Below, in pieces: positions 1 to 64,000 of a stretch of 64,000 nucleotides of DNA (positions are counted from its first letter, which is position 1; every line of letters begins with the position of its first letter). This stretch comes from Candidatus Sysuiplasma jiujiangense (lineage in GTDB: Archaea > Thermoplasmatota > Thermoplasmata > Sysuiplasmatales > Sysuiplasmataceae): contig JAHEAD010000002.1 in NCBI GenBank assembly GCA_019721075.1, positions 90,949-154,948 on the forward strand, read 5' to 3'. The notes beneath the pieces are model-generated. The model saw only the letters and a list, made by a program, of their open reading frames with translations. It ran no database searches and was not told where the DNA came from. The position numbers were made by a program, and so were the translations under genes.

Positions 1-1939
1 TGTCTATGTGCCCGGAATCAGTGCCGGTGATCTCTACGGCTACAGGGTTGAAGGACCCTTCAGGCCCGAAGCCGGGCTTCGATTCAACAGGAACAAGCTG
101 CTGATAGACCCGTACGCGAAGGCGCTTACCGGCGTCATAAACTGGAATAACGACATATTCGGATACCAGATGGGCGCGAAGGAAGAAGATCTTACCTTCA
201 ACGCCAGCGATGACGCGTCATTCATCCCGAAATGCATTGTCTGCCGCGATGATTTTGACTGGAAGGGTACGGAGAAACCGTCTCTGCCGTGGAACCGTAC
301 AGTGATATACGAAACGCACACAAAGGGCCTGACGTTCCGGAGAACGGATCTTGACAGAAGCCTGAGAGGAACATACAGAGGCATTTCTTCCCCCCAGATG
401 ATAGCTTATTTCAGAGACCTCGGCATTTCGGCGATTGAACTGATGCCGGTGCACCACAAGGTTGATTCAAAGCATCTTGTGGACAGTGGACTGGTGAACT
501 ACTGGGGGTACAGCACCATCGGATTCTTTGCGCCTGACATCAGGTACGCTTCCGGAACTGAAGCAGCAGCCCAGATAACAGAGTTCAAGGAAATGGTGAG
601 GACCCTGCATGAAAACAACATCGAGGTGATACTCGATGTCGTCTACAATCACACCGCCGAGGGCAACCATCTGGGACCGACGCTCAGCTTCAGAGGCATA
701 GACAATCCCACTTACTACAGGCTGAATCCGGACAATCCGAGATACTACATAGACTTCACAGGCACGGGAAACAGCCTGAATGCCAGCCACCCGCAGGTTC
801 TGCAGCTCATTATGGACAGCCTGAGGTACTGGGTGACAGAAATGCAGGTCGACGGTTTCAGATTCGATCTCGCGTCTACGCTTGCCCGGGAGTTTTACGA
901 AGTCGACAGGCTGTCTTCGTTCTTTGATGTCATCCACCAGGATCCTGTTGTCTCGCAGGTGAAACTGATAGCCGAACCGTGGGATGTCGGTCCCGGAGGA
1001 TACCAGGTAGGAAACTTCCCCATACTGTGGGCCGAATGGAACGGCAAATACAGGGATGCAGTCAGGCACTACTGGAAACATGACCGAAACAACCTCGGGG
1101 AGTTTGCAACAAGGCTATCCGGATCTCCGGATCTTTACAAGGACAACGGCAGGACGCCTCATGCAAGCATCAACTACATCACCTCGCACGACGGCTTCAC
1201 ACTGAATGATCTCGTAAGCTATTCCGTCAAGCACAACGAAGCCAATCAGGAGGGAAACAGAGACGGCATGGACGACAACATAAGCGAGAATTTCGGGGTC
1301 GAAGGCTCATCTGACGACCCGGTCATAAACGAACAGCGGCAGAGGCGGATAAGGAGCTTCCTGATCACGCTTTTCACTTCTCAGGGAGCGCCGATGCTGC
1401 TCGGGGGGGACGAAATAGGAAGGACACAGAGGGGAAACAACAACGCCTACTGCCAGGATAACGAAATAAGCTGGTATGACTGGAATCTGGACAGGGAGAA
1501 GGCCGCACTGCTTGAATTTACTAAAAGGATGATTAAAATCAGGCTTCATTACCATGTGCTCAGGAGGAGAAATTTCCTGCGTGGGGAACTCATGCCGGGC
1601 ACAAACATCAAGGATGTGACATGGATAAGACCTGACGGAACGGAGATGAGAACGGAGGACTGGAATTCGGGAAGGGCGGCAATCGGTGTACTGCTATCCG
1701 GAAAAGGGATTGAGGACATAGGCTACGAAGGCGAGGAAGTGTCGGAGGATGATCTTTTCATACTCTTCAATCCAGAAAGGAAGCCGGTTGAATTCAATGT
1801 TCCCGCCGACTGGTTTTCACAGGAGATACTCATCGACAGCGAAAAGAACAACGCCGGGAGGTATCCCATCCCCATGGACTGGAAGAAGATCACCATCAGG
1901 GAAGGGGGAGCAGCCGTACTGCGCGGAAGGAGAAGCTAG
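1..1939 (+). CDS. treX: Glycogen debranching enzyme TreX/GlgX (5' partial)
   Basis: GH13 isoamylase-type enzyme that removes alpha-1,6 branches from glycogen or maltodextrin; in archaea it feeds TreY/TreZ. Counting from the GTG at position 8, the catalytic triad is visible: Asp287 in DGFRFD, Glu323 in LIAEPWD and Asp395 in SHDG. The reading frame is open to the window edge, and the residues before position 8 (Val-Tyr) fit the family pattern HVYVPG..GDLYGYRV. The real start therefore lies outside the window and roughly the first 60-70 residues are missing. The stop codon sits in the CTAG at 1936-1939, which also supplies the stop of the convergent treZ. Identification is firm; the exact branch specificity is not readable. 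Confidence 0.95.
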   Translation, partial: VYVPGISAGDLYGYRVEGPFRPEAGLRFNRNKLLIDPYAKALTGVINWNNDIFGYQMGAKEEDLTFNASDDASFIPKCIVCRDDFDWKGTEKPSLPWNRTVIYETHTKGLTFRRTDLDRSLRGTYRGISSPQMIAYFRDLGISAIELMPVHHKVDSKHLVDSGLVNYWGYSTIGFFAPDIRYASGTEAAAQITEFKEMVRTLHENNIEVILDVVYNHTAEGNHLGPTLSFRGIDNPTYYRLNPDNPRYYIDFTGTGNSLNASHPQVLQLIMDSLRYWVTEMQVDGFRFDLASTLAREFYEVDRLSSFFDVIHQDPVVSQVKLIAEPWDVGPGGYQVGNFPILWAEWNGKYRDAVRHYWKHDRNNLGEFATRLSGSPDLYKDNGRTPHASINYITSHDGFTLNDLVSYSVKHNEANQEGNRDGMDDNISENFGVEGSSDDPVINEQRQRRIRSFLITLFTSQGAPMLLGGDEIGRTQRGNNNAYCQDNEISWYDWNLDREKAALLEFTKRMIKIRLHYHVLRRRNFLRGELMPGTNIKDVTWIRPDGTEMRTEDWNSGRAAIGVLLSGKGIEDIGYEGEEVSEDDLFILFNPERKPVEFNVPADWFSQEILIDSEKNNAGRYPIPMDWKKITIREGGAAVLRGRRS

Positions 1940-3705
1940 AGAAGAAGCGCTGCAAGTGAGAACGGCTTCAGGGAAAACATATCATAGTTTTCTTCCGCAT
2001 TCAGGCCGCCGAATGCGTTACGGCCGGAATCCAGAAGCATCCTTCTGAACCCTCCATGAACCTTAGTTTCCCTGCTGCCCGTATTGACCAGCACTTTCAG
2101 ACCGCTTGAATAGGTTATTTCGAGCATGCCCTCGTCAGAAAGGGAGGATTTGACATTCTCTGTGTGCCCGATGATGAACTTCCTGCGTATATCTATGAGC
2201 GCCCTGTAATGCTGCATTATTCGAAGATTTGCATCCCCGCCAGTATTCCATTTTAGCTTTGATGCCTCAAACGTGGATAAGGCATTCGGATCAGGCGTCT
2301 GCTCCCAGCCAAACCTGCTGAATTCCATTCTTCTGCCCTCCCTGATCGCAGCTGCAAAGGCAGCGTCATCTGTATCGACGAAAAACAGGAACGGCGCCGT
2401 CTCACCGTATTCCTCCCCCATGAACAGCATCGGCGTGAACGGGGAGAGCAGCACAAGTCCTGCCGCTGTCTTCAGCCTCTCTTCATCCACAAGCGACGAA
2501 AGACGTTCGCCAAACGCCCTGTTTCCTACCTGATCATGGTTCTGAGAAAAGACTATCAGCCTGGAAAATGAACGATTCCCCCATTCAGATCCCCTAAGCC
2601 TGTGCAGATAACGGGAATACTGGCCCGTATAGACATAACCATTGCGAAGTGCTCTTAAGACCATATGCGCGCCCGTGTAGTCCCCGTAATAGCCCAGGTG
2701 CTCACCGGTCAGCATGGTGTGTATGGAGTGGTGATAATCGTCGTTCCACTGCGCCGTCAGTCCGTAACCGCAGTGTTTTATATCGTTTACGACGCGCGGA
2801 TCATTCAGGTCGCTTTCGGCGATCAGCAGCAGGCGTCTGCCTGTCGCAATTGAAATCTTCTCCACTTTCTCAGACAATTCCGCAAGTATGTGTTTCGGCG
2901 AGTTGTCGATTATACCATGAATTGCATCGAGACGCAGACCGTCAAAACAATAATGTGTAAGCCAGTAGGATGCGTTTTCAAGCATGAAATTTCTGACAGG
3001 ATCCGAGTACGGACCGTCGTAATTTATGGCCCTGCCCCAGGGTGTGGTGTACCTTTCACTGTAGAACGGCCCGAACTTTGAAAAGTAGTTTCCGACAGGA
3101 CCCAGATGGTTGTACACGACATCCAGTATTACAGATATGCCGGATTTGTGCATCTCAGACACCAGATGCACAAGATCCTCCGGCCTCCCGTAGCTGTTCT
3201 GGGGGGCGTAGAGATAGACACCGTCGTATCCCCAGTTTCTACTGCCGTAGAACTGGGCGACCGGCATAAGTTCGACTGCGTTGATACCCATGTCCACAAG
3301 ATGAGGTATCTTCTCTTCGGCAGATCTGAATGTGCCTTCACCGGTGAATGTGCCGACATGTATTTCCTCAATAACCATTTCCCCCAGATCCAAACCTGGC
3401 GATCTGAATTCCGCCTTCAGTGAACCGGTGTCAACCACCTGGGAGAAACCAAGGACACCGTCTGGCTGGTATCTCGAAGATGGATCAGGAAACGGACCAT
3501 CCCCATCCAGCACATATGCGTATCTCGCTCCGAAGTGCTTCCCCTCCAGCGCGTACTCCCAGAAACCGTCGTCCAGTGCGTGCATTTCGAATTTTTTTCC
3601 GTCGCCCAGAATCAGGAACACACTGCTTCTGAACGGAGCCCACGTTCTGAAGACAGTTCTTTCCGCAGTAGCTTGCGGTCCCATTGAAAAATTGTATTCA
3701 GTCAT
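1936..3705 (-). CDS. treZ: Maltooligosyltrehalose trehalohydrolase TreZ
   Basis: GH13 enzyme that cleaves trehalose from maltooligosyl-trehalose, the second step of the TreY/TreZ pathway in the cytoplasm. Visible are an N-terminal beta domain with PDPSSRYQPDG, the nucleophile Asp in DGLRLDAIHG (about residue 260), the acid Glu in LLIAESD (about 297) and NHDQVGNR. I choose the ATG at 3705 (MTEYNF), 589 residues. It follows GGAGGGT by about 8 bases and overlaps the treY stop by 8 bases. A GTG eight codons upstream (3729) is the alternative. The overlap implies cotranscription and translational coupling with treY. Confidence 0.95.
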   Translation of the reverse strand: MTEYNFSMGPQATAERTVFRTWAPFRSSVFLILGDGKKFEMHALDDGFWEYALEGKHFGARYAYVLDGDGPFPDPSSRYQPDGVLGFSQVVDTGSLKAEFRSPGLDLGEMVIEEIHVGTFTGEGTFRSAEEKIPHLVDMGINAVELMPVAQFYGSRNWGYDGVYLYAPQNSYGRPEDLVHLVSEMHKSGISVILDVVYNHLGPVGNYFSKFGPFYSERYTTPWGRAINYDGPYSDPVRNFMLENASYWLTHYCFDGLRLDAIHGIIDNSPKHILAELSEKVEKISIATGRRLLLIAESDLNDPRVVNDIKHCGYGLTAQWNDDYHHSIHTMLTGEHLGYYGDYTGAHMVLRALRNGYVYTGQYSRYLHRLRGSEWGNRSFSRLIVFSQNHDQVGNRAFGERLSSLVDEERLKTAAGLVLLSPFTPMLFMGEEYGETAPFLFFVDTDDAAFAAAIREGRRMEFSRFGWEQTPDPNALSTFEASKLKWNTGGDANLRIMQHYRALIDIRRKFIIGHTENVKSSLSDEGMLEITYSSGLKVLVNTGSRETKVHGGFRRMLLDSGRNAFGGLNAEENYDMFSLKPFSLAALLL

Positions 3706-6514
3706 TGACCAGACCCTCCACTTCTTCACTGGCTAACACTGCAACGGGGAAACTGCGGAACATGTCTGCAATATCCACGGTGTCTTCGGTTCCCCGGTTT
3801 ATCGTGATCTCCGTTCCGTCTCCAAATATGCTGATTACAGATGAAGGATGGTTTTCAGGAAGAATTAGGCTGCATTTCTTCATGTGGCCCGGCAGAAACC
3901 TGGGCGCTCCCGTGAATTCCAAATCATATGAAAAGAGAGGCAAACATACGGCGATCCATTTTTTCCCGGTTCGCCTGCAGAACGAAATGAAACTGTCGTT
4001 ATTACGTGTGAGCTTCACCGGCATGTATTCGCCCTCGACGAACAAGTCCTGATTGTTCTTCCTCAGAGAGAGCAGACGGGCAGTAGTGTAAAATTTGATA
4101 AAACCGCTCGTAAAATCGGAGCGTGAACACGATGGCTGTTTTCCCGAGTCGACGAGCTTTCTGTAGCGTGACATGTGCCTGCGGAGGGTTCTGAAATCAG
4201 CGGGCCTCCTGTTGTCGGGATCGACGAAACTGAAATTCCAAGATTCACTTCCGCGGTAGATGTCCGGTATACCCGGACAGGTTAGCTTTAGAACAGCGAG
4301 GGACAGCGATTTGAGATAACCCCTGAAAGCTATCCTTTCATGAAAGCCGGAGACTCCGTTGCTGCGATCTGCATCAAACTCCTTCAGAGCACGACGGGCA
4401 AATTCAATGCACGCCTTCTCATAAGCGGGACATGGCGAATCCCATGAAGTATTGACCGATGCTTCCCTCATTGCCTTCACAAGATAGGCTGAAAGTCTCC
4501 TGCTGTACTGCCTGCGTTCATTTTTCGTGAACGGAAAGGAGCCTGCTATTGCCTGATATATCCGGTACTCGTCATTTCTATCCGGTGCGATCGCTCCGTT
4601 CGCCTTCCTTCTGAACTTTCTATTCCGGGCAGACCATTTTATTACATTCCTTATCCAGAGGTCCGGCAGTTCGGAGAGCACGCTGATCCTCATCCTGAGG
4701 TCCTCTCCGATTTTTGTATCGTGCGTGGAGGTTGCGTTTATCGAATAAGGGGATTCGCGAAAGCGCCTGAGCACCTTTTCATGAAATGCGCTTACGGTCA
4801 TTGCATCTCCATCAGGCGAGTGACCAATGGCATTGACGGAAAGAAGAGCAATCTCCCTGTAAAAAAGAGTGTCCTCGATGCCCTTTGCATAAACTGCCGG
4901 CATAAATTGCTGGAGACGGCTTACGGCCGAGAGGCAGCCACTGTCCAGGGGGGACTTCTGCAGCACCCGTTCAATGCAGCTAAGTGCAGGCAAGAGACAG
5001 GGGCGGTGCCTGGCGGCAGCCCTGATTGCCACGTTCATGCGTGACTTCCCGTTTTCATTAACATCCTCGGCGGAAGAAAGAGCAACGTACGTCCGGTATA
5101 CCGGTATTCTGGCAAGCATTTCCACAACAGCCTCCCCCATTTCCGTGCCTGTAGGGTAATCAGAAATACCTGCAGCCCTGGCCTGAGACAGCATTCTGGC
5201 TGAAATTACTTCTATATCACCCTGAAAATACCTCGCCATTATTTCCTTCTTCAGCGACACAGTCTCCTCGTCTCCGCCCGGCCGCGATTTAGTCAGATAA
5301 CGGTAGAATTTGCGAATCCTGCGAACACCGTCGCTTTTGTGCAAAAGCAGGTTTGACCAGTTCAGGAAATCATATCCGGTAGTTCCCTCTGCGTTCCAGT
5401 CATGCGGCAGCACTTCATTGCCTGAAAGGATCTTTTCCACCACGATGTACCTGTTACCGGTAGCCTTCCTGAGTCTTCCGAGGTATTCGGCAGGTTCGGA
5501 TATTCCGTCGATATGGTCCACCCTTGTGCCGGCGAACAATCCGTCCCTGCACAGTTCGGCCAGCCGGCTGTTTACGGTGGCGAAATTCTCCTCATCCTCT
5601 ATGCGGCAGCATATCAGGTCGTTGACAGCAAAGAAACGTCTGTAATTGATTTCGCTTCTCGAACTTTGCCAGTGACGTGGCACAAAATTCTGCAGCTGCA
5701 TCAGACGTCTTATGGCATTAACGTCTGAATTTATTTTCTTGACGGCATTTTCAAAAGCAGCGTATTCCATGCCTCCCGGAATCAGACTCGAAATTAAGCT
5801 GACAGACACGCCAGTTTCTGAAGAAAGCTCATCCAGAGGAATACTGCAGAGAGCAGGGATGTTGTAGCCTTTCATTGCTCCTGTAACTATTGAATATGTC
5901 AGAGAGGAGGCGGGCAGTTTGAATCCTCCGATATCAACGAGCATGGGATAGGATGCACACAACTTCACCTGCCTGTGCCTGATCAAATCGTCCACTGAGC
6001 GGTTGAAAAAAGGAGCGATGAGCTTGTCGCGAATGACAGCATTCGGATGATTCCACTCAATGTCAAAGAAATTCCGATACACGGACTTTCTGCCATGGAT
6101 CAGGACATCGGTAAGAATCTCGTTTGCAGGATCGAAAGCCATATGGTTCGGAACGATGTCCTGAACCCAGACTATCCCATTGTCTTGCAGCGCATCAATG
6201 AGTCTGCGCAATGAACGTTCTCCGCCTAGCTCTTCTCTTACCCTGCTGTGATTGGTTACATCATAGCCATGACTGCTCAATCTCCTTGACTCAAAAATCG
6301 GTGAAGCGTAAATTGCGGAGATTCCCAATCCTGAGAAATAATCCACAAGAATCGCGGCATCTGCGAATCCGAATTCCGGGGTGAACTGCAGCCTGTACAT
6401 GGAGTTGAACGGTGGCTTTACATTCCTGTGCGTGCTATCGACTCGTGCTTTGGCGTAAGCATGTCCGGCACACACTGCGTGAAAAGTTATCACCGCAGTT
6501 TCAAATGAGCTCAT
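3698..6514 (-). CDS. treY: Maltooligosyltrehalose synthase TreY
   Basis: GH13 intramolecular transglucosylase that turns the reducing-end alpha-1,4 bond of maltodextrins into the alpha,alpha-1,1 bond of trehalose. Family hallmarks are MYRLQFTPEFGF, YASPIFESRRLSSHGYDV, VQDIVPNHMAF, TRVDHIDG, VVEKILSGNE and TSTHDTKIGED. First gene of a treY-treZ operon. The longest frame (938 residues) carries about 38 residues before the family's usual beginning at MYRLQF, encoded near 6400. A TATA-like TTTTTATTAG at about 6525-6534 also lies too close to the ATG at 6514 for normal initiation, so the true start is probably 20-100 bases further in. Function is firm, start uncertain. Confidence 0.94.
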   Translation of the reverse strand: MSSFETAVITFHAVCAGHAYAKARVDSTHRNVKPPFNSMYRLQFTPEFGFADAAILVDYFSGLGISAIYASPIFESRRLSSHGYDVTNHSRVREELGGERSLRRLIDALQDNGIVWVQDIVPNHMAFDPANEILTDVLIHGRKSVYRNFFDIEWNHPNAVIRDKLIAPFFNRSVDDLIRHRQVKLCASYPMLVDIGGFKLPASSLTYSIVTGAMKGYNIPALCSIPLDELSSETGVSVSLISSLIPGGMEYAAFENAVKKINSDVNAIRRLMQLQNFVPRHWQSSRSEINYRRFFAVNDLICCRIEDEENFATVNSRLAELCRDGLFAGTRVDHIDGISEPAEYLGRLRKATGNRYIVVEKILSGNEVLPHDWNAEGTTGYDFLNWSNLLLHKSDGVRRIRKFYRYLTKSRPGGDEETVSLKKEIMARYFQGDIEVISARMLSQARAAGISDYPTGTEMGEAVVEMLARIPVYRTYVALSSAEDVNENGKSRMNVAIRAAARHRPCLLPALSCIERVLQKSPLDSGCLSAVSRLQQFMPAVYAKGIEDTLFYREIALLSVNAIGHSPDGDAMTVSAFHEKVLRRFRESPYSINATSTHDTKIGEDLRMRISVLSELPDLWIRNVIKWSARNRKFRRKANGAIAPDRNDEYRIYQAIAGSFPFTKNERRQYSRRLSAYLVKAMREASVNTSWDSPCPAYEKACIEFARRALKEFDADRSNGVSGFHERIAFRGYLKSLSLAVLKLTCPGIPDIYRGSESWNFSFVDPDNRRPADFRTLRRHMSRYRKLVDSGKQPSCSRSDFTSGFIKFYTTARLLSLRKNNQDLFVEGEYMPVKLTRNNDSFISFCRRTGKKWIAVCLPLFSYDLEFTGAPRFLPGHMKKCSLILPENHPSSVISIFGDGTEITINRGTEDTVDIADMFRSFPVAVLASEEVEGLVND

Positions 6515-6687
6515 CTAATAAAAATCTGATTGATGTTTTTACAAATGCCCTTCCATGACTTATTCATCATCCTGCAACACTGCCACAGACCGAAACAGGC
6601 AGACATCAAATGCGCTTAAACTCGCGCTTAAACTCGGGCCGGAAACGTCTGCATATGCCAATAGCGACAGCCATCGTGAGCATAAAG

Positions 6688-6796
6688 TCCCGACTCCCGG
6701 ATTTGAACCGGGGACCTGCTGATATCAGCGGCTAAAATCGGACTTGCCGACAACACAACTACAGTCAGCCGCTCTTCCAGTCTAAGCTAAGTCGGG
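6688..6796 (-). tRNA. tRNA-Tyr (GTA) with 35-nt intron
   Basis: The minus strand folds as a full cloverleaf: acceptor CCCGACT/AGTCGGG with discriminator A, D-stem GCTT/GAGC, anticodon stem GCTGA/TCAGC, loop C-T-GTA-G, variable AGGTC, T-arm CCCGG-TTCAAAT-CCGGG. The C1-G72 pair is the archaeal tRNA-Tyr identity pair. Exon 1 is 6796-6759, the intron 6758-6724 lies between positions 37 and 38 (the canonical archaeal site cut by the splicing endonuclease), and exon 2 is 6723-6688. CCA is not encoded. Confidence 0.93.
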
Positions 6797-7480
6797 TCAG
6801 AAGGAATTGCAATTAATATTAATTATTTATTGTGTAACAAAGCGGCTTTTCAGTTGAAATGTAGCGAAAGAACTCTCTGCACACCTTGGGAACGCGGAAT
6901 TTCTGCCAGACTCATTTGGGAGACAGCGGGACGGCAAAATATGCCTGAACAATTTGCTGAAATCACTCATGCCGGCAAAATTCAGCCACACACTCCATAA
7001 CACCGGAATGCAGTGATATCTGATGGTTTCCGTTTCATATCGACGTGACCGCTGTCTGCGTTCAAGACAGAGAGGCAATATCGGTCCGAGGAAGGAACAC
7101 GGGTAACCGCGGAGATTGCGTGTCAGTGGATTGTGGAACGCCGGCTGTCTCCCGACAGGTTACTCCTGCCAATACATGCTGCTGCTCTCAAAAGATTTCA
7201 GCATGGTGTAGAGGCGTATCACGCTTCTGCTGCTTTGCTGAAACAGCAGCATCTGTCTGGTGCCATAAGAAGCGGAGTGGACATCGCGGTGGGGAGAAAC
7301 ATTTAACCGCTGGAAACTTAGGAGGTGAAGCATGCAGTGGCCGCACGATGAAAGAGGCATTCCCCGGAAAGACTCATTTCACATCAACCCGGGCAAATTC
7401 ATCGCACTGAGCGTATTCCACAAATGAGAGTTTTTTCACAAAGCCTTTTGCAAGTGAAATATTAAATATGCCTTTCGTAT
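6797..7480. other. Intergenic region, mostly without recognisable genes
   Basis: This 684-base stretch separates tRNA-Tyr from the ribbon-helix-helix gene. Longer open frames on both strands (for example 6827-7078 minus and 7045-7410 plus) have unremarkable, Cys- or Ser-rich translations with no family signature and look like chance frames. The only item with translation signals is the 31-codon frame at 7332-7427, listed separately. An AT-rich element, AATATTAAATATG, at about 7458-7470 is probably the TATA region of the downstream regulator. Confidence 0.5.
7332..7427 (+). CDS. Possible 31-residue small protein
   Basis: Short frame beginning MQWPHDERGIPRKD and ending ALSVFHK. It is preceded by an unusually complete Shine-Dalgarno sequence, AGGAGGTGA, three bases before the ATG. 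A TATA-like ATTTAACC lies at 7301-7308, about 25-30 bases upstream. There is no family resemblance, no membrane segment and no signal peptide. The ribosome binding site is better than that of most genes here, which is the only positive argument. It could be chance. Confidence 0.3.
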   Translation: MQWPHDERGIPRKDSFHINPGKFIALSVFHK

Positions 7481-7762
7481 TTGTCTGACATAAGAGGTCT
7501 AATAGACCTGCGAGTGATTGTAGTGGACGAACAGGATCTTGAGAAAGTAACAATAAGGTTGCCGCCCCGCTATCTTCAGGCGCTTGACTTCCTGGTCAAG
7601 GTAGACGACTTTCCGTCCCGTTCTGAAGCCATCAGGAGTGCGGTCAGAGACCTGATATATCAGCGTGTAGAGACTGTAATGGATAAGCTGAAGAAACTAT
7701 CCGAAGCTGACAGGACACTTGCTGAACTTGAGGAGTTTGAAAGAAAATTTCTCAACAAGTGA
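7481..7762 (+). CDS. Ribbon-helix-helix (CopG/NikR-N type) DNA-binding protein
   Basis: Small regulator with the ribbon-helix-helix pattern: beta strand KVTIRLPPRYL, then helix-turn-helix LDFLVKVDDFPSRSEAIRSAVRDLI, followed by a charged helix to the C-terminus. RHH proteins act as dimers on inverted repeats. The longest frame starts with TTG at 7481, but the TATA-like element near 7458-7470 would place the transcript start near 7490. The GTG at 7514 (MIVVDEQDLEK) is then an attractive alternative, leaving a palindrome (7495-7509) in the leader. There is no C-terminal metal-sensing domain, so it is not a full NikR. Target genes are unknown; autoregulation is inferred. Confidence 0.8.
   Translation: MSDIRGLIDLRVIVVDEQDLEKVTIRLPPRYLQALDFLVKVDDFPSRSEAIRSAVRDLIYQRVETVMDKLKKLSEADRTLAELEEFERKFLNK
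7495..7509. promoter_or_regulatory. Inverted repeat AGGTCT-AAT-AGACCT, candidate RHH operator
   Basis: Perfect 6-bp arms with a 3-base centre, immediately at the 5' end of the ribbon-helix-helix gene. RHH repressors usually bind such repeats next to their own promoter. The position near the predicted transcription start fits autoregulation. The same sequence could also form a short RNA hairpin. Confidence 0.4.
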
Positions 7763-7843
7763 GAAAGGGAACCCAAAGGAGGGAAGTTTGAGCCCTGATG
7801 GATGGGATGCGCTCTGAGGGACTCAGATTACAGTTCAGAACCC

Positions 7844-7859
7844 TCTTTATTTTTTTATT
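7844..7859 (+). terminator. T-rich archaeal-type terminator
   Basis: A run of mostly T (CTTTATTTTTTTATTC) about 85 bases after the stop of the ribbon-helix-helix gene and before the convergent PAC2 gene. Archaeal RNA polymerase terminates at such runs without needing a hairpin. Confidence 0.5.
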
Positions 7860-7890
7860 CGCCCTCGATGCTTCGATGGTTCTCTGATGC

Positions 7891-8664
7891 TCAGCCGATG
7901 TAGCCCAGATCTTCCTTCCGCTCTGTTCCCGGTTCCTGGCCCTGCTGCGTTTCGAAATCCCTGATTCTCGCAGTGAGCTGGTCTATCTGCTGAGCCTTGT
8001 GTCTCAATGCCTCGTAGTCTATCTTTACGCCGACGACCTTCACCAGTATATTCAGAACTGCTTCGGCAGCCCTGGGATCCGCAAGATAACCGGAAGTCTC
8101 ACCCATAAGGCAGACACTCCTCATCCCGTAATTAATTCCAAGGCCAAGAAGAAGTCCGCTCGCTCCGACTATGCCGCTTCCGGGCTCCCCCTTGGAGAAA
8201 ACGACGCCAAGATTCCTCATTTCCTCCACGAGGTCGAGATCTGTAGCTGCCCCGAGGACCCTGGGTTTCTCTATCATCTTTCCGACTCCATATCCGCCAA
8301 GCGTGAATACTTTCTGGACACCGAGTTCGCTTATAAATGCGAGAACCCTGTCGGAAAGCAGATACTGTCCTTCGGGAGAAATTCCCTGGTAATCGCCTAC
8401 AAGGAAAACAATGTCATTGGCACTGTCCGGCCTTGTCACATAGTAAAATTCGTTTGAAACCAGTTTAACCAGACCGTCGTCATGGACCAGTACCTGGGGG
8501 GGAAAATATTTCGAGAAGATTTCAGCAAATTTAACTGCCTTGAGCTGGTCAATCAGGTGCTCTGCCGCCAGCTTTCCAACGTTCCCGACGCCTGGAAGTC
8601 CTTCTATGAAAATCGGATTTTTCAATTTAGGCTTTTCAATGAGTTTTAAATGTATATCGTCCAA
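7891..8664 (-). CDS. PAC2 family protein (proteasome assembly chaperone-like)
   Basis: 257-residue PAC2-family protein. Diagnostic segments are IFIEGLPGVGNVGKLAAEHL near the N-terminus, VFLVGDYQG, VFTLGGYGVG, and GASGLLLGLG with CLMGETSGY. The C-terminal 35 residues are polar, with an ATARIRDFETQQG-like helical tail. Archaeal members are conserved next to translation genes; the eukaryotic relatives PAC1/PAC2 assist 20S proteasome assembly, but the archaeal role is not established. Last gene of the eL44-eS27-aIF2a-Nop10-PAC2 run, 3 bases after nop10. Confidence 0.9.
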   Translation of the reverse strand: MDDIHLKLIEKPKLKNPIFIEGLPGVGNVGKLAAEHLIDQLKAVKFAEIFSKYFPPQVLVHDDGLVKLVSNEFYYVTRPDSANDIVFLVGDYQGISPEGQYLLSDRVLAFISELGVQKVFTLGGYGVGKMIEKPRVLGAATDLDLVEEMRNLGVVFSKGEPGSGIVGASGLLLGLGINYGMRSVCLMGETSGYLADPRAAEAVLNILVKVVGVKIDYEALRHKAQQIDQLTARIRDFETQQGQEPGTERKEDLGYIG

Positions 8665-8667
8665 GAC

Positions 8668-8853
8668 TCATTCCTCCTTCTCAACCGTTTCTCTGCTTAC
8701 CTTCTCAATGAGCGCCCTTCTGTAGGCAGCGTACTTGTCCCCGGGGGAATATCTCATCGGGATAGTGGTCCTCGTAACGTTACCGTCCACAGGACATTTT
8801 TCTGACATTGTATATGCACCGCATTTCGGACACTTGAATATCAGGCTTCTCAA
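8668..8853 (-). CDS. nop10: H/ACA RNP protein Nop10
   Basis: 61-residue Nop10, a core subunit of the H/ACA RNA-guided pseudouridine synthase with Cbf5, Gar1 and L7Ae. The archaeal zinc-ribbon half is visible (CPKCGAYT near residue 8, with Cys20 in SEKCPVDG), then the basic segment SPGDKYAAYRRALIEK typical of the Cbf5-binding tail. Length matches the family. The reverse strand upstream carries an AT-rich ATTAAAATAG element near 8920-8933 that could drive nop10-PAC2 separately from aIF2a. Confidence 0.93.
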   Translation of the reverse strand: MRSLIFKCPKCGAYTMSEKCPVDGNVTRTTIPMRYSPGDKYAAYRRALIEKVSRETVEKEE

Positions 8854-8995
8854 ACCGATCAGCTCATTCTCCCATCGGGGCGTGCTTATTTCCGGGGCAT
8901 TTTCTATTAACCCGGGTATAACTATTTTAATCTAGCTGTAGTCAAAGCGGTCCAGCATTTTTCCCGCTGCCGGATGATCCTGCAAGCTGAGGGAT

Positions 8996-9778
8996 CTACT
9001 GACTTCTTGTGAATTTGGCTGCACCGCCCAGCTTTGTCATTGTCTTTACCGCTTTCTCAGAACTCTTTCTGATCTCTTCCTCGGCTTTCTTGTAGTCTGA
9101 TGCGGTAACGAGCAGCCTGTATTTCGGGGCACCGATGTACTGGACTGTGACCTCAAAATTTTCACCGCTGTTCAGCGCTTCTTTGAGGGCGCTCTTTATA
9201 TCCTCAACACCTTCGGGTTTCTGTGTCGTGAGCTCAAGCAGGCCGTCTATTGTCACTGAAGGGGGGGTTATGTTTTCCTTGGCTATCTTTTCAAACGGCT
9301 CGACCCAGTCACCGCTGAAACCGGCCTTCTTCAGGGCAGCCTTTTCGCCTGCGGCAGCCTCATATGCCGCATACAGTGTTCCGAATTCTTCGATCAGCTT
9401 GAGGCCGGTCTCCTGGTAGAATGCTGCTGGTTCTCTGCCCAGCTTTTCGGCCAGTATATCCAGTATCTTCCTGGCTTTGTTCTCGTTCTTCCACTGCTGT
9501 ATCTTCTCTCTTCTCTGGTGGTCGTTCACCTGCTTCAGGCTAAGATTCACATGCCCTTTGCTGCGATCCACCTCGATGACCTTGCATACGGTCTTCTGCC
9601 CCTCCTTCACGTAATCCCGGATGTACTTCACCCAGCCGGTGGCGATTTCGCTCACATGGATGAAGCCCTCCCTGGAACCGTATTCGTCAAGGGAAACAAA
9701 GGCACCGAAGTTCTTGACGCTCTGAACAGTGCAGACTACCAGCTCGCCTTCTTCCGGATATTCAGGAACTGACGGCAT
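8996..9778 (-). CDS. Translation initiation factor aIF2 alpha
   Basis: Alpha subunit of aIF2, which carries initiator Met-tRNA to the small ribosomal subunit. The N-terminal S1/OB domain is clear (GELVVCTVQSVKNFGAFVSL, FIHVSEIATGWVKYIRDYVKEGQK, VNLSLKQVNDHQRREK), followed by the helical domain and the C-terminal alpha-beta domain (YIGAPKYRLLVTASDYKKAE) that contacts the gamma subunit. 260 residues is normal. Its start overlaps the end of the eS27 gene by 17 bases, so the two are translationally linked in a ribosomal operon. Confidence 0.96.
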   Translation of the reverse strand: MPSVPEYPEEGELVVCTVQSVKNFGAFVSLDEYGSREGFIHVSEIATGWVKYIRDYVKEGQKTVCKVIEVDRSKGHVNLSLKQVNDHQRREKIQQWKNENKARKILDILAEKLGREPAAFYQETGLKLIEEFGTLYAAYEAAAGEKAALKKAGFSGDWVEPFEKIAKENITPPSVTIDGLLELTTQKPEGVEDIKSALKEALNSGENFEVTVQYIGAPKYRLLVTASDYKKAEEEIRKSSEKAVKTMTKLGGAAKFTRSQ

Positions 9779-9959
9779 CGTCCACGGCCCTCAAAACCTC
9801 TCCGCGAAAATTAGCTGTTCCTCCGGTAGGCGTTGCAAGCGTGCTTCCGCATATCCTGCAGGTAACTACAGTGGTCGCTCTTTCGAATGCAATCTGCTCG
9901 GAACTGCAGTCCGGGCATTTTATGACAACGAATCTTGCTCTCTTTCTGTTACCGGGCAT
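9762..9959 (-). CDS. rps27e: Ribosomal protein eS27
   Basis: 65-residue small-subunit protein with a C4 zinc ribbon: CPDC near residue 15 and CRIC near residue 34, after the basic N-terminus MPGNRKRARFVVIK. The C-terminus ends in the usual GGTANFRG pattern. It starts 7 bases after the eL44 stop and overlaps the aIF2a start, the conserved archaeal gene order. Confidence 0.96.
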   Translation of the reverse strand: MPGNRKRARFVVIKCPDCSSEQIAFERATTVVTCRICGSTLATPTGGTANFRGEVLRAVDDAVSS

Positions 9960-9966
9960 TGCTGTC

Positions 9967-10245
9967 TCACTCCGTAAGTTCGAATTTTCTTGCCCTGAAT
10001 CCGGACACGGGATACGCCTTCTTGCAGGTCTTGCATCTGTATCTCAGCGCCACCCTCTTGGTCGGCTTTTCCCTCCCCTCCGGCTTCGGCCTGGGAAAAC
10101 CGCCATAACCGCTTGTGACTCTCCGGAACCTTCTCTGGCCTGCCCTGAGTTCGGAAGCTTTTCTCTTTCTGACCCTCTCGACGTCATGAGGCGTGTGACC
10201 CTTGCAGTAAGGGCAATAAGCCTGTATGATCTTTGGCATCTTCAA
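9967..10245 (-). CDS. rpl44e: Ribosomal protein eL44
   Basis: 92-residue large-subunit protein with zinc-binding pairs CPYC (residues 11-14) and CKTC (about 72-75), and the family's [10 protein letters not shown] and [10 protein letters not shown] segments. The start is TTG at 10245 (MKMPK) or ATG at 10239 (MPK). Family members usually begin M-x-(M/L/I)-PK, and a GGAG lies about 9 bases before the TTG, so I prefer the TTG. It leads the eL44-eS27-aIF2a-Nop10-PAC2 operon. Confidence 0.95.
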
Positions 10246-10440
10246 CTGTTACAGCTCCATCTAACTTTGTCATTTCAAAGATTCACCACATATAAAATGA
10301 TTATCGATTCAAGGACGGTTCATATCGGCTGCCTGTCAGTCGCACTCTGCGTCCTGTCCTGCCATCAGCCCATGGCACGATACTGCAATTGTCTTAGTCC
10401 GGGCCGCCGAATATATAAATACACATGAATATAGAAAGAA

Positions 10441-10448
10441 ATTTATAT
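10441..10448 (+). promoter_or_regulatory. TATA box of the winged-helix regulator
   Basis: ATTTATAT centred about 25 bases before the ATG at 10469, the usual archaeal spacing for a leaderless transcript. A further AT-rich element at 10411-10420 may belong to a second promoter. Confidence 0.45.
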
Positions 10449-10468
10449 CCGCGACTGTTTAAATCAGA

Positions 10469-10846
10469 ATGAGTCTGATGCCAAGCAGGGGTTTTACAAA
10501 GCAGGATGAAATGCTCGTTGAGTATCTGATTAACACCGGAATGGCAAAAAACATTGCAAAGACGCTTGTTTTCCTGAAAAAGAAAAACGAAACCACCTCT
10601 GTGGAGATAGAGACATCCACTGCCCTCAGGCAGCCCGAAGTATCCATAGCAATGCAGGATCTGAGGAGAAGGAAGTGGGTCGTGAAAAGGGATATCAAGA
10701 AGGAAGGAAAGGGGAGACCGGTTCACTCATACAGACTCGCATTACCGTTTGAATCCATCATAAAACAAATAGAAGACGAAGAGGCCAGGCGTATTCAGAA
10801 AATTGAATTGAACCTGAAGAGCCTCCGCGACTACAGCTCCAGGTGA
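10469..10846 (+). CDS. Winged-helix transcriptional regulator
   Basis: 125-residue DNA-binding protein. Residues about 12-60 form an HTH (DEMLVEYLINTGMAKNIAKT, then VEIETSTALRQPEVSIAMQDL as recognition region), followed by a basic wing (RRRKWVVKRDIKKEGKGRP) and a C-terminal helix rich in Glu and Arg. The pattern resembles archaeal ArsR/TrmB-type winged helices that sense chain breaks in a 'grouping' helix, but I cannot name a subfamily. TATA-like ATTTATAT at 10441-10448 is about 25 bases before the ATG, so the transcript is probably leaderless. A second TATA-like ATATATAAAT lies at 10411-10420. Ligand and targets are unknown. Confidence 0.75.
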   Translation: MSLMPSRGFTKQDEMLVEYLINTGMAKNIAKTLVFLKKKNETTSVEIETSTALRQPEVSIAMQDLRRRKWVVKRDIKKEGKGRPVHSYRLALPFESIIKQIEDEEARRIQKIELNLKSLRDYSSR

Positions 10847-10850
10847 GCGC

Positions 10851-11474
10851 TCAGGAAGCGTTCCTCCTCAAGATTTTTGCACCGCTCTCCGAGCCGACGA
10901 CTACAGCGTGCGCAATGCCTACAAAGAGACCGCATTCAACTGTTCCCGGTATGCTGTCAATGTCCCTTTCCAGCTTGAGCGGATCGGCTATACTGTCAAA
11001 CTTGCAGTCTGCGATGTAATTTCCGTTGTCCGTTACATATACTGCCCGGCCTGATTCCCTGAGCACTGCATCAGCACCCAGTTCCGATAAATGATTCAAT
11101 GTGCACCTGCTTCCGAATTTCAGTATTTCCACCGGGACGGGCTGGCCATGCCCCAGGATGTCGACAATTTTCTGTTCATCGACAACTATTATCTCCTTCC
11201 GGGTTGAGGCTGCAACGATCTTCTCCCTGACCAGTGCACCGCCTCTTCCCTTTATCAGGTTGAGAGATCTGTCAACCTCATCCGCTCCATCAATAGTCAC
11301 CTCAATGTCGTCATGTTCATCCAGTGAGCTCAGCGTGATTCCGAGTTTGCGTGCGAGATCCGCCGTGGCATCTGAAGTCGGGATGGCGATTATTTCCATG
11401 CCTTCCGAAACAAGTTTTGAAATGGCAGTTGTTGCGTAGTTTGCGGTTCTGCCAGTACCGAGGCCGACGACCAT
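10851..11474 (-). CDS. rpiA: Ribose-5-phosphate isomerase A (unclear start)
   Basis: Interconverts ribose 5-phosphate and ribulose 5-phosphate. Clear RpiA motifs are MVVGLGTGRTANY (phosphate loop), IAIPTSD, TIDGADEVD, LIKGRGGALVREKIVA and GTVECGLF. The first in-frame ATG (11474) falls inside the conserved GMVVGLGTG motif. The 25 codons upstream (11475-11549) encode an excellent RpiA first helix (EKQRRIAAETAVGEFVRSG) yet contain no ATG, GTG or TTG and run straight back into the TAG of the preceding creatininase gene, in the same frame. AAGGAG lies 4 bases before the 11474 ATG. Either an unusual start (ATT at 11534 or 11514) or a sequence error is likely. Confidence 0.9.
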   Translation of the reverse strand: MVVGLGTGRTANYATTAISKLVSEGMEIIAIPTSDATADLARKLGITLSSLDEHDDIEVTIDGADEVDRSLNLIKGRGGALVREKIVAASTRKEIIVVDEQKIVDILGHGQPVPVEILKFGSRCTLNHLSELGADAVLRESGRAVYVTDNGNYIADCKFDSIADPLKLERDIDSIPGTVECGLFVGIAHAVVVGSESGAKILRRNAS

Positions 11475-11549
11475 TCCGCTCCTTACAAATTCACCGACGG
11501 CTGTTTCAGCGGCAATTCTCCTCTGTTTTTCAATCTGCGACGATTCCGT

Positions 11550-12269
11550 CTACATCACCGCATTGACGGCCTTTACGAGTTCCTCTACAACATACATGTT
11601 AATCTGGCTGCCCAGGTTGGCTGTCGCCTTTGAACTGTCTCCGATTATCCCTTCGGTCATGTATCTGCTCTTATGCCTGGGGATAAAAAAATCAGGCGTC
11701 TGGTCCTTTCCCTTTGGCCGGCTGTCCGATACAAGGGAGGGCCTGAATGCAAGCACCCTGCTAGTTTCAATTACGCCGCCATGGCCGTCGTCGGGAGGAA
11801 TGTCCTGCTTGCCTCTCAGTCTGTAGGCAATATCATAATCACAGAGAAGGATAATCTTCGTGTCGCCTGATTCGGCAACTTCTTCACAGGCCGACCTCAG
11901 GGCTGACATATGTGTCTGGGCGCCATGCCCCGAGAGGACAACGATCTTCCGTATCCCGTTCCTGACGAGTTCGCTCAATATGTCTTTTGCAACGGCATAG
12001 AGTGCTTGGTAACTTATCGAAATCGTTCCGGGATAATCACGCAGTGACGTTGAAACACCGTAAGGGAGTGCCGGAAGTACTATGCCATTGACCCTCTGGG
12101 CTACAAGATTGCATACCTCCCTTGCCTGGATTGTGTCGGAACCCAGGGGAAGATGGCTGCCGTGTTCCTCTGTTGCCCCTACTGGCAGGAAGACAACGGG
12201 ATCTTCCTTCACCCTCTCTGCAAATGACTTTAGATTCAATTCCTCATACAGCATAGTCATGGAAATCAC
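11550..12269 (-). CDS. Creatininase family amidohydrolase
   Basis: 239-residue metal-dependent hydrolase of the creatininase fold. The metal-site motifs are present: PVGATEEHGSHLPLGSDT, SGHGAQTHM and DDGHGGVIETS. The family includes creatininase, the archaeal ArfB deformylase of riboflavin/F420 synthesis and MftE peptidase; the sequence alone does not decide among these, and the ArfB-type role is the most natural guess in an archaeon. Start GTG at 12269 or ATG at 12260 or 12254. It lies in an operon between a 59-residue zinc ribbon protein and rpiA. Confidence 0.85.
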   Translation of the reverse strand: MISMTMLYEELNLKSFAERVKEDPVVFLPVGATEEHGSHLPLGSDTIQAREVCNLVAQRVNGIVLPALPYGVSTSLRDYPGTISISYQALYAVAKDILSELVRNGIRKIVVLSGHGAQTHMSALRSACEEVAESGDTKIILLCDYDIAYRLRGKQDIPPDDGHGGVIETSRVLAFRPSLVSDSRPKGKDQTPDFFIPRHKSRYMTEGIIGDSSKATANLGSQINMYVVEELVKAVNAVM

Positions 12270-12279
12270 ACAGCCCGAT

Positions 12280-12459
12280 TCATACCGGCCTGCTGCCGCT
12301 TTCGGCCGCCACTTTCCTTACGCCCACGCTCAATAGCTCTGTGCCGCACACAGGACACCTGCCATGCATAAGATGCTCGTTGCCGATTTCCTTCAATGAT
12401 TTTTTCAGTTCATCCAGTCTGTCATCCTGGATGCTCTTGTTGCACCTGGGGCAGTACAT
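12280..12459 (-). CDS. Small zinc-ribbon protein (59 residues)
   Basis: Short gene encoding MYCPRCNKSIQDDRLDELKK, a helical middle and then GRCPVCGTEL. Two CPxC knuckles about 32 residues apart form a classical zinc ribbon. An AGGT lies five bases before the ATG at 12459. It ends 10 bases before the creatininase gene and is probably cotranscribed with it and rpiA. Function unknown; such small ribbons often act in transcription or as protein-protein adaptors. Confidence 0.75.
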   Translation of the reverse strand: MYCPRCNKSIQDDRLDELKKSLKEIGNEHLMHGRCPVCGTELLSVGVRKVAAESGSRPV

Positions 12460-12531
12460 TGTTACCTGATTTGTTCACTCATTGATAAATGCATTGTTTT
12501 TAAACCTGCAGCGCATAAATGTACCGTCGGC

Positions 12532-13236
12532 ATGAAGCTAGCTGCGTTGTTTTCCGGGGGAAAAGACTCGCTGTACGCAATGTACATAATGCTGCAGAAG
12601 GGACACGATATAGATTCTTTGCTGACGGTCATTCCTTCCGATCCTGCTTCGATGATGTTTCACACACCCAATATCGGACTCGCGTCCGCTTCTGCGGAAT
12701 GCATGGGAATACGGCACCTGACGGTGAAGGCGCGATCCGACCGGGAGCTTTCCTCACTACGGAAACTCATAGAGAATGCTTGCGACAGTGGAGCGGAAGG
12801 CATAATCACGGGCGCGATTCAGTCAGATTACCAGTATACCAGAATAGATGAAATCTGTCACGACACCGGGGTCAGATGCTTTTCGCCTCTCTGGAGGAAA
12901 GACGAGCTTATGCTGCTCAACGATATCGTTGCCTCGGGAATAAAGGCAATTATCGTCTCCACGGGTGCGGAGGGACTTGACTGGCGATTCCTCGGACGGA
13001 CAATAGACAACAGGATGATTACAGAACTGGCAGCCATCCATGACAGATACGGCGTGAATCTCTGCGGTGAGGGTGGAGAATACGAAACATTCGTCCTCGA
13101 TTCGCCGATACACAGGAAAGCCATTAGAATAGCGGAATACAGGAATGTCTCAGGCAACGGCACTTCAATGTTATGCGCCCTAAAAACTGAATTTATTGAA
13201 AAGATAGATGGAAATGGATTTTTAAAAATGGTTTGA
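12532..13236 (+). CDS. dph6: Diphthine-ammonia ligase type PP-loop ATPase (Dph6/MJ0570 family)
   Basis: 234-residue ATP pyrophosphatase. The PP-loop SGGKDS is at residues 8-13, and the family-specific GEGGEYETFVLDSP stands near residue 180. Family members amidate diphthine to diphthamide on elongation factor 2, the last step of that modification. TTTTAAAC at 12497-12504 is about 28 bases before the ATG, so the transcript is leaderless or nearly so. It is divergent from the zinc ribbon-creatininase-rpiA operon. The family assignment is firm; the diphthamide role is by homology. Confidence 0.88.
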   Translation: MKLAALFSGGKDSLYAMYIMLQKGHDIDSLLTVIPSDPASMMFHTPNIGLASASAECMGIRHLTVKARSDRELSSLRKLIENACDSGAEGIITGAIQSDYQYTRIDEICHDTGVRCFSPLWRKDELMLLNDIVASGIKAIIVSTGAEGLDWRFLGRTIDNRMITELAAIHDRYGVNLCGEGGEYETFVLDSPIHRKAIRIAEYRNVSGNGTSMLCALKTEFIEKIDGNGFLKMV

Positions 13237-13252
13237 GGTTCCGGGGCAGGGA

Positions 13253-15046
13253 CTACTTTGCCCTGATAACAGGCAGGGCAGTCGGAATGTTTTCCTTGCC
13301 GAGCACATCAATGTAATACTTCTGTGCTATCTGTTTCTTGTACTCTTCTGTGTAGTCTCTCCTGAATTTGTCGAACCTGAGTTTCTTGCCCGTTTTATCC
13401 TCGTATTCCTTTGCAGGTATCGAGTATTTCCTCTGCACTTTGTCCCTGTACATCTCCGGAATCACATTGAAAGCGCAGAAGGGAACAACCCTGCCGTCCG
13501 GCATTGCATAGTGTATGTCACACTTCTCAACCCTGTCGACATCGTAGTTGTACGGGTCCATAAAGTGCATGAAGCCCAGGAAGATCGATTTCTTGTGGAA
13601 ATCCTTAAGGCCGTCATAGTTTCCGCTCATAAGTGCCTTGACGAGCATCCGCCTGATGTGCAGTTCGGGAGGTACCTTGTCGTAATCTATGAACGAGTTG
13701 ATCTTTGAGATGACCTGCAATCCTGCCTTTGCCCTTGCAATCTTCTTGTTCTTTGCATTATTTATGTCGTCCGCCCTTTCCTGCAGGTAATCGAACAGTC
13801 CGTCCACATCGATGAATCTTGTGACCGGGACGAGTTTGCCGTCATCCTGCCTGAACACGTATGTCCCTGCACCGCAGGCAAAGTGTATCGACAGTCTGTA
13901 CTTGTCCTCACCGGTAAATGCCTCGATGAAATTTGTCAGTTTGGTTGTCGACGGAACTGTGAAGAAATCCTCCTTCCCGATTTCGCCGTTTGTCTGCTCC
14001 TCGATCTTTTTGATACATCCGGGGATCGTGATTCTCTGCATTTCTCTCTGTTTCTTCGGCATTCTGCCGACAAGAGAAACAGGCTGGAAATTTACTGCCC
14101 TGACGACATCGCTGTTCTTTGCGCCGAATCTCACTATCGATCCAAGCTGATGGTCGTTCACACCGCCTATGACTGTGGGAACCAGAACGACGCCCAGATC
14201 TGCCTTCCTGCAGTTGTCGAGAGCCAGAGGTGCCTCGTAGTAGTTCTTTCTGTTGACTTCAGGCGTTACACCGTCAAAGCTCATGTAAACGACGTTCGAG
14301 CCCGCTTCCCTGACCGCCTTTACAAGCTCCGGCTTCCTGGAGAAATTCACCGAATCTGTGTTCAGCTGGACATGCTCGTAACCGATTTCTCTGGCAATCT
14401 TGATGATGTCGATTATGTCTTCCCTGAGCGTAGGTTCGCCGCCTGTAATCTGAACTGCGTTTGCGCCAATCGGCTTCTCATTTCTCATTTTCAGAAGCAT
14501 TTTCCTGATCTGGTCAAGGGTCGGCTCGTAGATGGGTTCGCCCTCTTTTGCGTAAAAGAAACAATACCAGCAGGCAAGATCGCACCTGTTGGTGACCACT
14601 ATGTTGCCCAGTCCGGTGTGTGATTTATGCTTTACACACAGACCGCAGTGCTTCGGGCAGTCGATCTTGGATGCTTTGAAATCAACCTGCGGATTGAGCA
14701 GTTTTATGCCGGGATCCTTGTGCCTCTCAGCCGAAATATACATGTCGAAGTCCTCCCAGTACTTGTCCTGGACTACGCCATGTTCCCTGCATTCTTTGAC
14801 CATGTTGACAAGGCCGTTCTGTGCATAAACAACAGCCGGTACCTTCATGGTATCCCATTTCTTGTCGGCTGTGCATTCTGGGCACAGGCTCATCGTTACC
14901 CTGAGCGGCCTCATGTCCCCCGTGAGGAGATGCTTGAGTGCACTCCAGGCCTCAGACCTGGAATTGAACCTTGCATTCGGACTTAATTCAAAGTCAGGTA
15001 TATCTTCCTCTTCGGAGGCAATTACATGTTCCATTATTGTAGCCAT
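13253..15046 (-). CDS. tes: Radical SAM tetraether lipid synthase (Tes-like)
   Basis: Large radical SAM protein resembling Tes (MJ0619 type), which joins the phytanyl chains of two archaeol lipids tail to tail to make membrane-spanning tetraethers. It has the radical SAM triplet CDLACWYCF, SAM-site ITGGEPTLR, and extra cysteine groups typical of the family: LCPEC and KEC before it, and CPKHCGLCVKHKSHTG. I place the start at ATG 15046 (MATIMEHV, 597 residues). The longer frame from 15088 would begin with TTTAAATTAA (15076-15085), which is a good TATA box for this gene. The enzyme fits an acid- or heat-tolerant lifestyle. The chemistry is by homology. Confidence 0.88.
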   Translation of the reverse strand: MATIMEHVIASEEEDIPDFELSPNARFNSRSEAWSALKHLLTGDMRPLRVTMSLCPECTADKKWDTMKVPAVVYAQNGLVNMVKECREHGVVQDKYWEDFDMYISAERHKDPGIKLLNPQVDFKASKIDCPKHCGLCVKHKSHTGLGNIVVTNRCDLACWYCFFYAKEGEPIYEPTLDQIRKMLLKMRNEKPIGANAVQITGGEPTLREDIIDIIKIAREIGYEHVQLNTDSVNFSRKPELVKAVREAGSNVVYMSFDGVTPEVNRKNYYEAPLALDNCRKADLGVVLVPTVIGGVNDHQLGSIVRFGAKNSDVVRAVNFQPVSLVGRMPKKQREMQRITIPGCIKKIEEQTNGEIGKEDFFTVPSTTKLTNFIEAFTGEDKYRLSIHFACGAGTYVFRQDDGKLVPVTRFIDVDGLFDYLQERADDINNAKNKKIARAKAGLQVISKINSFIDYDKVPPELHIRRMLVKALMSGNYDGLKDFHKKSIFLGFMHFMDPYNYDVDRVEKCDIHYAMPDGRVVPFCAFNVIPEMYRDKVQRKYSIPAKEYEDKTGKKLRFDKFRRDYTEEYKKQIAQKYYIDVLGKENIPTALPVIRAK

Positions 15047-15075
15047 ATTCAGCCCGACCTTTCGAATTGAGCTGT

Positions 15076-15085
15076 TTAATTTAAA
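15076..15085 (-). promoter_or_regulatory. TATA box of the tetraether synthase gene
   Basis: TTTAAATTAA on the minus strand, about 30 bases before the ATG at 15046. It overlaps the beginning of the longest open frame, which argues that the frame's first ATG (15088) is not used. Confidence 0.55.
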
Positions 15086-15088
15086 CAT

Positions 15089-15541
15089 TTTGTAGTTGAC
15101 GACGCTACTCCGACACCTGAAATCATACCAATGTCAGTCTACTACCTGATGCCCATAAAAACAGATGACAGAATAGAACGGGAGGTGAATGCGGCACCTG
15201 GCCCCCGTTTCAGGCATATCGAATGGACGACGGCGTACAGCCTTCCCTGATATGCCATTAACAATGATACGTGAAACGCTTCATGACCGCATAATGCAGG
15301 AATCAGACGGCTGAACTCCGTTGCACGACGCAACCGTTCAGCCCATGCTTCACAATGTTCATGCTGAAACATGTTCTGAAATCTGCAAAGTCACAGGCAT
15401 CATCATGCTCCGGCCCGTTGCGACACCTAATGTGCGGGACTGCTGAACTATCCGAAATTGATATTAAGTCTTTCCGTCCTACAGTTTAGAAACGACCCGA
15501 TTTGTGCCCGGGATTTGGGCAATTTAAACGAGGCAAAAATA
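15089..15541. other. Intergenic region without a supported gene
   Basis: About 450 bases between the Tes gene and the peroxiredoxin-like gene. A 39-codon frame at 15131-15250 (MSVYYLMPIKTDDRIEREV...) reads like protein but lacks a ribosome binding site. A 76-codon frame on the other strand (15142-15372) has no recognisable features. TTGATATTAAGTC at about 15457-15469 is AT-rich and may contain the promoter of the downstream operon. Confidence 0.45.
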
Positions 15542-16033
15542 ATGAAACCGCTGACAAGTGGATCCGATGCACCGGATTTTACGCTGAAATCGCCCGATGG
15601 AGTGCTGGTTAATCTGAAAACAGCTCTGGCTGCCGGTCCGGCAGTCGTTGTTCTGCTTCCGGACATAACTCACCAGGACTCCATATCGGTGGTAGAAAAC
15701 TTCAGGGATGACTTCAATGAGTTCAAGGCGCTGCGAGCCAGTGTCATAACAGTAATCAGGGCACCCGATGAGGATGTCGGCAGGCTGCACAGCGAACATG
15801 AGCTGCCCTTCCCCATATTCTCGGACAAGACGGGTGAGATTTTCAGGAAATTCAAATCACTCGATGGTCTTCTGGTGAAGAAACCTCGGAAATATGCCTG
15901 CGTAGTGAACACCGATGGAAGAATAACAAAGGCATTCAGAAGTGTTGACGCAAACAAGCTCAGCAGGCAGACACTGTATGCCTTGAGGGATCAGATGGGG
16001 AGATCGGCGCTGAAAAACAGGAAGCAGGTGTAA
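15542..16033 (+). CDS. Peroxiredoxin-like protein without the peroxidatic cysteine
   Basis: 163 residues with the AhpC/TSA-Bcp thioredoxin fold: GSDAPDFTLKSPDGVLVNL, VVVLLPD, FRDDFNEF, FPIFSDKTGEIFRKF and CVVNTDGRI. The position of the peroxidatic Cys (FTxxC in active enzymes) reads LPDITHQDS, and the only Cys in the protein is in the strand KYACVVNTDG. It should therefore not work as a normal peroxidase. Start ATG 15542 after GAGG with 8-base spacing; the longer frame from 15458 has no such support. It ends 3 bases before the ornithine-cyclodeaminase-family gene, so the two probably form an operon. Possible roles are regulatory or chaperone-like; unknown. Confidence 0.75.
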   Translation: MKPLTSGSDAPDFTLKSPDGVLVNLKTALAAGPAVVVLLPDITHQDSISVVENFRDDFNEFKALRASVITVIRAPDEDVGRLHSEHELPFPIFSDKTGEIFRKFKSLDGLLVKKPRKYACVVNTDGRITKAFRSVDANKLSRQTLYALRDQMGRSALKNRKQV

Positions 16034-16036
16034 TTT

Positions 16037-16987
16037 TTGGCCGTCTTTCTCAGAGAGAGCGATGTCGACCGGCTTGTAGGCATCAGGGAAGCAATTGATA
16101 TTCTCAGGGACTCGTTCAGGATGGAATCCGAAGGCCGTGCCAGGATATTGCCCAGGAGCAGAATCAGATCCGTCGACGGCACCCTCAATGTCATGGCATC
16201 TACCATAGACGACCTCTCCGTTTCCGGACTCAAGGCTTACTTCGGCGGAAGGGGAGGAGTGAGTTTTGTTGTGATACTTTTTTCGACGAAGGAATGCAGG
16301 ACACTTGCGGTGATAGAAGCAGGAAGACTCGGACAGATCAGGACCGGAGCAATGTCCGGGCTTGTAACAGACATCATGGCAGTCAGGGATGCCCACCTGC
16401 TCGGATGCATAGGGACAGGTTACCAGGCTGAAACGCAGGTGGAAGCTGTTGCTGCTGTGCGTGATATCAATAAGATAATAGTCTGGAGCAGGACAGCAGA
16501 AAACAGGAGGAAATTCGCTGACAGAATGCGGGAGAAACTGGGAATTGATACCATCCACGCAGAAAGCGTTTCTGAACTGAAACGGTGCGACGTGCTGATA
16601 ACCGCTACCTCCTCCAGGACTCCGGTGATATCAGCATCGGACGTTCCGGATACGTGCCACATAAATGCGATCGGTGCAAACAGAATGGAATCGAAAGAGC
16701 TTGAAACGGAGACTGTTTGCTCGGCAGGCAGAATCGTTGTGGATTCCATAGAACAGGCTAAACAAGAAGCCAGGGATATTGTGGATGCCGTTTCCTCTTC
16801 CTGCCTGGACTGGCGGGACATTACAGAGGTGCATGAATTAGTATCCGGGCATGCAAAAAAGATCAAGGGGAGAGAAAACGGAATAACAATTTTCAAATCG
16901 CTTGGAATCGCGCTTGAGGATGTGGCCATAGGCAAATACGTCTACGACAGCGCGATTAAAACCGGCATCGGCACTGAACTGCAATGA
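16037..16987 (+). CDS. Ornithine cyclodeaminase / mu-crystallin family protein
   Basis: 316-residue NAD(P)-dependent enzyme of the OCD/mu-crystallin fold. Evidence includes FLRESDVDRLVGIREAIDILRDSF at the N-terminus, GRLGQIRTGAMSGLVTDIMA (substrate Arg-Thr-Gly), the Rossmann loop GCIGTGYQA, and HINAIGANRMESKELE. Members act as ornithine cyclodeaminase, alanine dehydrogenase (archaeal AlaDH is this fold) or ketimine reductase. Archaeal alanine dehydrogenase is a reasonable guess but not decided. Start TTG at 16037, six bases after AGGTG at the end of the preceding gene. Confidence 0.85.
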   Translation: MAVFLRESDVDRLVGIREAIDILRDSFRMESEGRARILPRSRIRSVDGTLNVMASTIDDLSVSGLKAYFGGRGGVSFVVILFSTKECRTLAVIEAGRLGQIRTGAMSGLVTDIMAVRDAHLLGCIGTGYQAETQVEAVAAVRDINKIIVWSRTAENRRKFADRMREKLGIDTIHAESVSELKRCDVLITATSSRTPVISASDVPDTCHINAIGANRMESKELETETVCSAGRIVVDSIEQAKQEARDIVDAVSSSCLDWRDITEVHELVSGHAKKIKGRENGITIFKSLGIALEDVAIGKYVYDSAIKTGIGTELQ

Positions 16988-17028
16988 GGTCACGCGGCGG
17001 TGACGCATGTATTTTGCCTGCAGCACTA

Positions 17029-17601
17029 TCAGGAAACCTTTGCACCGCAGGATGCGCAGAAAGAGGCACCTTCCACCAGTTTCGAGCCACATCTGGAACA
17101 GTACTGCGACGGGGCTGAGCTGACTGCAGGATTGAGATTGGCATAAGCCCTCTGGTCATGAGGAAGCATCGGCGGAGTGAACGGAGTCCCGGCAGTAGCT
17201 GTGCCCTGGCTCAGCCTGTGAGCATCCGCCCTGAGCCAATCCCAGAATTTCTTTTCAAATTCATGGGCCATGTAATAACTTGCTCCACCCGCGACGGCCC
17301 CGCCGATAACACCGAAGATGATAAAACCCTCCACTGCCGGAACGGCAACATCCCTGCCCCACGCGCCTGTTCTCAGGGTCACATCGCACACAGTACTGTT
17401 TCCCGTGATCATGACGTCCACGTCACGTATTGCTCCTACCGCGACCGAGAGCGTTGAACCCTTGTGAGCCTTAATTTCATAGAAGCCTTCCCTCCCCTCG
17501 TCGAGAAGAATCTTGAGACCCTCGGAGGTAAGATGCTGCTTGACATCCTCATAAAGCTGCTTAGGATCAACGCCGTTAAGTGGCATGCGTTCTTCTTTCA
17601 T
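17029..17601 (-). CDS. Membrane-associated protein with C-terminal zinc ribbon
   Basis: 190 residues, no named family recognised. Residues about 10-85 form a soluble alpha/beta region (LYEDVKQHLTSEGLKILLDE, TLSVAVGAIRDVDVMIT). Then comes a hydrophobic Gly-rich segment, GFIIFGVIGGAVAGGASYY, probably membrane-inserted, a polar Pro/Ala linker and a terminal zinc ribbon CSRCGSKL...FCASCG. Archaea have many such proteins with a zinc-ribbon tail of unknown role. Convergent with the OCD-family gene; alone on its strand. Confidence 0.7.
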   Translation of the reverse strand: MKEERMPLNGVDPKQLYEDVKQHLTSEGLKILLDEGREGFYEIKAHKGSTLSVAVGAIRDVDVMITGNSTVCDVTLRTGAWGRDVAVPAVEGFIIFGVIGGAVAGGASYYMAHEFEKKFWDWLRADAHRLSQGTATAGTPFTPPMLPHDQRAYANLNPAVSSAPSQYCSRCGSKLVEGASFCASCGAKVS

Positions 17602-17776
17602 ATGCAGACCGCCTTTTTTACAACGGAATTGCAGCCATGGTTATAAACATTGAGCAATATGCCTGCCTGGAAATTTCATTGACTCGGCTAAGCGAAGTGC
17701 CAAATCTTTTTTATTGATTGCAGCATAGACGCAATAGACAGGATTCCGGAAAATAAAAAAGAGCGGTACAGGATAA

Positions 17777-20700
17777 ATGAAAAGCATCCACATTCTTGAA
17801 ACTGATCCTGAGAAGTATCTCCTGGCAGATTACAGTGATCGCGGTCTGCAAACCGGAAGGTCCGTCTACGTCTTTCCGGACACCATCGCGATTTCCGAAG
17901 CCAGGGATTTGCTCCTCCGGCATCATGACGCCATAGATTCCTCCCTCTTCATGACGCTGGAGGGACTCGCTTCCCACGTAGTCAGGGAGGTGACCGGTGA
18001 GCAGCCGCTGCTTCTGACCGATGATCTGAAGGCACTGCTCGCAAGGTATGTGTTCAGGGGGATGAAAACAGCCGGAACGAGACTCCCGGAGGAGTACTCG
18101 GATATCCTGGTGAGGGATTACGAAACACTTCGTCCGTTGCAGACCGACAGGAAGGAGTGGATAAGAACACTCCTCGAAGGATCGGAGGCCGAATTTGACA
18201 AAGGAAAATTTGATTTCAGGATTTCTGTTCTTGATGAATTCTCAGCCCTGATTGAAGAAAGACTGAAAGTGCTTGCCGAAAACGGAATATACGATAGAAC
18301 CGGTCTGATAAGGAAGGCCACGGAACTTCTCAAATCGGCAGATTCCTGTCGCATCGGAAAGGTGAATTTTTTCTTTCTGCACTTTGCGGATCCTGCCGTT
18401 CTCTCCTTCATACTCGGCTTCGCAGTGACAGCTGAAGTGAGACTAGTAGCCGGCATGGATCAGGCAGAATCGTCGTCCCCCGCCCTTTCCAGATTCCGTT
18501 CCATTGAAGGTGTGGTAGTCCGTAAAGACGAGGACGGAGAAAATATCAAAGGCTGCCGGCAGCCTCCTGAGATTGAATTCTTCGGCGCACCGGACAGGAG
18601 AAGAGAAATAATTCAGATCGCAAGGACGATAAGGAGGAGGATTTCCGAAGGTGGATGCAGAGAGTCTGATTTCAAGATACTGGCCAGGAACATAGACGAT
18701 TACGACAGCGCGGCCAGGGACATACTGAATGAGTACGGTCTTGCGGTGGAAAGGGGGAGGAGAAGACTGCTGGAGGACGATCCGGTCTTTGCCGGAGTGG
18801 AAAATTTTTTCAGATGCCTGGAGGAGGACGCAACAAAGGAAGATTTTCTCCGCATAATACCAGAGGCCGACTACAGGATACTGCTGTCGGACAGCAGGCT
18901 CTCCAAGTCGCTGGAGAGATTGCCTTCCATGTTAAGATCCTGGCGAAGAGAAACATTCAGACGGAACGGATATGATATTGATGGCTGCTGGTCCCGCACA
19001 TCTGAACTTGCAACAGTACTCTCAGACCTGAAACTGAAGTCGAGCACTCCCCACTCTGTTGGCGAATGGGTTGAAGTAGTGGAAGAGACGGCAAACAGAA
19101 TTACTGCAGCGAATGGTTCAGCGGAGTCCTCCAGGTTTATTCCGGAACTCATGTCCGCTGCAGTTTCCTGGTCTGCAGTCTGCAATTTGACTGGACTGGA
19201 AAAACTCACCCTCGGTGATTTCCTGACGCTTTTCCGCAGCCTGGGGAAGAGTGACACCGGTGAAGGTCGCAGCGAAAGGAGCGGTATTTTACTCACAGAC
19301 GTCGGAATCACATATTTCAGAAGGGCGGCAGGCACCTTCATAGTAGGAGCAAATTTCGAAATATTTCCGAGGGGTGCGGAACAGAATTCATTCCTGCCAG
19401 TGAAAATACTTGATTGTCTCGAACGAAGCGGCATAGAGACAAGAAGATGCACGAGAGTGGTTGATTCTGCAGAGAGATGGTATTACCTGAAGGCAAGGGG
19501 ATTGACCGACAGACTTACGGTTTCATTCATCTCCAACCCGGAGGTTGCTGGTTACGGAATTCCATCGCCGTTCATAATCGAGGAGATCAAAAAGAGGGGG
19601 AACGATGGAGATCCAATTTCTATCGCATATGACAGCAACCTGCCGGCAGGAAAATATATTCAGGATCCCGGCGAGGAAATTCTCGCGCCTGCGGAGATCG
19701 GGCAGATGCTCGCGTACCGGTTTGGCTGCAGCCGTCGGTATGCGGAGGAGGATTTCTTCGCCGAAATGTGGAAACGCGCATGCAAAGTCCCATTCAGTGA
19801 ATTCAGCCGGAGGCTTTCAAGATTCGACTCAAAATATCTCGAATGGAATTTTTCCGCCGCCAGTATAGCACCCCTTACATCAGACAGAATCCTTTCACCG
19901 ACAGATCTGAACCAGTATGCGAAATGCCCTTTCAGATTCGTCCTGACAAGACTTATGAAACTTTCCGCTGCTTACGGCGATTTCGAACAAATCGGAATCG
20001 GGAGAGACGTTCATGCCATACTCAAGACTTTTTTAAAGTTGCCGGACAGGGAGAGCATCGGAGACATGGATGCCCGGATGCTTAAACGCGCGATTGAAGC
20101 GGCAGTTGACGCCTACTATTCACGCCAGTACACGGATGATTATCTCAGTGAGCCAGTGGCCATTACCGGAACTGACAGGGTTAAATCGGCACTCTTCCTG
20201 TTCCTCAGCAGGGAACGGGAGCTGCAGAAGCTGACATGCAGCACAATAGAACTTACGGAACACAGTTTCGGCACACCCGGCGGTATATTCAGGATTGGAG
20301 AATTTGAGTTCAGGGGTATCATCGACAGGGTAGATACCGTACCGCTGGAAGATCACGGTGCAATCCTGCTGGATTATAAATTCACCACGCCCGCGAGGCT
20401 GAAAAGCTATTTCAGAACAGATGCAGACCTGCCGCTTGATTTCGAGATACCCGTCTATTCCATTTACCTCAGGGATGAACTCGGATACAAAATCCGTGCT
20501 GCTTTATATTATTCGATTCTCAAATCGAACGGCCTGCCCGATCGTGCAGGCATAGTGGTTCAGGAGTCGGCCGGAAAAGTATTTCCGGATTTACCACGCA
20601 GAAAAACCGTTCAGCTGCGCGTTATGCCAGAAAGGGAACTTGATGCGGAAATTGAGAAGTTCAGGAGGAATATAATTTCGCTTGCGTCGGAAATCAGGTC

Positions 20701-20797
20701 AAACCGCTTTCCGGTCAGACCTGCAAAGGGGGAATGCGGCAACTGTAGTTTCATGACGATATGCAGAAACTGGAGGGGGCTTACTTCAGATGAATGA
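17777..20797 (+). CDS. AddB/RexB-like PD-(D/E)XK nuclease subunit
   Basis: 1006-residue protein. The N-terminal two thirds resemble the inactive helicase half of AddB and carry no Walker A motif. The C-terminus is a RecB-type nuclease: DLNQYAKCPFRF, GRDVHAILK (His), EFRGIIDRVD (Asp), ILLDYKFTT (Asp-x-Lys) and CGNCSFMTIC. The cysteine in AKCPF plus C-x2-C-x5-C matches the iron-sulfur staple of AddB. Overlaps the next gene by 8 bases (20790-20797). By analogy the pair would unwind and trim broken DNA ends for recombination. This is a bacterial-type system; most archaea use HerA-NurA. Confidence 0.82.
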   Translation: MKSIHILETDPEKYLLADYSDRGLQTGRSVYVFPDTIAISEARDLLLRHHDAIDSSLFMTLEGLASHVVREVTGEQPLLLTDDLKALLARYVFRGMKTAGTRLPEEYSDILVRDYETLRPLQTDRKEWIRTLLEGSEAEFDKGKFDFRISVLDEFSALIEERLKVLAENGIYDRTGLIRKATELLKSADSCRIGKVNFFFLHFADPAVLSFILGFAVTAEVRLVAGMDQAESSSPALSRFRSIEGVVVRKDEDGENIKGCRQPPEIEFFGAPDRRREIIQIARTIRRRISEGGCRESDFKILARNIDDYDSAARDILNEYGLAVERGRRRLLEDDPVFAGVENFFRCLEEDATKEDFLRIIPEADYRILLSDSRLSKSLERLPSMLRSWRRETFRRNGYDIDGCWSRTSELATVLSDLKLKSSTPHSVGEWVEVVEETANRITAANGSAESSRFIPELMSAAVSWSAVCNLTGLEKLTLGDFLTLFRSLGKSDTGEGRSERSGILLTDVGITYFRRAAGTFIVGANFEIFPRGAEQNSFLPVKILDCLERSGIETRRCTRVVDSAERWYYLKARGLTDRLTVSFISNPEVAGYGIPSPFIIEEIKKRGNDGDPISIAYDSNLPAGKYIQDPGEEILAPAEIGQMLAYRFGCSRRYAEEDFFAEMWKRACKVPFSEFSRRLSRFDSKYLEWNFSAASIAPLTSDRILSPTDLNQYAKCPFRFVLTRLMKLSAAYGDFEQIGIGRDVHAILKTFLKLPDRESIGDMDARMLKRAIEAAVDAYYSRQYTDDYLSEPVAITGTDRVKSALFLFLSRERELQKLTCSTIELTEHSFGTPGGIFRIGEFEFRGIIDRVDTVPLEDHGAILLDYKFTTPARLKSYFRTDADLPLDFEIPVYSIYLRDELGYKIRAALYYSILKSNGLPDRAGIVVQESAGKVFPDLPRRKTVQLRVMPERELDAEIEKFRRNIISLASEIRSNRFPVRPAKGECGNCSFMTICRNWRGLTSDE

Positions 20798-23700
20798 AAA
20801 CAGGCTCACCGAACTGCAGAGAAAGGCTGTGCGTGCAATACGCGAAAACAGAAAGGTCGTTGTAAACGCATGTGCCGGAAGCGGCAAGACCACTACACTC
20901 ATCGCAGCCTATATGATGAAACTTGAGGCCATCAGAACAATGCACCCCGATGAAAATCCGTACGGCAGGATGCTGGCGATAACTTTCACGAACGAAGCGG
21001 CAACAAAACTGAGGAAAGAGGTGTTTGAATCCTCCGGCTACGACATCAGGAGCTTAACCACCTCGAATATATCGACCATCCACTCCTTATGCAACTCCAT
21101 CCTCCATGAGAATGCTGCCGAAGCCGGAATGACTTCCGATTATCAGATAGTCGAAGAGAATCATATCAGGAACATGATGGAGCGGGCTCTGAATACTGTA
21201 GTGTTCGGACACATATCCTCAGACACGGAACTGCGGGAATTTTTGACGGCATACGGATTGCGTGACGGAAGCAACAGCGGTGGTTACGGTTTCAGGGAGA
21301 TGGTTTTTGAAGTCTACGGGTGGATGAGGGACCACGGTCTGGAACTGGGAGAGGGGCTTGCAGAGCTGGATAAAGGAAGGGATCTTTTCGAACAGCATCT
21401 CAGGACTAAATTCGGAGACAGCGACGGTCTGCATTCATACATCAGCATGCAGTGGAGGGCACGCGATGTCATCAGCAGATATGTATCCCTTTTCTGGCAT
21501 AAAATCGAGCAGCTGAAGAGGCAGGAAGGGAGCATAGGATACAGCGACATTGTCTATTACACCTACAGACTGCTCAGGGATTCTGACGCGATAAGGGCAG
21601 AATACAGAAAGAGATTTTACTGCGTCCTGGTGGATGAATTTCAGGATACCGACTTCCTTCAGTACAGCATAATCAATATGATTTCTGAAAAGGAAAAACA
21701 GTTTTTTGTCGGTGATCCGCAGCAGTCCATCTATGAATGGCGAAGCGCGGATCCGTCCATACTCACAACGGAGGAGAACACTGCCTATGCCGAAGATCAT
21801 GAGACTGAGATCGTCAGCCTGAATGAAAACTTCAGGAGCGGTACGAACATCATACGCTTTATCAATGCATTCTTTTCGAGTTTCCCTGTTTCAGGCGGCA
21901 GCAGGTACGCCGAAATGATTCCGTCAAGGAAAGACAGCAGGGGGAAAAATTCAGGTGGGGACGGCCTGGTGACCGTTCTTGTCCCGCGTGGAGATGGAAT
22001 GGACAATATCAGAAGGGAAGAGGCGGCAATGATTGCAGAGGAGATTGCGGGACTCGCATCATCCGCCGTCCGCCCATCACTGCCCGGAAATGCGCCGGCC
22101 GACGAAGTGGGAAGGGTGAGTTACTCGGACATATCAATTCTCTTCAGGAGCAGGAAAAGCATGGATCTGTACGAAGAGGCTCTGAGAGAGCGCAACATAC
22201 CGTACATACATTTCCACAGCAGGCAGTTTTTTGAAAAGCCCGAAATCAGGATAATGATGGATCTGGTAAGATTTGTTCAGCGCCCCCGGGATCCGGCGAA
22301 CCTGATAGCTGTCCTGCGCTCCCCTGTTTTCGATGTTGACGACGATGTACTGCTCCGGCTCAGCATGAACGGCTTCGAACCCGGGAGCGTGTTCGGAGAG
22401 GAAGAGCTGCAGAAATCACCGGGGCTGATGTATTTCCGGGAATTTCATGCCATTCTGAACAGCAGGGAAAATGCCGGAATTTCGGAACTGATGCATTTTG
22501 CGGTCGACAATTGCGGATACGGCCTGCTGGTGCTTTCCTCGGCCGGCGGCGTCCAGGCATATGCCAACGTGCTGAAATTCATGGACATGGTCCTGGAAGC
22601 AGAGAGGGAAATTCCCGACAGAAAGGGTGTAATCGACTTTCTCCTCTCGTTGGAGGAGGCAGGCGGCAGCGAAGAAGCACCACTGAACGACGACAGAAGC
22701 GACGCAGTCAGACTGATGACGGTCCATGCGTCCAAAGGGCTGGAATTCCCGGTGGTATTCATAGCGGATTCGATCCGCTCAAACAGCTCGAGATTCGGAG
22801 ACATGCTGATACACAAAATGTACGGCCTGGTATTCAGAGTCCGTGACGACGGTTTCAACCCCCTCCATGAACTGTCCGTAGACATAATGAGCGACGTGAA
22901 TGCGGCGGAGACTGAAAGGGTTGACAGCGAAGAGAGGAGAATACTGTATGTGGCGATGACAAGGGCCAGGGACAGACTCTATATTTCCATTCCGGAGGGC
23001 ACAGCAAGAAACGGAAGCTGGGCCACACTCGTCCTGGGATTCCTGAAGTCGCGGAATTTCACAATTCCCGCTGGTCATGATGCTGAGGTGAGACAGGGAG
23101 ATATCACACTGCGCGTGGTCAGGAGCCCGGAAAGGAGAGAGAGTATCCGGGAAACCAGAGGGTATAATCTCGCCGGCATGCCGATTCTGAATGAAAGTTC
23201 GCTGACGCTGGATATCGAACGCCTCAGGGAACAGGAATGGCTGCGCCTGACGCCGTCCGAAGTTGCAAACTTCCTCACCTGCCCCTACCGCATAGCACTT
23301 TCAGCCGGAAAGTCAGGAGGGAGCAGAGACAGCAAAGACAGTATGAAGGCGAAGGAGAGAGGGAGTATGATACACCTCTTTCTCGAACATTACGACTACA
23401 TTAAAGGTACAATGCCGGAATATCTGAAGAAGGTATCCGGCGATCTTTACGGAGAGGCGCTCAGAGTGTCTATGAAATTCATCGATTCCCGGCTCGGAGC
23501 ACTTGCCGGAAAGGCCGCAGCTGAAGGCAGATTGAGGAGAGAAGTGCAGTTCAGCTCCAGGTACGGCCGTTTCATACTGAACGGAAAGATAGACATGCTG
23601 GCGGAAACGGATGGACGGAGACTGATAATAGACTACAAGAGCGGAAATCTCGAAGGCGGCGAGGCGGAAAACAGATATCAGCTGATGATTTACGCATCCG

Positions 23701-23939
23701 CGGCTGCAAAGATTTACGGTCCCTGCGACATTGAACTGTTCAACTTTTATCTTGACAGGGAGAAGGAGGTTGAAAACTATACCGTTACCGGAGAAGATAT
23801 CAGAACGTTCGACGCATTCCTTGCGGAAGCGCTTAATTCATATGCGTCGCGTAATTTCGTTCCCAGACCGTCCGCTGCAAACTGCCTGCACTGCCGGGTT
23901 GCAGAATCCTGCACCTTCCGTTATGGCAGCACAGCCTGA
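20790..23939 (+). CDS. AddA-like UvrD-family helicase with C-terminal nuclease
   Basis: 1049-residue superfamily 1 helicase-nuclease. Helicase motifs: LTELQRKAV (Q), NACAGSGKTTT (Walker A), AITFTNEAA (Ia), VDEFQDTD (II), VGDPQQSIYEWR (III), LNENFRSG (IV), MTVHASKGLEFPVVF (V) and YVAMTRARDRLY (VI). The nuclease domain has GSMIHLFLEH, GKIDMLAE and LIIDYKSGN. It also has CPYRI near residue 830 and CLHCRVAESC near the end, a C...C-x2-C-x5-C set that could hold an iron-sulfur cluster. Bacillus AddA lacks this; there only AddB has it. Starts inside the end of the AddB-like gene, so production is coupled. Confidence 0.88.
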   Translation: MNENRLTELQRKAVRAIRENRKVVVNACAGSGKTTTLIAAYMMKLEAIRTMHPDENPYGRMLAITFTNEAATKLRKEVFESSGYDIRSLTTSNISTIHSLCNSILHENAAEAGMTSDYQIVEENHIRNMMERALNTVVFGHISSDTELREFLTAYGLRDGSNSGGYGFREMVFEVYGWMRDHGLELGEGLAELDKGRDLFEQHLRTKFGDSDGLHSYISMQWRARDVISRYVSLFWHKIEQLKRQEGSIGYSDIVYYTYRLLRDSDAIRAEYRKRFYCVLVDEFQDTDFLQYSIINMISEKEKQFFVGDPQQSIYEWRSADPSILTTEENTAYAEDHETEIVSLNENFRSGTNIIRFINAFFSSFPVSGGSRYAEMIPSRKDSRGKNSGGDGLVTVLVPRGDGMDNIRREEAAMIAEEIAGLASSAVRPSLPGNAPADEVGRVSYSDISILFRSRKSMDLYEEALRERNIPYIHFHSRQFFEKPEIRIMMDLVRFVQRPRDPANLIAVLRSPVFDVDDDVLLRLSMNGFEPGSVFGEEELQKSPGLMYFREFHAILNSRENAGISELMHFAVDNCGYGLLVLSSAGGVQAYANVLKFMDMVLEAEREIPDRKGVIDFLLSLEEAGGSEEAPLNDDRSDAVRLMTVHASKGLEFPVVFIADSIRSNSSRFGDMLIHKMYGLVFRVRDDGFNPLHELSVDIMSDVNAAETERVDSEERRILYVAMTRARDRLYISIPEGTARNGSWATLVLGFLKSRNFTIPAGHDAEVRQGDITLRVVRSPERRESIRETRGYNLAGMPILNESSLTLDIERLREQEWLRLTPSEVANFLTCPYRIALSAGKSGGSRDSKDSMKAKERGSMIHLFLEHYDYIKGTMPEYLKKVSGDLYGEALRVSMKFIDSRLGALAGKAAAEGRLRREVQFSSRYGRFILNGKIDMLAETDGRRLIIDYKSGNLEGGEAENRYQLMIYASAAAKIYGPCDIELFNFYLDREKEVENYTVTGEDIRTFDAFLAEALNSYASRNFVPRPSAANCLHCRVAESCTFRYGSTA

Positions 23940-23978
23940 CCTGGCAGGTCCCGGGTTCCTGTCTGGTCCAGCCTTGTT

Positions 23979-24044
23979 CTACCTGCTGATTGAAATAATA
24001 TCATCCCATAGCTACCTGCTGATTGAAATAATATCATCCCATAG
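23979..24044. repeat. 33-bp perfect tandem duplication
   Basis: Two identical 33-base units, 23979-24011 and 24012-24044, directly abutting. Each begins CTACCTGCTGATTGAAATAA and ends in CATCCCATAG. They fill the short gap between the addA-like stop and the thiolase-like start (24060). Each copy holds the AT-rich TGAAATAATATC, a possible TATA element, so the duplication may double the promoter or operator. Confidence 0.9.
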
Positions 24045-24059
24045 ACCCGAGGGAATATC

Positions 24060-25190
24060 ATGCCGGCAATAGTTTCAGCGGGTTTTTCCAGATTTGGAAA
24101 GAGGGAAGACAGCATACTGAGCATCATTTCAGAGTCGGCGCTTCCGATTGTGAGGAAATACAGGGATGAGATAGATTTTGTCATATTGTCGAACTCCTAT
24201 TCGGGAGAATTCAACGGCGTGTCGGGGCTTAACAATCTGGCAACAACCTACCTTTCGATTGACGACACGCCATCAATGCGCGTAGACAATACTAGCGGCA
24301 GCGGAGGCGGCGCAATTCTTGCAGCATCATCGCTCATCAAATCGGGTGATGCAAAGAGGATTCTTGTCATCGGTGCGGAAAAGATGTCTGAAAAACCAAC
24401 GAGGGAGGTCACATCGATCATATCGTCACTTCTTGGCGAGAGGGAAAAGTCCTCGGGCATTTCGCTTCCCTCTCTTGCGGGGCTGATGACCAAGAGATAT
24501 ATGGAAAAATACGGTGCGAGCAGGGAATCGGTCGCAAAGGTCGCGGTCAAAAACCATGAAAACGGGGCAAGAAATCCATATGCGCATATACAGAAGAGGG
24601 TGACGCTCGAGGAGGTCCTGTCGTCGAGGACGATTGTGGACCCCCTGAAACTCTATGAAATCAGCCCCATAAGCGACGGTTCGTCCTCGCTGCTCATGGT
24701 GGACGACGCCGAGGCGGACAGCTATACCGACAGGCCGGTGTTCATCAGGGGCATGGGCATCGCCTCCGATTCCTCGTACATAACAGAGAGAGAGGAACTG
24801 ACCGAATTGAAGGCAGTGGAGAGGGCCGGGGAAATTGCGATGAGGGCCGCCGGAACGAGGGAATTCGACTTTGCAGAACTGCACGACATGGCGACAATAC
24901 TGGAGATTGTTCAGTCGGAGGCTCTGGGCTTCTTCGAAAAAGGTAAAGGATGGAAGGCGGTTACCGAAGGATTGACCGGGATTGACGGAGATTTCCCGAT
25001 AAACACAAGCGGCGGCCTCAATGCGAAAGGGCATCCGATAGGCGCGAGCGGCATAGCACAGGTAGGTGAGGCTTTTCTCCAGCTGAGGGGGGAGGCAGGC
25101 AAAAGGCAGGTTGACGGTGCAATGTGCGGCCTTACACTAAGCATGGCGGGCTTCGGCAATTCGGCCACGGTGACGGTTCTGGGGGTGTAG
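24060..25190 (+). CDS. Thiolase-family protein with Ser at the catalytic Cys position
   Basis: 376 residues, close in layout to archaeal acetyl-CoA acetyltransferases and SCP-x thiolases: VSAGFSRFGKRE at the start, ILVIGAEKM, ELHDMATILEI, and NTSGGLNAKGHPIGASG with the catalytic His. In active relatives the nucleophile reads VE(A/S)ACASGG; here the aligned segment is VDNTSGSGGGAI, so Cys is replaced by Ser. The C-terminal HN.GG motif is also altered (CGLTLSMAGFG). Normal Claisen condensation or thiolysis is therefore doubtful. Start ATG 24060 after GAGGG. Followed 2 bases later by a zinc-ribbon/OB-fold gene, the usual partner of archaeal thiolases. Confidence 0.85.
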   Translation: MPAIVSAGFSRFGKREDSILSIISESALPIVRKYRDEIDFVILSNSYSGEFNGVSGLNNLATTYLSIDDTPSMRVDNTSGSGGGAILAASSLIKSGDAKRILVIGAEKMSEKPTREVTSIISSLLGEREKSSGISLPSLAGLMTKRYMEKYGASRESVAKVAVKNHENGARNPYAHIQKRVTLEEVLSSRTIVDPLKLYEISPISDGSSSLLMVDDAEADSYTDRPVFIRGMGIASDSSYITEREELTELKAVERAGEIAMRAAGTREFDFAELHDMATILEIVQSEALGFFEKGKGWKAVTEGLTGIDGDFPINTSGGLNAKGHPIGASGIAQVGEAFLQLRGEAGKRQVDGAMCGLTLSMAGFGNSATVTVLGV

Positions 25191-25192
25191 AC

Positions 25193-25417
25193 ATGAAAGT
25201 AAATGTATGCACAGGATGCGGCTATGAGTCGTTTGAGAAGAGGGCCGTCTGCCCGAAATGCCTTGGCGAAAAATTCGGCGAGCTGAACCGCAGCGACGAG
25301 GACGTTATTCCGCTGGTGGAAGCGGTCCTGTTTGTAACGCCCGCCGGCTTCGAGGAGAGCTATACGATCGAAATAGCAAAGGTCGGCGGCACCTTAGCAT
25401 TGCTCCGGCACGACTAA
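25193..25417 (+). CDS. DUF35-type zinc-ribbon/OB-fold partner, short
   Basis: 74 residues: a rubredoxin-like zinc ribbon (VCTGCGYESF and VCPKCLGEKF) followed by a short strand-rich piece with GFEESYTIEIAKVGG, matching the start of the OB-fold found in DUF35 proteins. These form a channel-bridging subunit with archaeal thiolase and HMG-CoA synthase. At 74 residues it is clearly shorter than the usual 120-140, so the OB fold looks incomplete. The ATG at 25193 begins 2 bases after the thiolase-like stop. Confidence 0.75.
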   Translation: MKVNVCTGCGYESFEKRAVCPKCLGEKFGELNRSDEDVIPLVEAVLFVTPAGFEESYTIEIAKVGGTLALLRHD

Positions 25418-25472
25418 TTCCGATCTTCAGGCTGCTCACGCAGAAGGGGGATGACCATGCATCATGGGCGCA

Positions 25473-27146
25473 TCAGCTTCTGCGGGCGGCAATGTAAAGG
25501 AGGACGGCTTCCCGCCCCGCGATCATTGCGGAGCGGATATCATACTGGTTCCTCTCGCTGATCGATAAATCGGGCCGGCCTTGCAGGCTTTCGGCAAACG
25601 CCACTCCAAGCGACCGGGCCTTCCTTCTGTAGGCAGCATTTCTTACCCTGTCCAGACTGTTGAGGCTTCTTTCGGTAACAGTGACTTGAGCGCTTCCGGC
25701 GGTTGCCAGAATTTCGTCCTGATGTTTGTATATGCTGGAATCAATCATCAGGCTACGCTTCCTGGGCAGGTTTTCATATGTCCTGTTCGGGAGACAGTAC
25801 AGCCCCTCTCCGTTGAATTTCTCGTTCAGGCGGACATCCACCTTCGCTTCCGCAAGTGCCCTTTCATAATAGCGGACGAGGGCCGAGAAAGCCTCTTTCT
25901 TTTCTCTGTCGGTTATGTCGAGAAGCTGCCCGCCCAGTCTGTCCCGCATCTCATACAGCGTAACCTTTATTCCCGCGCGTGATGCAAACAGAGCGGCCTC
26001 CATTCCTTTTATGCCCCCGCCGGCAATGCTCATTGCCCTCACGCCTTCAGCGCAGGGCAGTGCGGCATAGAGCTCAAAACCTGTGTCGGGATTCACCGTG
26101 CATCTCACTTCGCCAAATGTGATGTCCCTGCAGGCCTGGTTGCACCTAATGCACGGCCTGTTGTTCCTCCCCTGGATCATGTTGATAGCGAAGAAGGGAT
26201 CTGCGAGCAGCGCCCTGCCAACTGCCACAAAGTCCGATTTCGCAAGGACCCTGAGCGCGTCGTCGCCGTCCAGCACTGATCCAGCAACAATGGAGGTTAC
26301 CGCCGGTTTACGCGGTAGCCTGTCTGAAATATGCGTTCTCTTCTCATAGAAGGAAGCGGACGAACCCGGAGGGGAAAACCTTCCGGCAGAGAAGTGAACG
26401 TAATCTGCGGAGTGCAGTGCTTCAGCTATCTTCAGCCCATAATCAGGTCCGTATCCGTCCGTTTCATCCTCATAGAGGCTCAGCCTTATCCCGAGGTTGA
26501 TGTCCACCTCGCTTCTGATTGCATCGATGACGGACTGCGCGAATTTCAGCCGCCCTTCAAAATTTCTGCCGTAGCTGTCGTTCCGGTGGTTGAGAGACGG
26601 TGACAGGAAGGAATGTATGAGATATCCATGGGCTCCATGCAACTCTATTCCGTCGAAGTTGGAGCTCTTTGCAACAGACGCGGCCCTGACAAAATCGCCG
26701 ATTACCTCGTCTATTTCCCCCTGATCCATTGAACCCGGGACAAGGCCCATATAATCGACACTGGAAGGCGCCCTGGGTGGCTCGGGATTTGTTTCCAGCT
26801 GTGCTTTGCCGCCGGCGTGAACAAGCTGAGCGAAAATGTATGCTTCATGTGAATGCACCCTCTCTGTCAGCCTTCTCAGCTTGGGAATAAAATCCGAATT
26901 GTGAAAACCGAGTTCGTTTCTCGATCCCCTTGCGTTCCTGCCGTTTATGTATGAATATTCGGTTATTATGAGAGATACGCCGCCCTTTGCTCTTGCCTCA
27001 AGGTACGCGATATGATTTTCGTTTGTCGAGCCGTCGGGATTGGCCAGATTGGAAATCATCGGTGCCATTACAATCCTGTTCCTGAGTTCCAGGCTGCCGA
27101 TTGTTCCCTTTTCTGAAAGCCTGTTTTTAGTCATTGAGCGGGTCAA
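25473..27146 (-). CDS. Old yellow enzyme-type flavin oxidoreductase (2,4-dienoyl-CoA reductase-like)
   Basis: 557 residues. The N-terminal TIM barrel binds FMN: LRNRIVMAPM, FAQLVHAGG, DGIELHGAHGYLIHSFLSP and FVAVGRALLADP. A four-cysteine cluster CIRCNQACRDITFGEVRC follows and would bind 4Fe-4S. The C-terminal part starts a nucleotide-binding fold (AMSIAGGGIKGMEAALFASRAGIKVTLYE). It is about 80-100 residues shorter than bacterial FadH, and the second half of the NAD(P)-binding domain looks degenerate. Members reduce unsaturated acyl-CoAs or enones. It neighbours a CoA-transferase on the same strand, suggesting an acyl-CoA pathway. Confidence 0.85.
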   Translation of the reverse strand: MTRSMTKNRLSEKGTIGSLELRNRIVMAPMISNLANPDGSTNENHIAYLEARAKGGVSLIITEYSYINGRNARGSRNELGFHNSDFIPKLRRLTERVHSHEAYIFAQLVHAGGKAQLETNPEPPRAPSSVDYMGLVPGSMDQGEIDEVIGDFVRAASVAKSSNFDGIELHGAHGYLIHSFLSPSLNHRNDSYGRNFEGRLKFAQSVIDAIRSEVDINLGIRLSLYEDETDGYGPDYGLKIAEALHSADYVHFSAGRFSPPGSSASFYEKRTHISDRLPRKPAVTSIVAGSVLDGDDALRVLAKSDFVAVGRALLADPFFAINMIQGRNNRPCIRCNQACRDITFGEVRCTVNPDTGFELYAALPCAEGVRAMSIAGGGIKGMEAALFASRAGIKVTLYEMRDRLGGQLLDITDREKKEAFSALVRYYERALAEAKVDVRLNEKFNGEGLYCLPNRTYENLPRKRSLMIDSSIYKHQDEILATAGSAQVTVTERSLNSLDRVRNAAYRRKARSLGVAFAESLQGRPDLSISERNQYDIRSAMIAGREAVLLYIAARRS

Positions 27147-27253
27147 TCTTGACGAAATATCTGAACTTTGTCAAAAGCAGTCTCGATGATGCAGGCGCAG
27201 CGCAGAGGAAGGCTGCGAAAATATTGCCTGACATACGGAGTTTCCGTTCAAAA

Positions 27254-28477
27254 TCAGGGCAGGAATATTACGCCTTTGGCCTGCAGCCTCTGTATTTCTG
27301 CCTGGCTGTATCCCATCTGTGAAAGAATGATGCCGCTCTGCTCCCCAAGAAGGGGCGGCGCGCTCCTGACCGTACCGGGCGTCCGGCTCATATTGAACGG
27401 CGAGCCTACCGTCTTTATTCTCCCGTAGGAGGAATGGGTTATTTCGGCAATCATTCCCCTTTCGGCGACCTGCTCATTTTCCAGCGCCTCGCTGACCGAA
27501 TTAATCCTTGCAGCCGGAACGCCTGCGGATTCGAGTCTGGAAAGCAGCTCGGCAGTGGTTCTGGATGAAAAGACGGCCTCTATTCTCTTCAGCATGTACT
27601 GGCGGTTTCTTACGCGCTCGGAGTTGGATTTCAGCAGTGCATCTTCAGCCAGTTCAGGCGATCCTATCGCGCTGCAGAATGAGGCCCACAGCTTCTCGCT
27701 TCCCACGGCGATTGCTAGATAGCCGTCTGAAGTACTGAAAACCTGATAGGGCGCAATGCTTGAATGTGCCGACCCGAGTCTTTCCGGATTCCTGCCGGTG
27801 GCGAAATAGGCAGCTGCCTGATGGGTCAGCGTAAGAAGGTTGCAGTCCAGCATAGACATGTCGATGTACTGCCCTTCCCCCGTGCGCCCTCTGTGGAAGA
27901 GGGCGGATAGAATGGCTGTGGAAGCAAAGAGGCCTGATGTTATATCGGTTATGGGAACGCCGAACTTGACCGGCGCCCCCTCAGGTTCGCCTGTCAGGCT
28001 CATGAGTCCGCTGGAGGCAAGGATTGTGAGATCAAATCCGGGCCTGGAGCTGTAAGGCCCGGTCCTGCCGTATCCAGAGATGCTGCAATACACAATGTCA
28101 TCGTTTATTGCCTTCGCGGATTCATAGTCTATAGACAGCCGCTCGGCCACGCCGGGCCTGAAATTCTCCACTATAACGTCCGAATCGCTGATGAGCCTTC
28201 CGACAATGTCCCGCGCCTCCGCTTTTCTGAGATCAATGGCAATGCTCCTCTTGTTTCTGTTCACGCTGATAAAGTAGGAAGAAACACCTTTGACTTCAGG
28301 CGGACGCCATGCCCTGGTTTCGTCGCCTTTTTCCGATTCGACCTTGATCACGTCAGCACCAAGATCCCCGAGGATCATGGTGCAGAATGGCCCCGACATG
28401 GCCCTGCTGAAATCCAGGACTGTGATGCCGCTGAGCGGGCCTTCAGTTTTTTGGCCTGAGCCCGAATTGCTCTTCAT
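27254..28477 (-). CDS. Class III CoA-transferase (CaiB/BaiF family)
   Basis: 407-residue family III CoA-transferase. Evidence: GITVLDFSRAMSGPFCTMILGDLGADVIKVE at the N-terminus, NKRSIAIDLR, ENFRPGVAERL, and the catalytic Asp in YIDMSMLDCNL. The length matches formyl-CoA, carnitine and succinyl-CoA-dependent transferases, but the acceptor acid cannot be read from sequence. It is divergent from the CDF gene and upstream of the flavin oxidoreductase by about 107 bases on the same strand. Confidence 0.9.
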   Translation of the reverse strand: MKSNSGSGQKTEGPLSGITVLDFSRAMSGPFCTMILGDLGADVIKVESEKGDETRAWRPPEVKGVSSYFISVNRNKRSIAIDLRKAEARDIVGRLISDSDVIVENFRPGVAERLSIDYESAKAINDDIVYCSISGYGRTGPYSSRPGFDLTILASSGLMSLTGEPEGAPVKFGVPITDITSGLFASTAILSALFHRGRTGEGQYIDMSMLDCNLLTLTHQAAAYFATGRNPERLGSAHSSIAPYQVFSTSDGYLAIAVGSEKLWASFCSAIGSPELAEDALLKSNSERVRNRQYMLKRIEAVFSSRTTAELLSRLESAGVPAARINSVSEALENEQVAERGMIAEITHSSYGRIKTVGSPFNMSRTPGTVRSAPPLLGEQSGIILSQMGYSQAEIQRLQAKGVIFLP

Positions 28478-28560
28478 CGTCAGTTCGATACCGTCCTTGG
28501 TTCATAATCCTTTTTCAGCTGTAATTGGGAAAGACCAGGAATTAAGCGCGAAACGGCAGG

Positions 28561-29550
28561 ATGGAGAATAAACTTCTCCGTCATTCGATTACAAAGGTTA
28601 ATTCATCGCAATTGCATATAATGATGCGCCGATTGGAGATGAACAAACTTTCCGCCTCAAGACTTTCAGCAGTCAGCAACGGCGCACTTTCGGCAGCCAA
28701 GATTATAATCGGCCTTATCACCGGCTCCGTGGCGGTCCTCAGTGACGGAATACATTCGTTTACTGATGTAACGGCGTCTGTTTCCACAGCAGTCTCCGTG
28801 AAGAAGGCATCCATGCCTGCAGACACCATACATAAATTCGGACATGGAAAATTCGAAAATGTCTCCGGCGTTTTCGAATCGATCCTTCTGATTGCTACCA
28901 GCGTGATCATCGTCGCAGAGGCGTTCGACAGGGTGGTTGCGGGTGAGCACATAGTTTTCCTCGGCATAGCAATCATCACCATGATAATTTCAGCTGCCGT
29001 GGACTTTGCCGTATCCATTCCTGTCCGCAGGGCTTCCAGGAGAGAGGAGTCGATTGCCTTGAAAGTTGACAACGCCCATCTTACGACAGACGGCCTGGCA
29101 TCCGTCGGGGTCGTCCTTGCACTGATTGCTGTGTATCTGACAGGCAACGTGCTTTTCGACATAATCGTCGCATTCATAATAGCGGCAGTAATGTCTTATT
29201 CCGGCATTTCCCTGCTGCTGGAATCGGGTGGTCCTCTGGTCGACGTGAAGATATCTGATGCGGACGAACAGACCGTCATCGGCATACTCTCCGAACACAA
29301 AGAAATCTGCAGATTCCATTCACTGAGGACGAGAAAGTCAGGAAATATCAGGTTCATCGATTTGCATCTCACTTTCAAGCCGAATACCACCGTTTACGAG
29401 GCTCACAGTGTCGTAGATGCAATTGAAACCAGGCTGAGAGAGCGGATACCAAACTGCAGCGCCCTGATACACATTGAGCCTGAAGGGGTTGAATGTGCTG
29501 ACAGCATAGGCGATGACACGCTGAATCGCCGTAAAGGTCCCAACAGCTGA
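28561..29550 (+). CDS. Cation diffusion facilitator (FieF/CzcD-type metal exporter)
   Basis: 329-residue CDF transporter with about six membrane helices in the first 210 residues and a cytoplasmic C-terminal domain. Metal-site residues are visible in LSDGIHSFTD (helix 2) and DNAHLTTDG (helix 5), with the family's KFGHGKFENVSG between. The C-terminal part has HSLRTRKSGNIRFIDLHL and HIEPEG. It would export Zn, Fe, Mn or a similar ion against protons. The ATG at 28561 is the longest start; M27 (MNKLSASRLSAVSNG, 28639) is nearer the usual beginning. Confidence 0.92.
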   Translation: MENKLLRHSITKVNSSQLHIMMRRLEMNKLSASRLSAVSNGALSAAKIIIGLITGSVAVLSDGIHSFTDVTASVSTAVSVKKASMPADTIHKFGHGKFENVSGVFESILLIATSVIIVAEAFDRVVAGEHIVFLGIAIITMIISAAVDFAVSIPVRRASRREESIALKVDNAHLTTDGLASVGVVLALIAVYLTGNVLFDIIVAFIIAAVMSYSGISLLLESGGPLVDVKISDADEQTVIGILSEHKEICRFHSLRTRKSGNIRFIDLHLTFKPNTTVYEAHSVVDAIETRLRERIPNCSALIHIEPEGVECADSIGDDTLNRRKGPNS

Positions 29551-29755
29551 TCAACGATTCATGGCGTATGACAGGTATGAATTCAGCCTGATTCCTGTCA
29601 GGATGCACCACCATTCAGGCCGATAAATCGCAGAGAGGGCAGAAAGACTCATGGCTGACGCGAAGCATCGATCCGAAAGTTGGAATTTTCTCATCTATCT
29701 CCGTCGACATTATTGCCCGGCATCCCTGCCATTCCTCAGGTTTGAGGGCAAGAAA

Positions 29756-30955
29756 ATGTCAATACCCTTTATATTCGACAATTGCGCTGCTGCTTCTATG
29801 GCAGTCATGAAATCAGGGACCAGCCAAAAATCGATCAGCCTTTCTACGGATACGATAAGATTGGATGGTTCAGGAGTATCCGGTGATGCTCGCAGCGATA
29901 AAGTGTCTGTACTTGGAAATGCCAGGACAAGGATATACAGCTACCCTTCCTGCACTGCAGGGAAACCAGCCTCAAAGAGGATTGTAGTCTTCCGCTCGGC
30001 GGAGGAAGCGGAGGGTGCAGGCTACAGGCTTTGCAGACATTGCGCCACCGCCGGACCCGGAAGACAGACAGCTCGGACGAAATTGATCGAGGATGTGTGC
30101 CACTACATTCGTTCCCATCACTCACAGAAAATAACACTGAAATCTCTCAGTTACACATTTTCAATAAGCCCCTTTACACTCCAGAAGTTATTCAAAAAGA
30201 CGATGGGAGTGTCGCCCAGAAAATATCTCGAAGAGATCAGAATAGCTGACCTCAAGACAAGACTCAGCCGCGGGGATTCAGTGGAGTCGGCAGTCTTCGG
30301 CGTCGGTTACGGCTCAATGACCTGGCTTTACGGAAATTCAAGACTGAAGCTCGGGATGAAGCCTTCATCCTACAAAAATGGAGGCGAGGGGGTGGAAATC
30401 TATTATGGGATAAAGGCAACAGGAATAGGCCATATCATGGTGGCAGCCACAGCGAACGGAATTTGCTCCGTTTCTGCAGCAGACAGTGAAGCTGCTCTGA
30501 TTGACGCGCTCAGGAAGGAATTTCCACGCGCATCCCTGCAGGCGTCGGATAAGATGGACGTTTATATCAGAGGCGTTGAGGATTGCCTTCTGGGAAGTGA
30601 GGTTGCCTTCCCCCTGGACATAAACGGAACGGATTTTGAAAAAAGCGTCTGGGCCGCAATAACAGAAATACCTTACGGAGCGACTGCGACCTACAGTGAA
30701 ATTGCCGAAAGGATAAGGAAACCGCGTGCGGTCAGGGCGGTGGCCAATGCATGTGCGAAGAATCATGTTCCTCTCATCATACCGTGCCACAGGGTGATAA
30801 GAAAGGGAGGCGACCTGGGAGGATACGGTCTGGGTCTCGACAGGAAGAGGAGGCTGCTGGAACTGGAAAAATCCAATTCAGCCGGAGGGAAAAGGATACG
30901 GCCGGAAAGCCGCCCCCGAACGGTTGACGAGACATGCAAAACGCAACAGTGCTGA
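29756..30955 (+). CDS. Ada-like protein: Zn domain, AraC HTH and methyltransferase domains
   Basis: Multi-domain DNA alkylation-repair protein. In order: an Ada-type zinc domain (RIYSYPSC ... GYRLCRHC), an AraC-type HTH (KITLKSLSYTFSISPFTLQKLFKK, MGVSPRKYLEEIR), and an O6-alkylguanine-DNA methyltransferase domain with PCHRVIRKGGDLGGYGLG. In E. coli Ada the zinc motif is FCRPSC, whose first Cys (C38) takes methyl from phosphotriesters. Here the aligned residue is Ser, so that activity and Ada-style induction are doubtful, while the guanine-repair Cys is intact. I choose ATG 29756 (GAGGG 7 bases before); the frame extends to 29651. AraC domains are rare in archaea, pointing to bacterial origin. 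Confidence 0.85.
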   Translation: MSIPFIFDNCAAASMAVMKSGTSQKSISLSTDTIRLDGSGVSGDARSDKVSVLGNARTRIYSYPSCTAGKPASKRIVVFRSAEEAEGAGYRLCRHCATAGPGRQTARTKLIEDVCHYIRSHHSQKITLKSLSYTFSISPFTLQKLFKKTMGVSPRKYLEEIRIADLKTRLSRGDSVESAVFGVGYGSMTWLYGNSRLKLGMKPSSYKNGGEGVEIYYGIKATGIGHIMVAATANGICSVSAADSEAALIDALRKEFPRASLQASDKMDVYIRGVEDCLLGSEVAFPLDINGTDFEKSVWAAITEIPYGATATYSEIAERIRKPRAVRAVANACAKNHVPLIIPCHRVIRKGGDLGGYGLGLDRKRRLLELEKSNSAGGKRIRPESRPRTVDETCKTQQC

Positions 30956-30980
30956 TGCTCGAATCGCACACAGAATTGGT

Positions 30981-31874
30981 TTACCGGTGCCTGCGTATGC
31001 CGGCGCGGTTAAGCAGGGCGTGTATTTCCCTTCTCTGTTCAGGCGTAACGTCCGGAATGGGTTCCTTCGGTTTTCCGACGTTCATGCCGGCATAACTGAC
31101 AGCCTCCTTGAGCCCCGCAGGAAATTCGCCCATCCCGATTGCGCTTATTGCAGGCATCAGCTTGATCTGCATCTCGCGTGCCCTGTCCTTTCTTCCTGAA
31201 ACAAAATAATCATAGATGCCGGCCGCCATTTTCGGCGCGACGTTCGAAACGCCTATGATTGCTCCGCTCCCTCCGAAATCAAGACACGAATATGCCATTG
31301 CATCCGAACCGGTGAAAATGGCAATCTTTTTCCTTGTTTCGGATATGAACGTGATCAGATTGTAAAGATTATACTCGGTATACTTCATGCCGGCGATACA
31401 GCCCTCATCCGCCAGTCTGCTTACGACGCTTACTGGTATGAATATGTGTGTAAACGAAGGAATATTGTACACTACGATGGGGACAGGAAGTTTACTGTGG
31501 AGAAGGCAGAAATGCCTGTAAAGAGCATCTTCCGAGGTTGTATAGTAATAGGGAGGGGTGGCAATTATGCCGTCAACCCCAACGTCTATTGCCTGTTTTG
31601 CAAAGGCGATTATGTTTTCGGTACTCGGATCTGATACTCCTGCAAAGACAGGGACCCTGCCGTTTGCCGCGTCGACAACTGTATCCGTCACCAGGCGCCT
31701 CTCATCCGGAGACAGGAGCGCAAACTCACCGGCAGTTCCCAGGGGGAAAAGGCCGTCTATGCCTCCGGTTATGAGATGATTGACAAGTGCCCGGAGACTT
31801 TCGACATCAACCTCACCTTTTCTTGTAAGCGGCGTCGGCAACGGCGCCCAGATACCATGCAATTCCCTGTTCAT
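30981..31874 (-). CDS. DapA-family (N-acetylneuraminate lyase superfamily) aldolase
   Basis: TIM-barrel class I aldolase of the dihydrodipicolinate synthase / 2-keto-3-deoxygluconate aldolase family. Visible: GIWAPLPTPLTRKGEVD, FPLGTAGEFALLS (the GTxGE phosphate/carboxylate loop), TPPYYY (Tyr), VYNIPS and the Schiff-base Lys in GMKYTEYN. About 297 residues from ATG 31874. A TATA-like CTATATCA on the minus strand, about 25 bases before this ATG, supports it over the longer frame (31976). Substrate is undecided: lysine pathway versus sugar acid. No lysine genes are nearby. Confidence 0.87.
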   Translation of the reverse strand: MNRELHGIWAPLPTPLTRKGEVDVESLRALVNHLITGGIDGLFPLGTAGEFALLSPDERRLVTDTVVDAANGRVPVFAGVSDPSTENIIAFAKQAIDVGVDGIIATPPYYYTTSEDALYRHFCLLHSKLPVPIVVYNIPSFTHIFIPVSVVSRLADEGCIAGMKYTEYNLYNLITFISETRKKIAIFTGSDAMAYSCLDFGGSGAIIGVSNVAPKMAAGIYDYFVSGRKDRAREMQIKLMPAISAIGMGEFPAGLKEAVSYAGMNVGKPKEPIPDVTPEQRREIHALLNRAGIRRHR

Positions 31875-32451
31875 AATATCAGGATCGGGCACTCGATGAT
31901 ATAGTGTTGCTTTAGCGCGCAACTCAGCGCCATTTTGAATAACGGACACGTCCCGCCGCGACATGATATCCGTCATCTCCTTTCATATTTCAGCGATAAT
32001 CCTTCTGCGAGTATTCCCTGTTTATTCTGTTCGCAACAAGAAGGCTGCGTCTATGGCAGAAGAGATACGATGCAGTGAAAATGACTAACGACCGGCGGTT
32101 CAGCCGTCAGGATATACGCCCGCTATCCTGACCCGGGCCGGTGAGCAGAGCAGCGGTGCTGATACTGCGACGTTGTGCGAAACACGCATTCACTCCGTTG
32201 TGTTCCCCATTCCCCCTGTTCCAGGCGTTCGTGATCCTGCAGAAACGGTAGCTTTATCCTCATCTGGCAACTTGCATGACATTTGCTCTCTTTCTCAGAA
32301 CCAGGGCGTGAAGGATCACATCGATAAGCTTTCCGTTTAAATATTCACCTAAGAAGTCACATGTAAGCAGTGTGATGAAATTTGAATCAATGGTAACATC
32401 TGGATTTCAAAAGTGCTTAATAGAGCACATCCGCTACACGTGCCGATCTTA
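31875..32451. other. Intergenic region with a hairpin-forming inverted repeat
   Basis: About 570 bases between divergent genes. No supported coding frame on either strand. It contains an 8-bp inverted repeat at 32107-32131 and AT-rich promoter-like stretches near 31893-31907 (minus) and 32335-32350 (plus). Confidence 0.5.
32107..32131. repeat. Inverted repeat TCAGGATA-N9-TATCCTGA
   Basis: Perfect 8-bp arms (32107-32114 and 32124-32131) around a 9-base centre, in the spacer between the aldolase and ChrB-domain genes. It may be an operator or a hairpin; nothing else in the window shares it as far as I can see. Confidence 0.5.
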
Positions 32452-32919
32452 ATGAAATGGATAACAAGAGAAAAAGCCAAAGTGGACAGAATTGCGTGCC
32501 CCTGGCTGATATCAAGGTTCGTGGACAGGAATGCGGAATTTCTGTTTGTTCCAAAGGAAAAGGTACTCACGGTTGCAAAGGAGGAAAAGGCTGTTCCATT
32601 CGACACTCCGGGAGCAGAATTGTTTCATTTTGAAGAGAATGGAAAGGAGTATGTGAGTTTTGATTCCATAATAAGGAAGTACAGGCTCTCGGATGCTGCT
32701 CTTCTTGAACTGGCGAGGATAGTAAGGGGAGCGGACGCAAGTATTCCTGATGCGCCGGCTGAATCCGCGGGACTGGAGGCGGCGGCGCTCGGATTCAGGG
32801 AAATAGCCGGAAACGACCATGAAAATATGAAAATCCAGTTTCCGCTCTATGATGCGCTGTATGCATACTGCAAGGGAAAGATAGCAGGAAAATCGAAATT
32901 GGAACACGCGCACAGTTAA
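32452..32919 (+). CDS. ChrB-domain chromate resistance protein
   Basis: 155 residues matching the C-terminal domain of ChrB: MKWITREKAKVDRIACPWLISRF at the start, AEFLFVPKEKV, VPFDTPGAELFHFEENGKEYVSFDSII, LARIVRGAD and FPLYDALYAYCKGK. Full-length bacterial ChrB regulates or assists the chromate exporter ChrA; stand-alone copies are annotated as chromate resistance proteins, with the biochemical role unclear. Start ATG 32452 agrees with the family start. No chrA gene is present in the window. Confidence 0.85.
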   Translation: MKWITREKAKVDRIACPWLISRFVDRNAEFLFVPKEKVLTVAKEEKAVPFDTPGAELFHFEENGKEYVSFDSIIRKYRLSDAALLELARIVRGADASIPDAPAESAGLEAAALGFREIAGNDHENMKIQFPLYDALYAYCKGKIAGKSKLEHAHS

Positions 32920-33465
32920 GACACTGCCTTGCGGCCCAGGACACGACGAAACGGAATTGCGGAAAACTTTAATTGTGTCGCCATTCTGAGAGGTCCGCTC
33001 TCTTTTCCGGACTTGCGTCAGGGAGGTTCACGTTTTGGCGTAAACAGCCGTTGCGCTTTTGTGAAAGCAGGGCTGACTGCCTCATCACCATCCATCATGC
33101 ACAGTTTATCCATCATTTACAGTAATGTGAGCGTTTCGGACCTGCCGGTACGGTGACCCCTTGAGTGTATCAGATCTTGCAATGCAGTCATGGGGCAGCA
33201 TAGGTCATCTCCCCCTCGGATTGTTTCCTGATCTCTCATCCATCAACAACCGTTCCTGACATCTTGTTACATATCCTGGATCTTGTCATTCTGTCTGTCA
33301 GGGAAAGAGAAGAGATATCTTTTTGATCCAATGATGTACAGCAGGTGACTTTGTTTGCGAACTGAAACTGACTGTTTCGAACCTATGTTATTAAAATCGC
33401 CATGCTGCCGCAAAGCAGGTTCCGGTAATAACTTTTTTATAGCTTTTGACCAATACGGGAATACA
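32920..33465. other. Intergenic region upstream of the sugar transport operon
   Basis: About 550 bases with no supported gene. Near its end are paired GTTATTA (33387-33393) and TAATAAC (33426-33432) and an AT-rich TTTTTTATAG at 33433-33442, a likely TATA box for the transport operon, followed by the palindrome at 33466-33485. Confidence 0.5.
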
Positions 33466-33485
33466 ATACTAATGTTGATTAGTAT
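33466..33485. promoter_or_regulatory. Palindrome ATACTAAT-GTTG-ATTAGTAT, candidate TrmB operator
   Basis: Perfect 8-bp arms around four bases, about 25-30 bases downstream of the TATA-like 33433-33442 and 25 bases before the first transport gene. It would cover the transcription start. The core TACTAAT-N4-ATTAGTA recurs over the start codon of the TrmB-type regulator gene at 40957-40976. Known archaeal TrmB sites also have TACT...AGTA half sites. Confidence 0.65.
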
Positions 33486-33508
33486 ATTAAATAAATGAGG
33501 GGATAATT

Positions 33509-34828
33509 TTGCGAATGAGAACAGTCGGTGTGATAGTTGTGATCGTAGTGGTCATAGCGGCCGCTGCCAGCGCGGGGTACATTCTTACCAAACCGAAAAG
33601 CAAGCTGACAATTGTCTTTTCAGGATGGGTATCCAGCGGAGCTGAATACACGTTCGACCAGCAGATGGTAAAAAACTTCAATGCGATGCATCCGAACGAT
33701 TCGGTTGTGTTTAGTCCGATAACAGGAAACTATTATGGTGTGTTGTCAACGAAGTTTACGACCAATACGGCTCCAGCAGTCATGTACATGGAAAATGACG
33801 CACTGCCCGCTTATGCCAAGGCAGGCTATCTTTTGAACATGACGCCTTTCCTGAATGCAAATTCGAGCTACGATGTTCAGGGATTTGTTCCTCAGATCCT
33901 GAACACATTTACATACAAGGGAGGGATTTATGCCGCTCCCAAGGACTGGAGTCCATTGTTCATCTACTTCAACAAGTACATATTCAACCAGGAAAAAGTT
34001 CCTTACCCCGGCAACCTTACCGTATGGAACTGGACAACGATGACTTCCACACTTCAGCAGCTCAAAAACAACGAGACCATGCTGCCCGGAGGCGGGTCCG
34101 GCTACTATCCAATGGTTGTCGGAGCCCAGTTTGCCAGGATCCTCGCATTCATGCATGAGGCTGGCGGACAGTGGATTAGCCAGAGCGGAAGCGGTGCAGC
34201 ACCTAACTCTGCAGGACTCCTGTCTGCGATAGAGTTCTGGTACGGCCTATACCAAAAGGGACTGGCAGGATTGAATACCAATATGAGTGCTGGCTGGAAC
34301 GGTGGCGACTTTTCAACAGGCAAGGTCGGAATGGTTGTCAGCGGCGGATGGACATATCCGGTGGCAACAGGAAACGGTTCGTTCTTCCATAACAATCTCA
34401 ACGCCCTTGGCTATTATCATATGCCATCAGATGTACAGAACGGAACAATGGGTTTTGACGTCGGCCTGGCGATAAACAGCCATTTGCCCGCAGCCAAACA
34501 GTGGCTTGCCCTTCAGTTCATAGAGTACTTCACCGGACCGGTTGGAGAGAAGCAGTGGGTTAGCCTGGGACTTGCCCTGCCGGCGAGAACGTCAATCCTG
34601 GAAAGTTCTGCATATTCGAGCATTCAGCCGGCACTGGCATATGCCGGATCTACCGAATTCCCGTATACATATGGATGGGCATACAACACCACGAACTTCA
34701 CCGCGGCGCACACTGAGGCGCACAATGTCATTGCAGATATGTTTGCCGGCAAACTGACGCCCATGCAGGCTTACCAGCAGATACTCGCCGATACAAACTC
34801 TTCGCTGGCAGGTACATCGACATTGTAG
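33509..34828 (+). CDS. Sugar ABC transporter solute-binding protein
   Basis: 439-residue family 1 extracellular solute-binding protein. Residues about 5-26 are a hydrophobic anchor (VGVIVVIVVVIAAAASAGYIL), then LTIVFSGWVSSGAEYTFDQQMVKNFNAMHP, GGIYAAPKDWSPLFIYFNKY, GGDFSTGKVGMVVSGGWTYPVA and a C-terminal helix bundle. Many N-x-S/T sequons suit an S-layer-exposed archaeal protein. GAGGGG lies six bases before the TTG at 33509; the ATG at 33515 is an alternative for a leaderless transcript. First gene of an operon with two permeases, an ATPase and a glycosidase, so the ligand is probably an oligosaccharide. Confidence 0.92.
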   Translation: MRMRTVGVIVVIVVVIAAAASAGYILTKPKSKLTIVFSGWVSSGAEYTFDQQMVKNFNAMHPNDSVVFSPITGNYYGVLSTKFTTNTAPAVMYMENDALPAYAKAGYLLNMTPFLNANSSYDVQGFVPQILNTFTYKGGIYAAPKDWSPLFIYFNKYIFNQEKVPYPGNLTVWNWTTMTSTLQQLKNNETMLPGGGSGYYPMVVGAQFARILAFMHEAGGQWISQSGSGAAPNSAGLLSAIEFWYGLYQKGLAGLNTNMSAGWNGGDFSTGKVGMVVSGGWTYPVATGNGSFFHNNLNALGYYHMPSDVQNGTMGFDVGLAINSHLPAAKQWLALQFIEYFTGPVGEKQWVSLGLALPARTSILESSAYSSIQPALAYAGSTEFPYTYGWAYNTTNFTAAHTEAHNVIADMFAGKLTPMQAYQQILADTNSSLAGTSTL

Positions 34829-34882
34829 TGCATCAACATTTTTAACCGTTCAAACCTTTTACCATTCTCTTGATATGAAGGT

Positions 34883-35815
34883 GTGTTGATTCTGGCAGCC
34901 GGCATCTCATTTAGATCGCTTTCGGGTTCTTCAAGCAAGAGAGTCGTAAGCATGACAGCTTACATTTTTATTGCGCCTCTGTTTGCCATGATGTTTGCAT
35001 TTGTTTTCTTTCCTGTATTGTTTTCACTTTACATCAGCCTTTATCATTACGATCCGTTTTTTCATAAAATTTACTTCATAGGACTGACCAATTACTTCAA
35101 TGTGCTGGAAAATCCGAGCTTCATCTTCTCAATATTCAATGTTCTTTACTACACCGTTGTTGTTGTCACCATTCAGACGTTTCTCGCGTTTTTCCTCGCA
35201 CTTCTCTTCAACAACAAATTACCGGCTTCAAGAACGACGAGAGCGCTCGTCTTTCTCCCCGCAATATCATCACCGGTGGCTTTCTCGATAATATTCATCT
35301 GGGTATTTTCCCCGCAGGGGCTTGTTAATTCCTTCCTCCCCTATGTGAACATATTCAATCTTCCGCATAACGAAAACTGGCTGCTGAGCACAACATACGC
35401 ATTTCCAGCGATCATGGCGATGAACATTTTCTCCACTGCTCCATATTTCATGGTAATATATATTGCAGGACTGCAGGCAATTCCGACGCAGATACTGGAA
35501 GCCGCTGCCCTGGACGGCGTCAAGAGCAGCTGGCACAAGTTCAGGTACATCTACTTCCCCATGCTCAGGTTTACTACCACATTTGTCATAATTCTTGGCC
35601 TTATCGGATCCATACAGCTATTCGATCAGGTGTTCGTGATAACCGACGGCGGTCCCGCGCACGCAACTTATGTGCCCCTGATGTTCATATACAACAGGGC
35701 ATTCCTTTACGATGAACTGGGACAGTCCGCTGCCGCATCCTTCGTTCTCTTTGCAGTCATAATGCTCCTGACGCTCACACAGCGAAGATTCTTCAAGGAG
35801 ATGACATGGGCATGA
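34883..35815 (+). CDS. Sugar ABC transporter permease (MalF/LacF type)
   Basis: 310 residues with six membrane helices, the first about residues 24-48 (TAYIFIAPLFAMMFAFVFFPVLF). The EAA loop that docks on the ATPase is present: EAAALDGVKSSWHKFRYIYFPML. Start GTG at 34883, or TTG directly after, behind AAGG; initiation at M24 (MTAYIF) is also possible. Overlaps the next permease gene by 10 bases. Confidence 0.92.
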   Translation: MLILAAGISFRSLSGSSSKRVVSMTAYIFIAPLFAMMFAFVFFPVLFSLYISLYHYDPFFHKIYFIGLTNYFNVLENPSFIFSIFNVLYYTVVVVTIQTFLAFFLALLFNNKLPASRTTRALVFLPAISSPVAFSIIFIWVFSPQGLVNSFLPYVNIFNLPHNENWLLSTTYAFPAIMAMNIFSTAPYFMVIYIAGLQAIPTQILEAAALDGVKSSWHKFRYIYFPMLRFTTTFVIILGLIGSIQLFDQVFVITDGGPAHATYVPLMFIYNRAFLYDELGQSAAASFVLFAVIMLLTLTQRRFFKEMTWA

Positions 35816-36750
35816 CAGCTTCGAATCCGGTGACTGAGCGGTTGACACGCTTCAAGGATGTTATCGCTTCCAGATTCGGAAGAGAGGAAGCGCACGTTCC
35901 GACCGTTTACAGAATGAGCAAATCGAAAAGTGCAACGCTTCAGGCGCTGATGATAATACTGGCGGTAATCTATTTCGTCCCATTCTACTGGATGATCCTT
36001 AAGTCATTCCGATCCAGCATATTTGCGGGATTCCCGGTGGATCTGAATCCTGTTTCCAGGACAAGCATTGCAAATTTCGTGTCGAATTTCAACTACGTCT
36101 GGAGTTTCGGAAGTTTTCCCATGTGGTATTTCAATAGCATTTTTGTTGCCGTCGTTGTTGTTGCTTCAAGTGTCTTCATCGGATCGCTTGCCGGCTACGC
36201 GTTCGCACGTCTTGATTTTCCCGGAAGAAATTTGTTATTTTACGCTGTTCTGGCGACACTGATGATTCCTTTCCCTGTGATCACCATATCCGAATATGTT
36301 TTCATGGTGAATCTCGGCTGGATAAATTCGTATCAGGGACTGATACTGCCGCAGATTGCTTCGGCGGTAAACGTATATCTGATGCGGCAGTATTTCCTGA
36401 CAATACCGGGCGAAATAGAGGATGCCGCAAAAATTGACGGCTTGCGTCCTGCCCAGATATTCTTCAGGATATCCGCGCCTCTTGCCAAGCCCGCCTTTGC
36501 GGCCAGCGCAATCTTTACATTCATAGGATCATGGAATAATTTTATCTGGCCACTATTTGAAATACAGTCGACAGGCATGTATACGCTGCCTCTGGCACTC
36601 AATTTTTTCAAGGGAGCCAATGGAACACAGATTTACTGGAATCAGATGATGCTTGCGACCACCATTACACTCATTCCAACATTCATCATATACGTCATTT
36701 TCGAGAGATTCTTCATTCAGGGCATTTCACTCACCGGTACGAAGGGATGA
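35806..36750 (+). CDS. Sugar ABC transporter permease (MalG type)
   Basis: 314-residue inner-membrane permease, second of the pair. The polar N-terminus of about 40 residues precedes ALMIILAVIYFVPFYWMILKSF. The EAA loop reads EDAAKIDGLRPAQIFFRISAPL, followed by the usual FIGSWNNFIWPL segment. It starts inside the end of the first permease gene and ends 4 bases before the ATPase ATG, so all are cotranslated. Confidence 0.93.
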   Translation: MGMTASNPVTERLTRFKDVIASRFGREEAHVPTVYRMSKSKSATLQALMIILAVIYFVPFYWMILKSFRSSIFAGFPVDLNPVSRTSIANFVSNFNYVWSFGSFPMWYFNSIFVAVVVVASSVFIGSLAGYAFARLDFPGRNLLFYAVLATLMIPFPVITISEYVFMVNLGWINSYQGLILPQIASAVNVYLMRQYFLTIPGEIEDAAKIDGLRPAQIFFRISAPLAKPAFAASAIFTFIGSWNNFIWPLFEIQSTGMYTLPLALNFFKGANGTQIYWNQMMLATTITLIPTFIIYVIFERFFIQGISLTGTKG

Positions 36751-36754
36751 ACAG

Positions 36755-37873
36755 ATGTCGATAGAAGTAAGAGACCTTGTGGTCGAATTCAAGGGCGTCA
36801 GGGCACTCGATGGCCTGAATTTCGAAGCCGACGACGGTGAATTCCTGGTGATACTCGGTCCGTCGGGATGCGGTAAGACGACTGCACTGAAGTGCATTGC
36901 GGGCCTGCTTGAACCAACTTCAGGGGAGATATACATTGACGGAAAGATAGTTAATGGCGTCTATCCTTCGGAGAGAAACATTGCGATGGTCTTCCAGAAC
37001 TATGCGCTATATCCGCACATGACGGTATACGACAACATAGCACTGAACATGAGGATGAAGAGGCTGCCAAAGGATGTAATCGATGCAAAAGTCAGGAACG
37101 TGGCGTCAAAACTGCAGATTGACCAGATGCTGAAGAAGAGACCGAAGGAGCTGTCAGGAGGGCAGGCCCAGAGAGTTGGTCTCGCGAGGGCAATGGTCAG
37201 AGAGCCCACAGCATACCTGATGGATGAACCGCTTTCCAACCTTGATGCGAAGCTCAGAAACGAGATGCGAGATGAAATGAAACGCTTCCAGAATATCACC
37301 GGCAAGTCCATTATTTACGTGACGCATGACCAGGTTGAGGCAATGACGCTGGGTGACAGAATTGTCGTCATGAATAAGGGCAGAATAGTACAGGAAGATG
37401 CCCCGAAAAAGCTTTTCGACGATCCTGATCATGTTTTTGTCGCGAATTTTCTCGGCAATCCGCCGATGAATATGATCAATGTGGACTTATTGCCCAGCGG
37501 CACATCAGAATACAGGTTAAAGATTGACGATGCCCTGAACGGGAACGCACGCATTGCGACGGACGGATCGGTACGCCTTCCGCAGTCAGCCGTGATCGGC
37601 ATCAGGCCTACAGACCTGAGGTATTCGGAAAAAGGCAACGTGTCGGCTGTTTTTGACTATGCGGAGCTGCTGGGAGCCGACGTGAACGTGCATTTCCACC
37701 TTGGCCCTGACAGATGCATTGCAAGAATAGAGCGGAGAGACGAAAATGAGAAACTTCTTGAAATCAGCAAGGGAAGTCATTTTTCTCTCGATGTCTCGCC
37801 TGACAGACTTTTTATTTTTGATGCGCAGACGCAGCGCAGGATAAGAACAGCAGTAAAAGAGTTTTCAATATGA
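36755..37873 (+). CDS. Sugar ABC transporter ATP-binding protein (MalK/UgpC type)
   Basis: 372-residue ATPase that powers the permease pair. Walker A GPSGCGKTT is at about residues 35-43, Q-loop VFQNYALYPHM, signature LSGGQAQRVGLARA, Walker B YLMDEPLSNLD and switch THDQVEA. The C-terminal 130 residues form the MalK-type OB regulatory domain (VIGIRPTDL). The ATG at 36755 gives the family start MSIEVRDLVVEF; the frame is open further upstream within the permease gene but that part is not homologous. Confidence 0.95.
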   Translation: MSIEVRDLVVEFKGVRALDGLNFEADDGEFLVILGPSGCGKTTALKCIAGLLEPTSGEIYIDGKIVNGVYPSERNIAMVFQNYALYPHMTVYDNIALNMRMKRLPKDVIDAKVRNVASKLQIDQMLKKRPKELSGGQAQRVGLARAMVREPTAYLMDEPLSNLDAKLRNEMRDEMKRFQNITGKSIIYVTHDQVEAMTLGDRIVVMNKGRIVQEDAPKKLFDDPDHVFVANFLGNPPMNMINVDLLPSGTSEYRLKIDDALNGNARIATDGSVRLPQSAVIGIRPTDLRYSEKGNVSAVFDYAELLGADVNVHFHLGPDRCIARIERRDENEKLLEISKGSHFSLDVSPDRLFIFDAQTQRRIRTAVKEFSI

Positions 37874-37968
37874 GTCACCTTGTCGGATTCAAGGCGCGGG
37901 AAACAGCGGCAGAGAACGCCATGCACCGGACACGACAGTTCCCGCAATAGAGCTGAAATATCTGGAAA

Positions 37969-39846
37969 ATGCTGAAGGCTCCCATGGGTGACGGTATGCC
38001 TGACGGATCTGACGGCGCTGTGAATATCCATGTGCTTAGCAGACCCGGGCATCTTCCCTTCACCGTTTCGGGTATGCGTTCCTATTTCATCGGATTTACC
38101 GATTTGATGCCCGACAGCATAGGGTCCCACATCCCGGACGAGATGAACGGCCTCTGGATTCCGCCACTTCGTCTCTTCAAGAATATCACGGTCAGCAGGA
38201 ATTCCGAACCGCTCAAAGTCGAGTCATTCTCAATTTTGCCCTGGAAACGAATTTTCGATCTCGGAAATGCGAAGATCGAATTGATGATGACAGACAACCC
38301 CGGCATGCTCATCAAGATGCAAGGCACCGTCCGAATGACTGTTGACATGGAGTTTAAACCGATTCCTGTTTGGCTCGACAGCAGGAGTCCTGAGTACAGG
38401 ATTGCCAGCAGAAGCAATGATCGAAAGGCAACCTTGCATTTCCCGAATTTCGACAAGAGTTTTGGAATAACCTTCGGAAGGGGAAAGTACCGCATAACGG
38501 AAGAAAAAATATCTCTTGAATCTATCGGAGAGTCGTTCATCCTGATAGAGAGCCGCCGAAGAACGTCACGCAGTGGACGCGTATCCAACCTAGGCCGGCT
38601 GGAGCAGGACAACATCTCCTTTTACTCCAGCATCCAGTCCAGATCCGAACTGATAACAGAGAGCACATCAGTGGACAATGCATATTACTGGTCCAAGATG
38701 GTCCTTGCCTGGCTATCGCATGCCCAGGACGGCATAGGCACAGGCATAACCGCGGGCCATCCCGAATTTCCATGGTACTTCGGATTCGATACCTTCCTGA
38801 CATTCGACGCCTTGCTTGAATGCGGAATGTTCGATATCGCAGCGGGATCCCTTGAGATACTTTCAGCAAGAGCGAGATGCAACAATGGAAGGATACCACA
38901 CGAAATAATAACCAGCGGACATGTTTACAATGAAGGGGATCTGGAAGAAAGCGCCATGTTCGCCACCGCATTGCTCAAATATTACGACTGGACGCTTGAC
39001 ATGGAGTTTCTTGCCGGGCATGCACATGATGCATACAGGGCACTCTGCTTTGTGCTTGACAGAGACATGCTCGGACCCGGCGCGATGGAGGATCCGGAGC
39101 GCGGAGAGGGAAAGGACATCGATACAATGTGCTTCTTCACTGAAAGCGTTGAATCACTTGAGCGCATATGTTCCATTCTCGGCGAAGATGCTGACTATCC
39201 CCGTTTCGACAGAATGGATGAACTTGCTGAGGCAGCGGCGGAGACGCGCATGACGATCGAAGATGAAATGTGGATACCGGAACAGAATATTTATGCTAAC
39301 AGGATTGTGGACGGCTCCCCCCTCTTCAGGGGACACTGGACATCGATAATGCCCTTCTACTGCCATATTGCGGCCAGAGACAGGTTTGCAAGATTCGCAA
39401 GCGCGCGTGAGGGAGGGCTCTCCCTGATAAGCGGGCGGTACGGAATAACGGCGGACAGGAGAGGTGCGGCAATGCCCGTCCAGAACGGAATGATGTGCCT
39501 GGCGTCGCTGTTTTACGGTGACGCCAACAACGCACTAAAATTTTTCAGACACAATATCTCTGCGTTTGGAAAATATTCCCCGTGCTGCATTCCGGAGATA
39601 ACAAACAGGAAGAACGGATGCTATATGCAGGCGTGGTCTTCGGCCATGCTCATTCATCCCCTCATCAGTGGCTTCATAGGCCTCGGCGTGAAGGGGGGTG
39701 TACCCTCCCTGAAACCTGATTTCGCCGGCAGAATCTCGGAAAAGGTGAAGTTAAAGAACGTATCCGTAGGACGCAGGCGTTATGACTGCACCATACTCGC
39801 CAAACGTGCCGGTCCTGTTGAATTCGACATTTCCCCCGGCAACTGA
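37969..39846 (+). CDS. Six-hairpin (alpha/alpha)6 glycosidase, debranching-enzyme-like
   Basis: 625 residues, no signal peptide. An N-terminal beta-rich domain of about 230 residues is followed by an (alpha/alpha)6 barrel with PEFPWYFGFDTFLTFDALLECG, RIPHEI, EESAMFATALLKYYDWTLD, ENIYANRIVDGS-like repeats and GCYMQAWSSAMLIHPLISGF. This resembles amylo-alpha-1,6-glucosidase and related GH15/GH63/GH133 enzymes. The Asp in WYFGFDTF is a plausible catalytic acid. It lies 95 bases behind the transporter ATPase on the same strand, so it probably digests the imported oligosaccharide inside the cell. Substrate unknown. Confidence 0.75.
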   Translation: MLKAPMGDGMPDGSDGAVNIHVLSRPGHLPFTVSGMRSYFIGFTDLMPDSIGSHIPDEMNGLWIPPLRLFKNITVSRNSEPLKVESFSILPWKRIFDLGNAKIELMMTDNPGMLIKMQGTVRMTVDMEFKPIPVWLDSRSPEYRIASRSNDRKATLHFPNFDKSFGITFGRGKYRITEEKISLESIGESFILIESRRRTSRSGRVSNLGRLEQDNISFYSSIQSRSELITESTSVDNAYYWSKMVLAWLSHAQDGIGTGITAGHPEFPWYFGFDTFLTFDALLECGMFDIAAGSLEILSARARCNNGRIPHEIITSGHVYNEGDLEESAMFATALLKYYDWTLDMEFLAGHAHDAYRALCFVLDRDMLGPGAMEDPERGEGKDIDTMCFFTESVESLERICSILGEDADYPRFDRMDELAEAAAETRMTIEDEMWIPEQNIYANRIVDGSPLFRGHWTSIMPFYCHIAARDRFARFASAREGGLSLISGRYGITADRRGAAMPVQNGMMCLASLFYGDANNALKFFRHNISAFGKYSPCCIPEITNRKNGCYMQAWSSAMLIHPLISGFIGLGVKGGVPSLKPDFAGRISEKVKLKNVSVGRRRYDCTILAKRAGPVEFDISPGN

Positions 39847-39854
39847 GGATGCCA

Positions 39855-40970
39855 CTATGCACCTGATGCCCTCAGTAATTCAATAGTTTCTGCCTCGATA
39901 TCTTCCGCGATCGAATCATATCCGCCGACTGTAAAATCACGGGTTCCGCTTCTGATCCTGAAATCCACTATATCATGGTCCATATCTATATCAGTCACCC
40001 TGCCCTCTACTGTGATATCCTCTCCCGTCTTCCTTTCCTTGCCGGTCACCCTGACATAAAGGTTTTTCAGGCCCTCTTTCATAAGTCTCAGCATATCACT
40101 GACAGCGATACGCTGTATAGTGTAAACTGCCGGCAATTCTATCGGCCTGGAAAACACCGTTTCGGCGGTGAACCATTCCTGAAAGAAATTATGAAGCAGG
40201 AACCATGACATGTTTCCGTCCCTCAGAATGTAGCCGTACCTTTCGTCCTCGCCAGAAAGTGCCACCCTCCGTGGCATAAATGAAGAACTGTTCATGTCAC
40301 TTATTGCCGAAAAAAATTGTCCGATGCCCGCGATCCTGATTTCCGAGAAAAGCCGTGAATCCCTCTTCAGAAATTTACTCCTGTAATCCTGCATGCCTGT
40401 ACCGAAAATGAGGAGGCCGGATCTTATACCCTCATCCATTTTGGATTCAAGCGCTTTGGAAAAATTGTCTGTGATATCTACTGGTGTTTCGAGGAACAAT
40501 GTCTGTCTTGCGCTTCTGATTATTTCGGATGTGTTGCTTACGAAGCTGTTCCAGTTTCTGCTCAGCCACATTGCGGGCAGACTGGTCATCGAGCGTGATG
40601 AATTGGATACCCAGCTCATCAGCTCCTTTTTTATTTTCTCGGTGTCTCTTGTTCTGTTCTCCAGTATAACCTCGGTATTGACAGGTAGATAGACTTTGGG
40701 CCTGCTGTTCTGTACATTTATGAACTGCTTTCTCTCGAGTGAAGCCATTATATCATACAGCTGCGGCTGTCTGAGATTGAGCTGTGTAAGCAGATCCCTG
40801 GAAACAGCACTTCCGTTTTCAACAAGGTATTTGTAAACCTTCGATTCATTCTCTGACAGGCCAATGCTTTCCAAAAGGCGAAGCACGTAATTGCCGCCGT
40901 CCTCCTCCTTCCTCAACTCTGCCACTCCTGCGTTCGATTTAAAATCTGACTTGAAATTACTAATGCTCAT
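39855..40970 (-). CDS. TrmB-family sugar-responsive transcriptional regulator
   Basis: 371 residues with TrmB layout. A winged HTH sits at residues about 28-100 (LLESIGLSENESKVYKYLVENGSAVSRDLLTQLNLRQPQLYDIMASLERK), then a coiled linker, a phospholipase-D-like sensor region (RSARQTLFLETPVD, SGLLIFGTG) and a C-terminal beta domain (ITVEGRVTDIDMDHDIVDFRI) like the sugar-binding domain of Regulator_TrmB. Convergent with the glycosidase gene, 8 bases apart. The palindrome at 40957-40976 covers its own ATG, and the same core stands before the transport operon, so it probably controls both and itself. Confidence 0.88.
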   Translation of the reverse strand: MSISNFKSDFKSNAGVAELRKEEDGGNYVLRLLESIGLSENESKVYKYLVENGSAVSRDLLTQLNLRQPQLYDIMASLERKQFINVQNSRPKVYLPVNTEVILENRTRDTEKIKKELMSWVSNSSRSMTSLPAMWLSRNWNSFVSNTSEIIRSARQTLFLETPVDITDNFSKALESKMDEGIRSGLLIFGTGMQDYRSKFLKRDSRLFSEIRIAGIGQFFSAISDMNSSSFMPRRVALSGEDERYGYILRDGNMSWFLLHNFFQEWFTAETVFSRPIELPAVYTIQRIAVSDMLRLMKEGLKNLYVRVTGKERKTGEDITVEGRVTDIDMDHDIVDFRIRSGTRDFTVGGYDSIAEDIEAETIELLRASGA

Positions 40971-40976
40971 TAGTAA
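40957..40976. promoter_or_regulatory. Palindrome TTACTAAT-GCTC-ATTAGTAA, candidate TrmB operator
   Basis: Perfect 8-bp arms around four bases, overlapping the start codon (40970-40968) of the TrmB-family gene. The core TACTAAT-N4-ATTAGTA is identical to the site at 33466-33485 before the sugar transport operon; only the central four bases and the outermost pair differ. With a leaderless transcript the site would lie right at the transcription start. Confidence 0.65.
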
Positions 40977-41341
40977 ACTTTCAACAACTGGAATTCGCTA
41001 AGCAATACATATAGGTTTTAGTCATACCGTTGTTTTCGCACATCCCATTCCGAATACATCAGAAGCATTGACTTCAGAGGAAACCGTTTGCAGGAAGGAA
41101 CGATTGAGTATTTCGTTCTGACGGATTAAAGAGAGAAACGGCGTGAAAACGACAGTACCTGGCACTGCGGAATTCCGAATTAAGCGGCACGACATTATAT
41201 TCGAAATTTATGTCAGAATGTATCCGGAGAAAATCGGACTTGAGCGAAGGAAAGCTGTGTATCCCTCCCAATACTGTGCCAGTTGGCTGCCCGCTCGAGT
41301 TTACGCCCCGGTGCCCGGTTTATCTTGAACTAACCGTCTGA
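40977..41341. other. Intergenic region without a recognised gene
   Basis: About 365 bases between the regulator promoter and the end of the next minus-strand gene. Short frames (41074-41271 minus, 41143-41328 plus) have no family features or ribosome binding sites. Nothing else is recognised beyond the AT-rich promoter region near 40990-41015. Confidence 0.5.
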
Positions 41342-42529
41342 TCAGGATGACATATCTGTTAGCTGTGCGGTAACAAGGGCTACCATGTCTGAGGATGAAA
41401 TTGCGCCAGCACCGATTACCCCGTCGACGAGAAGGGACTTTCCATCAAGACTGAATATTAATGAAATTTTTGCTGCTGAGTTTGCCGACAGATTGCCGGA
41501 GATGTAGAAATACTGATTTCCCGCAATCGTGCCGCTATTGTGTGTGTAGTTGGCATTTGATCCGAGGTCCAGGTAAAGCGCCTGGTAAATGAATGCAGGG
41601 TATGAACTTGCGTTGAAGGTAATGAAAGAGGAGAAGGCAATCTCCTTCGACACCTGGTTCCCAAAGAGCGCAATACTGGCCGAAGTTATATTCTCAAGGT
41701 ACTGTGTTTCCGCGCTGCTGACGGATGACGAATTAACAGAAGTTGTGATGTTGCTCTCCAGGCTGCCAATCAGGGATCTGAGACCCGTTATGTTTGCAAC
41801 GGCATAAATTTCCGAGTTGAATCCGACCCCAACTGTGCTGTTCAGTTGAGCGGTGGTGACCAGCCGGGACGGATATGTGACCACCAGGCCATTGCCCAGT
41901 ATCGCCATTTCGTCCTTCACCAGTGTGACAAAGCTGCCGGTGCTTACGCCTGTCTTGCCGCTGTAAACGAACAGTATGACGTATCTCGCATAATTTGCAA
42001 CGATGAGCTGCGTTTCATTTCCATTGTGCGTGACATTTGCGACAACATAAGGCCAGCCGTTGATTTTACCTGTCGAAAATACAACCGATGAATTGCTTTC
42101 CAGTTTGGCTGTAAAGTTGATGTAAATCTGAAAGGCAGCGGTGGCATTGGGCAGGAAAGCGATTGCCGAAAACAGGTGCGCATCCGACTTATTCTGCGAG
42201 TAGCCGGCGATCGACATTTCGGAGCTGCCGGAGAGGAAACAGGCATAGTTGGGCGCAATCGTCGCGTTGGCAGTGTAATTGAACAGCTCTGCATAGCTGC
42301 CCACGAGTCCTGCAGGATTCGTTGAGCCTCCGGAAAGGTAGAAATTCTCGCTCCATGATCCTCCCAGCGTGTTCGCGATCACCTTTGGAGCGACAAGGTA
42401 TGTTCCCGGAATAGTTGCTGGAACAGTCTTTCTGTTATGACCCTGAAATGCATAAACCGCAACGGCAGCAATGATGACTATTGCGACAATTGCAACCGCG
42501 AGTAAACCCTTCCTGATTGCCATAGACAT
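41342..42529 (-). CDS. Membrane-anchored extracellular protein, sequon-rich, unknown
   Basis: 395 residues from ATG 42529 (MSMAIRKG). A hydrophobic N-terminal segment, GLLAVAIVAIVIIAAVAVYAF, is followed by a long Ser/Asn/Thr/Ala-rich exterior with about twenty N-x-S/T sequons and only one cysteine. No family is recognised. A TATA-like GTTAAATAG sits about 25 bases before 42529, so the longer frame reaching 42745 is not used. This is the composition of an archaeal surface glycoprotein or lipoprotein-like component, perhaps heme- or sugar-related, but no function can be read. Confidence 0.7.
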   Translation of the reverse strand: MSMAIRKGLLAVAIVAIVIIAAVAVYAFQGHNRKTVPATIPGTYLVAPKVIANTLGGSWSENFYLSGGSTNPAGLVGSYAELFNYTANATIAPNYACFLSGSSEMSIAGYSQNKSDAHLFSAIAFLPNATAAFQIYINFTAKLESNSSVVFSTGKINGWPYVVANVTHNGNETQLIVANYARYVILFVYSGKTGVSTGSFVTLVKDEMAILGNGLVVTYPSRLVTTAQLNSTVGVGFNSEIYAVANITGLRSLIGSLESNITTSVNSSSVSSAETQYLENITSASIALFGNQVSKEIAFSSFITFNASSYPAFIYQALYLDLGSNANYTHNSGTIAGNQYFYISGNLSANSAAKISLIFSLDGKSLLVDGVIGAGAISSSDMVALVTAQLTDMSS

Positions 42530-42833
42530 CAATGCAGGGCATTTGCTATTTAACGTTTCCGCGACTTTTTCTCTTTTTGTGCATCCGGAGTGGTAACTGC
42601 GATTCCTTTCATGATAAAAAAACACAGGATTATTTCGCAGTTCAGAAGTGATCCGGTTTCTCTGTTTATGAGTTAAACCGAGGAAAGGAATCGCAGCGGT
42701 GATGTCGACGCATGGGTTGAATTGCAGAGCAGTGAGAAAGTCCACGATTATATACAGAAAACCATGTGTCCAGCGATGTTAAGCTTTTAAAAAACCGTTC
42801 CGTCGATTTGATATGGCATGACGGACTGGCGGC

Positions 42834-43082
42834 ATGCGATGGAGAGTGTCAGCAATGATCATCCCGGTTGAAGAAACACGGCAGCACGCATTGAACAGAT
42901 ACCTGTGGCAGCATCGCAGATATATGCAGGCCGCGGGTATCATTTCGGCCGGATTGCTGATATCTGGATACCTGATGAGGTGGCGCATCATTACATCTGA
43001 ATTTTCATCTGTTTTCCTCATTCTCATACTGCTGTCAATCTACGTCGATTACATTTCACGCGCGATGGAAAAGAGGGACTGA
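42834..43082 (+). CDS. Small two-helix membrane protein, unknown
   Basis: 82 residues (or 75 from M8 at 42855). Two hydrophobic stretches, QAAGIISAGLLISGYLM and SVFLILILLSIYVDYI, with a charged loop and a basic C-terminus, predict a small helical-hairpin membrane protein. TTTTAAAAAA at 42783-42792 may be its TATA box. No homologue is recognised. A frame on the other strand (42779-43027) looks less protein-like. Confidence 0.5.
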   Translation: MRWRVSAMIIPVEETRQHALNRYLWQHRRYMQAAGIISAGLLISGYLMRWRIITSEFSSVFLILILLSIYVDYISRAMEKRD

Positions 43083-43244
43083 CGGCGTGAATGATGCAAT
43101 ACCGGCATCCGCATCAGCGATGCATGCTTGCAAAACAGAAACTTCTCGATGCGTGCAACTGCGGCCGCAGCAGGATAATTGAGTTGCAGAGGGAGAATGA
43201 ACTCTTCAGGTCATATTCAAGTCATTTTCGGATCCGACGAATTC

Positions 43245-43874
43245 CTATGAATTCATTACAACTAGTATTTCACCGGTTACCTGGTCGAATTTCCTCTTTG
43301 CATCAATCTTGGCCAGAAGATTTTTCTCAAAATAGAACTGCACCAGAGGTGCAGTTTTTTCCCAGAATGTTCTTATTCGTGCCTCTGCAACCTCCCTGTT
43401 GTCATCACTCCTCTGGATCAGAGGGGTCCGGTCCCTGTCGCAGAGATTGTCCACCTTTGGCGGATATTCTGTGGTGTTATAGACTGAATTGCAGACTGGG
43501 CATATCCTTCTGTTAATGATCCTGTCCACGAGTATTCCCTCAGGTGCATCAAAATAAAGCACAAGATCGAGGACAGTAACACCATCCAGGAATTTTGCCT
43601 GTTCAATAGTCCTTGGATAACCATCAATAATGAAGCCCGATTTGAGCTCAGCAAGTCTGTTCCGAAGAATTTCATTCACCACCTCATCAGGAACGAGTTT
43701 GCCGTCATCCACGTAACGCCTTGCATTGAGTCCGAGTTCAGATCCTGTTGCAATTTCATCCCTCAGAAGGTCCCCGGTCGCTATCCTGGGAATGGAAAAC
43801 CTTCTCGATATTATCAGTGCCTGAGTGCCCTTCCCCGCGCCCGGCGGACCGAGAAAAACAAGGCGGTTTTTCAT
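43245..43874 (-). CDS. adk: Adenylate kinase
   Basis: 209-residue bacterial-type (AdkA-unlike) adenylate kinase that interconverts AMP, ADP and ATP. P-loop FLGPPGAGKGTQ is at residues 6-17, followed by ATGDLLRDE, DGKLVPDE, IIDGYPRT and DRIINRRICPVCNSVYN. The LID has C-x2-C...C-x2-D (CPVC and CDRD), a zinc-binding form. The ATG at 43874 gives the family N-terminus; ATTTAAAC about 25 bases upstream is its TATA box. The frame's extension to 44015 lies within the neighbouring protease gene. Confidence 0.95.
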   Translation of the reverse strand: MKNRLVFLGPPGAGKGTQALIISRRFSIPRIATGDLLRDEIATGSELGLNARRYVDDGKLVPDEVVNEILRNRLAELKSGFIIDGYPRTIEQAKFLDGVTVLDLVLYFDAPEGILVDRIINRRICPVCNSVYNTTEYPPKVDNLCDRDRTPLIQRSDDNREVAEARIRTFWEKTAPLVQFYFEKNLLAKIDAKRKFDQVTGEILVVMNS

Positions 43875-43927
43875 CACTGCTAAAATTACAAGCTGTTTAA
43901 ATAATTTGTCCGACGCAGCATGGGTGC

Positions 43928-44632
43928 TCAAACAAAGCCGACATGCATGAACGTCAGGAAGACGATGATACCGAGCGGCACCAACACGCCGGCGGCATAA
44001 TTCACAGTGTTCCATCTGAGGACTTTGTAGCCGTCCAGGGGCGGGACGGGTATCATATTGAAGAGTCCGAGCCAGGCGTCAAGGAATGATATATAAGCGA
44101 GCGTTTCGAACGCAACCAGGTTGAACGAGAACACGAAGGCGAGCAGCAGGAACAGGATTGAAAAGGCGCTGTTGGTAAGCGGGCCCGCAATGCTGACAAT
44201 CCCGTTTTCCTTACTGTCGAGGTTGCCGGAGATGTAGACTGCCCCCGGCGCTGCGAGTAGAAATCCGAAAAGGGAGGTAATGAATGCCATTAGTAGGCCG
44301 AATTTCGATGATCTGAACTCCGCCCATGCACCGAACTTCTGTGCATAATATTTGTGCATCAGCTCATGGAAAAGAAAACCGGTCAGTGCTGCGACTACGG
44401 CAACACCGAAGTCAAGGAAAAGGAGTGGACTGAACCAGTCATGTAATATGATCGTAAATGCAACTGTAAGAACGGCCATGGCGAGCAGTATATTCTTGAT
44501 CTCCTCGCTGCTGAACCTCATTCCTCTGGGAACATAATTATACGGATATGTCGAGGGTGAGTATCCGTAATCGTAGCTGTAGGTGCCGCTGTATGTGTCC
44601 TGCCTATCCATTTGATCTGTCTCCTGAGCCAC
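43928..44632 (-). CDS. Site-2 protease family (M50) membrane protein
   Basis: 234-residue polytopic membrane metalloprotease. The zinc motif HELMH (about residue 90) and the distal NMIPVPPLDG (about 193-202) give the M50 signature. The first 40 residues are cytosolic-looking and strikingly Tyr-rich (TYSGTYSYDYGYSPSTYPYNY). There is no PDZ or CBS domain, so it is a minimal S2P. Substrate unknown; such enzymes cleave membrane-bound regulators or process small membrane proteins. It precedes adk and follows an anchored protein gene on the same strand. Confidence 0.88.
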   Translation of the reverse strand: MAQETDQMDRQDTYSGTYSYDYGYSPSTYPYNYVPRGMRFSSEEIKNILLAMAVLTVAFTIILHDWFSPLLFLDFGVAVVAALTGFLFHELMHKYYAQKFGAWAEFRSSKFGLLMAFITSLFGFLLAAPGAVYISGNLDSKENGIVSIAGPLTNSAFSILFLLLAFVFSFNLVAFETLAYISFLDAWLGLFNMIPVPPLDGYKVLRWNTVNYAAGVLVPLGIIVFLTFMHVGFV

Positions 44633-44661
44633 CTTTCCTGTAGAGCAGCATTAAAGCACCG

Positions 44662-45051
44662 TCAGTACTGGAGTAACGCGCTGTATTTTACCGTCGCAGT
44701 TGTTGATGCCGTATTGAAATCGAGTGTAACCTTTGAAGGGAGTACTGCCAGATGCTCAATGCCCGACGAGCCCACATACGTGAAGGTATAATTGTGCGCC
44801 CCGAACTCATACATGATTCTCAGAAGCACCGGCGCGGTCGAGCTGAAGCTTATCGAAAGGTATCCTGCATAATCCACTGTGAGCGTTCTCGATGCCGGCT
44901 TGAGGAATGTGACGTTTACTTTCTCGTTCGACGCGAGCACATCGAATTGATTCATATCCACGATTGAAACGAGATAAACAACAACTATAAGGAGTATAAC
45001 AATCAGGACGGAAAGGAATACCGTGACACCAATAAAACCCTTCTGCGACAT
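44662..45051 (-). CDS. Membrane-anchored extracellular protein, unknown
   Basis: 129 residues. One N-terminal membrane helix, TVFLSVLIVILLIVVVYLVS, after a short MSQKGFIG start, then a beta-rich extracellular part with sequons (NVT, NYT). No family is recognised. A TATA-like TTTAAATA lies about 30 bases before the ATG. It is divergent from dinB and 29 bases before the S2P gene, which hints that it may be an S2P-associated or surface protein. That link is speculation. Confidence 0.65.
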   Translation of the reverse strand: MSQKGFIGVTVFLSVLIVILLIVVVYLVSIVDMNQFDVLASNEKVNVTFLKPASRTLTVDYAGYLSISFSSTAPVLLRIMYEFGAHNYTFTYVGSSGIEHLAVLPSKVTLDFNTASTTATVKYSALLQY

Positions 45052-45170
45052 GCGATCCGGGCATAAACACTGACCATATTTAAACAGTCATATGCTGCAA
45101 CAGCGGGCCACGGGCCCGTACGGCTGCGGATAATGTAAACAGTATTTATGTGGTAAGCTATGGCTGTAAT

Positions 45171-46253
45171 GTGCCGCAGAGAATCATAATGCACATTGAT
45201 CTGGACTATTTTTACGCGCAGTGCGAAGAGGTGCGCAGACCCGATATCAGGGGGAAGCCGGTTGTTGTGTGCATTTATTCGGGAAGAAGCGAGGACAGCG
45301 GAGCGGTCTCCACATCAAATTATGCCGCAAGAAAACTCGGAATCAGATCCGGCATACCGATAATACAGGCGAAGAGGATAGCACAGCAGGGTGCGATGTT
45401 TCTGAGCGCGGATCTGGATTATTACGATACCGTGTCTGAACGTATCATGGGATTTCTGAGGTCTTTTTCGCCTGCAATGGAGCAGGCAAGTGTTGATGAG
45501 GCATATCTCGATTTCACTGGCATTGTATCAGGGAATGGCGAGGCGGAAGAGAAGGCAAGGGAAATCAAAAAAGGAATACTGTCCTCAGAAGGACTCACCT
45601 GCTCTGTCGGCATCGGTCCGAACAAACTCCTGTCGAAGATTGCAGCTGGGGTGAATAAACCCGACGGGCTGACATCAATCAGCGCGGACGCCGCAATGGA
45701 TTTTCTCGGAAACATGGAGGTGGGAAAGCTCTTCGGCGTAGGCAGGGTTACCGGTGCCAAGCTCAATGAAATGGGAATCAGGACGGTGGCGGAACTGAGG
45801 GAAGCGGACATCGGTGAGCTGAAGAAGGAGTTCGGGACAAGCATGGGCAGCTACCTGTTCAACGCGTCAAGGGGCATCGACGATGAGCCTGTAAAGGAGC
45901 GCAAGAGGGAACAATACGGGAGAATAATTACTTTAAAAGAGGATACAAGGGACAGAAATGTGATTGCCGATAATGCAATGAAGTTAATGGAAAACGTTGT
46001 TCAGTCCGCGAGAGCAGACAAAGTGAAATTCAAAACCGTGTCGTTCATTGGAATAATGGAGGATCTCTCTACAAGGACAAAGAACAGGAGCCTCCCGGAC
46101 TTCGTAGACGATTTCAACCTCTGTGCAAGACTGCTTCCGGAACTAGTAGATGATTTCCTCTCCGAGCATGATGGAAAGCTGCGCAGGCTCGGCGTGAAAA
46201 TTTCCAACCTTTCCGAAGGAAGAGGCCAGAAATCTCTTTCCGATTTTGCATGA
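45171..46253 (+). CDS. dinB: DNA polymerase IV (Y-family, DinB)
   Basis: Error-prone translesion polymerase, about 360 residues. Catalytic motifs: MHIDLDYFYAQCEE, SNYAARKLGIRSGIP, SVDEAYLDFTG (acidic pair) and CSVGIGPNKLLSKIAAGVNKPDGL, then HhH segment LFGVGRVTGAKLNEMGI and the little-finger domain. The GTG at 45171 is preferred: TATTTATG (45143-45150) is the right distance upstream for a leaderless transcript. The GTG at 45150 lies inside that element. ATG 45189 is another option. The C-terminus ends GQKSLSDFA, a plausible PCNA-binding tail (QxxLxxF). Confidence 0.95.
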   Translation: MPQRIIMHIDLDYFYAQCEEVRRPDIRGKPVVVCIYSGRSEDSGAVSTSNYAARKLGIRSGIPIIQAKRIAQQGAMFLSADLDYYDTVSERIMGFLRSFSPAMEQASVDEAYLDFTGIVSGNGEAEEKAREIKKGILSSEGLTCSVGIGPNKLLSKIAAGVNKPDGLTSISADAAMDFLGNMEVGKLFGVGRVTGAKLNEMGIRTVAELREADIGELKKEFGTSMGSYLFNASRGIDDEPVKERKREQYGRIITLKEDTRDRNVIADNAMKLMENVVQSARADKVKFKTVSFIGIMEDLSTRTKNRSLPDFVDDFNLCARLLPELVDDFLSEHDGKLRRLGVKISNLSEGRGQKSLSDFA

Positions 46254-46259
46254 GCAGGA

Positions 46260-46964
46260 ATGGGCTGGCACATGATTCAATTTCTGTTTCCAACGGTTGC
46301 CGTTCTTGCCTTTGCACCTGCGCTCCTTCTTCTCTACTATTCGCTTTCCGGATACACCTGGCCGAAATCACAGACAGTCTATTTCGACGACAGGTGGATA
46401 TTCGGTTTTGTGGCCGTAGGGATCATAGTCGGAGCTGGTATCTTCTTTGTGGAACTAATTTTCTCGAGCCTGGGTTTTATTTACGCAATACTCTTCACCG
46501 TTGTCGAGGAACTGATTGTCGTAACCATACTGAATTTTCCGAGAATGAGAAGGAAGGGATCGGGCCGGTTCTATGGTTTCGCCCTGGGCACTGCCATCGC
46601 TGCCGGGCTTGCCATGGGAGAGTACGCAGAACTCTTCACGCACAGCGGATATGATCTTCCAGGCATGGCAGTGCTCGCTGTCTACAGCATCGGCCTGGAA
46701 CTGATGGGAGGCTCGACGGGCTGCGTAATCGGCAGGGCAGTGGAACAGGAGAAGCTTCCCTACGGCATACTGATTGCAGTTGCCTTCCAGTCGCTGTTCG
46801 TGTTCATTAACATACCTGTTCTGAGCTTCTCTCCTTCGCTCCTGACCGTCATGTTCGCGACGGCAGGGATAGCCATATCCGTGCTATTCTATTTCCATGT
46901 GGTTCGCAGAGTCCTTCCGCAGCCGTCTGTCGCTGCGCCGGGTAAAAGAAAGAGGTACATATGA
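46260..46964 (+). CDS. Polytopic membrane protein, remotely PrsW-like
   Basis: 234 residues with about seven predicted membrane helices. FTVVEELIVVTIL and GFALGTAIAAGLAMGEYAELF resemble the first two motifs (EExxK, FxxxE) of the PrsW glutamic protease family, but Lys is absent in the first and the third His-containing motif is replaced by Gly/Ser-rich sequence. It may be a non-catalytic relative or unrelated. Only 6 bases after dinB, so probably cotranscribed. Confidence 0.55.
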   Translation: MGWHMIQFLFPTVAVLAFAPALLLLYYSLSGYTWPKSQTVYFDDRWIFGFVAVGIIVGAGIFFVELIFSSLGFIYAILFTVVEELIVVTILNFPRMRRKGSGRFYGFALGTAIAAGLAMGEYAELFTHSGYDLPGMAVLAVYSIGLELMGGSTGCVIGRAVEQEKLPYGILIAVAFQSLFVFINIPVLSFSPSLLTVMFATAGIAISVLFYFHVVRRVLPQPSVAAPGKRKRYI

Positions 46965-46997
46965 TCGTGTTTCTGCTGGCACAATGCGCTCCGGGCG

Positions 46998-47426
46998 TCA
47001 GTAGACGCATTCATAGGCGCCCTTCCCCTTGCGTAGTATCCTTCCAGATCGTTCCAGTTTCTCAACGAATATTTCGCCCTCCTCCTCATCCATTCCCAGA
47101 AACTGGACCAGTTGCGCGAACGTGAATGTTTTGTGCCCGGAAAGAAAATTCTCAACCTTCAGCCCGCGGTTCTTGGAACCTGCAGGAATTTTTTCTTCAA
47201 GCTTCGCTCTTTCCTTTCCCTCCTTCCCCGATGCGGACCTGCGGGACGCTGCGGAATTTATCGAAAACACAGTTTCGGAAGCCTTTTTCCTGTCCTGCCC
47301 CTGGTAGTGCTTCAACGCCCTGCGGACATCTATTCTCCTGCCGCAGTGGGAACATGTTGTGGATGAAGCGCGTGCGTCGCATATTCTGGCGAAGTGGCAG
47401 GCATTGCAGCTTACAACTGTCAGCAC
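46998..47426 (-). CDS. Zinc-ribbon protein with C-terminal winged-helix-like domain
   Basis: About 142 residues from GTG 47426, 12 bases after the arginine decarboxylase stop. Residues 5-40 form a ribbon with CNACHFARIC and CSHCGRRIDV. Then comes a basic Ser/Lys linker and a C-terminal 50-residue helical domain (TFTFAQLVQFLGMDEEEGEIFVEKLERSGRI) with the look of a winged HTH, ending RKGKGAYECVY. Archaeal proteins of this build are of unknown function, possibly nucleic-acid binding. The frame extends to 47474 inside the neighbour gene. Confidence 0.65.
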   Translation of the reverse strand: MLTVVSCNACHFARICDARASSTTCSHCGRRIDVRRALKHYQGQDRKKASETVFSINSAASRRSASGKEGKERAKLEEKIPAGSKNRGLKVENFLSGHKTFTFAQLVQFLGMDEEEGEIFVEKLERSGRILRKGKGAYECVY

Positions 47427-47437
47427 TTTAACAACAC

Positions 47438-47944
47438 TCAGTCGTCGTGCGTGAAAACAACTGCCGCAAGACACGCACCATAGTGATCCAGAGGTATGTC
47501 AAGTTCCTCCGTGACGTATGTTATTTTCTTGAACTTGATCCTCCTCAGCTTAGCCATTTCATCCATTTTCCACTGAAGTATCTGGGTGAGATTTTTCTTT
47601 GTTCCATGCATGTGTCCTTCGGCAACGTACCCTCCCTGGTCATCGGCGCGGAATCCATACGCCACACCTGCTGAAATCGTCTCCCCCTCCCCTCCTCTCA
47701 TCTGCGCGAGTACGCAGTGCGTGACCATTCCGCGCGGCAGGTCTTTTTTGGGTATCTTCCTGATGCCTACCGGCAGGACCGACGAAACAGAAACAAGATT
47801 CTGTTCCCCGATTCCAGCCAGTATCAGTGCCTGATCGAATGCGTTGAGATCCGAAACCTTGCTGATGGCCTTTCCAGAAGTCACGAAAAATTTCGATGGG
47901 ACCGGAAACATAATCTCCGTTGAACTGTTTCTCATTCTTAACAC
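47438..47944 (-). CDS. pdaD: Pyruvoyl-dependent arginine decarboxylase
   Basis: 168-residue proenzyme that makes agmatine from arginine, first step of archaeal polyamine synthesis and source of agmatine for tRNA-Ile agmatidine. Conserved segments: VPSKFFVTSGKAISK, LNAFDQALILAGIGEQNLVSVSSVLPVG and GETISAGVAYGF. Self-cleavage occurs between the two Ser of VSVSSVLP (about 54 and 55), creating the pyruvoyl group. Start at 47944/47935 or ATG 47911 (MFPVPSK, GGAG nearby); the TATA TTATAAAA at about 47949-47956 favours 47911. Confidence 0.92.
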   Translation of the reverse strand: MLRMRNSSTEIMFPVPSKFFVTSGKAISKVSDLNAFDQALILAGIGEQNLVSVSSVLPVGIRKIPKKDLPRGMVTHCVLAQMRGGEGETISAGVAYGFRADDQGGYVAEGHMHGTKKNLTQILQWKMDEMAKLRRIKFKKITYVTEELDIPLDHYGACLAAVVFTHDD

Positions 47945-47954
47945 TTTTTATAAT

Positions 47955-48680
47955 TTACAGCTTCTCACCCATTGCATCCAGCAGCTCCGCATCCGCTGTC
48001 CGTTCCACAAAATTGAACTCCTTCAGGAAACCATGTATAAACGCTTCACGAACAAGACCGAAATCGGCCTCGTGGCCCAGCAGCCTGGCTGCCGATGTCA
48101 TGACGGACGAGTCAAGGCCGCAGGGCCTTATGAGATCGAAACCGCTAAGCGGGTTGTTTATATTTATTGCGATGCCGTGGAAGCTAACCCACCGCTTGAC
48201 GGCTATGCCAATGGAGGCTATCTTCCTGTCCCCCACCCACACGCCGACAGGATCCAGCCGCCCCTCGGCTCTTATGCCTGCGGCTTCGAGCGCCAAAACT
48301 GCTGCCTGCTGAATCCTCTTAACGAGCGTTCTCGCACCTACCATGTTTTCGTTCAGGTTGATGATAGGATAAGCGACAAGCTGCCCAGGCGCATGGTAGG
48401 TTCCTTCCCCTCCCCTTTCTATGGAGAAGACGGGAACGGGCAGAGAAGGCAGCGGGCCGCTGAAATTTCTGCCGAAGGTAATCACCGGATTGTGCTCAGT
48501 GACTATCAGCGTGTCGCAAATCAGCGACTGCTGTCTCCTCGAAAGGAGCAGCCGCTGGAAATCAAGGCATCTGCCGTAATCGGTCAGGCCCAGCCTCAGA
48601 ACGTTGCAGCTCTGCAGCGGCCGTTCGCAGGATGCCTCCGCATCTTCAGTGCCGGACTGCGCCGTCTCCATACTGTTCAC
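47955..48680 (-). CDS. lipB: Octanoyltransferase LipB
   Basis: 241 residues. Transfers octanoyl from acyl carrier to the lipoyl domain, ahead of LipA. Signatures: RGGEGTYHAPGQLVAYPI, KIASIGIAVKRW (Lys) and the Cys nucleophile in RPCGLDSSVMTS. The first 25 residues are a variable extension. ATGA overlap with lpdA (48677-48680) places it at the end of the oxoacid dehydrogenase operon. Many archaea use LplA salvage instead, so its presence next to LipA is notable. Confidence 0.93.
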   Translation of the reverse strand: MNSMETAQSGTEDAEASCERPLQSCNVLRLGLTDYGRCLDFQRLLLSRRQQSLICDTLIVTEHNPVITFGRNFSGPLPSLPVPVFSIERGGEGTYHAPGQLVAYPIINLNENMVGARTLVKRIQQAAVLALEAAGIRAEGRLDPVGVWVGDRKIASIGIAVKRWVSFHGIAININNPLSGFDLIRPCGLDSSVMTSAARLLGHEADFGLVREAFIHGFLKEFNFVERTADAELLDAMGEKL

Positions 48681-50068
48681 TTCTGGTAGATGTTTGTCGG
48701 CTTTTTTCCAGCAAGCTCGGATGCCTCCATTATCATCTCAGGCAGTGTGGGGTGCGGATGCACCGTCATCGCTATATCCTCCGCAGTTGCGCCCATCTCG
48801 ATCGCGAGCGAAACCTCGCTGATGAGTTCAGATGCATCCATGCCGACAATCTGGCACCCGAGCACCGTCCCGTCCCCTGCGACCACAAGCCTCACGAACC
48901 CTTCGCTTTCCCCAAGACTGAGTGCCCGGCCTGATGCGGCATACGGGAAGCGGACAGATCTCGCACTGATGCCTGCCTTTTCCGCGTCCGCGGGGGACAT
49001 TCCGGTGCTGGAAATTTCAGGATCGGTGAATAGGGCCGTGGGCATTACCTTCTGATCCATTGCCGAGGGCAGGCCGGCTATAACCTCGGCAGCAATCCGG
49101 CCCATTGCCGTCGCCCTGTGAGCCAGGAAAGGCGGACCCGTCACATCTCCAATTGCATATATGTTTGCGGCATTTGTTCTGCATTGCTCATCTACAGGAA
49201 CAAACCCTTTCCCGTCTGTTTTGACACCTGCATGCTCAAGCCCCAAGCTTCCGGCAGAGGATTTCTTTCCTATGCTGACCAGCACTTTTTCAGCCTTCAG
49301 CGTAAGATCCTTTCCGCCGGCATCCCTTACACTGACGCTCACACCCTCCTTTGTCTTTGAGACGGACTGAACAGCCGATCCGGTGTATACCGTGATCGCA
49401 AGTTTACCAAGCCTTTTCTCGACGACCCTTAGAATCTCAGTATCTGTGCCGCTCATTATACTGTCAAGCACTTCCACGACAGTCACTCTTGAGCCCATCT
49501 TTGCGGCCGCAATGCCGAGTTCCATTCCGATGTAGCCGCCCCCCACAACCAGCAGCGACGCCGGAATTTTCCTGATCGACAGAAAATCCCGCGCATCGAG
49601 TATATTCACATGATCAAACTGTGCCGAGGGCAACGGCGAAAAGACCGAACCGGTGGCTATAACAGCGCTGGAAAATTTCAGCCTGCCGTAGCCGTCAATT
49701 TCCAGCTCATTCCCGGAGACAAACCTGCAGTTTCCCCTGATAGTGCTGGCGCCGTATGAATTGAGCAGCGATTGCACCCCTTTTGTCAGTCTCCTTACAA
49801 CACCTTCCTTGAACTCCTGCAGTTTTTCCATGTCGACGCTTCCCTTACCCGACAGGAAAATTCCCTTCTCCGTAAATGCGTTGTACCTGTAGCAGAGATC
49901 AGCAGCCTGTATTATCGTCTTCGAGGGAATGCATCCGAAATTCAGGCATTCCCCGCCGACCTCGTCCTTCTCAATAATCGCAACCTTCTTTCCGAGCTGC
50001 GAAAGCCGTATTGCGCAGGGGTACCCCGCCGGTCCGGCACCGATGACGGCCACTGGGTCTTCCGGCAT
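48677..50068 (-). CDS. lpdA: Dihydrolipoamide dehydrogenase (E3)
   Basis: 463-residue FAD enzyme that reoxidises dihydrolipoamide on E2 with NAD+. FAD loop VIGAGPAGYPCAIRL, redox disulfide GGECLNFGCIPSK, NAD loop VVGGGYIGMELG, IYAIGDVTG, and the C-terminal His-Glu pair in HPHPTLPEM. Start ATG overlaps the E2 stop (TGATG). Cytoplasmic subunit of the complex encoded here. Confidence 0.97.
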   Translation of the reverse strand: MPEDPVAVIGAGPAGYPCAIRLSQLGKKVAIIEKDEVGGECLNFGCIPSKTIIQAADLCYRYNAFTEKGIFLSGKGSVDMEKLQEFKEGVVRRLTKGVQSLLNSYGASTIRGNCRFVSGNELEIDGYGRLKFSSAVIATGSVFSPLPSAQFDHVNILDARDFLSIRKIPASLLVVGGGYIGMELGIAAAKMGSRVTVVEVLDSIMSGTDTEILRVVEKRLGKLAITVYTGSAVQSVSKTKEGVSVSVRDAGGKDLTLKAEKVLVSIGKKSSAGSLGLEHAGVKTDGKGFVPVDEQCRTNAANIYAIGDVTGPPFLAHRATAMGRIAAEVIAGLPSAMDQKVMPTALFTDPEISSTGMSPADAEKAGISARSVRFPYAASGRALSLGESEGFVRLVVAGDGTVLGCQIVGMDASELISEVSLAIEMGATAEDIAMTVHPHPTLPEMIMEASELAGKKPTNIYQK

Positions 50069-51279
50069 CAGAATTCCAGCTTCAGAAGCAGTGGATTCTC
50101 AAGATATTCGATGAGGCGGTTTCCAAACATGGCGGCAACCGCCCCGTCCACTATCCTGTGGTCGCAGGCTACGGTGAAATACATCATGTCCCTCAGAATT
50201 ATCTGGCCGTTCCTGGCGACCGGCCTCTGCTGTATTTTATGTGTCGCAAGTATTGCGCTTTCGGGGAAGTTTATCACGGGGGCTGAAAACAGGCCGCCTA
50301 TGGGTCCGACATTCGTTATCGTGAATGTCCCTCCCTGCACTTCCGGTAGTGCAAGCTTCCCTGTCCTCGCCCTTGAAGCCAAATCCTCCACCTCCCTGGC
50401 GAGCTGCTCGACGCTTTTCCTGTCGGCATCCTTGATATTTGGCACAATCAGCCCTTCGTCGGTTGCCACTGCAATGCCTATGTTGTAGTAATGCTTGAGC
50501 ACGATCTCGTTGTTATCCTGATCGAAGAATGAATTGAGTGCCGGAAATTCTTTAAGCGCCTCCACAGCTGCCTTGATAATGAACGGAAGGTACGTGAGCT
50601 TGACCCTGTCGCCGTATCTCTTCGAAAGTATGTTGCGTGCATTCACAACGTTCGTCATATCTGCCTCGTCTACATAGCTGAAATGAGGTATGTTCCTCTT
50701 CGATTCGGCCATCCGCTCGAATATCCTTTTTCTGATGCCATGCACCTTCACTCTTTCCTCTCTTCCGGCTTCCTGGGCATGTACCGGAACAGACTGCACG
50801 ACAGCCGTAGCGGCGGCAGTGCCGGCCGCAAATTTCTCGACATCCTCAGCAGTTATTCTGCCCTCAGGGCCGGGAGGAATGCGCAGAAGGTCAACGCCGA
50901 GTTCTCTCGCTCTCTTCCTGACTGCGGGTGTTGCCTTCACCTGCGGAGCTTGCGCAACCGCCCTGTCTGGAGGGGGGTGGGAGAGCACGCCGGCAGCAGG
51001 TGCGGCAGCGGGCGGAGATACAGCGGCAGGTTCGGCCCCACCCTCGACTTCAAAGTCAAGGATCGGCTCTCCGACCTTGACTGTCTGCCCTTCGTCTGCC
51101 CTCAGCGTGAGGATCCTGCCTGTAAAGGGCGATGTCATTTCCACGTTGACCTTGTCTGTTATAATTTCTGCAAGGGGCTGGAATTCCTTCACGCTGTCTC
51201 CTTCCTTCACGAGCCACTTTTTGATCTCTCCCTCTGCAACGCCTTCCCCGACATCCGGCAACCTGAATTCCTTTTTCAT
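50068..51279 (-). CDS. 2-Oxoacid dehydrogenase E2, lipoyl acyltransferase
   Basis: 403 residues. A single N-terminal lipoyl domain (Lys in IITDKVNVEMTSPF, about residue 45), a Pro/Ala-rich linker, an E3-binding domain (ATPAVRKRARELGVDLLRIPPGPEGRITAEDV) and a catalytic domain ending in DHRIVDGAVAAMF with the active His. Follows E1beta by 9 bases. It forms the core of a pyruvate or branched-chain 2-oxoacid dehydrogenase; the linker and E1 resemble branched-chain/acetoin types as much as pyruvate. Confidence 0.95.
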   Translation of the reverse strand: MKKEFRLPDVGEGVAEGEIKKWLVKEGDSVKEFQPLAEIITDKVNVEMTSPFTGRILTLRADEGQTVKVGEPILDFEVEGGAEPAAVSPPAAAPAAGVLSHPPPDRAVAQAPQVKATPAVRKRARELGVDLLRIPPGPEGRITAEDVEKFAAGTAAATAVVQSVPVHAQEAGREERVKVHGIRKRIFERMAESKRNIPHFSYVDEADMTNVVNARNILSKRYGDRVKLTYLPFIIKAAVEALKEFPALNSFFDQDNNEIVLKHYYNIGIAVATDEGLIVPNIKDADRKSVEQLAREVEDLASRARTGKLALPEVQGGTFTITNVGPIGGLFSAPVINFPESAILATHKIQQRPVARNGQIILRDMMYFTVACDHRIVDGAVAAMFGNRLIEYLENPLLLKLEF

Positions 51280-51288
51280 CTGATCACT

Positions 51289-52269
51289 TCAGTAACCTGC
51301 TGACTTTCTGATATATTCGAGTATCCTTTCCGTATCAGGGAGATAAATGCTCTCCCATGTATAGTTAAACGGCGTATCGAAGCCTGAAACACGGAAAATC
51401 GGAGCGCTCAGCGAGTCTATGGCCCTTTCCGCAACGAGCGCGGAAATTTCCGCCGCAAAGCTTGAAAACTTTGTCGCCTCGTTCACTATTATGAGTCTGC
51501 CTGTTCTTCTGACGGATTCAACAACAGTCTGCACATCTACCGGGACAAGCGTCCTGAGATCTATGACCTCGACGGATATCCCCTCCTTCTCGGCTAGGGC
51601 CGCCGCCTGGAGCGAAGCGTGCAGGGACGCGCCGTAAGATACAATCGTGACATCACTCCCCTTCCTGGAAATTTTCGCTTTTCCTATATCCACGGTGTAA
51701 TCGCCTTCAGGCACCTCCTCCTTGAACGATCTGTATATCTTCTTCGGCTCAAGGAAAAGGACGGGATCCGGGTCCCTGATGGACGCTATGAGCAGTCCTT
51801 TTGCATCGTATGGCGTTGCAGGCGTGACAACCTTCAGACCGGGCAGATGGGTGAAAAATGCCTCGGTGCTCTGCGAGTGGTAAAGACCGCCCTTTATTCC
51901 TCCCCCGTATGGTGTCCTTATGACCATCGGCACCGAGAATGTCCCTCCCGATCTGTATCTTATCTTCGAGATTTCACTTACGATCTGGTCAAATCCGGGA
52001 TAGATGAAATCCATGAACTGTATCTCCGCCACCGGCCTGAGGCCGTACATCGCCATGCCCGCAGCCACACCGAGAATACCCGACTCGTTCAAAGGCGTAT
52101 CCATTACCCTCGAGGGCCCAAACTGCTTCAGCAGACCCTCGGTGGCCCTGAACACGCCGCCGTCCCTGCCGACATCCTCGCCGAGTACGACAACGTCCTC
52201 ATCCCTGTCCATTTCTGTCCTCATTGCGTCAGTGACGGCCTGGAGCAGCGTTTCGGAAGTCATCTTCAT
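51289..52269 (-). CDS. 2-Oxoacid dehydrogenase E1 beta
   Basis: 326-residue beta subunit of the thiamin-diphosphate E1 heterotetramer. Motifs: VVLGEDVGRDGGVFRAT, PLNESGILGVAAGMA, EIQFMDFIYPGFDQIVSE, and VVEVIDLRTLVPVD in the C-terminal domain. Its ATG overlaps the E1alpha stop by 4 bases. Sequence reads like the branched-chain/pyruvate class found in Thermoplasma and related archaea. Confidence 0.96.
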   Translation of the reverse strand: MKMTSETLLQAVTDAMRTEMDRDEDVVVLGEDVGRDGGVFRATEGLLKQFGPSRVMDTPLNESGILGVAAGMAMYGLRPVAEIQFMDFIYPGFDQIVSEISKIRYRSGGTFSVPMVIRTPYGGGIKGGLYHSQSTEAFFTHLPGLKVVTPATPYDAKGLLIASIRDPDPVLFLEPKKIYRSFKEEVPEGDYTVDIGKAKISRKGSDVTIVSYGASLHASLQAAALAEKEGISVEVIDLRTLVPVDVQTVVESVRRTGRLIIVNEATKFSSFAAEISALVAERAIDSLSAPIFRVSGFDTPFNYTWESIYLPDTERILEYIRKSAGY

Positions 52270-53384
52270 ACCCCCTTCCCGGAAGCATTTTGCCTGTGAA
52301 CTGTTTCCTCCATTTCCTCCCTGATGTGCCAGGGCATTTCTTCGTAGACGTTCTCGAACACGGATTCGACCGGCGGCTTGGGCGTGTTCTCTGCCTTCTT
52401 TACAGCCTCCCTGATTTCGCTGTCAATGTCTTCAGTCAGTTGCTGCTCCTTTGCATCGTCCCAGTATCCCTTGATTTTGAGGTAACCCCTCATCCTCTTG
52501 ATGGGATCCTTCTTCATCCATTCGTCAACCTCCTTCTTCTCCCTGTATTTCGTCGGATCGTCGGATGAGGAATGCGGCCCTATTCTGTAGGTTATGGCTT
52601 CGATGAGGGTTGGCCCCTCCCCGTTCCTTGCCCTTTCAACCGCCCTGCCGGTCGCTGAATAGACAGCCAGAATGTCGTTTCCGTCTATGCGCTCACTCCT
52701 TATACCGTATGCCGTACCCTTCTGTGCCAGCGTCTCCGCATTCGTCTGCCGCCGCGTAGGCAGAGAAATTGCATATCCGTTGTTCTGGCAGAAGAAAACT
52801 ACCGGGGCGTTGAAGACGCCCGCAAAGTTCATTCCGCTGTGGAAATCGTTTTCGGAGGTGGCACCGTCTCCGAAAAAGGTCAGCGCTATCGCATTTTTCT
52901 TCTTGATCCTTGCGGCTATGGCCATGCCGACCGCATGGGGAATCTGCGTCGCGATCGGACTCGAGGGCGTGGCGATGTTCCTGATTCGCGAATTGAAGTG
53001 ATTGGGCATCTGCCTCCCTTTGTTATAGTCGTTCGCATTTCCGAAGAGCTGGTTGAATAGCTGAAGAACTGTCTCTCCCCTGAGAAGCAGTGCGCCTGGT
53101 TCCCGGTATGCCGGGAATATCCAGTCGTCGTCATTGAGCACGGCTGTGGAGCCGACACTGCATGCCTCCTGCCCGCCAGCGCCTATATAGAATCCTATTC
53201 TTCCCTGCCGCTGGAGTCCCATGGATATATTTTCAAACATCCTGACGGTTTTCATCACCCTGTACATCTTCAGGAGCCTGTCCCTGGAAATGTTAGGCTC
53301 CAGCTCGCTGTCGTAATTCCCGTCATCGTCCAATATCTGGAACATATCCTTCCCTGTTCCGGTTCTTACTTTTGCAGCCTGCAT
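52266..53384 (-). CDS. 2-Oxoacid dehydrogenase E1 alpha
   Basis: 372-residue alpha subunit that binds thiamin diphosphate: GDGATSENDFHSGMNFAG...CQNN motif, ARGKQMPNHF-like GRQMPNHFNSR and THRIGPHSSSDDPTKYR region (here ITYRIGPHSSSDDP). Its own promoter is likely: GTTTAAAC at 53424-53431 and AGGTG about seven bases before the ATG, although lipA ends only 54 bases upstream on the same strand. The substrate (pyruvate versus branched-chain) is not fixed by sequence. Confidence 0.95.
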   Translation of the reverse strand: MQAAKVRTGTGKDMFQILDDDGNYDSELEPNISRDRLLKMYRVMKTVRMFENISMGLQRQGRIGFYIGAGGQEACSVGSTAVLNDDDWIFPAYREPGALLLRGETVLQLFNQLFGNANDYNKGRQMPNHFNSRIRNIATPSSPIATQIPHAVGMAIAARIKKKNAIALTFFGDGATSENDFHSGMNFAGVFNAPVVFFCQNNGYAISLPTRRQTNAETLAQKGTAYGIRSERIDGNDILAVYSATGRAVERARNGEGPTLIEAITYRIGPHSSSDDPTKYREKKEVDEWMKKDPIKRMRGYLKIKGYWDDAKEQQLTEDIDSEIREAVKKAENTPKPPVESVFENVYEEMPWHIREEMEETVHRQNASGKGV

Positions 53385-53423
53385 TTGTTACACCTTTTTC
53401 AATTTTGCACTCCATACAAAACC

Positions 53424-53431
53424 GTTTAAAC
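53424..53431 (-). promoter_or_regulatory. Internal TATA box for the oxoacid dehydrogenase genes
   Basis: GTTTAAAC between lipA and the E1alpha gene, about 40 bases before the E1alpha ATG, with AGGTG following. It suggests the dehydrogenase genes can be transcribed apart from lipA. Confidence 0.4.
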
Positions 53432-53438
53432 AATGGAC

Positions 53439-54332
53439 TCAAATCATCTGCATCCTCTGTTCCACTAGACCCTTCAGGAATAGCTCTGAAGCCCTGTAGG
53501 AACTTCTCACAAGCGGACCCGAGGCAACCATTGAGAAGCCCATTTCCTTCGCTTTTTCTGCATAACTGTCAAACTGCCCGGGCTCGACATAGCTGCAGAC
53601 GGGCAGGTGCCACGGCGAAGGCCGCAGGTACTGTCCGAAGGTGATGGCATCCACTCCGGCATTTCTCAGGTCGCGCATCGTCTCGATTATCTCGCCCTCT
53701 TTTTCGCCGAGGCCGAGCATCAGCGAGGTTTTTGTCACTCTTCCCGATTTTTTCTTCAGATATTCGAGCACTTCCAGGCTCTGGTCATAAGTCGCCCTCC
53801 TGTCCCTGACCGACGGCGTAAGGCGCCTCACAGTTTCCACGTTGTGGGCGAGCACATCCGCACCCGATTCTATCACGGTGTCAAGGGAGTGCCTGTCGCC
53901 CCTGAAATCAGGCATCAGCACTTCCACCAGCATGTTGCTCCTTCTGCGCTTGATCTCCACGACGGTGTTCGCGATATGTGCCGCCCCGCCGTCCGGAATA
54001 TCGTCCCTGTCGACGGAAGTGAGGACGACATAACTTAATCCGCTTTCCGCCACGGACACAGCGACTCTTGAGGGCTCTTCCGCATCAACAACACCGCCGG
54101 GATTGCCGCTTTTTACGGCACAAAACCTGCACCCCCTCGTGCACACGTCGCCCATGAGCAGGATTGTGGCGGTGCCAGATCCCCAGCATTCAAATATATT
54201 CGGGCATTTCGCTTCCTGGCAAATCGTATGGAGCTGAAGTGCTCCAATCTGCTTCTTGACTGAAGCGTAGCTGCCCGTGGAGGCGAGCTTGACTTTCAGC
54301 CAGTCAGGTTTCCTCTCGATCTGCATCGGCAT
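53439..54332 (-). CDS. lipA: Lipoyl synthase LipA
   Basis: 297-residue radical SAM enzyme that inserts two sulfurs into the octanoyl group on E2. Auxiliary cluster motif CQEAKCPNIFECW, radical SAM CTRGCRFCAVKSG, and the C-terminal RSSYRA with the Arg-Ser-Ser cluster ligand. First gene of the set lipA-E1a-E1b-E2-E3-lipB, with TATA-like ATTAAATGTTTAAG before the ATG and AAGGT as ribosome binding site. Confidence 0.96.
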   Translation of the reverse strand: MPMQIERKPDWLKVKLASTGSYASVKKQIGALQLHTICQEAKCPNIFECWGSGTATILLMGDVCTRGCRFCAVKSGNPGGVVDAEEPSRVAVSVAESGLSYVVLTSVDRDDIPDGGAAHIANTVVEIKRRRSNMLVEVLMPDFRGDRHSLDTVIESGADVLAHNVETVRRLTPSVRDRRATYDQSLEVLEYLKKKSGRVTKTSLMLGLGEKEGEIIETMRDLRNAGVDAITFGQYLRPSPWHLPVCSYVEPGQFDSYAEKAKEMGFSMVASGPLVRSSYRASELFLKGLVEQRMQMI

Positions 54333-54574
54333 CTATACCTTATTGACATAATAGCTTAAACATTTAATCTCAGCGACGATCTAGCAGGTTACCGCATGTC
54401 ATGGTCTGCCCCGCCTGTCATGCAACACCAGCCGGCTGCCGATTTTATCTGCCTTATCAATTTTTTACCGTCGTAGGGGATATGAGGATAGCGCCAAATC
54501 TCCGCAGACATCAACACATAAACATTTTATACGGATTACATTTCTGAGAGCCAAGTAACAGGTAGTGCAACCAA

Positions 54575-55372
54575 ATGGCTGATAAACCGAAATCGAGTTC
54601 AAGAAAGGTCAGGGACAAGTGGAAGGAGAAGTCCTGGTTCAAAATTTACGCGCCGGAAATGTTCAACAGCATTGAGCTGGGGGAAACACCTGCCATTTCA
54701 CCTGATGAACTGAAGGAGAGAATCACGGAAGCGACAGTTCAGGACCTGACAGGCGATTTTTCGAAGATGCACATAAAACTGAGGTTCAGGGCAGATGCCG
54801 TCAAGGGGAATGAAATACACACACAGTTCATCGGGCACAATCTGACAAACGATTACGTGAGGAGACTTACAAGGCGCAAGAGAACAAAGACGGAGCATGT
54901 TATTGACGCAGTGACAAGAGATGGTTTTACGATAAGGCTGAAGCCGATGGTTGTCACCGAAAGGCGCATCCAGTCATCGCAGGAAACGTCCATACGCAAC
55001 ATAACGACCGCTCTGGTGAAGGGAAAAGTTGCGGAGATGACACTGTCCGAGGTTGTCAAATCGATTGTTTCTGGCGATATGTCCAAGGAAATCGCAAATT
55101 CCACAAAGATAATAATTCCAATGAAGAAGGTCGAGATCGGGAAAAGCGAAATACTGTCTTTTCCGGCTCAGGGTTTCGTCGTCCCCCCTCCGCTTGAGTC
55201 TGCTGCGAAGGCTGAACCTGCAGTCGAAACAACCGCCGGGACGCCCGAAGCGATTCCGGCGGAAGGCAAAGAGGTTGCACAGACTGCCGCAGAAAGAGCA
55301 CCGGAGGAGACGCCTTCAGAGGAAGAGATTGCACCGGAAGAAATCGTGGACACGAAACAAAAGAACAGGTGA
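54575..55372 (+). CDS. rps3ae: Ribosomal protein eS1 with long acidic tail
   Basis: 265-residue small-subunit protein S3Ae. The conserved body is residues about 1-205: KDKW-like VRDKWKEKSWFKIYAPEMF, DLTGDF, HNLTNDYVRRLTRRKRTKTEHV, and RNITTALVKGKVAEM. After residue 205 comes an Ala/Glu/Pro-rich tail of about 60 residues (VETTAGTPEAIPAEGKE...), longer than in most archaea. TATA TTTTATAC at about 54532-54539. Confidence 0.94.
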   Translation: MADKPKSSSRKVRDKWKEKSWFKIYAPEMFNSIELGETPAISPDELKERITEATVQDLTGDFSKMHIKLRFRADAVKGNEIHTQFIGHNLTNDYVRRLTRRKRTKTEHVIDAVTRDGFTIRLKPMVVTERRIQSSQETSIRNITTALVKGKVAEMTLSEVVKSIVSGDMSKEIANSTKIIIPMKKVEIGKSEILSFPAQGFVVPPPLESAAKAEPAVETTAGTPEAIPAEGKEVAQTAAERAPEETPSEEEIAPEEIVDTKQKNR

Positions 55373-55408
55373 TGTCTTTTTAAATGACGGCCTGCTATTC
55401 TCCCGTCA

Positions 55409-55506
55409 GCCGGGGTAGCTCAGACTGGAGGAGCGTCGGACTCATATGGGTTTGATGTTCCACTTGGGATATCCGAAGGCCGCGGGTTCAAATCCCGTCC
55501 CCGGCA
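55409..55506 (+). tRNA. tRNA-Met (CAT, elongator) with 24-nt intron
   Basis: Cloverleaf: acceptor GCCGGGG/CCCCGGC with discriminator A, D-stem GCTC/GAGC, anticodon stem TCGGA/TCCGA, loop CT-CAT-A, variable AGGCC, T-arm GCGGG-TTCAAAT-CCCGT. The intron is 55447-55470, between positions 37 and 38, the canonical archaeal site. The anticodon stem lacks the three G-C pairs of initiator tRNA, so it is elongator Met (a CAT tRNA-Ile is less likely). CCA not encoded. Confidence 0.93.
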
Positions 55507-55701
55507 TTCATGGCGTTGCGACATTCGATAGCCACAGGAAAAATAATCCGTGGAATCACAACCGCCGAAATACCGGAGCCTTGAATGCATACTCACTCCA
55601 TCAGAGTAAAAGTTCCTGCGCATTCAGCACGCGACCCGGACAGCTGTCGAAAGGCAAACGATGAATTATTAGGTCTCATTGCTTTACCGGTGCGGATTAA
55701 A

Positions 55702-57093
55702 ATGGATATTCTTGCGGATCTAAGGGATATATTACCAGACGGTGTCCTCTCCGGAAATGAGCAGCTCATTCCCTACCTTACAGACGCATCACACTTTGAG
55801 GGCGACATTCCCCTTGCCGTTGTATTCCCTTCAACGACGAAACAGGTTTCATCGCTGCTTGCATACTGCAACAACCGGGGAATAGCTGTTGTGGCCAGGG
55901 GAGGAGGCACATCGCTTACGGGCGCCTCCGTTCTCAAGGGAAAGGGGGTCGTGGTGGATATGCTGAGAATGGATAAGATAATCGAGGTCAGCACGGTCGA
56001 CAAGTATGCGGCCTGTCAGCCCGGCGTACGGCTTGACGACCTCAATGAAACACTTTCCAGGCACAACCACTTTTTTCCACCTGATCCTGGCAGTTCGATA
56101 GCGGCAACCGTAGGCGGCGTCATTTCGACGAACGCAGGAGGTCTCAGGTGTCTCAGATACGGTACGACAAAGGACTGGATTCTCGGTGTGGAAGTTGTGC
56201 TGCCAGGCGGCGAGGTTGTCCAGTTCGGCAACAGGACGCTAAAATCCCGAATAGGATATGATCTGACATCGCTCGTTGTGGGCAGCGAAGGAACACTGGG
56301 AATCGTCACCGGCGCATACCTTAAGATAGCCGCAAGACCGGAAGCAGTATCCCGGATTGTTGCCTTCTACACGGGCATATCCTCTCTCGGGAAGGCGGTA
56401 GCGGACATCAGGAACGGTTCAGTGCAGCCGCTGGTTGCTGAGTTCCTTGACAGGAAGACGCTCGAAGCTGTAGCGCGCGGCATAAATTTCGATTTCCCAC
56501 CGGAAGCCAGGTATATGCTTCTCCTCGATATCGAGGGACCGCCTGAGGCAATGGACAGGTACATGGCTGAAGTGCGTGGAACGCTATCAAAGTCGTCGCC
56601 CATACTCATAATAGAGACAAAGGATGAGGAGGAGATGCGCAGGCTCTATATGGCCAGAAAGGGGGCCTATTCCTCGCTCCTCAAGCTCAGGAGAAGCCCC
56701 GGCGACAGCGTGCTTATTGGTGACATTGTTGTTCCTCCATCCACCCTCTCTGAGGTTCTGGAGGATATATCTGAGACCGCGCGGAAGATGAACATCTATG
56801 TGGCGCTGTTCGGCCACATTGGAGACGGGAACATACATGCCAACATATTCGTCGATCTGAACAACAGGGAGGAGGCGGACAGAGTCAACTCGTTCCACAG
56901 ACAGCTCGCGGAGATTGCGCTAGCACATGGGGGAAGCGTGTCGGCGGAGCACGGCATCGGCATCGAAAAGAGGGAATTACTGCAGCTTGAATATTCCAGG
57001 AGACATTCGGAAATGACAATTGAGGTCATGAAGAGAATCAAAACGGTTATTGACCCGAAGGGGATAATGAATCCAGGCAAGGTATTCTTTTGA
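55702..57093 (+). CDS. GlcD-type FAD-linked 2-hydroxyacid oxidase subunit
   Basis: 463 residues from ATG 55702 (MDILADLRD). PCMH-type FAD binding: VVFPSTTKQVSSLLAYCNNRGIAVVARGGGTSLTGAS, PPDPGSSIAATVGGVISTNAGG and VVGSEGTLGIVT. C-terminal cap has HIGDGNIHANIF and SAEHGIGIEKRELL with MNPGKVF at the end. Family oxidises D-lactate or glycolate. The next gene encodes its Fe-S partner, overlapping by four bases (TTGA). The frame extends 39 codons upstream into unlike sequence behind the tRNA. Confidence 0.92.
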   Translation: MDILADLRDILPDGVLSGNEQLIPYLTDASHFEGDIPLAVVFPSTTKQVSSLLAYCNNRGIAVVARGGGTSLTGASVLKGKGVVVDMLRMDKIIEVSTVDKYAACQPGVRLDDLNETLSRHNHFFPPDPGSSIAATVGGVISTNAGGLRCLRYGTTKDWILGVEVVLPGGEVVQFGNRTLKSRIGYDLTSLVVGSEGTLGIVTGAYLKIAARPEAVSRIVAFYTGISSLGKAVADIRNGSVQPLVAEFLDRKTLEAVARGINFDFPPEARYMLLLDIEGPPEAMDRYMAEVRGTLSKSSPILIIETKDEEEMRRLYMARKGAYSSLLKLRRSPGDSVLIGDIVVPPSTLSEVLEDISETARKMNIYVALFGHIGDGNIHANIFVDLNNREEADRVNSFHRQLAEIALAHGGSVSAEHGIGIEKRELLQLEYSRRHSEMTIEVMKRIKTVIDPKGIMNPGKVFF

Positions 57094-58304
57094 ACGATGC
57101 TGCTGACAAGCTCTCCGAAGAGGCGGGCAGGTGCATCGGCTGCGGATTCTGCGAATCTGTCTGCCCGACAGAGCCGGCGTCCGGCTACGTCGCCTCCAGG
57201 GGGGCAAGAGGGAGGGTTATTCTTTCAAAGGAACTGCTGAAGAACCATGCCGGAAACCGGGATGTGTCCATCTTCGCCGATTCATTCTATTCCTGTCTTG
57301 ACTGCTATGCGTGCTACCAGGTCTGCCCTGCCGGCGTTAATGCAGGACTCATTTCCCATTATTCCAGGGAGATCATCGGCAGGAGCAGCGCTCCTCCGCT
57401 TGCAAGAATGATTGAACGAATGATCATGCGGTACAGGTCAATAATTCCCGCAGGGCGGAGAATCTGCGACTGGGCAAGGGATATGGGCATACGGAACAGC
57501 GGGTCCACCCTGCTGTACACTGGACAGATGTATCAGCTGATGGCATACGTACCGAAACTTTCCAGATTCCTTCACAGGAAATTTCCCGGTCCCAACTTCA
57601 CCGCATCCCTTGCACTGAGATTTCCGGCAGCGGCGCACATCTCAAGGCTCTTCAGGGATCGTGAAGTGGCCGCCGCCATGAATTCAAGCCTGAGGGATAT
57701 CGCGCTGCTGCTGAAGAATTCCGGAGTCGATTTCTGCTACCTGTTCGATGAGGAACCATATCCCGGGACGCTCCTGAATGATCTAGGTTTCACTGATTCT
57801 TTCGACGAATACTCTGCCTGGCTGGCTGATTTTTTCAGGTCAAAGGGTGTCAGGAAAATAATCACGGTGGATCCGCACACATACGACCTCTTCAGGAATG
57901 TCATTCCGGGAAGGGTGCCGGGATTCGACTTTGATGTTTCGCATTACCTTGAGCTGCTTGACAGTTCGAAGCTGAAGATGACCGGGCGCAGGGTTACTTT
58001 TCACGAGCCATGCCATCTCTCGCGCAGGTTTGCAGATTTTTCCCTCCCATCCGATATGCTTGCAAAGTGCACGGTTACGTCGATGCCTGCCAAGAGCGGC
58101 AGGAGCACCTACTGCTGCGGCGGACCTGATGAGCTTCTCTTCCCAGGCATTGCAGACCGCGTGTCGCGCAGGAGGAGTGAGCAGCTCGAAATGACCGGGG
58201 CGGATGTGACAGTGACTGCGTGTCCCGTGTGCAACATAACTCTCCGAAGGAGCGGGAAGGTCATGGACATTGCATCCGTTCTGGCAGAGTCAACCCGTGT
58301 TTGA
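57090..58304 (+). CDS. GlcF-type iron-sulfur oxidoreductase subunit
   Basis: 404 residues. Two 4Fe-4S ferredoxin motifs near the N-terminus (CIGCGFCESVCP and CLDCYACYQVCP), then two CCG-type domains: HEPCHLSRRF, TYCCGGPDELLFPG and TACPVCNITLR. Acts as electron acceptor for the GlcD-like partner, passing electrons to a quinone or another carrier. Start TTG at 57090 overlaps the GlcD-like stop. The complex resembles archaeal D-lactate dehydrogenase; the substrate is not proven. Confidence 0.92.
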   Translation: MNDAADKLSEEAGRCIGCGFCESVCPTEPASGYVASRGARGRVILSKELLKNHAGNRDVSIFADSFYSCLDCYACYQVCPAGVNAGLISHYSREIIGRSSAPPLARMIERMIMRYRSIIPAGRRICDWARDMGIRNSGSTLLYTGQMYQLMAYVPKLSRFLHRKFPGPNFTASLALRFPAAAHISRLFRDREVAAAMNSSLRDIALLLKNSGVDFCYLFDEEPYPGTLLNDLGFTDSFDEYSAWLADFFRSKGVRKIITVDPHTYDLFRNVIPGRVPGFDFDVSHYLELLDSSKLKMTGRRVTFHEPCHLSRRFADFSLPSDMLAKCTVTSMPAKSGRSTYCCGGPDELLFPGIADRVSRRRSEQLEMTGADVTVTACPVCNITLRRSGKVMDIASVLAESTRV

Positions 58305-58379
58305 AAACAGCGGCTGTTGTGCCTGCGCCTACAGTCATGCTTATTTATGTGTAGAAAATTTAAGCACGGAGATACGGAG

Positions 58380-59321
58380 ATGGCAGAGGCCAGCGCAAAT
58401 TCAAAAAACGAGGAATATTACAGGCTGATAAACGCAGGTGGCAACCATTACGACATCGGCAGAAAGATGACTGACGCGTTTACACCGCAGTTGCATGAAC
58501 GGCTGACATCTAAACCAGATGCCGTTCTCCTTGATAACGCACTGAAGTCTGCAGAGGCGACATTTTCTGTCCATCCCGTGCTGAAGGACGAACTCCAGGG
58601 GATTTCTGAAGGGATAGCCATAGAGTTCGAATCCATCCTCTGCGAGATATCCGACACGTTTGCTGCTCCTGCCCCCTCCTCAACAGTCCTTTCAAGACAT
58701 GACGACAGGATACTGGTGGGAAGAAATTTCGGTTCCCGCCCTGAGGCATATGTGCGCAACATGCTGCGCCTGGACCCCAATGATGCCTATGCATCCCTGG
58801 GAAGGATGGGAGGTTATTTCGGCGGCACTTTCGAAAGCATCGGCGTGTACGGCATCTATGCCGGTGCCGAGATCGTTGAAAGAAACGCGGAGCCAGTCCA
58901 GGGTACTGCCGCCTATATGATACCGCGGATGATTACAGAGTCGTCGAGAGACATTGATTCAGCGGTAGCGAAGCTGAGGTCAATCAAACCGATGCACAGA
59001 TCCATTTTTGTTGTTGCAGATGCTTCTTCGGCATATGTTGCGGAGTGGAACGGTTCCTCCCTGGAGATTACCAGGTGTGAAAAGTTTCCGCTCCTGGTTT
59101 CGGGAAGAAGACAATCACATCCGGAATCCGCTCTTGGTTCTGCAGATGAGATCAAGAGCTTTCTATCGTCGCATGATGCCGGGCTGTGTGCCCATGGCCC
59201 GGAAGGCGAAACAATTTATTCCCTTGTTGTGGACATGGCGCAGGAGAAGGTCGAATATACAGCTGGCAGCCCATGCAGTTCGCAATATGCGACGATAGAC
59301 TGGCCCGGCGGCTACGGCTGA
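58380..59321 (+). CDS. C45/acyl-CoA:6-APA acyltransferase-like Ntn protein without Cys nucleophile
   Basis: 313 residues from ATG 58380. Layout of the C45 family (penicillin acyltransferase-like Ntn hydrolases): YDIGRKMTDAF, HPVLKDELQGISEGIAIEFESIL, then the site that normally reads (E/G)C(T/S) before RN; here it is APSSTVLSRHDDRILVGRNFG. The Cys is replaced by Ser. The rest is typical: SIGVYGIYAGAEIV, SIFVVADASSAYVAEW. TATTTATG about 33 bases before the ATG supports this start. A Ser-nucleophile or inactive form is possible. Confidence 0.75.
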   Translation: MAEASANSKNEEYYRLINAGGNHYDIGRKMTDAFTPQLHERLTSKPDAVLLDNALKSAEATFSVHPVLKDELQGISEGIAIEFESILCEISDTFAAPAPSSTVLSRHDDRILVGRNFGSRPEAYVRNMLRLDPNDAYASLGRMGGYFGGTFESIGVYGIYAGAEIVERNAEPVQGTAAYMIPRMITESSRDIDSAVAKLRSIKPMHRSIFVVADASSAYVAEWNGSSLEITRCEKFPLLVSGRRQSHPESALGSADEIKSFLSSHDAGLCAHGPEGETIYSLVVDMAQEKVEYTAGSPCSSQYATIDWPGGYG

Positions 59322-59334
59322 GCGCCCTGTGCCC

Positions 59335-59688
59335 TCAGCTCTGCCTTATAAAATCAGCAATCTTCGACATCTGCCTTGATACCAGCGCCTCGTCGCTTCC
59401 GCCTTCAAGAACGGAAACAATGACAGCCTTCCTTCCTGCATTCAGTATCAGCATCTTTCCGTCGCTGCTCTCGACTGTCACTTTCTCGGGAGTGCCGCGT
59501 TTGAGCTCCAGGTTGGCCGTAACGGCTGCGCCCATGAGCGTGGCGCACATTATGGCAAAGGTTTCAACGTATGATCCGGCGTCCAGATCCGAGGCTATCA
59601 CGAGACCGTCTCTGCTGATCACTGCAGAGGATATGACGCCTTCCTGCCTCAGTCCCTTTAGCATTTCACGAAGTTCATCGGCCAACAA
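59335..59688 (-). CDS. Roadblock/LC7 domain protein
   Basis: 117 residues from TTG 59688, behind GGAGGAGTG and next to the preceding gene's stop. One roadblock/LC7 domain: LREMLKGLRQEGVISSAVISRDGLVIASDLDAG, EEIF-like YVETFAIMCATLMGAAVTA, and VTVESSDGKMLILNAGRKAVIVSVLE. In prokaryotes these small proteins pair with MglA-type GTPases or V4R sensor proteins. Its upstream neighbour is a V4R protein, so they probably work together. Confidence 0.82.
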   Translation of the reverse strand: MLADELREMLKGLRQEGVISSAVISRDGLVIASDLDAGSYVETFAIMCATLMGAAVTANLELKRGTPEKVTVESSDGKMLILNAGRKAVIVSVLEGGSDEALVSRQMSKIADFIRQS

Positions 59689-59689
59689 A

Positions 59690-60097
59690 TCACTCCTCCA
59701 ACTTTTTAACTGTGAAAACACAGTTCTGTGAACCCTGACTCTCGCATTCTGATTCCTCGCAGAGAATTTTTTCATGTTTCGTCACTTCATAGAGGCGCTT
59801 GAAAACACCTCTCAGCCTGTGGCATGTCGGCTGATTTGCTTCGCCAACTTCTATGGAGCCATGGACAACAACTCTGTTTTCGTCAAATTTCACATCCTCC
59901 GCCCATCCCCTTGCAACAAGCAGTTTGGTTGCTGTGCCGAGAAGATCTCCCTGCTCCTCCTTTGCTATCTTGACGATTTCGCTTCCCGTGAGTATGCCTT
60001 CTCTGTAGAACAGGCCATGGGACGCACTGGCCATAACCCCTTCATAAAGAGTCCTTATATTTCCTATTTCTGTCTGAGAGATCTTTACGAATTTCAT
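59690..60097 (-). CDS. V4R-domain protein
   Basis: 135 residues with a V4R (4-vinyl reductase) ligand-binding fold: FYREGILTGSEIV, GDLLGTATKLLVARGWAEDV, and CHRLRGVFKRLYEVTKHEKILCEESECESQGSQNCVFTV, the usual Cys-rich ending. V4R domains bind hydrocarbons or tetrapyrrole precursors and often act as sensors. A TATA-like TTTATAAA is about 25-30 bases before the ATG. Next gene, a roadblock protein, is one base downstream. Confidence 0.87.
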   Translation of the reverse strand: MKFVKISQTEIGNIRTLYEGVMASASHGLFYREGILTGSEIVKIAKEEQGDLLGTATKLLVARGWAEDVKFDENRVVVHGSIEVGEANQPTCHRLRGVFKRLYEVTKHEKILCEESECESQGSQNCVFTVKKLEE

Positions 60098-60252
60098 GAT
60101 TGATGCTATTCAAATTGGCTGAGTTTATAAATCTTTTCCGCCAAAGTTCAATATTCAGAATGCTGTCCTTCGCCGATTTCCAGCCGCATTAAACTATTTG
60201 AACCTTCAGCTGCATAGCAGGGATCAAGCTGAACAGCCGGATCGTCTGTCAA

Positions 60253-61203
60253 ATGAAAGAAGTGAAACGCATTGTGTCACTGCTCCCGAGCGCCACCGAG
60301 ATGATTTATGCACTGAATCTGCAGGACAGGCTCGTCGCTGTGACCCATGAATGCGATTTTCCCGAAGAGGCGAGGAGCAAGCCAGTTGCAGTCAGGAGCG
60401 CATTGGATCTCAGCTCCCTGTCGCCTGCCGAAATAGACAGGACGGTGAGCGATTCACTGCGGTCAGGACGCGATCTCTACCGCATCGACTACGACCTGCT
60501 CAGGAGTCTTTCACCCGATCTGATAATAGGACAGGCGCTATGCGATGTCTGTGCGGTTCCGTCCTCGAAAATGAGCGAAATTATTTCATCACTTGATTTC
60601 AGGCCGGAATTGCTGGATATGAGTCCCACGACAATCGGCGGAATACTGAGGAATATCATGGATCTCGGCAGAGTGACGGGAAAGGAAGGCAGCGCACGTG
60701 CACTCACCCTTAAGCTGCAGGCAAGAATCGCAGCAATTCAGAGGATCACCAGGAATTACAGCTCAAGAAAGCGCGTATTTTTCATGGAGTGGGTTGATCC
60801 GGTCTACTGCGGAGGACACTGGGTCCCGCAGATGATCGAGATTGCAGGCGGCGTGGACGGTTTATCCTGCAAGGGTAGACCTTCCGTGAGGATGCGGTGG
60901 GAAGATGTTCTTTCCTACAATCCCGAGGTGCTCATCGTTGCGTCCTGCGGAAGGCATGTTCCCGAAATACTCAGGGAAGCGAATATTCTTGCCAGGCTGC
61001 CCGAACTGAACAGCCTGGATGCAGTCCGCAATAGTGAGGTTTATGCTGTTGATGCGAGCTCATATTTTGCAAGACCGGGACCGAGGATAGTTCAGGGAAT
61101 AGAACTGCTTGCGCACATACTCAGGCCCGACTTGTTTCAGTGCCATGAATCCTCAGCCTATTCGAAAATACAACTGAACGCACTGCTTGTTGAGGGAAGA
61201 TGA
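60253..61203 (+). CDS. BtuF-like helical-backbone metal receptor protein, cytosolic
   Basis: 316 residues of the cobalamin/iron-siderophore receptor fold: IVSLLPSATEMIYALNLQDRLVAVTHECDFP, SPDLIIGQALCDVCAV, FFMEWVDPVYCGGHWVPQMIEIAGGVD and ARPGPRIVQGIELLAHIL. There is no signal peptide or lipobox, so the protein seems to stay inside the cell. No ABC permease or ATPase neighbours it. In other organisms such signal-less forms are common but poorly studied. Overlaps the AMMECR1 gene by 4 bases (ATGA). Confidence 0.85.
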   Translation: MKEVKRIVSLLPSATEMIYALNLQDRLVAVTHECDFPEEARSKPVAVRSALDLSSLSPAEIDRTVSDSLRSGRDLYRIDYDLLRSLSPDLIIGQALCDVCAVPSSKMSEIISSLDFRPELLDMSPTTIGGILRNIMDLGRVTGKEGSARALTLKLQARIAAIQRITRNYSSRKRVFFMEWVDPVYCGGHWVPQMIEIAGGVDGLSCKGRPSVRMRWEDVLSYNPEVLIVASCGRHVPEILREANILARLPELNSLDAVRNSEVYAVDASSYFARPGPRIVQGIELLAHILRPDLFQCHESSAYSKIQLNALLVEGR

Positions 61204-61814
61204 GAGTAATGCTGGACGAGAAGGACGGGGAGCTTGCCGTCAGGTTTGCACGCTCAGTGATTGAGAGCACCGTCAGGACAGGCAGCTACGATTCAAACAG
61301 GGTTCAGCTTCCGGATGTTTTCGAAACGAAATCGGGCGCCTTTGTCACTATACTCGGATTCCCGGCCCATACGTTGCGCGGATGCATCGGCTTTACCGAA
61401 CCGGTGTATCCGCTGAAACTTGCCATCCTCAATGCTGCAGTCGAATCGGCCATTTCCGATCCCAGGTTCGATCCCGTTGGCGAGGAGGAGCTCCAGTCCA
61501 TCATTGTGGAAGTGAGCATACTTTCGAAACCTGAACCCGTGAGGGTGAAGAGCCAGTGGGAAATACCGGGAAAGATACTCGTCGGAAAGCATGGTGTCAT
61601 GGTCGAAAGGGGAAGATTTCGCGGGCTCCTCCTACCGCAGGTCGCGGCGGAGGAGGGATGGGACAGCGAGGAATTTGTTGCCCAGACCTGCTGGAAGGCA
61701 GGGCTTCCTGAAGATTCATGGAAGGATCCCAAGGTCACTGTCTACACCTTCGAGGCCGACATATTCAGTGAAGTAGAACCTGGCGGCGCTGTCAGGAGAA
61801 GGAAGACTGGCTGA
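61200..61814 (+). CDS. AMMECR1 domain protein
   Basis: 204-residue member of the AMMECR1/TIGR00296 family. Hallmark LRGCIGFTEPVYPLKLAILNAAVESAISDPRF, ILVGKHGVMVERGRFRGLLLPQVA, EEFVAQTCWKAGLP and YTFEADIF. Archaeal and eukaryotic members are conserved but of unknown biochemical function; they may modify amino acids or nucleic acids. Directly overlaps the BtuF-like gene. Sequence is normal in length. Confidence 0.92.
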   Translation: MRVMLDEKDGELAVRFARSVIESTVRTGSYDSNRVQLPDVFETKSGAFVTILGFPAHTLRGCIGFTEPVYPLKLAILNAAVESAISDPRFDPVGEEELQSIIVEVSILSKPEPVRVKSQWEIPGKILVGKHGVMVERGRFRGLLLPQVAAEEGWDSEEFVAQTCWKAGLPEDSWKDPKVTVYTFEADIFSEVEPGGAVRRRKTG

Positions 61815-61890
61815 AAAGCAGTTTCTGCGTGCCAGGGACTCCTTCAATATATATAATTGTGAATTATTATCCACGAAGGGAGGGGCGCTG

Positions 61891-63162
61891 ATGGAAAAGG
61901 CGGATCTTGCGATTGATGGGACTTTCTACATCGACGGGCTTCTGGTCAAGACATCTGTAGGAATCAGGAACGGCAGAATATCATCCATAAGGAGGGGTGC
62001 CGAAGCGGACGAAAGAGTTGTGTTTGAAAATTCCATCATTCTTCCCGGTGCTGTGGACCTGCATGTCCACTTCAGGGAGCCGGGGCTCACGCAGAAGGAG
62101 GATATAGAGAGCGGCAGCCTGTCCGCAGCCTTCGGCGGCGTAACATGCGTCGGTGAAATGCCAAACACTGTTCCACCCGCCATCACACCGGAAAGAGTCG
62201 AGAAGAAAATTGAACTGTTCAAAAAGAAGTCATATGTCGACTTCGTTGTCTATGGTGGCCTCATGAAGGGCGTGAGGGTTGCCTCACTGTCAAAGAGGGC
62301 GGCGGCCTTCAAGCTGTTTATGGGAAGTTCCACCGGAGACCTTGTGTGCGATGACCCTGAGCTTCAGATGGAGCTTATCCGTTCAGCTGCCGAATCTGGC
62401 AAATTGGTCATCGTGCATGCCGAGGACGAATCCAGAAGGAACAGGATTTCCGAATCAAACCTCCGTGACCATTATCGTTCAAGGCCGCCGGAGTGCGAAA
62501 CTGAAGCAGTCAAAAGGCTTATCGGTTTTTCAAACAGAGATTATCACCCCAGAATTCATGTGGCACATGCCACACTCAGGGAATCCGTGGAAATGGCCCA
62601 CCCGGACAACATTACATTTGAGGTAACGCCTCATCATCTTCTTCTGGACTATGACATGCACCTCGGCACCTTCGGCAAGGTTAACCCTCCCCTCAGAAGG
62701 CGTGATGACCGGATTGCACTCATCAGACTCCTGAATTCCGGTTTAGTCGATACAATAGGGTCCGACCATTCACCGCACACTCCTGAGGAAAAGGGTGACG
62801 ATTTCGACTATGCTCCTTCGGGAATTCCCGGCGTCGAAACAATGCTGCCGCTGATGCTTAACCTCGTGGCGAACGAGGAGATGAAACTTGAAACACTGGT
62901 CAGGGCAATAAGCGAGAATCCGTCAAAACTGCTTCACCTCAGAAAGGGAAAGATTGCCGTCGGATATGATGCAGACCTTGTTGTAGTGAATCTGCGCAGA
63001 ACGAGTGTCATCAAGGGAGAAAATCTTCACTCCAGATGCGGCTGGACGCCTTTTGAGGATTTCAGTGCAATTTTTCCAGAACGCGTGTATCTCCGTGGAA
63101 AAGAATTAATCAGTGGTTCGGCAGTTACCGGCAGGCCTAAGGCAAGAAACGCGGCTGAATGA
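61891..63162 (+). CDS. pyrC: Dihydroorotase
   Basis: 423-residue class I dihydroorotase in pyrimidine synthesis. Metal site residues: PGAVDLHVHFREPGLTQKED, KLFMGSSTGD (near carboxy-Lys), VIVHAEDE, IHVAHAT and IGSDHSPHTPEEK; the substrate-binding FGKVNPPLR is present. ATATATATAAT at 61847-61857 and GGGAGGGG seven bases before the ATG mark its promoter and ribosome binding site. A YkgJ-type gene follows by 4 bases. Confidence 0.95.
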   Translation: MEKADLAIDGTFYIDGLLVKTSVGIRNGRISSIRRGAEADERVVFENSIILPGAVDLHVHFREPGLTQKEDIESGSLSAAFGGVTCVGEMPNTVPPAITPERVEKKIELFKKKSYVDFVVYGGLMKGVRVASLSKRAAAFKLFMGSSTGDLVCDDPELQMELIRSAAESGKLVIVHAEDESRRNRISESNLRDHYRSRPPECETEAVKRLIGFSNRDYHPRIHVAHATLRESVEMAHPDNITFEVTPHHLLLDYDMHLGTFGKVNPPLRRRDDRIALIRLLNSGLVDTIGSDHSPHTPEEKGDDFDYAPSGIPGVETMLPLMLNLVANEEMKLETLVRAISENPSKLLHLRKGKIAVGYDADLVVVNLRRTSVIKGENLHSRCGWTPFEDFSAIFPERVYLRGKELISGSAVTGRPKARNAAE

Positions 63163-63166
63163 TACG

Positions 63167-64000
63167 ATGGAAATCGATACTCAGGAGCTGAAGGGAAAGG
63201 TTTTCAGGTGCCTTGAAGGGTGCGGCCTGTGCTGCCTGTGCCAGCCGGAGCTCCTTCCTTCCGAGACCGCACAGTTTCTCTCCATAGAAAAATTGAAGAG
63301 TTCCGTGACAAGAAGTTCGATAGATCCGTCCAGAAAGGCCATAGCAATGTATGGCAATGGCGGTCCGTGCAGACTTCTCAGCGACAGAAAATGCACGGCT
63401 TATCCGCGGAGACCCCATTTCTGCAGAATTTTTCCCGTCCACACACATCTCATGTGGCGCATACAGCTCACGGTAGACCTCTCGTGCCGCGGTGTTTGGC
63501 GCGAGGACTGGAAGGAGAAAACTGGCGTGTATGAGGATCTCGAAGCATACGGCCTGAAAGAACTGCACAGCTACACCAGCGAGAAGCTCGAGAGGGAACT
63601 TGGCGAAGCACGGGAGGTCTACGGCGAATTCAGGGAGAACTGCATCGATGCCGACGTATGGATGGAGCCTGCCAGCATGAGGGAGCGTGCTTCCGCTCTG
63701 ATAGCACAGGGATACTTCTCATCACTTTCTGGCATAGGGCTGGTGCTTTCGGCGGCCGATGCCTGCCGAGGAAGCGGCCTGGACTTCATGACATCGCTCA
63801 GGCTTGCAGAAAGGACCGGCGCGCAGGATTCAGTTGCAGCGGCGCTGGAGGAACTGCTGGACGAGATGCTCTCAATAGAGGACATTGCGGACAGGCCTGT
63901 CTTCGTCGACAGGGATCTGAACTGGCTGGTTTTCGGCCATGACGGGGGACGCCCGGCAAAATTCAGGCTGGGCGAAAAGGGCGGTATTTCGAAGATCGGT
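63167..64000 (+). CDS. YkgJ-family cysteine-cluster protein (3' partial)
   Basis: Open to the window end; 278 residues visible. N-terminal half has the CxxCxxxx cluster of the YkgJ/UPF0153 family (CLEGCGLCCLCQPELL), then CRLLSDRKCTAYPRRPHFCRIFPV, likely zinc or iron-sulfur ligands. The remainder is helical with no recognised motif (SIEDIADRPVFVDRDLNWLVFGH). ATG 63167 is 5 bases after the pyrC stop, suggesting an operon. Function unknown. Confidence 0.75.
   Translation, partial: MEIDTQELKGKVFRCLEGCGLCCLCQPELLPSETAQFLSIEKLKSSVTRSSIDPSRKAIAMYGNGGPCRLLSDRKCTAYPRRPHFCRIFPVHTHLMWRIQLTVDLSCRGVWREDWKEKTGVYEDLEAYGLKELHSYTSEKLERELGEAREVYGEFRENCIDADVWMEPASMRERASALIAQGYFSSLSGIGLVLSAADACRGSGLDFMTSLRLAERTGAQDSVAAALEELLDEMLSIEDIADRPVFVDRDLNWLVFGHDGGRPAKFRLGEKGGISKIG

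Follow-up and report, generated by a model that had tools for sequence, protein, structure and literature searches.

The window analysed here, a 64,000-nucleotide stretch of the Candidatus Sysuiplasma jiujiangense genome, carries a sugar-transport operon on the forward strand that converges with a TrmB-type regulator gene on the reverse strand (39855–40970). The operon begins with a gene for a sugar-binding protein (SBP_bac_8/SBP_bac_1; 33509–34828, starting at TTG 33509 or ATG 33515), followed by two ABC permease genes (BPD_transp_1; 34883–35815 and 35806–36750) and an ABC ATPase gene of the MalK/UgpC type, whose frame spans 36653–37873 and whose true start lies within that frame, near the ATG after the permease stop. 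The last gene (37969–39846) encodes an (alpha/alpha)6 glycosidase that is probably cytoplasmic and is related to archaeal amylo-alpha-1,6-glucosidase. In most relatives this place holds two glycosidase genes; the window genome and G006, a genome of the same family, have one.

Structure modelling of moderate confidence (pLDDT 67.5 and 67.8; the glycosidase model was used for fold class only) assigned the glycosidase to the fold of archaeal amylo-alpha-1,6-glucosidase and of GH63/GH94/GH65-like enzymes. This fold class makes an oligosaccharide of glucose the probable substrate, which the model can suggest but cannot fix. The matches of the sugar-binding protein to oligosaccharide-binding proteins are many and weak, and therefore do not fix the sugar.

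Each of the two promoters contains a putative TATA-like element. That of the transport operon (TTTATAG, 33436–33442, forward strand), assigned by archaeal promoter rules, lies 31 bases upstream of the core of a palindrome termed O1, and transcription is expected to start roughly 25 nt past the element, at the palindrome edge. The operon palindrome would thus coincide with the expected transcription start or follow it immediately. The candidate element of the regulator gene (CTATATG, 41008–41014, reverse strand) precedes a second palindrome, O2, which lies slightly further downstream of it than O1 does of its own element and covers the annotated ATG. Because the regulator shows no conservation N-terminal to residue ~25, the true start of the protein may be internal. 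Elsewhere in the window, an open frame (29651–30955) whose translation was judged by eye resembles a bacterial-style repair gene, here in an archaeon: an AraC-like helix-turn-helix joined, as in Ada-type fusions, to an O6-methylguanine methyltransferase (IPCHRVI).

The regulator protein

Domain analysis bore out the earlier note, which had assigned the regulator to the TrmB type from the DNA alone. The TrmB winged helix (PF01978) was found in Pfam at residues 33–100 with 59.2 bits against a cut-off of 25.6, and the TrmB sugar-binding domain (PF11495) at residues 133–365 with 160.6 bits against 22.2, covering nearly the full profile. The NCBIfam equivalog cut-offs for TrmB, TrmBL1 and halobacterial TrmB were not reached (59, 92 and 99 bits versus 600, 650 and 500, respectively).

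The regulator aligns with Pyrococcus TrmB (PDB 3qph, E = 2.4e-13), at low overall similarity. In the Pyrococcus protein, Tyr50 and Asp51 are essential for DNA binding and Gly320 and Glu326 for sugar binding (PMC4158304); these residues correspond to Tyr72-Asp73 and to Gly350 and Glu356 of the regulator. The recognition-helix segment LRQPQLYD and the Gly/Glu pair are invariant in the aligned orthologues. By profile and alignment, the regulator is thus a member of the sugar-sensing branch of the TrmB family and an orthologue of no named member.

A rare palindrome at two promoters

The two palindromes were confirmed in the sequence with the letters and coordinates that had been reported for them. 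O1 reads ATACTAAT-GTTG-ATTAGTAT (33466–33485, forward strand), with the core TACTAA-N6-TTAGTA at 33467–33484, and O2 reads TTACTAAT-GCTC-ATTAGTAA (40957–40976, no strand assigned); the former assignment draws also on conservation at the same promoter in orthologous loci. Scanning the window for TACTAAT-N4-ATTAGTA returned exact matches at 33467–33484 and 40958–40975 and, at up to three mismatches, one further match. When all perfect 7-bp inverted repeats of the window with gaps of 0–12 were compared, TACTAAT was the sole arm seen twice at equal gap.

Across the 2.29-Mb genome, the same pattern occurs twice exactly, never with one mismatch and once with two mismatches, whereas the number of exact copies predicted by a first-order Markov estimate is 8e-4 for the genome and 2e-5 for the window. 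The earlier note had taken many unrelated genomic matches at up to one mismatch as a refutation of its operator; that search found only the two exact copies, which favours the note. Four genome places match the looser core TACTAA-N6-TTAGTA with at most one mismatch, and two of these are the exact copies.

Candidates for a wider regulon were rejected: no sugar-gene promoter is recognisable at the one-mismatch core matches C1:239010 and C27:14399, and those weaker matches that were opened lie in mixed contexts, as chance predicts. At another place (L123 1501–1540; G000:C7:16334–16373), two tandem imperfect palindromes TACTTAA...TGAGTA, 22 bp apart, stand directly 5′ of the start of an ATPase-like gene and are possibly the operator of another regulator.

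Conservation of the site across Thermoplasmata

The gene order of binding protein, permease, permease, ATPase and glycosidase(s), convergent with trmB, is kept in other Thermoplasmata, with orthologous operons in the same genus (G002, G003), in the same family (G006), in Thermoplasma-group and other family f17 genomes, and in Thermogymnomonas acidicola. TACTAA-N6-TTAGTA stands exactly at the binding-protein promoter in all readable intact orthologous loci but G006, where the site has one mismatch and lies on a separate contig together with the beginning of the binding-protein gene. The G046 contig stops before the binding protein, and the operon site is not readable there; in G081, the operon site is lost and the N-terminal part of the binding protein is replaced.

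In G081 (L115 9633–11294), an unrelated N-terminal stretch continues in frame into the C-terminal part of the sugar-binding protein. The regulator, binding-protein and glycosidase frames of Thermogymnomonas acidicola (L106 9884–18999) are each split, reflecting either sequencing errors or operon decay. In one lineage, a perfect palindrome of a different type, TCACTAA-ACAGAT-TTAGTGA, lies between the two glycosidase genes of the orthologous operon (L110 4678–4699 and L103 6177–6198).

Across the orthologous operons, the twelve positions of the arms hardly vary (mean 1.97 bits), the centre is free (0.63 bits) and the flanks carry 0.45–0.47 bits per position. The identical 7-bp arms described in the earlier note hold for both window copies, but across species the seventh base is T or C, and the element that is kept is (TA)TACTAA-N6-TTAGTA(TA). 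If transcription begins ahead of it, an inverted repeat of this kind would be copied into RNA with an 8-bp stem and a 4-base loop, and could then function as an RNA hairpin in the leader instead of as a protein-binding DNA site. We consider this very improbable, since the arms are conserved letter by letter with no compensatory changes, the stem is A+T-rich, and identical letters recur at two promoters at differing distances from the start codon. That the two palindromes coincide by chance is more improbable still, to the point of being negligible, given their rarity and above all their conservation across genomes, which refutes it.

The extended 22-bp form, TATACTAA-N6-TTAGTATA, was sought by its 16 fixed letters in 400 genomes of the class and is present in 13; the reversed control pattern matched in one genome. 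Ten of these 13 have the site at the binding-protein promoter of the orthologous operon; a TrmB orthologue is encoded by nine, and in the tenth, G308, whose assembly is fragmented, the site is followed by the binding-protein orthologue. The site occurs in 9 of 14 genomes with a TrmB orthologue versus 4 of 386 without (Fisher p = 2e-12, indicative only because the genomes share ancestry). Among genomes checked directly, ten without a TrmB orthologue were also without an orthologue of the binding protein.

The remaining three site-bearing genomes belong to one genus and have no TrmB orthologue, and their palindrome is therefore probably the similar site of another regulator. There (L132, L133 and L134, ~1501–1522), the 22-bp form has an A-rich centre and neighbours an MFS-type gene and one that encodes a cysteine-containing protein of 112 aa. 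These three genomes, together with the four further proteins of the window genome that exceed the PF01978 cut-off, lend something to the idea that a DNA-binding protein other than the adjacent TrmB binds the palindrome. We nevertheless judge it improbable, because the site accompanies the TrmB orthologue across genera, the site precedes the operon that adjoins trmB, and the seventh base is A in the three exceptions but T or C in the operon sites linked to TrmB. In principle, the conservation of the site could also reflect another regulator that travels together with the operon. The promoter conservation and the co-occurrence of site and regulator support the proposal of the earlier note that the regulator controls the transport/glycosidase operon, and we regard this predicted control by the adjacent TrmB as strongly supported.

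Evidence for control of the regulator by itself, also proposed there, is divided. With a matrix built from the operon sites, O2 scores 17.9 bits versus a shuffled maximum of 10.0, and degenerate sites with TATACAAT or TATGCAAT as left arm occur at the regulator in four Thermoplasma-group genomes (G046, G201, G137 and G081, the last weak at 6.3 bits) and in G029. With the same matrix, 9 of 15 orthologues have no recognisable site at the regulator promoter (G002, G003, G189, G257, G067, G245, G074, JAMDBW and Thermogymnomonas). O1 alone might accordingly be the working operator, with O2 recent or weak and autoregulation marginal, as the nine promoters would allow and as the reported absence of autoregulation in vivo for Haloarcula TrmB and Pyrococcus TrmBL1 (PMC10817205) would parallel. 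The exactness and score of O2 and the degenerate sites in five relatives speak against this, and we hold it to be possible although rather unlikely. The distribution of exact, degenerate and absent sites thus makes self-regulation likely in this genome and in some members of the Thermoplasma group, but not universal.

A predicted TrmB switch and its relation to known systems

Its retention before the same operon in related acid-loving archaea makes the palindrome very probably the regulator's switch for sugar uptake and, in some lineages, for the regulator itself. We infer binding, repression, inducer identity and autoregulation as follows. A regulator dimer would use its winged helix to bind the two TACTAA half-sites, which are spaced by about one turn of the DNA helix. 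Bound to O1, it would block RNA polymerase at the transport/glycosidase operon, because O1 closely follows the TATA-like element and coincides with the expected start of transcription. The sugar that the transporter imports is probably an alpha-glucoside, for example a malto-oligosaccharide or trehalose; it would bind the C-terminal domain and release the repressor. At the regulator gene start, O2 would allow the regulator to keep its own level in check in this genome. For TrmB, a site downstream of the TATA box brings repression and one upstream brings activation (PMC4158304, PMC10817205), a rule under which both O1 and O2 would repress. We have considerable confidence in this reading of the palindrome as a TrmB operator through which a dimer represses the operon, imported sugar releases it and O2 limits the regulator level.

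In broader terms, we lean towards a Thermoplasmata TrmB clade that has its own wide operator, the 22-bp form, as a dedicated one-operon switch, with a second operator at the regulator start gained or lost by lineage. Autoregulation would then have turned over while operon control stayed fixed. The orthologous loci accordingly offer a comparative series in which autoregulation varies and operon control is constant. Because the site is short, varies very little and is close to unique in each genome, it makes the regulon directly testable and offers a candidate sugar-inducible promoter for acidophilic archaea. We found no TrmB operator for Thermoplasmata in the open literature, outside which most subscription journals lie, and the operator spacing TACT-N10-AGTA was not found in the open literature searched.

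A close parallel in organisation is TrmB of Pyrococcus furiosus and Thermococcus litoralis, regulator of the trehalose/maltose (TM) operon, which has the same two domains and key DNA- and sugar-contact residues, an adjacent ABC sugar operon, TACT...AGTA half-sites and a site overlapping the binding-protein gene promoter. The likeness of the half-sites to archaeal TrmB sites, as the earlier note had it, therefore stands, but the spacing differs: TACT-N3-AGTA lies at the BRE/TATA box in those organisms, whereas O1, O2 and the orthologous operon promoters have TACT-N10-AGTA, downstream of TATA in this locus. The regulator gene here is, moreover, convergent with the operon and has its own site.

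The nearest published spacing belongs to Halobacterium salinarum TrmB (VNG1451C), whose wide palindrome TACT-N7-8-GAGTA places AGTA 8–9 bases after TACT and whose model gave the regulator its best NCBIfam score, below the equivalog cut-off. That protein is a global regulator of gluconeogenesis with many targets, whereas the window genome has two sites. Pyrococcus TrmBL1 and Thermococcus Tgr are likewise TrmB-family proteins that are released by sugar and repress from a site downstream of TATA, but they use the operator TATCAC-N5-GTGATA and have a genome-wide regulon. Sulfolobus acidocaldarius MalR, also of the TrmB family, similarly controls a maltose transport operon, but as an activator whose two direct repeats, ATAATACT, lie far upstream.
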